Source: a virus. From it: 26,315 nt of DNA. Below the pieces are notes generated by a model. The model had not been told where the DNA came from, ran no database searches, and saw only the letters and a list, made by a program, of their open reading frames with translations. The DNA is taken from positions 1 through 26,315 of IMG/VR virus record IMGVR_UViG_3300020197_000139; one strand, given 5' to 3'. The position numbers and the translations under genes were made by a program. Positions within the stretch are counted from its first letter, which is position 1, and each line of letters opens with the position of its first letter. Positions 1-26,315 of this stretch are shown piece by piece.

Positions 1-638
1 GACGGAGAATATACAACTTGTTTGTTTAACGTTCCCTGTAGTACGGTGTACGAAGGTTGGTGTGCAAATGCCTTATCAATATCCCAAATATGGATGTGGG
101 CATTGCTAAGTGTTACGCAATAACCTAATTGATTGCACGCCTTAACAAGCAGTTTCCATAAAGATTCTTCCGTTTGAACAAGTCGTTTGAACACATACGT
201 ATCTTTTGGAATGGTGTAACCAAACCGATGTTGTCGTGCAATCGTTGAAACAATTGTTTCCAAAGAGACATTTTCCCATGCCGTGGAGTCTACGCCACGC
301 AAAAGATGCGACGAACCAATACACACCATGGTGTAAAGTTGAAAAGGTTGACGGTCAACAGTACCCTCGTGCGTCACTGAACGTGCCTCTACATGGGACA
401 CGTACCCAAAAAATTGAAGTTGTTTACCTCCGCTAATTTGTACAACCAATTGAATTGGTTTGTCTACGTATTGATGAATGTACTCAGTCGGGACACCAAC
501 CAGTTCAAGTGTTGCAACATCGTGTTGATTTTCTGAAAAGGAAACTTTAATACGTTGAACAGAGCGAGTAGAAAACGGCGCATCGGCTAGACGAACGTCC
601 CATTTAATACCAAGAGTAGATAAGTTTGTTGTAATCAC
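1..638 (-). CDS. Baseplate hub protein, gpD/gp27/VgrG-like (3' end outside window)
   Basis: This reading frame is open from a GTG start at 638 to the window edge, giving about 212 N-terminal residues. The GTG overlaps the TGA of the LysM gene (GTGA), which fixes the start by translational coupling. The first ~100 residues read as a beta-barrel (for example IKVSFSENQHDVATLELVG). Later come LETIVSTIARQHRFGY and TEESLWKLLVKACNQLGY, which resemble the 'ES.w.fL..la..lGy' segment of phage late-control protein D, T4 gp27 and VgrG hub proteins. In those families the protein forms the central hub that joins tube to spike. Position after tape measure, tube initiator and LysM genes fits. The C-terminal part, where a spike or lysozyme domain might be, cannot be seen. 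Confidence 0.8.
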   Translation of the reverse strand, partial: MITTNLSTLGIKWDVRLADAPFSTRSVQRIKVSFSENQHDVATLELVGVPTEYIHQYVDKPIQLVVQISGGKQLQFFGYVSHVEARSVTHEGTVDRQPFQLYTMVCIGSSHLLRGVDSTAWENVSLETIVSTIARQHRFGYTIPKDTYVFKRLVQTEESLWKLLVKACNQLGYCVTLSNAHIHIWDIDKAFAHQPSYTVLQGTLNKQVVYSP

Positions 639-880
639 AACAACGGAATCCTTACGACGGTTCCAGGGTTAATAGAATCTGGAAACTTAATTTGTGGATT
701 GTGTTCGGCAATCATCCAATAACGTTGTTCATCGTTTAAATAATTTAAAGCCAGTGATGCAAAGGAATCTCCCTGCACCGTTACATGCGTAAAATACGAA
801 CGAGTAACAACGTTTTTAGGAAGGGATACAAGACGTGATTCATTGTCAACTGTATCGTAACTGTTTAGGTATCTAGGCAT
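635..880 (-). CDS. LysM-domain baseplate/tube-end protein (81 aa)
   Basis: A short protein whose second half is a LysM-type module: THVTVQGDSFASLALNYLND, then a WMIAEHNP segment and a final PGTVVRIPLL. LysM modules occur in contractile-tail baseplates (T4 gp53 and the small LysM proteins of phages and related injection systems), where they bind other baseplate proteins and need not bind cell wall. The frame is open 12 codons further upstream to 916. I chose the ATG at 880 because it overlaps the stop of the preceding gene (TAATG) and gives a sensible N-terminus, MPRYLNS. Its 3' end overlaps the hub gene by four bases. The coupling suggests the three baseplate proteins are made in matched amounts. 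Confidence 0.8.
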   Translation of the reverse strand: MPRYLNSYDTVDNESRLVSLPKNVVTRSYFTHVTVQGDSFASLALNYLNDEQRYWMIAEHNPQIKFPDSINPGTVVRIPLL

Positions 881-2949
881 TATGCAAGTCCAAAGGGGGA
901 GACAGTTAAGTCCCATATAGTGTTTTGAACAGCAGGATTAAGGCTATTTACTAAAAACGGAGCATCATCAGTATATTGAGAAGTAATTCTATTTGTTAAC
1001 TTATACGTGTTGCTGTTTACAGTCATGCCAAATTCATAATATAAAGTATAGTCGTACGCCTTTGGTAAAACGTCACTGGTATCTTTTGGTCTAACCCAAT
1101 ACACTTTAAAAAAATCGGTGGCGTCGGTTTTTGATTTTGGTGCTTGACGACGCCAACCATTAGTTGTGCCTGGGTCAAGTGGATGAGGGGTGTAACTTTT
1201 ACCGTTTGCCATTTTTTTACCAACGGGAACCCACGTTCTCCAAGCAATAGACCAATTGTCAATTTCTTGAGAACTTAACGTTTTAATGTCTATTTCGTAT
1301 TTTTGCGGTGCTCGTTTATTAGAGGAATAAAGTATATACAATTTTGTTAATTCTAAATTAAACAAATGAAAAAAAGAATTATCTGGTAACGATGCTACTC
1401 GCTGAGTTCCAGTTGATTTTACTAAAGGATGTAAAAACCTAAAACTAACCATTAATGGCGTGTATGTATACAATGCGTCAGCCGATGGCACTTGAGTTTT
1501 TTGTACAAAGGCATCGCTGTCACCAGGATTTCCTCCCGCTTTTCCCAGCATGTTTCTTAGTTGACCTTCCAACACTTTTTCTTCCGCCATTTCTAAATAC
1601 GTTTTAGCAGTTGTTGGTGTAACGTTTATTTTAGTACCGTCCTCTATTTTGCTAAACGTGTTCCACCACTGACGCAACGTTATGTATCCTTGACTGTTTC
1701 CAGCATAACGCTCATTACTTCCATTAGTTTTTTCCCATGTGTTAGTTGGGGCCAGCACTTTTGTGTAGTCAGAATCTTGGTTAGGCATGTCTAAATTGTA
1801 ATAGTCACCCGATAATCCTCTGGCAGGCGGGTCGTCATTGGAATGATTCCACAACATTTGCACATGTGTAATATCTTTAACATATTTAAGCGCATCAATT
1901 TTTGATTGAGCACTACCTTGTGAAGATGGCGTGACAACTGACTTGTACCAATCTGCCAAACTGTCCGTTAAGAAAGCCTTACGCTTGGCAAATCCAAAAT
2001 ACAACGCCTGAACCGTGCAGTTAACTTGACAAATTGTTGGAATCATTTGATGGCTAAACTTTTGGAATGCCACGGCAGAACCAGTAACAAAACCCTCAAC
2101 CATAAACAAATCGCCAAACACAATACGAACAGGTAATGGATTAATAAACGCAGAGTTTCCAAAGTTCTTTTCGGACAATGTTTTTTTAAAAGCGGCTTCA
2201 CTAAATGGAGTGCCTTGAACAAATTGATTGTTCTGGTTTGCGTTGGTTCCTTGACCAGCCAACGACTGTTGAATTTCAGCAACTTTTGCATTAAACTTTG
2301 CAATGGTCTCTATAACATCTTGAGAAATACCTTGACCAATTATTTTGTCAAAAATAGAAAGGTCGTGCAGCACCCCAGAATATTGTGGGTTACTCAATTC
2401 CCCAAGCATTGACTGAGTTGTAAAATCGGCAGAACTAGAAAAAGTAAGGTCGTTTGCAGGAGCATTTTTAAATCTAAATTCCAAATCTCGGTCACGATTT
2501 GCAACTTCGTATTCACGATTAAAGGTCATTGTAAAATTAAATGAAGCCGTTCCTGGAACAGGCTGAGTCAGGTTTGCAGGGTTTTGCAGCAATGGGTTTA
2601 CCGCTCCCTGACTTTGCGCCACGTTACGTTCAATATATTCTGGATTAAATTGAAAGTTTAAACGCACATTACCAGTCCTTTTCGTTCCTAGAACCGTGTT
2701 ATTTCCGCCTGTGTCAAACAGAATACTTCGCATAAAACCACGTCGCATTTTTGACAACGGTCTAAATACGTCGTTTTTTCCTCCCATGTTTTTGTTAATA
2801 TGTGGAGGCTTACTACCAGGAAAAAAGAAGGGATGATTGGCCTTACCATCTTCTGGCTTACCCTGACTTTCTAAAAGTCTTCCATAATTAGGAAAATTGA
2901 CATTTTTTAAATCCTCGTAATCTTTACTGGTTGGGTTATAATTACTCAC
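880..2949 (-). CDS. Baseplate/tube-initiator protein, CIS-tube-like (689 aa)
   Basis: A large protein between the tape measure and LysM genes. Residues ~95-160 contain VRLNFQFNPEYIERNVA and then FNFTMTFNREYEV. Further on PVRIVFGDLFMVEGFVTG is followed by a segment ending VNCTVQALYFGFA. This pattern (F.FNP..I, F...F.RE, P.R..FG...F.GFV, then V...VQ) resembles the CIS-tube domain of Pvc7-type tube-initiator proteins of contractile injection systems and gp53/54-like phage baseplate proteins. In many relatives a LysM module is fused at the C-terminus; here it is a separate overlapping gene. The rest, about 350 residues, I cannot assign. The start is GTG at 2949, overlapping the tape measure stop (GTGA), with GAGGA upstream. 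The role is inferred from motif and order. Confidence 0.65.
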   Translation of the reverse strand: MSNYNPTSKDYEDLKNVNFPNYGRLLESQGKPEDGKANHPFFFPGSKPPHINKNMGGKNDVFRPLSKMRRGFMRSILFDTGGNNTVLGTKRTGNVRLNFQFNPEYIERNVAQSQGAVNPLLQNPANLTQPVPGTASFNFTMTFNREYEVANRDRDLEFRFKNAPANDLTFSSSADFTTQSMLGELSNPQYSGVLHDLSIFDKIIGQGISQDVIETIAKFNAKVAEIQQSLAGQGTNANQNNQFVQGTPFSEAAFKKTLSEKNFGNSAFINPLPVRIVFGDLFMVEGFVTGSAVAFQKFSHQMIPTICQVNCTVQALYFGFAKRKAFLTDSLADWYKSVVTPSSQGSAQSKIDALKYVKDITHVQMLWNHSNDDPPARGLSGDYYNLDMPNQDSDYTKVLAPTNTWEKTNGSNERYAGNSQGYITLRQWWNTFSKIEDGTKINVTPTTAKTYLEMAEEKVLEGQLRNMLGKAGGNPGDSDAFVQKTQVPSADALYTYTPLMVSFRFLHPLVKSTGTQRVASLPDNSFFHLFNLELTKLYILYSSNKRAPQKYEIDIKTLSSQEIDNWSIAWRTWVPVGKKMANGKSYTPHPLDPGTTNGWRRQAPKSKTDATDFFKVYWVRPKDTSDVLPKAYDYTLYYEFGMTVNSNTYKLTNRITSQYTDDAPFLVNSLNPAVQNTIWDLTVSPFGLA

Positions 2950-5813
2950 GATGTCCTCACATTCATCATTTTAACTTCACGTTCAATAAGTTTAGATACT
3001 TCTTTTGCTAACTTGGTGGCATCTATTGGGATAGAACCAGATGCCGTCATGTTAATTGTAGGATTAATATTAAACGTTGAATTGTTGGTTACCGCTTTCA
3101 TAGATGCGGAAGTTGTTGGTGATGTAGCCGATGTTGGCTTAGGGGAATAATCAAAAGGGTCACCAATAGTGGAGATTTTAGTACCTGGGCCTAAGTATTT
3201 TGACGGTAATTTGCCAACACCAGGCCAATTAACTTGTCCCTTAACAATTCCCTCATAACCATCATGTGCCATTACTGAATCAAGATGGTACTCCACTCCC
3301 AATCTTTGATTTGCTATCGTATCGTTTGCATGGTCAGCCCATTTTGAAGTATCGTAAGTTCTTCCGTGCAATCCTTTTTTATCAGTAGAAAGACCAGCAA
3401 GACCCTTTTTAATGCGATTCCAGTTGTAGTCGCTTATGTTAAAACCACCCCAAAACGTTCCGTGTGAATTAGTTGTTGATGGACCACCTACTTTATAATT
3501 TCCACCTGTTTCATTTTTAAGCAATGCGTCTATATCCGCAGCCTTAAAATCTTTAGGAACAAAATAACCCCAACCACCATATGCTGGAGTCGTTCTGTAG
3601 TAGAAGCCAGGAGGAATTTTACCAGGGCTGTATGCAACTTTATTTGGCGTTCCCGTATTTAATCCACCTCCAGCGCCTGCAAAATTACCTTCTGGACTAT
3701 TATCAAACATGATTACTTGTCGCTCTGCTGCAAAAGAGGCCATGGATTCAGCAATGGACAACTGCGATTTAATCGCCGTTGACAGTTCAATACCACTAGT
3801 CATCTGACCAGCAGTTTGACCATATGGACTTGTTTCCCTAGTTTCTCCAGTAGTTCCAGATTGATACCTACCAATACCACTTCGGTCAGTTCCCAGCGGC
3901 GCTCCGCCCTCCTCGTAATTTCTACGACTGGCAGGAATTACACTAGGCTGAACGTGCCAAGGCTCATCGTTACGTGAAAACTCATCAAGACCGTATTTAC
4001 TTGCATTTCTTTGCAACCACATTACATCTTCATTAGATGCAAAGTTAAGGTCTGCTGCCAAGCCAATTTCATGGTACGACAACCCTGGAGGGGCAGTCAT
4101 TGGTTCACCAGGTTTCTTTTCCCAATATGACCCTTCAAAATACGTGTTTGTTTTTCTGTCTGTTTTAACGTAACGTGACCTAAACAATGCGTCCTGTGTT
4201 TGCGGGCTTCGGTAAGCACCCCCTTTCATAATGGTGATTCCAGGGCGGTCTGTCATCAAACGCTCCAACGGCTCACGCAACGTTGGCTTTAGTTGTGACA
4301 AAAGAACGTTTTGATTTCCAGCACGAACTTTATTAGTTGGATTCCTAGCCTGAATACGTCCTGTTCCTGCACCTTCACCACCGTCACCAAGAACACCGCC
4401 AATAGCCATCAAGGGAATACCAATCTGCGGAAAGAATGGGGCCAAGCCCATTCCTAACATCTGTGTCATTTTGGCAATTGGGTTTCCACGTATTGAGGTG
4501 CGAGCACCAATAATGCTTGACAAAAAGTCTTCAAACTTCTCTAACGCCTTGTTGGTTGCTTGAAGGTTCTTTTCCATTTGTGCATAGTTGTCTGCCTGTC
4601 GTTTGTACATTTGTTCTTCACGACTTACTTCAGTGCGGGTAGTTTCTTCCTCTTGAGTTGCGTAGTTTCCTTCAATTCCCATTATGCTACGGTGTGTTTT
4701 ATTTGATGGGTCGTAGTAGCCCTGACCGCCACGTTCTTTAAATGAGATATTAGATTCTGCGTATTGAAGGAGCATGTCCTGCGCCCCCTCGTCCAATCCA
4801 GCCATTGACAAACGTTGGCGAAGAACCGACCCAGGCTGACGACCACCTTGGATTAATTCACGATTGTTCAAACCAAGCCGTTGAATAAGTTCTTGATTTA
4901 CCTGCATTGCCGACTTTTGTTGACCACCAATGCCGTAAAGACTTGTTCCCGTCATCATAAACATTCGGTTTACAGTGTCGGCCTGCGCCATGCTTTCAAT
5001 GTAATTAGTAACGTCTCCAGCACTTGCTGAATAGCCCGTCAATGCACGCAATGATTCCATAGAACCTGCCTGCATGCGTGCGTTCAAACCAGTACGAGAC
5101 TGCATTGCTAACAGTTCATTGATACCACCATACCCAAGTTTGTACTGTCGTAATGGGTCACGCAAATCACGTTGTACTTGTCCTTGGCTCATGTTGTATT
5201 GCTGTTGTAACACGACACTCAAACGGTCAGCAGGCAAAGCGTATTGTTTGTTTCTGTCTACACGGTTATCAATTTCTCTAATAGCCATTTGTAGAAATTC
5301 AAAACCCTTTGAGCCAGTAATCCTTTGTAAAGCATTACCACCACCAGCCGTTTTAGTACCACCACTTGCGGCTGCGGCTGCTGCTCCAAGTCCAGGAGGG
5401 CCTATTCCCAATTGAGCCAAAATAGCAACCGCATCGGCGGCTTCGGTGCTTATTCCAGAACCACCAGTTCCAGGAGGAGGCGCAGATGCCGCAGGGGGCA
5501 TACCTTTTGACGTGTCTATGTACCCAGAGGAATCAGCGGTACCACTCACTTTGCCCACAGCAGTGGCTGCTTTATTTAACTGGGTAGTAAGGTCCTTTGC
5601 TTCTTTAGTAAGGGCCTTAAACTTGTCTTTAATCTTTTTTACATTGCTGTCAAGTTTGGTAAGTTCTTCGTTAAGACCTTTTAGCATGGTCAAGTCAACG
5701 CTGAGTCGTGAGTTGACAACGGAGTTGCCCATGGCACTAGCCGCAGTGCCTTCAGCAGCACTATTGCCGCCAAGACCTCCTGTTGCTAAGTTAGGCTCGT
5801 TGTTGTCTACCAC
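2946..5813 (-). CDS. Tape measure protein with embedded M15 peptidase and second lytic-like domain (955 aa)
   Basis: The longest gene, directly after the tail chaperones, as expected for a tape measure protein that sets tail length and is ejected into the host. Residues ~40-90 form a K/E/L-rich coiled coil, ~125-165 are Ala/Gly-rich, and ~445-475 are hydrophobic. Residues ~525-625 form a peptidase M15 (D-Ala-D-Ala carboxypeptidase/VanY) domain: AYRSPQTQ, the zinc motif SYHEIGLAAD (H581, D588) and EPWH (E617, H620). Residues ~758-880 begin DIDALLKNETGGNY, which looks like the catalytic-Glu region (E768) of a transglycosylase or lysozyme; this second call is weaker. The start is GTG at 5813 with GGAGG seven bases upstream. 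The enzyme domains probably open peptidoglycan during DNA entry. Confidence 0.82.
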   Translation of the reverse strand: MVDNNEPNLATGGLGGNSAAEGTAASAMGNSVVNSRLSVDLTMLKGLNEELTKLDSNVKKIKDKFKALTKEAKDLTTQLNKAATAVGKVSGTADSSGYIDTSKGMPPAASAPPPGTGGSGISTEAADAVAILAQLGIGPPGLGAAAAAASGGTKTAGGGNALQRITGSKGFEFLQMAIREIDNRVDRNKQYALPADRLSVVLQQQYNMSQGQVQRDLRDPLRQYKLGYGGINELLAMQSRTGLNARMQAGSMESLRALTGYSASAGDVTNYIESMAQADTVNRMFMMTGTSLYGIGGQQKSAMQVNQELIQRLGLNNRELIQGGRQPGSVLRQRLSMAGLDEGAQDMLLQYAESNISFKERGGQGYYDPSNKTHRSIMGIEGNYATQEEETTRTEVSREEQMYKRQADNYAQMEKNLQATNKALEKFEDFLSSIIGARTSIRGNPIAKMTQMLGMGLAPFFPQIGIPLMAIGGVLGDGGEGAGTGRIQARNPTNKVRAGNQNVLLSQLKPTLREPLERLMTDRPGITIMKGGAYRSPQTQDALFRSRYVKTDRKTNTYFEGSYWEKKPGEPMTAPPGLSYHEIGLAADLNFASNEDVMWLQRNASKYGLDEFSRNDEPWHVQPSVIPASRRNYEEGGAPLGTDRSGIGRYQSGTTGETRETSPYGQTAGQMTSGIELSTAIKSQLSIAESMASFAAERQVIMFDNSPEGNFAGAGGGLNTGTPNKVAYSPGKIPPGFYYRTTPAYGGWGYFVPKDFKAADIDALLKNETGGNYKVGGPSTTNSHGTFWGGFNISDYNWNRIKKGLAGLSTDKKGLHGRTYDTSKWADHANDTIANQRLGVEYHLDSVMAHDGYEGIVKGQVNWPGVGKLPSKYLGPGTKISTIGDPFDYSPKPTSATSPTTSASMKAVTNNSTFNINPTINMTASGSIPIDATKLAKEVSKLIEREVKMMNVRTS

Positions 5814-5816
5814 GGA

Positions 5817-5966
5817 TTAACCTCCAGTAGAGTTTTTCCAACGAGCCATACGAAACCAGTACGCTCGTTGTCTTACTGTCATGGATTTCAGGTCTTCTAG
5901 ACCAAAACCTCCATACGTAGAGGCAATCGCTTCGTACTCCCAATATATTTTGACTAGATTAGCCAA
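5817..5966 (-). CDS. Second tail assembly chaperone, likely made by frameshift from the upstream gene
   Basis: A frame of about 49 codons fills the space between the first chaperone and the tape measure gene. It ends in TAA at 5819-5817 and includes YWEYEAIASTYGGFG and LEDLKSMTVRQRAYWFRMAR. The 'l..m..reR.yW....a' pattern is typical of the distal half of phage tail assembly chaperones. It has no ATG in its first half and no Shine-Dalgarno site. It lies in the +1 (equivalently -2) frame of the preceding gene and is open only back to a TAG at 5987-5985, so ribosomes must shift between about 5984 and 5959. The coordinate given starts at the only early alternative start, TTG at 5966. Translation as a C-terminal extension of the 265-aa protein is my preferred reading. 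Confidence 0.7.
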   Translation of the reverse strand: MANLVKIYWEYEAIASTYGGFGLEDLKSMTVRQRAYWFRMARWKNSTGG

Positions 5967-5984
5967 ATAGAAGTGAGACCCAAT
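5959..5984 (-). other. Candidate programmed +1/-2 frameshift zone in tail chaperone pair
   Basis: This is the only stretch where both frames are open. It lies downstream of the TAG at 5987-5985 in the +1 frame and upstream of the TAA at 5961-5959 in frame 0. Frame 0 reads GAT TGG GTC TCA CTT CTA TTT GGC TAA. I cannot name the slip codon: CTA TTT GGC before the stop is one possibility, and no classic A/U heptamer for a -1 shift is present. Phage Mu is a known precedent for a -2 shift in this gene pair. Confidence 0.5.
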
Positions 5985-6756
5985 CTAGTGCTAATACAAT
6001 TTTAGCATTACAGTGGGCGCATTGGGTTTCCACCTCTTTCATACGAGGCCCTGGCTGCGCTGAGAAGAGGGCTTTGACCAATTTGTTACGGTCAGCCAAT
6101 GACAATCCCCTTGCCCACGCCTCTTTGTCGTTATCATTTTTACCTTGTAATACAACGCAACGAGAAATAATGTATGTATTTTGTTCCGCAGTAGTCTTTC
6201 CCCTTTTACTGGCGACTTGACTGTCTCCTCCAGTTGGATATTTCAATTCCACAACCGTGCTGTTTTTTAATTTTATTTTCATTGTTTCGTGTAAATCGTG
6301 TTTTGGTTCTTCCATTTTAAAATCATTTTCAAGGTCCATTGTTACGTCGTTACTACCCTCACACTCACGACAAGATACTTGAAACTCACGATGACGCCCA
6401 TAAGTCGCTTTTAACACGCCAAGAAACAACAAGTCACGGTCACCGATGATAAGTTCATCAATTATTTCTGCACGACCTAGCACATCAATGTTTCCAATAG
6501 ATGTCACGCCTCGTTTTAGCATGTTCGTCATGTATTCAGAATACGATACGCCTTTTTGCACGTCAAAAGCCGCCAACGCCTCCTCATCAGTGCCGTTTAA
6601 TTCCCTGACTACTGCCGACATTTGCCATTCGTTATCAAGAGGGCTTAAAAGACCACGCATTAAAGCAACTTTAAGACTTGTTGGAAGGGCTACACGTGGT
6701 GCTGGCTCTACCAACGCCTCGTTAAAAGCGACAGCCGATGATTGTGTACTGTTCAT
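5959..6756 (-). CDS. First tail assembly chaperone / T4-baseplate-assembly-like protein with Zn-ribbon cysteines (265 aa)
   Basis: This gene sits between the tail tube and tape measure genes, the usual place of a tail assembly chaperone. The central part (VLGRAEIIDELIIGDRDLLF, ~residues 92-111) resembles proteins of the T4 base plate/hub assembly family found in many myoviruses. Two CxxC pairs, SCREC (C129, C132) and QCAHC (C246, C249), frame a K/E-rich region and would form a zinc ribbon. The gene starts at an ATG with TAGGAG upstream and ends two codons past a DWVSLL segment, where a frameshift into the next frame is likely. The chaperone probably binds the tape measure protein during tube assembly. 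Family assignment is moderate; coding status is certain. Confidence 0.7.
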   Translation of the reverse strand: MNSTQSSAVAFNEALVEPAPRVALPTSLKVALMRGLLSPLDNEWQMSAVVRELNGTDEEALAAFDVQKGVSYSEYMTNMLKRGVTSIGNIDVLGRAEIIDELIIGDRDLLFLGVLKATYGRHREFQVSCRECEGSNDVTMDLENDFKMEEPKHDLHETMKIKLKNSTVVELKYPTGGDSQVASKRGKTTAEQNTYIISRCVVLQGKNDNDKEAWARGLSLADRNKLVKALFSAQPGPRMKEVETQCAHCNAKIVLALDWVSLLFG

Positions 6757-6787
6757 ATTGTGCTCCTATTTAACTTGTAAAGTTGTA

Positions 6788-7417
6788 TTACCCTAGTTGT
6801 GCTAACGCATCCAATTCTGTTCCAGTAAAGGCAATTACAAAACCCTCATGATGGATAGTCATTTGTTGAATCAGGATACCGTTATCACCAGCATTGAGAC
6901 CGTTCATTGCAAAGACACCAGGCCAGCAATTGAAGAGTTTAAAACCAAGTCGGGCAACACCAGGCTTAGTATCATCCGCAGGAAGGTCAGTTCGCTGATA
7001 GTAACCGCCATTGTTATCATTTGCGGTGTAGGGGTGGTCAAAAACTCTCACAATAATGTTACAACGATAATCATTTGCGCCGCCCATCATCAATAGTCCA
7101 GTGCTTCCTGCCACCCCTGCTCCCTGCTGCCACGAATGCATAAAGGTCTGCCATTTCCACATTTGCGATTGATTGGCAAACACACCACGACTGAACGAAA
7201 CTGGCGGAAAGTCCGACTGACCCACCATCTTATGTGGATGGGTGTTCATGCCGCCCTCACGGTAGGCAATGAGTTCGTTGGTGACGCTAAGTCCCGACAT
7301 TTCTGCAAAGCCAAGACCACCCAAACCACCAGTGTGAGTGGTTAAATGGGTATCACCCACAATCTGAATTTGAAATTTAAAGTTACGAAGAGGGTCTGTA
7401 CGCTGTGAAATAGGCAT
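6788..7417 (-). CDS. Tail tube protein, T4 gp19-like (209 aa)
   Basis: The N-terminus DPLRNFKFQIQIVG, followed by GFAEMSGLSVTNELIAYREG and FSRGVF, is the hallmark pattern of the T4 gp19/Hcp-like tail tube family (phage tail region protein). Length is normal for the family (about 150-210 aa). The protein stacks as hexameric rings inside the sheath and guides DNA. It lies ten bases after the sheath gene, as in almost all myoviruses, and has a strong AAGGAG site before its ATG. I infer high expression from that site and from the copy number of tube proteins in general. Nothing looks broken. Confidence 0.92.
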   Translation of the reverse strand: MPISQRTDPLRNFKFQIQIVGDTHLTTHTGGLGGLGFAEMSGLSVTNELIAYREGGMNTHPHKMVGQSDFPPVSFSRGVFANQSQMWKWQTFMHSWQQGAGVAGSTGLLMMGGANDYRCNIIVRVFDHPYTANDNNGGYYQRTDLPADDTKPGVARLGFKLFNCWPGVFAMNGLNAGDNGILIQQMTIHHEGFVIAFTGTELDALAQLG

Positions 7418-7426
7418 TATTACTCC

Positions 7427-8914
7427 TTAGACGTTTTCCGTGAGGGTAGAGCCGCCAGTGAACTGGCTGACTTCAATGACAATGAATTCGGCGGGAGTTT
7501 GCAGTGCAACCCCGACCTCAACATGGACTTCCCCGTTTTCAATCGTGGTTGACGTGTTGTTTGTTGAATTACACAAGATGTAAAACGCTTGTGCAGCAGT
7601 TCCACCCTTGAGTCCACCTGCCGACCAGAATTCAGAAAGAAATTTGGACAGGCGAACTTCAATGGTTGTCCACAAACGGTCATTGTTTGGCTCAAAGACG
7701 GCAAACTCGGTCAACCGTTTGGCCTGTGCTTTGACGTAGTTCAAACTACGACGAGTTGGAACAAATTTGGTGATGTCCGTCTTCTTCAAAGTACGAGCAC
7801 CATTGACAATGACACCAGCGCCTGGAACCGCTTTCAGCGTGTTCACATGTGCGTCGTACATTGTTCCTTGCTCGGCCTCTGTGAAGGTGGTCACAAGACC
7901 AAAGGCTCCACGCAAGTCGTATGCATAGCCAGCAGGTGCTTTGGCAACCGTTCGCTCAGCCTCAACACGTGAGTATAGTCCAAGCAATGCACCACCAGGG
8001 GCGGTGTCACGGATGGCTGCCGCACCAGTCTTAGATGGGTCTACCATCTTCAATTTGGGGTAATACACAGCCCCATACGAAGACGCACTGTATCCGCTGA
8101 TTGCTGAAACAGCATCAGCGCCATTTGTAACCGTAGCGGGGTCAATGACCACAAACACATCACCACGGTTTTCTGCGTACGTGAGAGCGTTGTTTACTAC
8201 GGCAGCCGTCGTCATATTGACAAGGTTGAGAACCAACTCTTCCGTGACGGAATCAAAACGACTTACCGCATCATTCCAGTCGCTGTTTGCAACGCTGACT
8301 CCATCAGAACCAGAAGCAAGAGCGGAGTTGGCAGCCGCAGTAACGGTAAATGCCGACGTGTACGCAGCAACGTTGGAAACACGAATATACGTTGAATACG
8401 TGTTAACTACCGTATCCAAATAGCGATTTGACGATAGGTCAAGACTGACCTCACTCCAACGCTCAACCTCCGTTCCATCCAGTTTTACAATGAGGTTGAA
8501 TGTCGGCTCGTTACCAGTGACAAGACCAGCAGTAGTAGTAACAGTAAGGCTGTTACCCCACACGCCAGCGTTTTCAGCAGAAACTTTAAACACTGTAGTT
8601 GAGCCACCACCGTTAACAGTTCCAGCCACGTTTACAGAGGCGGCTGCGGCATGAGATGAGTCATACACACGGGACACAAATGCACTGCGACCACCATTTG
8701 TAAAATAGTGATAAACGGCGTACGGCAAATCGTAGGCACTATCAATGTCCCCGTACAGTGCCTTGTACGCAGTCCACGAGTTCACTCGTGTTGGGACAAC
8801 TGGACCACGAGAAGCCGTGCCGACAAAGCCAGCAGCAACAGTAGCCGCACCAACGGTGGACGTGGTGGAAAAAGCGCCTTCTGAGACGTAAACGCCAGGT
8901 CGTGAATAAGCCAT
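7427..8914 (-). CDS. Contractile tail sheath protein (495 aa)
   Basis: The N-terminus MAYSRPGVYVSE is diagnostic of myovirus tail sheath proteins, and the C-terminal region (FVPTRRSLNYVKAQAKRLTE, then TTIEVRLSKFLSEFWSAGGL) matches the conserved sheath C-terminal domain that links neighbouring subunits. The middle (~residues 100-230) is an Ala/Val/Thr-rich beta domain, probably exposed on the outside. Contraction of this sheath drives the tube through the cell envelope. The gene has a very good ribosome site (AAGGAG seven bases upstream). Together with the tube gene it establishes that this is a contractile-tailed phage. Confidence 0.96.
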   Translation of the reverse strand: MAYSRPGVYVSEGAFSTTSTVGAATVAAGFVGTASRGPVVPTRVNSWTAYKALYGDIDSAYDLPYAVYHYFTNGGRSAFVSRVYDSSHAAAASVNVAGTVNGGGSTTVFKVSAENAGVWGNSLTVTTTAGLVTGNEPTFNLIVKLDGTEVERWSEVSLDLSSNRYLDTVVNTYSTYIRVSNVAAYTSAFTVTAAANSALASGSDGVSVANSDWNDAVSRFDSVTEELVLNLVNMTTAAVVNNALTYAENRGDVFVVIDPATVTNGADAVSAISGYSASSYGAVYYPKLKMVDPSKTGAAAIRDTAPGGALLGLYSRVEAERTVAKAPAGYAYDLRGAFGLVTTFTEAEQGTMYDAHVNTLKAVPGAGVIVNGARTLKKTDITKFVPTRRSLNYVKAQAKRLTEFAVFEPNNDRLWTTIEVRLSKFLSEFWSAGGLKGGTAAQAFYILCNSTNNTSTTIENGEVHVEVGVALQTPAEFIVIEVSQFTGGSTLTENV

Positions 8915-8920
8915 TGTGAA

Positions 8921-8995
8921 TTACTCCTTAGAAAAAGTATACCTTAAATAACGGGACTTTACACGTTGTTGCATGCTGGTTATCCATAAAAACAT
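8921..8995 (-). CDS. Possible 24-aa peptide between tail terminator and sheath genes
   Basis: The gap before the sheath gene is filled exactly by an ORF of 24 codons. Its ATG (8995-8993) overlaps the TGA of the preceding gene (TGATG), and its TAA sits directly after the GGAG of the sheath ribosome site. The product contains MQQRVKSRYLRY and is basic. The overlap could allow coupled translation. No homologue is recognised, and an ORF this short can arise by chance, so this remains a weak call. The ORF could simply keep ribosomes moving toward the sheath start. Confidence 0.3.
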   Translation of the reverse strand: MFLWITSMQQRVKSRYLRYTFSKE

Positions 8996-9723
8996 CAATT
9001 AGAAAAAGATTCCGATGAGGTTTCATCCATCTTGTAAACACTTCCATTGACACTGTTTATTCGCTCAACATTGCCAATAACTTTCGTCACCGCTTTGCGA
9101 CCAGCGACATGAGATGATGGAATCTCGGCAGTCATTTGTACGGTGTAAACTTTGCGGAAAATGCGCTTTCGGTAGCCCGCTTCTGGGTCAAGTAGGTCAG
9201 CCGTAGTCCAGTCCAACAGGTCCAAGCGACGAATGGTATTATCAGCACCAATGTCAATAAAATTACGACGCCAAGGGAACACCTGAGTAAGTATCTTTGC
9301 GGTCATTTGGCGGTCATGTAAGGCGGTTCTGGTAAACGTTGATACCTGATACAGCAAATCCACTGGCACGTGTTCGTTGGCTTCCAAGTATGCATAATTG
9401 TTTTTACCAGTTTTAAAACTAAAGTCAGTAGAAACGCTGGGCCAATAATCCATACGATTGGGTGAGTTGGCTGGAATGGCTGGAGCATTACCAGCCCCAG
9501 TCCTAAAAAAGATATCTGATTCGGAGTGTTGTCTGTTACGAGCGTGGATAATATCAATATGTTCAATAGTGATAAACGGATAAGAACGTTCTGTTTCGCC
9601 TTCTGGATAACGAAAAAAGACATCTACTGAACGGGAATTATTACGGTCATCGGTGACTGTTAAATTACTAAGAATGGCTTTTATAGCCTCATCTTCAGCA
9701 AGGAGTAAGCCCACACGACTCAT
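8995..9723 (-). CDS. Neck/tail terminator-like structural protein (242 aa)
   Basis: I do not recognise a clear domain. The gene lies between an HK97 gp10-like gene and the sheath gene, where myoviruses usually encode the tail terminator or sheath stabiliser that caps the finished tail. The middle is rich in aromatic and acidic residues (RSYPFITIEHIDIIHARNRQ, VDLLYQVSTFTRTALHD), and the fold suggested is alpha/beta, similar in pattern to gpU/gp15-type terminators (a 'YP.i.i' strand followed by 'D..y.v....'). The last ~30 residues are polar and probably disordered. It overlaps the upstream gene by four bases (ATGA). The functional call rests mainly on position. Confidence 0.5.
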   Translation of the reverse strand: MSRVGLLLAEDEAIKAILSNLTVTDDRNNSRSVDVFFRYPEGETERSYPFITIEHIDIIHARNRQHSESDIFFRTGAGNAPAIPANSPNRMDYWPSVSTDFSFKTGKNNYAYLEANEHVPVDLLYQVSTFTRTALHDRQMTAKILTQVFPWRRNFIDIGADNTIRRLDLLDWTTADLLDPEAGYRKRIFRKVYTVQMTAEIPSSHVAGRKAVTKVIGNVERINSVNGSVYKMDETSSESFSN

Positions 9724-10148
9724 CGGTACTTTTCCTTTAGTTTAGCGTGTACTTTATTAGCAATACGGTCACCAAGTTCTTTTTGATTACTGACGGTATG
9801 GGAACGCAACAGGGGTTGCGGAGCGTTTTGTTTTGGTACGCCGTACTCCAAATCAGTGGCTACTTTGGCGCTCTTTGTATGTTGGTCCATTACACCAAAT
9901 TCAAAATTACCAGTTTTTTCGTTGTACCTTGATTCAAGGTCAGACGACACCTGTGCCCATGCTGTGCTGGACTCTTTTGCCTTTTTACGAAGTTCTTTGG
10001 TTTCTTCTTGAGACACTTCCTTAATGGACTTAGCCAACGCCTTTGCGTACTCTTTGGAAAGAAACTCTGCGTACTTTACAATTTCTAAAGTGCCCGATAA
10101 AAAAGACGGTCTAGAAGAACGGGCAGACGGCATTGACATAGTGCTCAT
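9720..10148 (-). CDS. HK97 gp10-like neck/tail completion protein (142 aa)
   Basis: A small, highly charged protein. An N-terminal helix (FLSKEYAKALAKSIKEVSQE, residues ~30-49) precedes a beta region with DLEYGVPKQNAPQPLLR and a final basic helix. The pattern (long helix, then 'YG', 'P.LR', then a helix) is typical of the HK97 gp10-like tail completion family located between stopper and tail terminator genes. It probably helps join heads to tails. The start at 10148 (MSTMSMP) is preceded by CGGAG; a second ATG three codons later is possible. The downstream gene begins inside its stop codon. Confidence 0.6.
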   Translation of the reverse strand: MSTMSMPSARSSRPSFLSGTLEIVKYAEFLSKEYAKALAKSIKEVSQEETKELRKKAKESSTAWAQVSSDLESRYNEKTGNFEFGVMDQHTKSAKVATDLEYGVPKQNAPQPLLRSHTVSNQKELGDRIANKVHAKLKEKYR

Positions 10149-10210
10149 AGCACTCCGATTCTTCTAGGCAGTTGTACCCTTTGACGCTCGCCAAAGTTAA
10201 ATCAAGTTTA

Positions 10211-10750
10211 TCAGATAGTAGGAAGCAAGGAAGGCCAAGGCAGAGACGAAACGCCATTGAACGTGGTCGTAGGGTCAAATGGGTATTCTTGGTTCATATA
10301 CACTTCCAAACCTTCAACAACGATAATAACGTCGTCTCTCATGCGACCACGCACTTTGTACGATGTTACAGTAAAGTACCTACCGTCGTAAATGAACAAA
10401 TCGTTGAGGTGTTGTTTATACTCAAATAAGTTGGTAATGCCAGCACGCCTAACCTCGTCAACAGATGCTACAAAATTAGCAACTTCAATTGGTTGACGAC
10501 CTTCTGGAATTGCACGTTTCTGGTCCTCTGTTTCCGTAATCATAAGCACGGGGATGCTGACACCATCTTTATATTTTCTGCCGCCATCGCCCCCAATACC
10601 TTCGTTGTATACAGGGTCGTAAAACGACTCACTTGCACTTGCTGCCGCCCCAAACGGTAAAAACTCGTAATACACAACATGCTCACCAGCCTGTCGGCTG
10701 TATTCCCGATAGTGTTTTCGGATAAGATTTAGTTCAGTACGAACATCCAT
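10211..10750 (-). CDS. Putative head-closure/stopper protein (179 aa)
   Basis: The N-terminal helix MDVRTELNLIRKHYREY is followed by a beta-rich core including LNDLFIYDGRYFTVTSYKVR and DDVIIVVEGLEVY. A region of 'f...D.l.y.g..y.v..v...' type is common in small barrel proteins that close the portal channel (SPP1 gp16, HK97 gp7-like stoppers). Position between the adaptor-like and gp10-like genes agrees. The ATG (10750-10748) overlaps the stop of the gene before it (TGATG). No enzymatic motif is visible. About 60 bases without a recognised gene follow its stop. Confidence 0.5.
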   Translation of the reverse strand: MDVRTELNLIRKHYREYSRQAGEHVVYYEFLPFGAAASASESFYDPVYNEGIGGDGGRKYKDGVSIPVLMITETEDQKRAIPEGRQPIEVANFVASVDEVRRAGITNLFEYKQHLNDLFIYDGRYFTVTSYKVRGRMRDDVIIVVEGLEVYMNQEYPFDPTTTFNGVSSLPWPSLLPTI

Positions 10751-11559
10751 CAGAAATGCCCAGTGTTGTAAAGACTGCCTGGTGGCGTTGTATCAACTAA
10801 TACGTCTTCACGCAGGTCGTCCTCTTGGTCAGAGATGTCAATAGTGCCCTTATCACGGTCTGGAAACACACGCCTAATCGGACCGTAATCCCCAATCTCA
10901 CGGGCAGCATAGATGGGCACGTAGCGGTTGGTCGTACGAGAGACACGGCTGAGGTTGAGAACCTCAATACGTTGAATACCGATGTTGAGTGCCCTGGCAT
11001 GGTTATCGTATTCTTTCTGCCAATACTCAAGAAGGCCTTGCACCATTCGGTAACGTTGACTTCCAGGAATATGCACCGACTCAGACGTCATGACGTCAAT
11101 GTCACGGCTGTATTCTCCTAGCAACGACCACAGTGCCTTGACTACGGTTGCTAATCCAATGGTGTTGATAACGATGTTGGACAGGTTTTCAAAAGGAATG
11201 TTTAAGTTATACACGTGTTCTTCAATGGCGTGTTGTGCATAATACGTCATGTCGTTGGGTGAAACCCATTCGTAATAGTAACCCTCAACCATGAGTCTGC
11301 TGCCAGCGTCGGGAGTTGAAGTCAGGCGAACGACTCCGTTTCGTGTATCTAGCGAAAACGCTGATGCCGCCAATTCGTTTGCAACATTGGACGTATATAC
11401 GGCAATGTACAAACTGTCTTTGTCAATGTTTGGGTAGCCAAGTTCGTAGGTACGTGAAACGTTGTCAAAGGCACTTTGAAAAAAACGTGGAAAGTCACGA
11501 ATATACGAACGTGCTAGTTCCGCAATCCTATCCGTAAGTTCCTGGTCAAAGTATGCCAT
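10750..11559 (-). CDS. Putative head-tail adaptor / neck structural protein (269 aa)
   Basis: An unrecognised virion protein, placed after the capsid genes and before the stopper candidate. It starts with an amphipathic region (DQELTDRIAELARSYIRDFP) and continues with a beta segment containing VEGYYYEWVSPNDM. A long helical region (TVVKALWSLLGEYSRDIDVM, then MVQGLLEYWQKEYDNHARAL) follows. The helical bundle around residues 125-200 is what one would expect of a connector adaptor that binds the portal ring, but I see no signature that proves it. The C-terminal ~40 residues are acidic and probably flexible. Its ATG follows the previous stop by three bases. Confidence 0.5.
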   Translation of the reverse strand: MAYFDQELTDRIAELARSYIRDFPRFFQSAFDNVSRTYELGYPNIDKDSLYIAVYTSNVANELAASAFSLDTRNGVVRLTSTPDAGSRLMVEGYYYEWVSPNDMTYYAQHAIEEHVYNLNIPFENLSNIVINTIGLATVVKALWSLLGEYSRDIDVMTSESVHIPGSQRYRMVQGLLEYWQKEYDNHARALNIGIQRIEVLNLSRVSRTTNRYVPIYAAREIGDYGPIRRVFPDRDKGTIDISDQEDDLREDVLVDTTPPGSLYNTGHF

Positions 11560-11562
11560 ATG

Positions 11563-11718
11563 TTATTCGTCTGACGAATCTGGACCAGGAAGAGTGTCTT
11601 GTTCTGGAAAGTTAATAGAGGGTTGCGCCTCACGGTGACGACGAACGGTTGTTCGTTTAATGGCTATCATGTCCTCAACCGTTCCAGTAGGACGTGGAAT
11701 TGGGCGCTCTAAAGACAC
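11563..11718 (-). CDS. Small proline-rich basic/acidic protein, unknown (51 aa)
   Basis: A 51-codon ORF that exactly fills the gap between the decoration-like gene and the adaptor candidate. It starts at a GTG (11718-11716) six bases after the preceding stop and ends three bases before the next ATG. The N-terminal half is basic (SLERPIPRPTGTVEDM, then IAIKRTTVRRHREAQ) and the tail is acidic (PEQDTLPGPDSSDE). It lacks an obvious Shine-Dalgarno site and an ATG at a usual place, but the perfect fit between neighbours supports translation. No function can be assigned; a short head-associated or connector accessory peptide is possible. Confidence 0.6.
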   Translation of the reverse strand: MSLERPIPRPTGTVEDMIAIKRTTVRRHREAQPSINFPEQDTLPGPDSSDE

Positions 11719-11724
11719 GGCGTA

Positions 11725-12339
11725 TCAGGAATACACTTGACCAGCAATAACGATGTTTGCGTCGTCTCCACTAACGGAAGTGACAATTGTTGCGTTAACC
11801 CACTCCGAACCGTTCCACTGCAACACTTGGTTGGTAGATGGAGAAGGGGCGGTAACATCAGAAAGACTGTCAAGCGTTGTTGGAACTGGAACATTAGAAA
11901 GAGTAAAGGCACGCTTATCAATAATGTCATTGGTAACAATTGATTCATTGGTTCGGCGCAAAATTGCTGCCAACACAATGTCGGCGCTTGGAAGGGGTGG
12001 AAACACAGGATTGGTGGTGCTTGCAACTCCAGTGATTGTTTGAATGGTTACTGCGCTGCTTGCAAAACGGGCAACCACAAGGTCAAACCTGTTGCCAGAA
12101 GACGGGGCAGCAGATAAGGCGTATGCTCCATTGGCAGAAAGAGCATAATCTGTGCCCTCGTAAGCAATGGTTCCAGCAGCAACGGCAACGATATTACCAG
12201 ATACGGCGGTTATCGCACCGTTAGAAACAACGCCCTTTCGTCGGTTCCCAATAATTTCAAAATCAACACGGTCTGGCTCAGACTGGTCAAGCGTTGATTT
12301 ATCTGTATCTGGGGCGTTGGGGATTGTAAACCCTGCCAT
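11725..12339 (-). CDS. Putative head decoration/fibre-like virion protein (204 aa)
   Basis: The protein is beta-rich and Ala/Ser/Thr/Val-rich, with no charged helices. Near the C-terminus, LSDVTAPSPSTNQVLQWNGS followed by EWVNA is a recurring motif of phage fibre and appendage proteins ('LsDV...s...gqvLqwnGs.WvN'). Just before it, VLAAILRRTNES and IDKRAF are also seen in fibre-like 'attachment' domains. Since it sits two genes after the major capsid gene and not with the tail fibres, a capsid or neck appendage is the likeliest role. A good AGGGAG ribosome site precedes the ATG. Confidence 0.55.
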   Translation of the reverse strand: MAGFTIPNAPDTDKSTLDQSEPDRVDFEIIGNRRKGVVSNGAITAVSGNIVAVAAGTIAYEGTDYALSANGAYALSAAPSSGNRFDLVVARFASSAVTIQTITGVASTTNPVFPPLPSADIVLAAILRRTNESIVTNDIIDKRAFTLSNVPVPTTLDSLSDVTAPSPSTNQVLQWNGSEWVNATIVTSVSGDDANIVIAGQVYS

Positions 12340-12347
12340 GTTACTCC

Positions 12348-12584
12348 CTACTCAAGAGTGTCGTAAATATTTCCATTCTTACGCAGGTAGTTGTACAAGT
12401 CTTTAGGAATATTGAATTGTTTTCCATCCACAAAATTATACACTGAACCACCCCAATACATGGTCCATGAGCCTTTAATACGGCCTTGTTTTAAGTTGCT
12501 TTCCTCCGTAGGAACGGGCATTGCAACTTCAACCTCAGTCTCATCTTCAACAGGTTCCGCAAACGGGTTATTTTTTCTAGCCAT
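12348..12584 (-). CDS. Small conserved-looking head protein, unknown (78 aa)
   Basis: Follows the major capsid gene. The first ~30 residues are acidic and disordered (FAEPVEDETEVEVAMPVP). The rest forms a compact module with SWTMYWGGSVYNFVDGKQFN, then IPKDLYNYLRKNGNIYDTL. The W/Y/G-rich strand followed by a 'P.dl..yL...g.i' helix looks like a small binding domain that many phages encode beside their capsid gene; I know no experimentally proven role. TAGGAG lies eight bases before the ATG. Possible roles are a capsid cement or a head-completion protein. Confidence 0.55.
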   Translation of the reverse strand: MARKNNPFAEPVEDETEVEVAMPVPTEESNLKQGRIKGSWTMYWGGSVYNFVDGKQFNIPKDLYNYLRKNGNIYDTLE

Positions 12585-12630
12585 AGTTGTCTCCTAATTG
12601 TATTTCATAAGTATATCGGGGTCGGCGGTG

Positions 12631-12676
12631 TTACTTACCACCCAACCAACCCCAACTACCTGAACTATCGCTATCA
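12631..12676 (-). other. Possible frameshift extension of major capsid protein
   Basis: Directly at the capsid stop (TGA, 12676-12674) the +1 frame continues for 14 codons, DSDSSGSWGWLGGK, to a TAA at 12633-12631. The local reading is GGG TCC TCC TGA T. A +1 shift at GGG or at the final TCC would give a minor capsid form with a Gly/Trp-rich tail. The -1 frame is also open, for 27 codons to a TAG at 12596-12594. This ~90-base gap has no other gene. Recoding is a hypothesis only. Confidence 0.3.
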
Positions 12677-13762
12677 GGAGGACCCGATTGCGCCACCCTT
12701 GGTGTTGATAAGCACACGGCTCTCGTGCGTGATGACTCCGAAGCCCCAGATGGCATACCATGCCAAACCGTGCTCACGACCAAAGTCAATGACGCCACCG
12801 TCACGTAGTTCAACAGGAAGTGCGATTGCTTGACCGAAAGCGTTGTCACCAATCATGATGGCGCTGTACGAGTCGGCAGTCGGGTCTTGGACACCAGCGC
12901 TGCTGGGGTTCACGTCCACCGAACCGTTTGGTCCCTTGAGCACTTGCGTGGTCTCAATGAACACAACGTCGTAGAGGCGACCAATTTCACCCAGCATGAA
13001 GTTGCCAGGAGCAGCGTACTTGGTGACTTCAATGAACTCAGGCCAGTCACGGAGCGAGCGGCTCTGCGACGGGTGGACGAAGCACACGTAGGTGTCGCCC
13101 AAGCGAGGAATGTTTTGACCTGCCAAAATCTCAACTGCATCTTTGATGGTTGCAGGCGAGAGGTAGCCAGGGGCTGCCGCAGTGCCAGCGCCGCTGTACT
13201 CGTACGGGGCGATGGAACCACGGGTAGCACCGTTGGTCAGACGACCAAAGACCACGCTTGGCGGAACGGCTGAGCCGCCACCAAATGGGACTCCTGAAGC
13301 GTATAGCGTGTTACGTGCCTGAATGTCCATGGACTGTGCCATGTGACGACCAAGGAGACGTGAAGCCGACGCCATGACGTCATCAAACGCTGCGTTGAGC
13401 AACAGTTCAGTGACGGCTAGTGCGTTGCCTTGTTCCTTGACCGTAATTTGAATCTGCGAGGCAGACAGAGCGTTTGGCTCCAAGCGCACACCTTCAGTCA
13501 ATTCTGCGCCAACAGAAGCGTTGGTTGAAAGGTTGGTGTAACGCATGAAGTTTACGGTGAGACCAGGCATCACGCCAAGTTCGGTCTTTTTCACTGCGAA
13601 TTGTTCAAAACGCAGAACGGGCATTGCTTGGAACAAGATTTCCTTGCTCCAAATTACCTGAATTGCGGGTGACAGCGTGGCATCGGATGAGTAGCCAGTC
13701 GTCGTAATTGACGCTAGGTTTGCTCCCGTGATTGAACCACCTGCTGGTGCTGGAAGTGCCAT
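12674..13762 (-). CDS. Major capsid protein, N4-gp56 family-like (362 aa)
   Basis: Forms the icosahedral shell. The N-terminal segment IQVIWSKEILFQAMPVLRFE and the following GLTVNFMRYTNL, then LSASQIQITVKEQGNALAVT, fit the N4 gp56 major capsid family (HK97 fold), in which a 'w...i...a.p...f..f' start is followed by 'G.tv.f.r...l'. Length is normal for this family. GREHGLAWYAIWGFGVIT near the end is also typical. It follows the scaffold gene and has a strong GGAGG site ten bases upstream. Ala/Gly content and codon choice agree with high expression. I see no obvious maturation cleavage site; possible 3' recoding is listed separately. Confidence 0.88.
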   Translation of the reverse strand: MALPAPAGGSITGANLASITTTGYSSDATLSPAIQVIWSKEILFQAMPVLRFEQFAVKKTELGVMPGLTVNFMRYTNLSTNASVGAELTEGVRLEPNALSASQIQITVKEQGNALAVTELLLNAAFDDVMASASRLLGRHMAQSMDIQARNTLYASGVPFGGGSAVPPSVVFGRLTNGATRGSIAPYEYSGAGTAAAPGYLSPATIKDAVEILAGQNIPRLGDTYVCFVHPSQSRSLRDWPEFIEVTKYAAPGNFMLGEIGRLYDVVFIETTQVLKGPNGSVDVNPSSAGVQDPTADSYSAIMIGDNAFGQAIALPVELRDGGVIDFGREHGLAWYAIWGFGVITHESRVLINTKGGAIGSS

Positions 13763-13821
13763 TGGAAAATATCCTCCGTAGATAGTTGTTGTTTATTGGT
13801 TGTTTGTTCTAAACGGCTTCG

Positions 13822-14622
13822 TTAAAAACGTCCCCGTGAAGAACGTGCGTTCAAGAGTCTTTCACGCATTTTCTGATACTGTTCCATTGACATATTCCGA
13901 ATATCTTCGGCTGTTAACGTGTGCTGTTCCATCTGAGTTTCCATTGGCCCAACGGGTGGGGCTGTGACCCCCGCACCCTTTAAGCGACTTTGGGTCTCCG
14001 CCGTCGCCTTTTGAACATTTTCAAGAATAGCAGAACTAACGTCCTTGAACTTGTTAATCTGTGATTCAATCTCATCTTCACTTGAACCACTAACCAGATT
14101 AATAAGTTCAGGAATGATGTACTCTTGTTCTTCTTGCATGCGACGACCAATGTAATTTTGTAACTCTTGGTGGCGGCGCTCCTTCTCCAAAAGGGCAGCC
14201 TGTGCCTGACGGTCACGGTCAATTTCCTCAAGACGTGCCCTCCACTCCGCCTCAACCGTGTTGAGTTTTTGATTAAACTCAGTCTCTTGACGAAGGAGTA
14301 GTTCCTTAGCCGATAGTTCCTCAAATTCCTTTTCTTTAATAGCCTTGGCTTCCGCCTTTGCCCGCTTTTCCGCCTCTTTAAGGGCAGACTCACGTTCGTC
14401 TGACATGACCTTAAGTTGCTGTTCAAGGACTTTGACACGACTATCCGCATCATCAACTTTCTTGTACAACTTGTCCTTTTCCTGTTTACGAATGTTTTCC
14501 ACTTCGTCTTCAGTGAACGTTCGCTTTTGCGGCTGCTGACCAGTTACTTCAGCAGCCTCATTTTTGAATGCGTCAGTCGCCTCTACTGGAATGACGACTT
14601 CATCCTGTGCTTGCTTTGCCAT
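13822..14622 (-). CDS. Capsid scaffolding protein (266 aa)
   Basis: The protein is almost entirely a charged coiled coil. Residues ~35-165 are dense in K, E, Q and R (for example EDEVENIRKQEKDKLYKKVD). A short Gly/Pro hinge (GAGVTAPPVGPMETQ) and a C-terminal helix with MSMEQYQKMRERLL ending ARSSRGRF follow. The layout of long helix, flexible hinge and small basic C-terminal helix that binds the capsid is that of phage scaffolds, and it lies between portal and major capsid genes. It would guide shell assembly and then leave or be degraded. It is a candidate substrate for the proteasome-like peptidase, but that is inference. Confidence 0.85.
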   Translation of the reverse strand: MAKQAQDEVVIPVEATDAFKNEAAEVTGQQPQKRTFTEDEVENIRKQEKDKLYKKVDDADSRVKVLEQQLKVMSDERESALKEAEKRAKAEAKAIKEKEFEELSAKELLLRQETEFNQKLNTVEAEWRARLEEIDRDRQAQAALLEKERRHQELQNYIGRRMQEEQEYIIPELINLVSGSSEDEIESQINKFKDVSSAILENVQKATAETQSRLKGAGVTAPPVGPMETQMEQHTLTAEDIRNMSMEQYQKMRERLLNARSSRGRF

Positions 14623-14672
14623 ATGTGCTACCTCGCTAGTTTGGCTGATATTAACTTGTGTAATTAAACGTT

Positions 14673-16355
14673 TTATTCTTCACTAGGATTACGACGCTGG
14701 GCCAACCTTGCGCCATAAGCCCTACTAACCAATTGATTCATCAGTTCTGATTCTACAGGGCCGACAGCCGTTCCAGGCATGCCCGCTCCAGAATCTCCCG
14801 TAGATGACACGCCAGGACCACCTGCCGATGTCGTTGCGGGTCCCTCACCCCCTGGCGCCATGCCCGTTGTGAGCATAATCGCCATTTGGATTTGAGAATT
14901 AAGCATGGTCAACGCACCTTGGTCAATAGCATCGTCCATGAGTTCTTCAAAGATTTCTTCCATCTTTTCGTTCGGGAACTCCTCGCCAAGGGTACGCAAG
15001 GCGCCCCGTTTGGACTCCAAACCAAGACCCATCTTTGCTTGCACCTCGTTGAGTTTGATAAGCACGTCAACGGGAAGGGGTTCAGGCCAATGAATAGTAG
15101 TTTTGTAAGTAATGGGGTCTGTTGGGTCTAATTGAGTTAAATGGTCACGTTCTGGACGGGCTGCCCGCATCGGGTTGTATACAAGCATTTCTGGTCGGAA
15201 GATAGCAGCAGTACGAATGATAAGTTCGTTAGTGCGCTCAAGTCCTTTTGTGAAGTGCGTTTTCTTCATTGAGTAACGATTCATCAACGGCTGGTACTGT
15301 ATAGCCAAAGCCACACCGCTGGTATTTGAAACAGGCTGAAATTGTCCCAATGCTGCTTCTGGAATGCCCGTAATTTCATGCATCGTTCGCTTCAAGAACT
15401 GAATGTATTCCAGCGCCCCAGCCATTTCTCCACGAGATTCAAGGTTGAATACTTGTGCATCCTTGGGCAAACCTGCCCAAACTTTCTTAGGACCACGCTC
15501 AAGTTGACTTGCTTTAGCACCAGTAATAATGGTGACAGGAGCAGCGTGATAATTAATAATGTCAGATACTTCCGTCATTTTTTCGTTAAGTTCACGATTC
15601 AACGGAATGATGTCCCAAACGTCCGATTGTCCCCAAGGCGACGATGAAATGCTCACATTGGGAATATGCACAATTGGAATTGAACCGATGGCATTGGGGT
15701 ATTCATCAATCAATTCGTCATTGATGAACTGCTGTACCATCTCATCAGACAAGATTTCTGTAAAGGTGTAGACCTGTCGTGTCCCCTCAGCAGACGTTCC
15801 CCAGAAACGATATTTAAGTTTAAACCTTAACAATCTGTCACGGTCATGCGGATGGTATTCAGGAAAGCAGTGTGCTGGGTTAAGTGGAATGATACGAATA
15901 CGGCCCTCGTGAGGGACGCCAACGCTGTCTACAAATGGTTCTTCATAAGCAACCTTAATAAAGCAGTCCCCAGTTACACCTGCCAATTGCCCCATTTCCC
16001 ACAACACTTTGTGCTTGTTGTTGTGACCGTTCCAAACGTCATCTAACAAGTGGGGAATGATGGCAGTGTTTTGTTCAGGACACTTAAACTGAACACCCTT
16101 ACCAAAACAAAAGTTAGTAATGTAATCCGCCATTGTGCGAACGTAGTTGAGATAAAAGGCAGACTCGCCCATCTCACGTCGGTACGCCCAGTGATGACCC
16201 AAGTACCACGCCCATGCCGATGAGTAGCGGTTCAAACGTGGACCATGAACCTCAAACTCTTCATCAGCAAGTTCCACCAACCCCAATGGGCTGATGGCTA
16301 CCGTCAGGTCACTGGCGGCGGCACGATAGGATGGTGACCAAAAGTCAATTGCCAT
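14673..16355 (-). CDS. Portal protein (560 aa)
   Basis: The dodecameric ring through which DNA enters and leaves the head. The sequence shows portal-like features: an N-terminal region with MADYITNFCFGKGVQFKCPE, a strand series around GDCFIKVAYEEPF and RIIPLNPAHCFPEY, and the central segment FQPVSNTSGVALAIQYQPLM followed by a long 'stem' helix. This matches the SPP1 gp6/phage portal fold. The C-terminal ~60 residues are Gly/Ala/Pro-rich and flexible. Length is typical (about 450-600). The gene is seven bases after a small membrane protein gene and has only a weak ribosome site, so coupling is probable. Confidence 0.88.
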   Translation of the reverse strand: MAIDFWSPSYRAAASDLTVAISPLGLVELADEEFEVHGPRLNRYSSAWAWYLGHHWAYRREMGESAFYLNYVRTMADYITNFCFGKGVQFKCPEQNTAIIPHLLDDVWNGHNNKHKVLWEMGQLAGVTGDCFIKVAYEEPFVDSVGVPHEGRIRIIPLNPAHCFPEYHPHDRDRLLRFKLKYRFWGTSAEGTRQVYTFTEILSDEMVQQFINDELIDEYPNAIGSIPIVHIPNVSISSSPWGQSDVWDIIPLNRELNEKMTEVSDIINYHAAPVTIITGAKASQLERGPKKVWAGLPKDAQVFNLESRGEMAGALEYIQFLKRTMHEITGIPEAALGQFQPVSNTSGVALAIQYQPLMNRYSMKKTHFTKGLERTNELIIRTAAIFRPEMLVYNPMRAARPERDHLTQLDPTDPITYKTTIHWPEPLPVDVLIKLNEVQAKMGLGLESKRGALRTLGEEFPNEKMEEIFEELMDDAIDQGALTMLNSQIQMAIMLTTGMAPGGEGPATTSAGGPGVSSTGDSGAGMPGTAVGPVESELMNQLVSRAYGARLAQRRNPSEE

Positions 16356-16362
16356 TTATTAA

Positions 16363-16668
16363 TTACTTCTTTTTTCTCTTAGAAGCGGCCTTTTTAACAG
16401 CAGGAATCTGTGCAACTGAGGTTGGTTGGGCAACAGTTTCCTTGACGGCTGCTTCAACAACTTTGCTTTGGTTAACAAAGAAGTTTGCGACGGTGGGGTC
16501 TCCAACCCACGTACTTGCGGCATTGAGCAAGTACAGAAGGATAGGAAGGACCACGATGTTAAGAGCAGGGTCAAGTTCCCAAAAAGCAAGCAGATAGGAA
16601 ACAATTCCCGCTGCTCCACCCTTGGTTGCGACGTCGGCTAGTGCTGCTACTTTTAATTTATTTGACAT
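16363..16668 (-). CDS. Small membrane protein, possible holin (101 aa)
   Basis: Residues ~15-55 contain two closely spaced hydrophobic stretches (GGAAGIVSYLLAF and LNIVVLPILLYLLNAA). A polar linker follows and the C-terminus is strongly basic (KKAASKRKKK). This layout (two membrane segments, short loop, basic tail) is common in holins, and holins form the membrane lesion that frees the endolysin. However, two other holin-like genes sit beside the endolysin, so this one may instead be a membrane-bound assembly protein or an antiholin. An AGGAG site precedes the ATG. Confidence 0.45.
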   Translation of the reverse strand: MSNKLKVAALADVATKGGAAGIVSYLLAFWELDPALNIVVLPILLYLLNAASTWVGDPTVANFFVNQSKVVEAAVKETVAQPTSVAQIPAVKKAASKRKKK

Positions 16669-16695
16669 AGTTTCTCCTATAGGTGATTATGATAA

Positions 16696-17322
16696 TTATA
16701 CCGCTTTACGTCGTTTTGTGCCAATTTTCTGTCCTTGCACAAACGCTTGATACGGTGCGCCAGTACCAGGGTCGTATTTTGAAGAAACAGCCAACGCACG
16801 TAAAGCAAGGCTTTTTGCTTGTTGAGAATTGAGTTTTTTGTTACGAACTAATACTGACATAGCGCCCAGAGCAAATGACGACCCGCTTCCCAACGAATAT
16901 AGTCCAGATGCTTCTGATGACCACGAATAATCGGACTCAACTACGTATATTTGAGAATTAATAGCAACAATAATTGATGACCCCTGTTCGGCAATGTGTT
17001 CCTTGTCCTCACGTTCAGGAACCGAATATCCCTGAGAATCAAAGCATTCCCGCAAAGACGGCACAAACTTTGACGTAAAGAATTGGTCTAACTTTCTACT
17101 ACGAAGGTTTTGTGGAGGGGTGGGTGGTTGGAAGACGTGGTGCAGAATGTTGATAGCACGAACGTCTCCAGCGGCACCAATGATGTAATTTCCGTTTTGT
17201 GCCAGTTTTCCAGAACCTTCCCGCAGCGTTCCTATATGGGAAGAATCATCACTCGTTGTGACACGGGAGTCAGCGCAGATTACCGCAAACTCATCTCCTT
17301 GAATACCAACAATGGTTGTCAT
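16696..17322 (-). CDS. Proteasome beta / HslV-like Ntn-hydrolase peptidase (208 aa)
   Basis: A threonine peptidase of family T1. After removal of Met1, Thr2 becomes the N-terminal nucleophile (MTTIVGI), as in HslV, so no propeptide is needed. D18 in CADSR matches Asp17 of the 20S beta subunit. K39 in GSGKL matches Lys33, after a five-residue insertion. GAAGD (49-53) follows. LGSGS (144-148) matches the Gly-Ser-Gly motif holding Ser129, and KYDPGTG (D184) matches the Asp166 region. All catalytic positions are thus present. Length fits one beta-type subunit; no alpha subunit or ATPase is seen nearby. It follows the phosphoesterase stop by two bases without a Shine-Dalgarno site. Role in head maturation, or in host protein breakdown, is unknown. 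Confidence 0.87.
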   Translation of the reverse strand: MTTIVGIQGDEFAVICADSRVTTSDDSSHIGTLREGSGKLAQNGNYIIGAAGDVRAINILHHVFQPPTPPQNLRSRKLDQFFTSKFVPSLRECFDSQGYSVPEREDKEHIAEQGSSIIVAINSQIYVVESDYSWSSEASGLYSLGSGSSFALGAMSVLVRNKKLNSQQAKSLALRALAVSSKYDPGTGAPYQAFVQGQKIGTKRRKAV

Positions 17323-17324
17323 GG

Positions 17325-18476
17325 TCAGTTAGCAACAAACTCGGTACCTCGGTACATGCCCCATCCATTGTAAATTGGCACCACTTCGTACGAAAACTTG
17401 TGGTCTCCACTGTCTTCATATGTGACAATTCCTATTCCTTGTTGCCAATTTTCGTACCGAACAATTGGACGTCCGTCAAGGTCCACACCACTTTTTGTAG
17501 ACGGTACAACACCGTCAATGCGAGCAAGACAGCCAGGGGAAGCAGCCATAATAGTGCGAGGACCATCAAAGTCCTCACGAGTTTTAAACGCAGTTTCAAT
17601 GCGGTGGATATGTCCATAGATGACGCTTGTCTTTTCGTTGTTCAAATAAATGTGAGCCGTTGAACCAGAAGACTTCACACGGTCACCGTGAATAATTCTA
17701 AGTTTCTCGTTAATCCAATAATCGGACGCAGGATAGCCAGGGCGATATTCCACCTTGTAATCATCCATACGACACAGATAAGGGACAGTGAGAACGGGCC
17801 ACGATTGCGGCATATTTCCTTTGCGTAAACCATACGCTGCTACGGCGTTGTTAAGAAGATACTTTGGCATGCGCTCTTCATGGTTGCCCGCAAGCCAAGA
17901 AATCTTTGCGTACGGTGCAGCGTCACGAAGTTCGGCACATAGTAAAGAAGCCCTGTCTATTGCCGCCTGTGTGGTTTTTTGATACGCAGGAGTGGTTAGG
18001 TACTTGCCCATTTCAGGAAGGTCAAGGTTGTCACCAACACAAATAACGACATTTGGTTCTACGTAACGAATCAAATCAAGGACGATTTTGATTGCACTCT
18101 CGTCGTGAGTAGGTTCTAAAGCACCATCATGACCACGGTAGTAGCCAATCTGTGCATCTGGAATCACTACGCATTTTTTGAACTTTGATTTTTTCAACGC
18201 TCGTGTTTTTTTGACTGGCAGTTTTATTGCAGGACCTTGTTGAATTACAGGCCATTTTGGACCACTGTCCCATGTTGGAGAAAATTGAATTGCAGCAAGG
18301 TCGTGTATTTCTGCTTCACCTTCTTCATTCTTTGTTAACGACTGATAAATGGAAACACGGCTGACGTCACCAATATCGGCAATGTCTATGTTCTTTCGTT
18401 TGAGCAAGTCAAGCAAATCGCCCAACACTTTTTCACGATTTTCTGGTTCGTTCAAGTCATTCTTCAGATTGGTCAC
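17325..18476 (-). CDS. Calcineurin-like metallophosphoesterase (383 aa)
   Basis: Binuclear-metal phosphoesterase motifs occur in order: VVIPDAQIG (D107), VICVGDNLDLP (G148-D152), WLAGNHEER (197-200), RIIHGDRV (H263) and IYGHIHRI (H289, H291). The first motif is D-x-Q in place of the usual D-x-H, a variant I associate with some phage enzymes. Residues ~1-100 precede the catalytic domain and include DIADIGDVSRVSIYQSL, which could be a helix-turn-helix, so DNA-related activity is possible. Substrate (nucleotide, nucleic acid or phosphoprotein) cannot be told. The start is GTG at 18476 with AAGGAG seven bases upstream, inside the 3' end of the HTH gene (20-base overlap). Confidence 0.85.
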   Translation of the reverse strand: MTNLKNDLNEPENREKVLGDLLDLLKRKNIDIADIGDVSRVSIYQSLTKNEEGEAEIHDLAAIQFSPTWDSGPKWPVIQQGPAIKLPVKKTRALKKSKFKKCVVIPDAQIGYYRGHDGALEPTHDESAIKIVLDLIRYVEPNVVICVGDNLDLPEMGKYLTTPAYQKTTQAAIDRASLLCAELRDAAPYAKISWLAGNHEERMPKYLLNNAVAAYGLRKGNMPQSWPVLTVPYLCRMDDYKVEYRPGYPASDYWINEKLRIIHGDRVKSSGSTAHIYLNNEKTSVIYGHIHRIETAFKTREDFDGPRTIMAASPGCLARIDGVVPSTKSGVDLDGRPIVRYENWQQGIGIVTYEDSGDHKFSYEVVPIYNGWGMYRGTEFVAN

Positions 18477-18741
18477 AAGAGCACTCCTTATTCACGTGTC
18501 GTTGTACGGTACTGACGCTTATTTGATAACCATTCTTACGTAACACTTTAGCAAGCCACACACTGCTATGCGACCTGTTTTTACCATTAAAGTTTGATGT
18601 GCGAATGAGGTGAACGGCCTTTACTAAAGCCCCACGTTCATCACCTTCCAAAGAGTTAATCAACCTACCTATTTTGCAAGGATGAGTTTTATCCTCTTTT
18701 AATTGATTTGTAAGGTCTGTCAGTAACGATGACTCGTCCAT
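18457..18741 (-). CDS. Small helix-turn-helix DNA-binding protein (94 aa)
   Basis: The C-terminal half reads HSSVWLAKVLRKNGYQISVS, then TVQRHVNKECSCDQSEE. An 'iA..L...G..vs..tv.rH....C.C' pattern is a helix-turn-helix that I associate with small proteins of actinobacteriophages, often near packaging genes. The N-terminal part has IGRLINSLEGDERGALVKAV, which is also typical. The frame is open to a TTG at 18753, but the ATG at 18741 has GGAG six bases upstream and is chosen. It might be the small terminase subunit or a regulator of late genes; sequence alone does not decide. Confidence 0.65.
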   Translation of the reverse strand: MDESSLLTDLTNQLKEDKTHPCKIGRLINSLEGDERGALVKAVHLIRTSNFNGKNRSHSSVWLAKVLRKNGYQISVSTVQRHVNKECSCDQSEE

Positions 18742-18765
18742 ATTGTACTCCAAGTTATAACCAAA

Positions 18766-19572
18766 TTACGCAATGAGGGCATCCCATGTGCGTTGATTAC
18801 AAATACCATTGATTTGTAGACTAGCAGCCTTTTTAAAGTAATTGAGGGCTTTTTCAGTAGCGGGACCAAAATCTCCATCCGTAATACAAGCAAAGCCTTT
18901 TTTAGTAAGCAACTCCTGCATTTGTTTTACTTTGTCGCCTTTGTCGCCTAGTTTCAATTTCAAACCACCGTCGTCTTTTTCAACAGCAACGACAGTGGCA
19001 GCAGCCTTGCCTTCTGGAGCCTTAATTCCATTTTTATCCATGTATGCTTTAACAGCAGTAGGAACTTCATCACCGCATACATAGCGCAGATGCCACGGTT
19101 CCTCTGGGACGACTTCCCAACTAAAACCAAATGTCTTAACGTTGTCAATGAGCCACTTAAGACGCCTTGTTTCAGCAGCAGTATGAACGTCAACCGCCAA
19201 TCCGCTATTGTGCTGCGAAGTCCCAGGAGCCGCAAGGCTGGCAAGTTTGGGGTCTTTCTTGTACCACTTAACACCTTCAAACGTCCTTGTTGCATTGCCG
19301 TTTGGCTCTTTGGTATAACGTTGTTTGAACGCCGCAAGTTGTGACTCGTATGTGCGGTACGTGTCTCCTGCCGAAACGGGCTTTAATTCAACGCCGTCTG
19401 CCCCAGCCTTTTCAACCATCGCAGCCCACGCTGCTGCGGCAAGCCAGTGTAGTTTCCCACCACCAGCGGCGGGGCGAAGTAAGTGCTCAGGCAACCTACC
19501 AGGCTGTACGCCCTTCAAGTCAGCAGGCATCTTTACTGGAACAACGTAGTCCCAATCAACTTTTTTGGACAT
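18766..19572 (-). CDS. Endolysin: M15 (VanY-type) peptidase plus PG-binding domain (268 aa)
   Basis: Cuts peptidoglycan stem peptides at lysis. The catalytic domain (~residues 25-170) has TYRTYESQ, the zinc motif SQHNSGLAVD (H121, D128) and PEEPWHLRY (E158, H161). The C-terminal ~60 residues form a PG_binding_1 domain: LGDKGDKVKQMQELLTKKGF, then DGDFGPATEKALNYFKK and RTWDALIA. An Ala-rich linker joins them. No signal peptide is seen, so export depends on a holin. The frame is open 11 codons upstream (ATG at 19605), but the ATG at 19572 has AGGA eight bases before it and is preferred. The same peptidase fold recurs in the tape measure protein. Confidence 0.92.
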   Translation of the reverse strand: MSKKVDWDYVVPVKMPADLKGVQPGRLPEHLLRPAAGGGKLHWLAAAAWAAMVEKAGADGVELKPVSAGDTYRTYESQLAAFKQRYTKEPNGNATRTFEGVKWYKKDPKLASLAAPGTSQHNSGLAVDVHTAAETRRLKWLIDNVKTFGFSWEVVPEEPWHLRYVCGDEVPTAVKAYMDKNGIKAPEGKAAATVVAVEKDDGGLKLKLGDKGDKVKQMQELLTKKGFACITDGDFGPATEKALNYFKKAASLQINGICNQRTWDALIA

Positions 19573-19667
19573 GTTTAATTTCCTAATCCTCGTACTTAAT
19601 TTCATATCATCTATTTTTTCGTCGTGTTTTTAAACTGACTGCCTAAAGTCATTCTTCAACAACCTTT

Positions 19668-19913
19668 TTATTCCGCTGGTGCTTTCTTGTCAACCTTTGA
19701 AAACACTTTATTAATTTCTTCAGTATCAAGTTTTCCATCATCCAAAAATTCACGTGACAGACCTTCAATAACGTGGGCAACCCCAGCAATGCCCGCCATG
19801 AATGCGGATTTCCATACGGGGACGCCAGCGATAGTTCCAGCACCTATAACTCCAAGACCGCTGGCAGCAAACGTTGCAAGTATGCGAAGTAGTATATTTT
19901 TGAATGTGCTCAT
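19668..19913 (-). CDS. Holin-like membrane protein 1 (81 aa)
   Basis: Residues ~8-50 hold two hydrophobic segments (ILLRILATFAASGLGVIGAG and VWKSAFMAGIAGVAHVI) joined by a short Gly/Val turn. The C-terminal 30 residues are charged and contain LDTEEINKVF. Size, topology and place beside the endolysin fit a small class II-type holin (r1t-like proteins of phages of Gram-positives are similar). It would let the endolysin reach the wall. It begins only six bases after the preceding gene and lacks a clear ribosome site, suggesting coupling. About 95 bases without a gene separate its stop from the endolysin start; I see only AT-rich sequence there. Confidence 0.65.
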   Translation of the reverse strand: MSTFKNILLRILATFAASGLGVIGAGTIAGVPVWKSAFMAGIAGVAHVIEGLSREFLDDGKLDTEEINKVFSKVDKKAPAE

Positions 19914-19918
19914 ATAGT

Positions 19919-20137
19919 TTATTTAGTTTTCTTACGAAAATGCCATTTAACATGGTCACGCAGGTCGCCCTTCACCTCACGAACATCGGCTTTTAAGTCG
20001 TTAATTGCAACCATGACAGCGCTGTGGTCGTTTCTATTTTCCTCACGAAAGGCCAATACAAATTTAATTAACCAACCAATTCCTGCGCCAAACACTGGAA
20101 TGGCGGCGACGGTGACTGCAACCCAGGCTTCGTTCAT
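19919..20137 (-). CDS. Holin-like membrane protein 2 with coiled-coil tail (72 aa)
   Basis: One membrane segment near the N-terminus (VAVTVAAIPVFGAGIGWLIK, residues ~6-25) is followed by a charged helix with heptad spacing (VAINDLKADVREVKGDLRDH) and a basic end (FRKKTK). This architecture is common in small lysis accessory proteins, for example pinholin/antiholin or gp28/29-type second holins of actinobacteriophages. It overlaps the upstream gene by ATGA and is followed by holin 1, so the two are probably translated together and may act as a pair. Its exact role is not shown by the sequence. Confidence 0.55.
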   Translation of the reverse strand: MNEAWVAVTVAAIPVFGAGIGWLIKFVLAFREENRNDHSAVMVAINDLKADVREVKGDLRDHVKWHFRKKTK

Positions 20138-20697
20138 CGCAATCTTCCAAAACTCATACCACGGTTTTTTGGTCCAAACTGCTCGCCACGTAGTTCCTTA
20201 ATTTCTTGATAGTCCACTTTTCGTTGAAGGTCAAGTTCATTGATGTTTTGTGGATTTGCTCTGTTGTACACGTTTTTGGCCCGTGACCGCATACGAGCAG
20301 TGTCAATAAAACGAATTCGTGGAGCAACCCCAGCACCTTTTATTCTAGTAAATGCTTTGTGCGGCTTGAATATGTCAGTCGGGTCCTGAAGAACCTTTGC
20401 ACTACTGGATTCACGACGAGCATACTGATAACTACCACCAATAAAGCCAACACGACGACCACTATCGTTTTTTGCAAACTTGTTTTTAAAGTTGTAGTCA
20501 TAACCAAGATTTTTGTGACTGTGCTGGGTTCCGTAAAACTCCGACCAACGTGCCTTCTTCATTGCCGAAAAGTCGTATAAACCACCGCCTTGATATGACC
20601 CCGCAATAGGGATACCAGACAGCGAAGTGGTTAATGGAATAATGACTTTTCTAGGGTCAGCACTTCTACCTGCTGGGGCGCCCCTGTAACCAGCCAC
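20134..20697 (-). CDS. Hypothetical basic protein (187 aa)
   Basis: Not recognised. The protein is rich in R, K, G and Y, with little hydrophobic core, for example FKNKFAKNDSGRRVGFIGGS and DTARMRSRAKNVYNRANPQN. It ends in RGMSFGRLR. Such composition suggests a nucleic-acid-binding or largely disordered protein. It lies between an unassigned gene and the holin pair. The start is GTG at 20697 with a weak site (GGGTAAC) upstream; no ATG is suitable near it. A minor virion protein or packaging accessory are possible roles, neither supported by motif. Confidence 0.6.
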   Translation of the reverse strand: MAGYRGAPAGRSADPRKVIIPLTTSLSGIPIAGSYQGGGLYDFSAMKKARWSEFYGTQHSHKNLGYDYNFKNKFAKNDSGRRVGFIGGSYQYARRESSSAKVLQDPTDIFKPHKAFTRIKGAGVAPRIRFIDTARMRSRAKNVYNRANPQNINELDLQRKVDYQEIKELRGEQFGPKNRGMSFGRLR

Positions 20698-20720
20698 GAC
20701 TGTTACCCGTTGGGCTGTAG

Positions 20721-21161
20721 TTAGTCAGAAACGACTGTTGGATTCGGCCTGTTCATATGGGAGCCGCTATTTACTTCTATCTCAAACGTCGGCATACCAT
20801 CACCAGCCATTGCGCCAATCACGAAATCCTGGAGAAGAGCAGGGGCTTCAATCCACGAGGCTGAGCCGACATGAGCACGCTCACGCATGGTGTCTTCCGC
20901 ATGCTTGTAAAACATCTCAGGATTGTTGTGGTTCTGTCGCATCGGGGATGAGGCAGTGTCCATGTACGCACCGACTGAAAAGTCGTTCGGAACATCGGTG
21001 TCCGTCGCCACGCCTTCTTCAAAGCGAAGCGGTCCTTTGTTTCCAGGAATGCTTGGAGCCATCGTGCGCTGGAATACGATTTCCCTGCGACCACTCTCTG
21101 GGTATGGGTTCTGTGGTGCAACTGCCAGATTGTTGGTTTGGTCTTGGTCTTGGTCTTGCAT
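20721..21161 (-). CDS. Hypothetical protein downstream of terminase (146 aa)
   Basis: Not recognised. After a short low-complexity N-terminus made of repeated Asp-Gln (MQDQDQDQTNN, residues 1-11), it is polar and acidic, with PGNKGPLRFEEG, FYKHAEDTMRERAHVGS and a more hydrophobic ALLQDFVIGAMAGDG. Base composition is richer in GC than the terminase gene beside it. GGAGG lies seven bases before the ATG, a strong site, so it is probably well expressed. A structural or head-associated role would fit the neighbourhood but is a guess. Confidence 0.6.
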   Translation of the reverse strand: MQDQDQDQTNNLAVAPQNPYPESGRREIVFQRTMAPSIPGNKGPLRFEEGVATDTDVPNDFSVGAYMDTASSPMRQNHNNPEMFYKHAEDTMRERAHVGSASWIEAPALLQDFVIGAMAGDGMPTFEIEVNSGSHMNRPNPTVVSD

Positions 21162-21221
21162 TGATTAATCCTCCGAAGGTGGGATATTATGTACTTCTAC
21201 TTTACCACTTTTAAATACAAC

Positions 21222-22790
21222 TTACCGATAAAATGGGGAGACACCCACCTGTACTTCTGGCATGGTTTCATGTACCGTCATGGCACAAGCGAGAGCAAGC
21301 GAATCTGGGTAGTCGTCAAATGCGCCTTTTTCATCTGGAGCAGCGGCAAGCAAATAAGGACCTTTGTAAACCTTTTCAAGGTCAGCCATTTGTTGGGAAA
21401 ACCTCTTCCAACTTCGTGTACGACGTGCTTTAGCATGGGCAGGTATTATTAGTTGGTCTCGTTGTATTAACTCTGTCAAATGCACCCAACGTTCATGTTG
21501 GGCTTTAGAATCAGAGGACATGGGAATGACTTCCATGTCTGAAAGAAGTAATTGTAAACGCTCAGCGACAGCCCCGCCGACACCCTGCGAGTCAACACCC
21601 AACCGCATTATTTCATAGTGACGAAGGAAGTCAACTATCTGAAAATACTGTTGTTCCCACTCTTGATTGTTTAATTCTAACCAATTTAAAACACGATGTT
21701 CATAAAAACCAAACGGGTCTGGGTGTTGCCAATCCACCCACACAACTGTCACCACCGTTGAGTCCGTAGACCGTGCCACGTCAATACCAGCAACTAATGG
21801 ACTTCTCCACCATTCTTTTACTAATGGCATTGAAACGTCATACAATCGTTGCAACCGTTCTTCGGTAACAAACATACCTTTTTCAAGAATCCAACGATTG
21901 CAATATGACATTTGAAATTCGTCAGAATCTTCACCAATGCGAACCCGTTCTTTAGAAATAAACTTTCCATAATTATTGTTGTATTTAGAGGCAACACGCC
22001 AGTCATATTCAAAGTGCGCCTGTCGGTTTTTTTTACCACCATTGACGCCTCTTCGTTTATTGAACTGAATCATTTTGTAAAAATAGGATTTGTTTCTAGA
22101 AGCGGTTCCAGTAAGACAAATACTTCCGTTATTAAAAGCCAACATTGGTTTAATAGATTTGGTAATGACAAACTCATCTGCCTCTTGACATTCGTCTATC
22201 AAAACAAAATGATATGTTTTTGACTCAATCTTGGCTTTGGGATTGCACGTTTGCATGCGGCAAAGAGAACCAGCGTTCTTTAATGTTATAAGTTTACCTT
22301 TACCACGCACCCCACCAGAGGCCGCTTTATCGTCAATCTCAGGGTCAAGAAGAAAGTTTAAGGCATGCTCACTGGTAAGTTTGGTAACGATGCGGCTAAA
22401 AACCGTGTCGGCTTGGTCTTCTGTTGGGGCAAATACGCCACACCAAAACCCTCTTTCAAATTTGTCTAACCACGTTGGATAAACAGCAGAAAGTTTAGGA
22501 AGAATGACCATCATTGATGCCATTACGCCAGACAGCACTTCTGACTTACCCGACTGTCGGCAACCAATAACGGTCACCTCGTCACCATCTCCCAATACTA
22601 TTGACTCAATGATACGATAGGCAATTGGTACCTGATAAGGGAAAAACTCAATATTGCAAAATTCCTCAGTAAATATAATGAGTTTTTTGACAAGTTGGTC
22701 TACGAACGTTTCCGACGCCTCATCCAACTCTGGCAACAATTCCTCAAGGTCTGGAACTTCATTTTCAAGGTCTTCAACTATTTCGCTCAC
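21222..22790 (-). CDS. terL: Terminase large subunit (522 aa)
   Basis: The DNA-packaging motor. Counting from the preferred start, Walker A is GCRQSGKS (~76-83), Walker B is HFVLIDECQE (DE ~199-200) and a coupling motif follows at SICLTGTAS. The RNase H-like nuclease has acidic residues in VAGIDVARSTDS (D ~337), LGVDSQGVGG (D ~400) and GAFDDYPDS (D ~492-496). All motor and nuclease sites are intact. No ATG is available; the frame can begin at TTG (22799 or 22796) or GTG (22790). I chose the GTG because GGGAG lies ten bases before it. It overlaps the previous gene. Translation from a weak start may limit the amount made. Confidence 0.95.
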   Translation of the reverse strand: MSEIVEDLENEVPDLEELLPELDEASETFVDQLVKKLIIFTEEFCNIEFFPYQVPIAYRIIESIVLGDGDEVTVIGCRQSGKSEVLSGVMASMMVILPKLSAVYPTWLDKFERGFWCGVFAPTEDQADTVFSRIVTKLTSEHALNFLLDPEIDDKAASGGVRGKGKLITLKNAGSLCRMQTCNPKAKIESKTYHFVLIDECQEADEFVITKSIKPMLAFNNGSICLTGTASRNKSYFYKMIQFNKRRGVNGGKKNRQAHFEYDWRVASKYNNNYGKFISKERVRIGEDSDEFQMSYCNRWILEKGMFVTEERLQRLYDVSMPLVKEWWRSPLVAGIDVARSTDSTVVTVVWVDWQHPDPFGFYEHRVLNWLELNNQEWEQQYFQIVDFLRHYEIMRLGVDSQGVGGAVAERLQLLLSDMEVIPMSSDSKAQHERWVHLTELIQRDQLIIPAHAKARRTRSWKRFSQQMADLEKVYKGPYLLAAAPDEKGAFDDYPDSLALACAMTVHETMPEVQVGVSPFYR

Positions 22791-23010
22791 GAGCAACAAT
22801 CTCCCTGTGGAGACTATTAAAAATCTCCACCAATTCTTCTAATTGTGCAAAGTCCTTGCCGTGGTAACGGTAACGGTCAAACGCCGCACCAAGTTCCATA
22901 ATGGTGGTGTTATACCAATCAAGAAGTGCCGCCTTGTCCAAACGTGTAATACGTGATGGAATACTAATTGAGTCTTTTTGTTTTTTCCAAACACTCCATG
23001 TTAAATCCAT
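22774..23010 (-). CDS. Small protein upstream of terL, unknown (78 aa)
   Basis: Sequence MDLTWSVWKKQKDS is followed by a helical part (RLDKAALLDWYNTTIMELGA, then FAQLEELVEIFNSLHREIVA). It overlaps terL at its 3' end and the membrane protein gene by ten bases at its 5' end. The frame is open to 23103, but the ATG at 23010 has AAAGGAG eight bases upstream and is chosen. The place immediately before terL is where a small terminase subunit is often found, and the helical content would allow that, but no HTH motif is visible and it is shorter than most. Confidence 0.6.
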   Translation of the reverse strand: MDLTWSVWKKQKDSISIPSRITRLDKAALLDWYNTTIMELGAAFDRYRYHGKDFAQLEELVEIFNSLHREIVARERNS

Positions 23011-23411
23011 TCCCGTATCTCCTTTGGTTGGTAGTGAAGTTTGCGACCTTTTACGGCACGCATCAAACCCTCTGTCTCCGTCTCTGTTTTGTTTTTGCGA
23101 CAAATCCCCAATTGAAACGAGTATTTACCAAATCCAATCTGAACGCCACGTCCAGTCCTCCATGGGTAATCCGTCTCACGCATGAAGGCAATGGACAGTG
23201 AAAAACCTCTATGTGTATCCCGTGTAACCCAATAAACAAACCCAACCCCCTGAACCAGGTTCAAGGTTCCGCTAAAAACGTAGACCCCAGACAACACCGC
23301 CATTGGAACAAAGAAAACGGAAAAGAACGAAATAGTAACGATGGAAATGGTTGACAACAACAACGATACAACAAACGTCCAAAAGATGCCATATCCAACT
23401 AATTTGTGCAT
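23001..23411 (-). CDS. Membrane protein, unknown (136 aa)
   Basis: Residues ~5-60 contain two strongly hydrophobic segments (GIFWTFVVSLLLSTISIVTI and FFVPMAVLSGVYVFSGTL). A soluble part follows with a beta pattern (VGFVYWVTRDTHRGFSLSIA and GVQIGFGKYSFQLGICRKNK) and a basic C-terminus. No family is recognised. It starts three bases after the KTSC gene and has no obvious ribosome site, so coupling is likely. It is not an obvious holin because of its long soluble domain. Confidence 0.6.
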   Translation of the reverse strand: MHKLVGYGIFWTFVVSLLLSTISIVTISFFSVFFVPMAVLSGVYVFSGTLNLVQGVGFVYWVTRDTHRGFSLSIAFMRETDYPWRTGRGVQIGFGKYSFQLGICRKNKTETETEGLMRAVKGRKLHYQPKEIREWI

Positions 23412-23414
23412 AGG

Positions 23415-24014
23415 TTACAGTTTAATGCCCGCAGAGTCTGTTCCGCTGTTGGCTGGGAAATCGGAGAATTGGTCGGCAAATTCTGTTTCACCTGCGGGAC
23501 GATATCCGTACCCGTTTAACGTAGTATTGATAAAATGTCCTTTTGAACCACTTGCGGCAAACTGTTGATATACAGAAGCGTCAACGGGACCATACACCCA
23601 ATCAGGTCCACGTCGCCCGTTTTTATGAAATCGGACAAGGATGTAGCCCACTTTAGAACCATACAAGTCAAACATTGGTTGGTCTATGATAAATTTATGT
23701 GAACATAGCCTCGTACTTCCAGCAGGTCCCTGACCATAGTTTGCTGGGTTGTCTGGTTTGTTGGCAATTTGAGCAACGGTAACGGTTCTAAATAGAGTAG
23801 TATCAATATCTTGAACTGGTTTGTTATCTTCAACAATTGGGCGACCCTCTTCGTCAAGAGCCACGCCTCCTGAAATTTGTGTGCCAGCAACCCTCTTTTT
23901 TCGTTCTTCCTCACGTTTGAGGATGTCAGCCCTGCCCTCTTCAAGACGTTCTGTTAGATTATACCCTGTTGGTAATCCACGCTGACGACGTGGACTTATA
24001 CCCTTGCGTGGCAT
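23415..24014 (-). CDS. KTSC-domain protein (199 aa)
   Basis: Residues ~122-171 fit the KTSC domain, a short beta-rich module named for its usual KTSC residues and found near lysyl-tRNA synthetases and in many phage proteins: GYILVRFHKNGRRGPDWVYG, VDASVYQQFAASGSKGHFIN, ending LNGYGY. Here the first segment reads SKVG, so the namesake Thr/Ser/Cys are not conserved. The N-terminal ~45 residues are a basic/acidic helix (RLEEGRADILKREEERKKRV), and the middle holds IDTTLFRTVTVAQIANKPDN. The function of KTSC is unknown. The position between fibre and terminase genes suggests a virion or DNA-related role. Confidence 0.65.
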   Translation of the reverse strand: MPRKGISPRRQRGLPTGYNLTERLEEGRADILKREEERKKRVAGTQISGGVALDEEGRPIVEDNKPVQDIDTTLFRTVTVAQIANKPDNPANYGQGPAGSTRLCSHKFIIDQPMFDLYGSKVGYILVRFHKNGRRGPDWVYGPVDASVYQQFAASGSKGHFINTTLNGYGYRPAGETEFADQFSDFPANSGTDSAGIKL

Positions 24015-24031
24015 AACACCTATTTTAGCAG

Positions 24032-24289
24032 TTACTCTGCTTCCTCAACTGTCGGTGCGACGAATACATCGTTCACCGCATCATAGGTGTCACCGATAAG
24101 TGCGTACTTAGAACGGAAGTTGTGGTTGTACGAAGTTTGTCGCCACTCGCCTGCTAGTCCGAGCGATGCGAGAAACGCCTGACCGATAGGTTCACTCTCA
24201 GGGAAGTCGCCGCCGCCGCAGTCACTATTGTTCACCACATTCACGGTGACGACGATGTTGTGTTCATCTAGTTGAGCGAAGTGTGCCAT
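24032..24289 (-). CDS. Small fibre-associated protein, copy 2 (85 aa)
   Basis: Begins MAHFAQLDEHNIVVTVNVV and includes EWRQTSYNHNFRSKYALIGD, a pattern that I associate with small proteins encoded beside tail fibres in many environmental phages ('W.qTSYn.nFR..yA.iG..Yd...d.F'). The end, TYDAVNDVFVAP plus an acidic tail, is shared with the 65-aa protein at 25194-25391, including a 38-bp identical DNA stretch. The frame is open to a GTG at 24301, but the ATG at 24289 fits the family N-terminus and is chosen. Role unknown; a fibre chaperone or tip component is plausible. Confidence 0.65.
   Translation of the reverse strand: MAHFAQLDEHNIVVTVNVVNNSDCGGGDFPESEPIGQAFLASLGLAGEWRQTSYNHNFRSKYALIGDTYDAVNDVFVAPTVEEAE
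24053..24090. repeat. 38-bp exact direct repeat, copy A
   Basis: This stretch is identical base for base to 25215-25252. It encodes the shared TYDAVNDVFVAP end of two small fibre-associated genes. The copies lie 1,162 bp apart, in the same orientation, one in each fibre cassette. Identity beyond protein constraint suggests recent duplication or gene conversion. Confidence 0.9.
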
Positions 24290-24291
24290 AC

Positions 24292-25197
24292 CTACTGCCA
24301 CCTTATGTAAACGATGCCTGAGCCGCCAGACTTACCATTACCACCACCGCCACCGCCTGTGTCAGCACCACCGCCACCGCCCGTGTTTGCCGTGCCGTTC
24401 ACGCCCGTTCCCAATGATGTTGCCCCATTACCACCCCCACCTTTCAGCGCAGTCGTAGAACTATTCCCACCAAGACCGCCGTTGCCACCGCCACCGCCAC
24501 CGCCGACCGTGTTCGTGCCTGTTGCGTTGCCGATGAAGTTGCTAATGTCTCTCGCCGCACCGCCGTTTCTCGTTGATGATGCGCCTGCGTTTCCTGCCGC
24601 ACCACCACCACCGCCTGCGTAAGACCCGTTTCCGTCTTGACCGTCGTATCCATAAGGCTTAGTTCCGTAGCCACCACGCTTGATGTTGCCCGTCGCTGTG
24701 CCACCACCACCCGAACCCATACTTGACATTCCCCAAGTTGCGTTGTTCGGTGGTGAGCCGAAGTCGCTATCACCAATACCACCGCCGCCACCACCGCCGC
24801 CGACGAGCAAATACTTACTGAATGTTGTTGAGTCGCCAACCGATGAACTTGAACCACCACCATTACCGCCACCTGCGCCAACAGCAATCGTGTATGTTCC
24901 CGCAACGAGCCATTGGATAGTGCGGATTACCGCACCAGCACCCCCACCACCGAACTGTATTGAATTGTTGCCGCCGAGATTACCGCCGCCGCCACCTACG
25001 ACGAGCAACTCAAACAAACCATCAGAAGTCACGACGAACGAACCGTTGCCTGTGTAGGTCGCAAGGTTGTAAGTCTTGCTGTCGCTGGGGTCGGTTATTG
25101 ACGACGAAGTAGAACTGCTCTCGCCCCAAGTTTGTATACCTGCAGGAATCGTGTCCGTTGTCTGCGATGACACATAGCCGAGATAAGAACGAGTCAT
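24292..25197 (-). CDS. Glycine-rich tail fibre/adhesin-like protein, copy 2 (301 aa)
   Basis: An N-terminal domain of ~65 residues (MTRSYLGYVSSQTTDTIPAG, ending SDGLFELLVVGG) is followed by about 220 residues with long runs of glycine split by Ser, Asn, Ala and Thr, and a closing GSGIVYIRWQ. This is the glycine-rich repeat domain of phage tail fibres and adhesins, where poly-Gly II helices can form a sandwich with variable loops that bind receptors (as known for T-even gp38). It resembles the 300-aa protein upstream in plan and in both ends. Its ATG has GAGGAGGA before it and overlaps the previous stop (ATGA). GC content is locally high because of Gly codons. Confidence 0.75.
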   Translation of the reverse strand: MTRSYLGYVSSQTTDTIPAGIQTWGESSSTSSSITDPSDSKTYNLATYTGNGSFVVTSDGLFELLVVGGGGGNLGGNNSIQFGGGGAGAVIRTIQWLVAGTYTIAVGAGGGNGGGSSSSVGDSTTFSKYLLVGGGGGGGGIGDSDFGSPPNNATWGMSSMGSGGGGTATGNIKRGGYGTKPYGYDGQDGNGSYAGGGGGAAGNAGASSTRNGGAARDISNFIGNATGTNTVGGGGGGGNGGLGGNSSTTALKGGGGNGATSLGTGVNGTANTGGGGGADTGGGGGGNGKSGGSGIVYIRWQ

Positions 25198-25391
25198 TCC
25201 TCCTCCTCAATCGGCGGTGCGACGAATACATCGTTCACCGCATCATAGGTGTATCCGATGCCAACCGTCAGCGGGTCGCCACCCAAGTCGTGCCAATCAC
25301 CGTCAAGGTTCGCTGTTGCCCAAGCATAATCAGAGACAATGATGTTTATTATTACTTGGTCTTTCACCTCAGCGCAATAGTTCTTGCTCAT
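25194..25391 (-). CDS. Small fibre-associated protein, copy 1 (65 aa)
   Basis: MSKNYCAEVKDQVIINIIVS opens the protein, followed by WATANLDGDWHDLGGDP and the shared end TYDAVNDVFVAP with an acidic tail (PIEEEE). It overlaps both glycine-rich genes by ATGA on each side, so the three are translated as a unit. It is shorter than the related protein at 24032-24289 and lacks the W.QTSY..NFR segment, with only the C-terminal third clearly related. Function unknown. Confidence 0.65.
   Translation of the reverse strand: MSKNYCAEVKDQVIINIIVSDYAWATANLDGDWHDLGGDPLTVGIGYTYDAVNDVFVAPPIEEEE
25215..25252. repeat. 38-bp exact direct repeat, copy B
   Basis: Identical to 24053-24090 in the same orientation, inside the 3' half of the first small fibre-associated gene. 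It marks the end of cassette 1 as copy A marks the end of cassette 2. Confidence 0.9.
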
Positions 25392-26290
25392 ACCTTGAAC
25401 CTCACATACACAATCCCATCAGCACCATCGCCGCCAGAGGAGTTTCCATTCGTTCCGCCGCCGCCTGAGCCTTTGGTGGTCGCAGAATTTCCCGTACCGC
25501 TCGTCTTGCCTGCTACTCCGCCTGTTGCCGCTGCGCCGCCATAACCCGTTGCTCCACCGCCACCACCTGTACAGATGATTGTCGTGTTAGCAACCTGACC
25601 TAGCCACGCAGAGATGTCAACCCCTGCTCCGCCTGTGCCACCTGTGTTACCCGATGCGTTGCCGCCGACACCACCGCAACCGCCACCTCCACCGCAAGCG
25701 GGACAAGAAATTTGCATCTCCATGACAGCACTATCGCCACCGTCATTACCGTTAGCGCCACCTCCCCTACCTCTGTAGAGACCTCCACCGCCTGCCCCAC
25801 TACCACCACTCATGTTTTGCCACGCCTTGTGGAATTGGATTGTCTGTATGTCTGAGCGTGTTGACAAACCTCCACCGCCACCACCACCCTGCGCACTAAT
25901 GATGGAGCCGAACGAACTCTTACCACCTCTGGATGCCACCGAACCACCGATTCCCTGTGCGCCGATAGTCACTGTTTGGTTTGCGTCAATGTAAACGGTG
26001 GCGTTCTGCCCGTTGAAGTCACCTGAGCCACCACCACCGCCAGCGCCACCATTTGGGTCTCCACCGCCAGCGCCGCCGCCACCACCAACGACAATCACAT
26101 CAAACAAGCCAGCCTTCGTCACCGTCAAAGTGCCTGATGAAGTGAAGGTGAGGAGCGTGTAGTTCACGGCTGGTGAACCGACGCTGATGCTTGACGATGT
26201 GCCGCCTGTTGCTACGCCGTAGCCCTGCACATTGACGGTCTGCGTCGTCAGTGACGACACATACCCAAGTTGGCGGCGAGCCGTAGCCAT
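25388..26290 (-). CDS. Glycine-rich tail fibre/adhesin-like protein, copy 1 (300 aa)
   Basis: The same plan as the gene at 24292-25197. An N-terminal domain contains LGYVSSLTTQTVNVQGYGVA and ends KAGLFDVIVVGG. A long Gly-rich body follows, interrupted by CPACGGGGGCGG (three cysteines, perhaps metal-binding or disulphide) and ATGYGGAAATGG. The close is GIVYVRFKV. It is probably a receptor-binding fibre component. The two paralogues share both ends but differ within the Gly-rich loops, which would be the binding surface. The ATG is three bases after the likely stop of the gene before it; there is no strong ribosome site. Confidence 0.75.
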   Translation of the reverse strand: MATARRQLGYVSSLTTQTVNVQGYGVATGGTSSSISVGSPAVNYTLLTFTSSGTLTVTKAGLFDVIVVGGGGGAGGGDPNGGAGGGGGSGDFNGQNATVYIDANQTVTIGAQGIGGSVASRGGKSSFGSIISAQGGGGGGGLSTRSDIQTIQFHKAWQNMSGGSGAGGGGLYRGRGGGANGNDGGDSAVMEMQISCPACGGGGGCGGVGGNASGNTGGTGGAGVDISAWLGQVANTTIICTGGGGGATGYGGAAATGGVAGKTSGTGNSATTKGSGGGGTNGNSSGGDGADGIVYVRFKV

Positions 26291-26293
26291 CGG

Positions 26294-26315
26294 TTACGCC
26301 GTGATTCGGTTCACG
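26294..26315 (-). CDS. 3' end of an upstream gene (only last six residues visible)
   Basis: Just before the first fibre gene a frame ends VNRITA and TAA (26296-26294). A basic NRI-type tail is common at the end of phage fibre or structural proteins, and the three-base spacing to the next ATG fits the operon. With seven codons visible, this is a guess from context. Confidence 0.35.

Follow-up and report, generated by a model that had tools for sequence, protein, structure and literature searches.

What does a proteasome-type peptidase do when it is carried by a virus and encoded beside the genes that build the viral head? We study this question in a 26,315-nucleotide stretch of viral DNA (IMG/VR record IMGVR_UViG_3300020197_000139, hereafter the window), a 26-kb virus record that may itself be a fragment. 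The gene of interest lies at 16696..17322 on the minus strand and encodes a T1-type (proteasome-fold) peptidase of 208 aa, identified from homology, conserved residues and an AlphaFold2 model. A first-pass annotation, made from the sequence alone, had read it as a proteasome beta/HslV-type enzyme with an intact catalytic set, and had proposed that it either matures the head by acting on scaffold or capsid, or joins host alpha subunits to redirect protein breakdown. We find that the open reading frame is real, with exactly these coordinates and on the minus strand, that the family assignment holds, and that the peptidase does lie beside head genes in a virus of actinophage kinship. The proposed roles fare less well, and on balance we favour a different one: an accessory, probably ATP-independent, BPH-like self-compartmentalising actinophage peptidase that serves a narrow substrate set.

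The family assignment can be read from profile scores. The translation begins MTTIVG and has no propeptide beyond Met1, and the Pfam Proteasome family (PF00227) matches the whole protein at 33.4 bits against a gathering score of 22.4 (E 4.6e-8); when the search is run genome-wise, the match falls into two pieces of 17.3 and 15.8 bits, each separately below 22.4. Among PHROGs the protein matches phrog_1040, 'peptidase HslV family', at E 3.7e-22. A single-sequence search of solved structures puts BPH on top (5ovs at E 5.1e-5 and 5ovu at E 2.9e-4, with the rest above 0.3), and an 11-row profile returns BPH (5.8e-5) and HslV (8.1e-5) practically tied. Filing the protein as an HslV is rejected by the curated scores, 23.6 of 137 and 21.9 of 157.75 bits, as is filing it as a bacterial 20S beta subunit (PrcB), for which TIGR03690 gives 19.2 bits vs a curated 191.9; the NCBIfam archaeal beta model, too, is matched far below its curated cut-off. 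By profile score, by its N-terminal threonine with equivalents of Asp17 and Lys33, and by its sandwich fold, the protein is a proteasome-fold T1 peptidase, or Ntn-hydrolase.

The catalytic residues are encoded, all on the minus strand, by the Thr2 codon (17317..17319; Thr1 of the mature protein), the Asp18 codon (17269..17271; T1-family Asp17), the Lys39 codon (17206..17208; T1-family Lys33), the Ser146 codon within a GSG (16885..16887), which we take to be T1-family Ser129, and the Asp184..Thr187 codons (16762..16773), presumably T1-family Asp166..Ser169. Thr2, Asp18, Lys39, G145-S146-G147-S148 and Asp184 all sit where the first-pass annotation had put them. Across 44 homologues, which are what remains of 102 proteins made non-redundant at 95% identity, T2, D18, K39, G145, G147, D184 and T187 are invariant (44/44). 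The serines of the GSGS motif described earlier vary: position 146 has S in 23 homologues and T in 21, and position 148 may be S (31), A (10) or G (3). The glycine of the oxyanion hole, Gly49, is retained by 42 of the 44. In matching T2, D18, K39 and G49 to T1, D17, K33 and G47 of the proteasome, we follow the numbering in excerpts of PMC8665760. Finally, of 946 homologue pairs, the 94 with dS < 2 have a median dN/dS of 0.13, and by this measure the peptidase is under purifying selection.

The AlphaFold2 monomer model, built from the 44-row alignment, has a mean pLDDT of 85.3 and a pTM of 0.82. It has a helix at 75-96, in the place of H2, and pLDDT is low in the acidic H2-S7 'pore loop' that comes after it (residues 97-115; 16978..17034, minus strand), which contains EREDKEHIAEQ. 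The best solved match of the model is BPH, with which it shares 21% identity and superposes over 178 residues at 2.7 A (Z 20.4). Z scores between 18 and 20 follow for archaeal 20S, HslV and mycobacterial PrcB. Fold matches in the PDB at E <= 0.001 number 1214 chains, the best 50 of which are all T1-type proteins. Public libraries already contain phage proteins of this fold, as 36 predicted viral structures are matched at E <= 1e-3. Within the loop, EREDKEHIAE (residues 103-112) is aligned with the corresponding acidic pore loop in BPH, at the EDKED segment of Td-BPH; in the BPH paper as excerpted (PMC5777263), that loop lies between H2 and S7 and is suggested to serve substrate recognition in a protease with no known unfoldase.

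How widespread is the gene? A scan of IMG/VR with the single sequence returns 33 relatives among 44 pattern-matching stretches, and a scan with the alignment returns at least 581 confirmed relatives among at least 599 such stretches; the family is large. In GenBank phages, tblastn matches 14 records at 23-49% identity. The nearest homologue, at 48.7%, belongs to the metagenome-assembled Actinomycetia phage DSL-LC01 (HslV and protease do not occur in the available main text of its paper, PMC10611076), and others belong to Caudovirales ct2KA10, Microbacterium phage Pumpernickel and Psychrobacter phage D'Alembert. The distant homologue in Pumpernickel, a cultured actinophage, is gp135 (L122, 4001-4540) and adjoins ThyX and tRNA genes; another distant homologue is found on a Streptomyces plasmid (L125, 2001-2543). 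A pattern scan of genome contigs yields one relative (L038) among 28 pattern-matching stretches, on a contig assigned to a Gammaproteobacteria MAG (JAURLY010000091.1) that encodes an endolysin and a WhiB-type regulator besides the peptidase; given the WhiB-type gene, this is probably a misbinned actinophage contig. When 299 genomes of the same phylum are searched with a profile, 12 match, one of them the genome of L038 and the other 11 weak (best 1.6e-7). Read by eye, these weak matches are BPH-like (L110, L111) or HslV-like (L115-L117, L119, L120), with L112-L114 and L118 left out. The phylogenetic comparison with HslV that had been suggested at the outset was made here with BPH added: in a rough tree, whose labels BPH, HslV and 'PPHlike' were assigned by eye, the phage family falls among other phage proteins and one plasmid protein, apart from both BPH and HslV (97/94), on long branches and with an unsettled bootstrap.

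The neighbourhood of the gene in the window, all on the minus strand, is as follows. Upstream lies a calcineurin-like metallophosphoesterase (17325..18476; Pfam and PHROG matches), whose stop codon and the ATG of the peptidase are 2 nt apart, so that the two are likely translated together. Downstream come a small membrane-like ORF (16363..16668), recognised by reading the sequence, with no match among PHROGs and not present in all relatives; an SPP1 Gp6-like portal protein (14673..16355; Pfam and PHROG matches); a scaffold-like coiled-coil protein (13822..14622), which over 259 aa shares 29% identity with the protein annotated as scaffold in phage LuckySocke; and the major capsid protein (12674..13762), identified by Pfam and PHROG matches, its capsid kin and an alignment. 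The scaffold gene is therefore three genes downstream of the peptidase, not two as first described. Elsewhere in the window, residues ~529-630 of a tape-measure-like protein (2946-5813, 955 aa) match PHROG 16823, as does the VanY-type endolysin at 18766-19605, and tblastn with the tape-measure protein finds the endolysin region in relatives (identity about 29-40%). Neighbouring genes at 24292-25197 and 25388-26290 each encode a glycine-rich protein of ~300 aa, the former matching phrog_2295, a family of unknown function.

Phages of the window's lineage keep regularly to this order: phosphoesterase, peptidase, (small membrane-like ORF), portal, scaffold, capsid. Of the loci gathered through the peptidase, 101 in all, 77 of 91 testable ones have the phosphoesterase next to it and 69 of 88 testable ones have a portal at most 2 kb downstream; this sample took the best 80 of at least 581 confirmed stretches, leans towards the window's own lineage and includes several overlapping or near-identical contigs. 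That the place before the portal is so regular might point to a late role, linked to the virion, in window-lineage phages. Other lineages place the gene differently. A second set, mostly of larger phages, usually has it after a conserved gene group that includes SSB and regulator matches, and 7 of its records, compared with the capsid family of the window, give 6 weak matches and one with none. A third set mostly has it after the phosphoesterase (in L098 a different gene stands there) and ahead of WhiB-like and leftward replication-type genes. The peptidase tree needs 7 changes to account for four context groups, against a minimum possible of 3; the gene does not sort neatly by context, which is consistent with movement between phages.

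Which host do these phages infect? Streptomyces phages of the BRock/LuckySocke type are kin by capsid protein (60% identity, 60-62% for LuckySocke) and by terminase (46%), the phosphoesterase is closest to genes of Clavibacter and Microbacterium phages, and WhiB regulators lie near relatives of the peptidase in two other lineages. The DSL-LC01 paper, in its available text, describes such WhiB genes (apparently the same) as exclusive to actinobacteria and their phages (PMC10611076). On this evidence, the host of the window phage is likely an actinobacterium.

We now turn to the role in the head. That the peptidase cleaves scaffold or capsid during prohead expansion is suggested by its closeness to portal and scaffold in the window lineage, and also by what is missing around it. 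The claim that the window has no classic prohead protease is borne out, in that none is found among 29 distinct window proteins compared with PHROGs (ORFs 3-638, 24032-24301 and 25388-26290 excluded), and Peptidase_S78 occurs in only one of 18 related records, DSL-LC01, being absent from the other 17. Searches for the T4-type prohead protease (PF03420) and capsid (PF07068) give no match in related records or in the controls, and so both are uninformative. Against this reading stands the distribution of the gene in close relatives. Sister loci were collected by the portal protein, so that presence of the peptidase was not assumed; the best 80 of 482 were taken, a sample that again leans towards the window's own lineage and has several overlapping or near-identical contigs in it. 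A locus counts as testable when it reaches at least 2 kb upstream of the portal, as 65 of the 80 do; among the 15 that are too short, 4 have the peptidase and 11 do not. In the 65 testable loci the peptidase is present in 35 and missing in 30, and the gene-less loci have the same head block: the portal matches in 30/30, the phosphoesterase in 28/30 (not L188 and L194), and scaffold and capsid wherever the locus reaches them. The BRock-type phages have the block as well, with the peptidase in 0 of 43 testable loci (60 loci, 17 too short); LuckySocke, for example, has the same terminase-portal-scaffold-capsid block and neither a peptidase at the profile level nor an S78 protease.

Local absence does not amount to absence from the genome where a record is a fragment. 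In whole-record searches no peptidase was found in 10 gene-less sister records (22-94 kb) or in 13 BRock-type records (101-113 kb), profile A3 giving zero matches across these 23; as positive controls, profile A2 found the peptidase in 17 of 18 records and A3, used locally, in 39 loci. On a portal tree of 42 representatives (21 with and 21 without the gene, from the 65 testable loci after an ungapped 97% identity cut), presence and absence need 4 changes, at least 3 of which are forced by well-supported branches. The slot itself is variable: in the 13 of 30 gene-less loci that were inspected it holds a membrane-like ORF, other small ORFs, a larger insert (L188) or no listed ORF. A protein of ~98-140 aa with the patterns W-x-D-A and I-P-x-[GE]-M-[VI] recurs in these slots, whose small genes include L140 4319-4615, L144 4322-4618, L161 4589-5011, L166 4049-4348 and L190 4702-4998; the slot of L166 has a further 216-aa ORF at 4345-4995. 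The peptidase is an optional accessory gene in these phages.

The capsid proteins tell a similar story. Those of eight gene-bearing phages and of the gene-less LuckySocke can be aligned along their whole length, with six N-terminal and a few C-terminal residues missing in LuckySocke and with differing internal loops, which gives no indication of a pro-domain that could be cleaved off. DSL-LC01 provides weaker support. It carries the peptidase and, ~27 kb away, an ORF annotated as a capsid maturation protease, which scores 23.0 bits on Peptidase_S78 against a cut-off of 21 and matches the head maturation protease family phrog_18402 at E 1.4e-58. The same ORF matches the portal family phrog_859 better (E 2e-99), so a classic head protease in this phage is probable, not certain; of two other ORFs annotated likewise, one matches a family of unknown function and one has no match. 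Moreover, 19 of the 88 testable peptidase loci have no portal nearby, and the maturation of scaffold-type SPP1-like heads is generally taken to involve no proteolysis. Between them, the gene-less sisters with the same head block, the portal tree and the colinear capsids lead us to reject head maturation as the general function, and a head protease is a very unlikely explanation of this gene, even though the enzyme could have a virion role in some of the phages that bear it.

What, then, might the peptidase do? According to the reading that we favour, of an accessory BPH-like peptidase, removal of Met1 would leave Thr2 as the N-terminal nucleophile, helped by Asp18, Lys39, Ser146, Asp184 and Thr187. 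The subunits are predicted to form a closed stack of homo-oligomeric rings whose acidic pore loop is flexible, and the predicted activity would be cleavage of a narrow set of unfolded or small proteins, putatively host or infection-stage substrates, in the infected cell of what is predicted to be an actinobacterium. This would proceed without a dedicated AAA+ unfoldase, and with regard to this predicted ATP independence we find HslU over its curated cut-off in 0 of 17 records searched, which may be fragments; weak matches below the cut-off, in 4 of the 17, extend over roughly the first 83 positions and no further. Within the lineage of the window, the gene occupies the variable slot between phosphoesterase and portal and is, on this reading, dispensable for head assembly. 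The closest functional model is BPH, a homo-oligomeric double ring with inner active sites and without an alpha ring or known AAA+ partner; in excerpts of PMC5777263, the purified protein was inactive on standard substrates, yet bound proteasome inhibitors. In terms of sequence BPH does not look like a clear winner, being tied with HslV in the profile search and with the phage family apart from both in the tree. The optional status, the variable slot and the purifying selection fit an accessory infection-fitness gene, perhaps one aimed at one host protein.

This last thought can be sharpened: the protease might serve counter-defence or host takeover by attacking a single, specific host target, be it a defence protein, a toxin or a regulator. 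Such a role would sit well with an accessory gene that was gained or lost at least three times on the portal tree, with a slot that relatives fill with other small ORFs, and with purifying selection on the peptidase. No neighbour was identified as an anti-defence gene, however, nor was a link to a defence system found, and the idea overlaps our preferred explanation, being a narrower version of the accessory BPH-like peptidase; taken by itself we regard it as doubtful. With similar reserve, we note that lake actinophages might carry as exchangeable cargo a mini-proteasome that stands alone, needs no ATP and destroys a single, specific host protein (defence, toxin, regulator), which, if true, would be a proteasome-type counter-defence or take-over weapon. 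A departure from proteolysis altogether is also conceivable: the superfamily, in excerpts of PMC8665760, includes the monomeric ligase connectase, and the long pore loop may give narrow specificity, so that the protein might be a non-proteolytic Ntn-hydrolase, an amide-bond ligase or a specific processing enzyme. The signature element of connectase is, in the same excerpts, an insertion between strands 3 and 4, whereas the strand list of our model has no large insertion there. Since, in addition, the nearest folds are the BPH, HslV and 20S peptidases and Asp184, Thr187 and Ser/Thr146 are conserved, we consider a connectase-like role quite improbable.

Actinobacteria commonly carry 20S proteasomes, and M. 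tuberculosis PrcB matches the model at Z 18.9, which together lend some appeal to the other early proposal, namely that the phage protein assembles with host 20S alpha subunits and redirects host proteolysis. But the sequence is far from PrcB, with the 20S beta score far below its cut-off as given above, and BPH-type proteins work without an alpha ring in the available text of PMC5777263. For these two reasons co-assembly looks unlikely, indeed extremely so.

How does the accessory BPH-like peptidase compare with systems already described? The phrog_1040 proteins and the tblastn matches are phage-encoded like it, the latter at 23-49% identity. Most phage homologues in the tree are 171-180 aa long compared with 208 aa here, the DSL-LC01 protein has 229 aa, and a Vibrio homologue is longer still and was cut to 220 for the tree. 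The window peptidase, unlike the other phage homologues, carries the long acidic loop, and it keeps the Asp184..Thr187 pair that the D'Alembert homologue lacks. Fuchs, Alva and Lupas (2021; PMC8665760, excerpts) described PPH and AAH, proteasome-like homologues in phages. Like these, our peptidase is Group I proteasome-like, phage-carried and, in that account, of a kind with no AAA+ partner known. PPH has about 140 residues and no helix H2 in the same source, whereas the window peptidase is 208 residues long and forms a helix (75-96) where H2 would lie, and it is therefore not a PPH as defined. The authors report, in the excerpted text, having found no Actinobacteria-specific phage encoding an AAH, a gap that the present family may fill.

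Elsewhere in print, a phage BPH homologue is named in an excerpt of PMC8953757 with no test attached, and HslV is mentioned in part of a Salmonella jumbo phage paper (PMC7823757); our literature search found no study of function for phage proteasome homologues or for this family. Phage proteasome homologues have been in print since 2021 (PMC8665760), and what is new here is an abundant family for which head maturation is excluded as the general role. The comparison shows that one obvious role is not the general function of the peptidase, and closely matched phages with and without the gene make the question of its function testable.

HslV shares the fold and the catalytic residues with the window peptidase, but has a short linker (PMC5777263, as excerpted) where the phage protein has its long acidic pore loop. 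BPH, from Thiobacillus and Cupriavidus (5ovs, 5ovt, 5ovu), is the closest solved structure, and both proteins have an acidic EDKE-type pore loop between H2 and S7; they differ in that BPH is bacterial and chromosomal whereas the window peptidase, about 20% identical to it, is borne by a phage.
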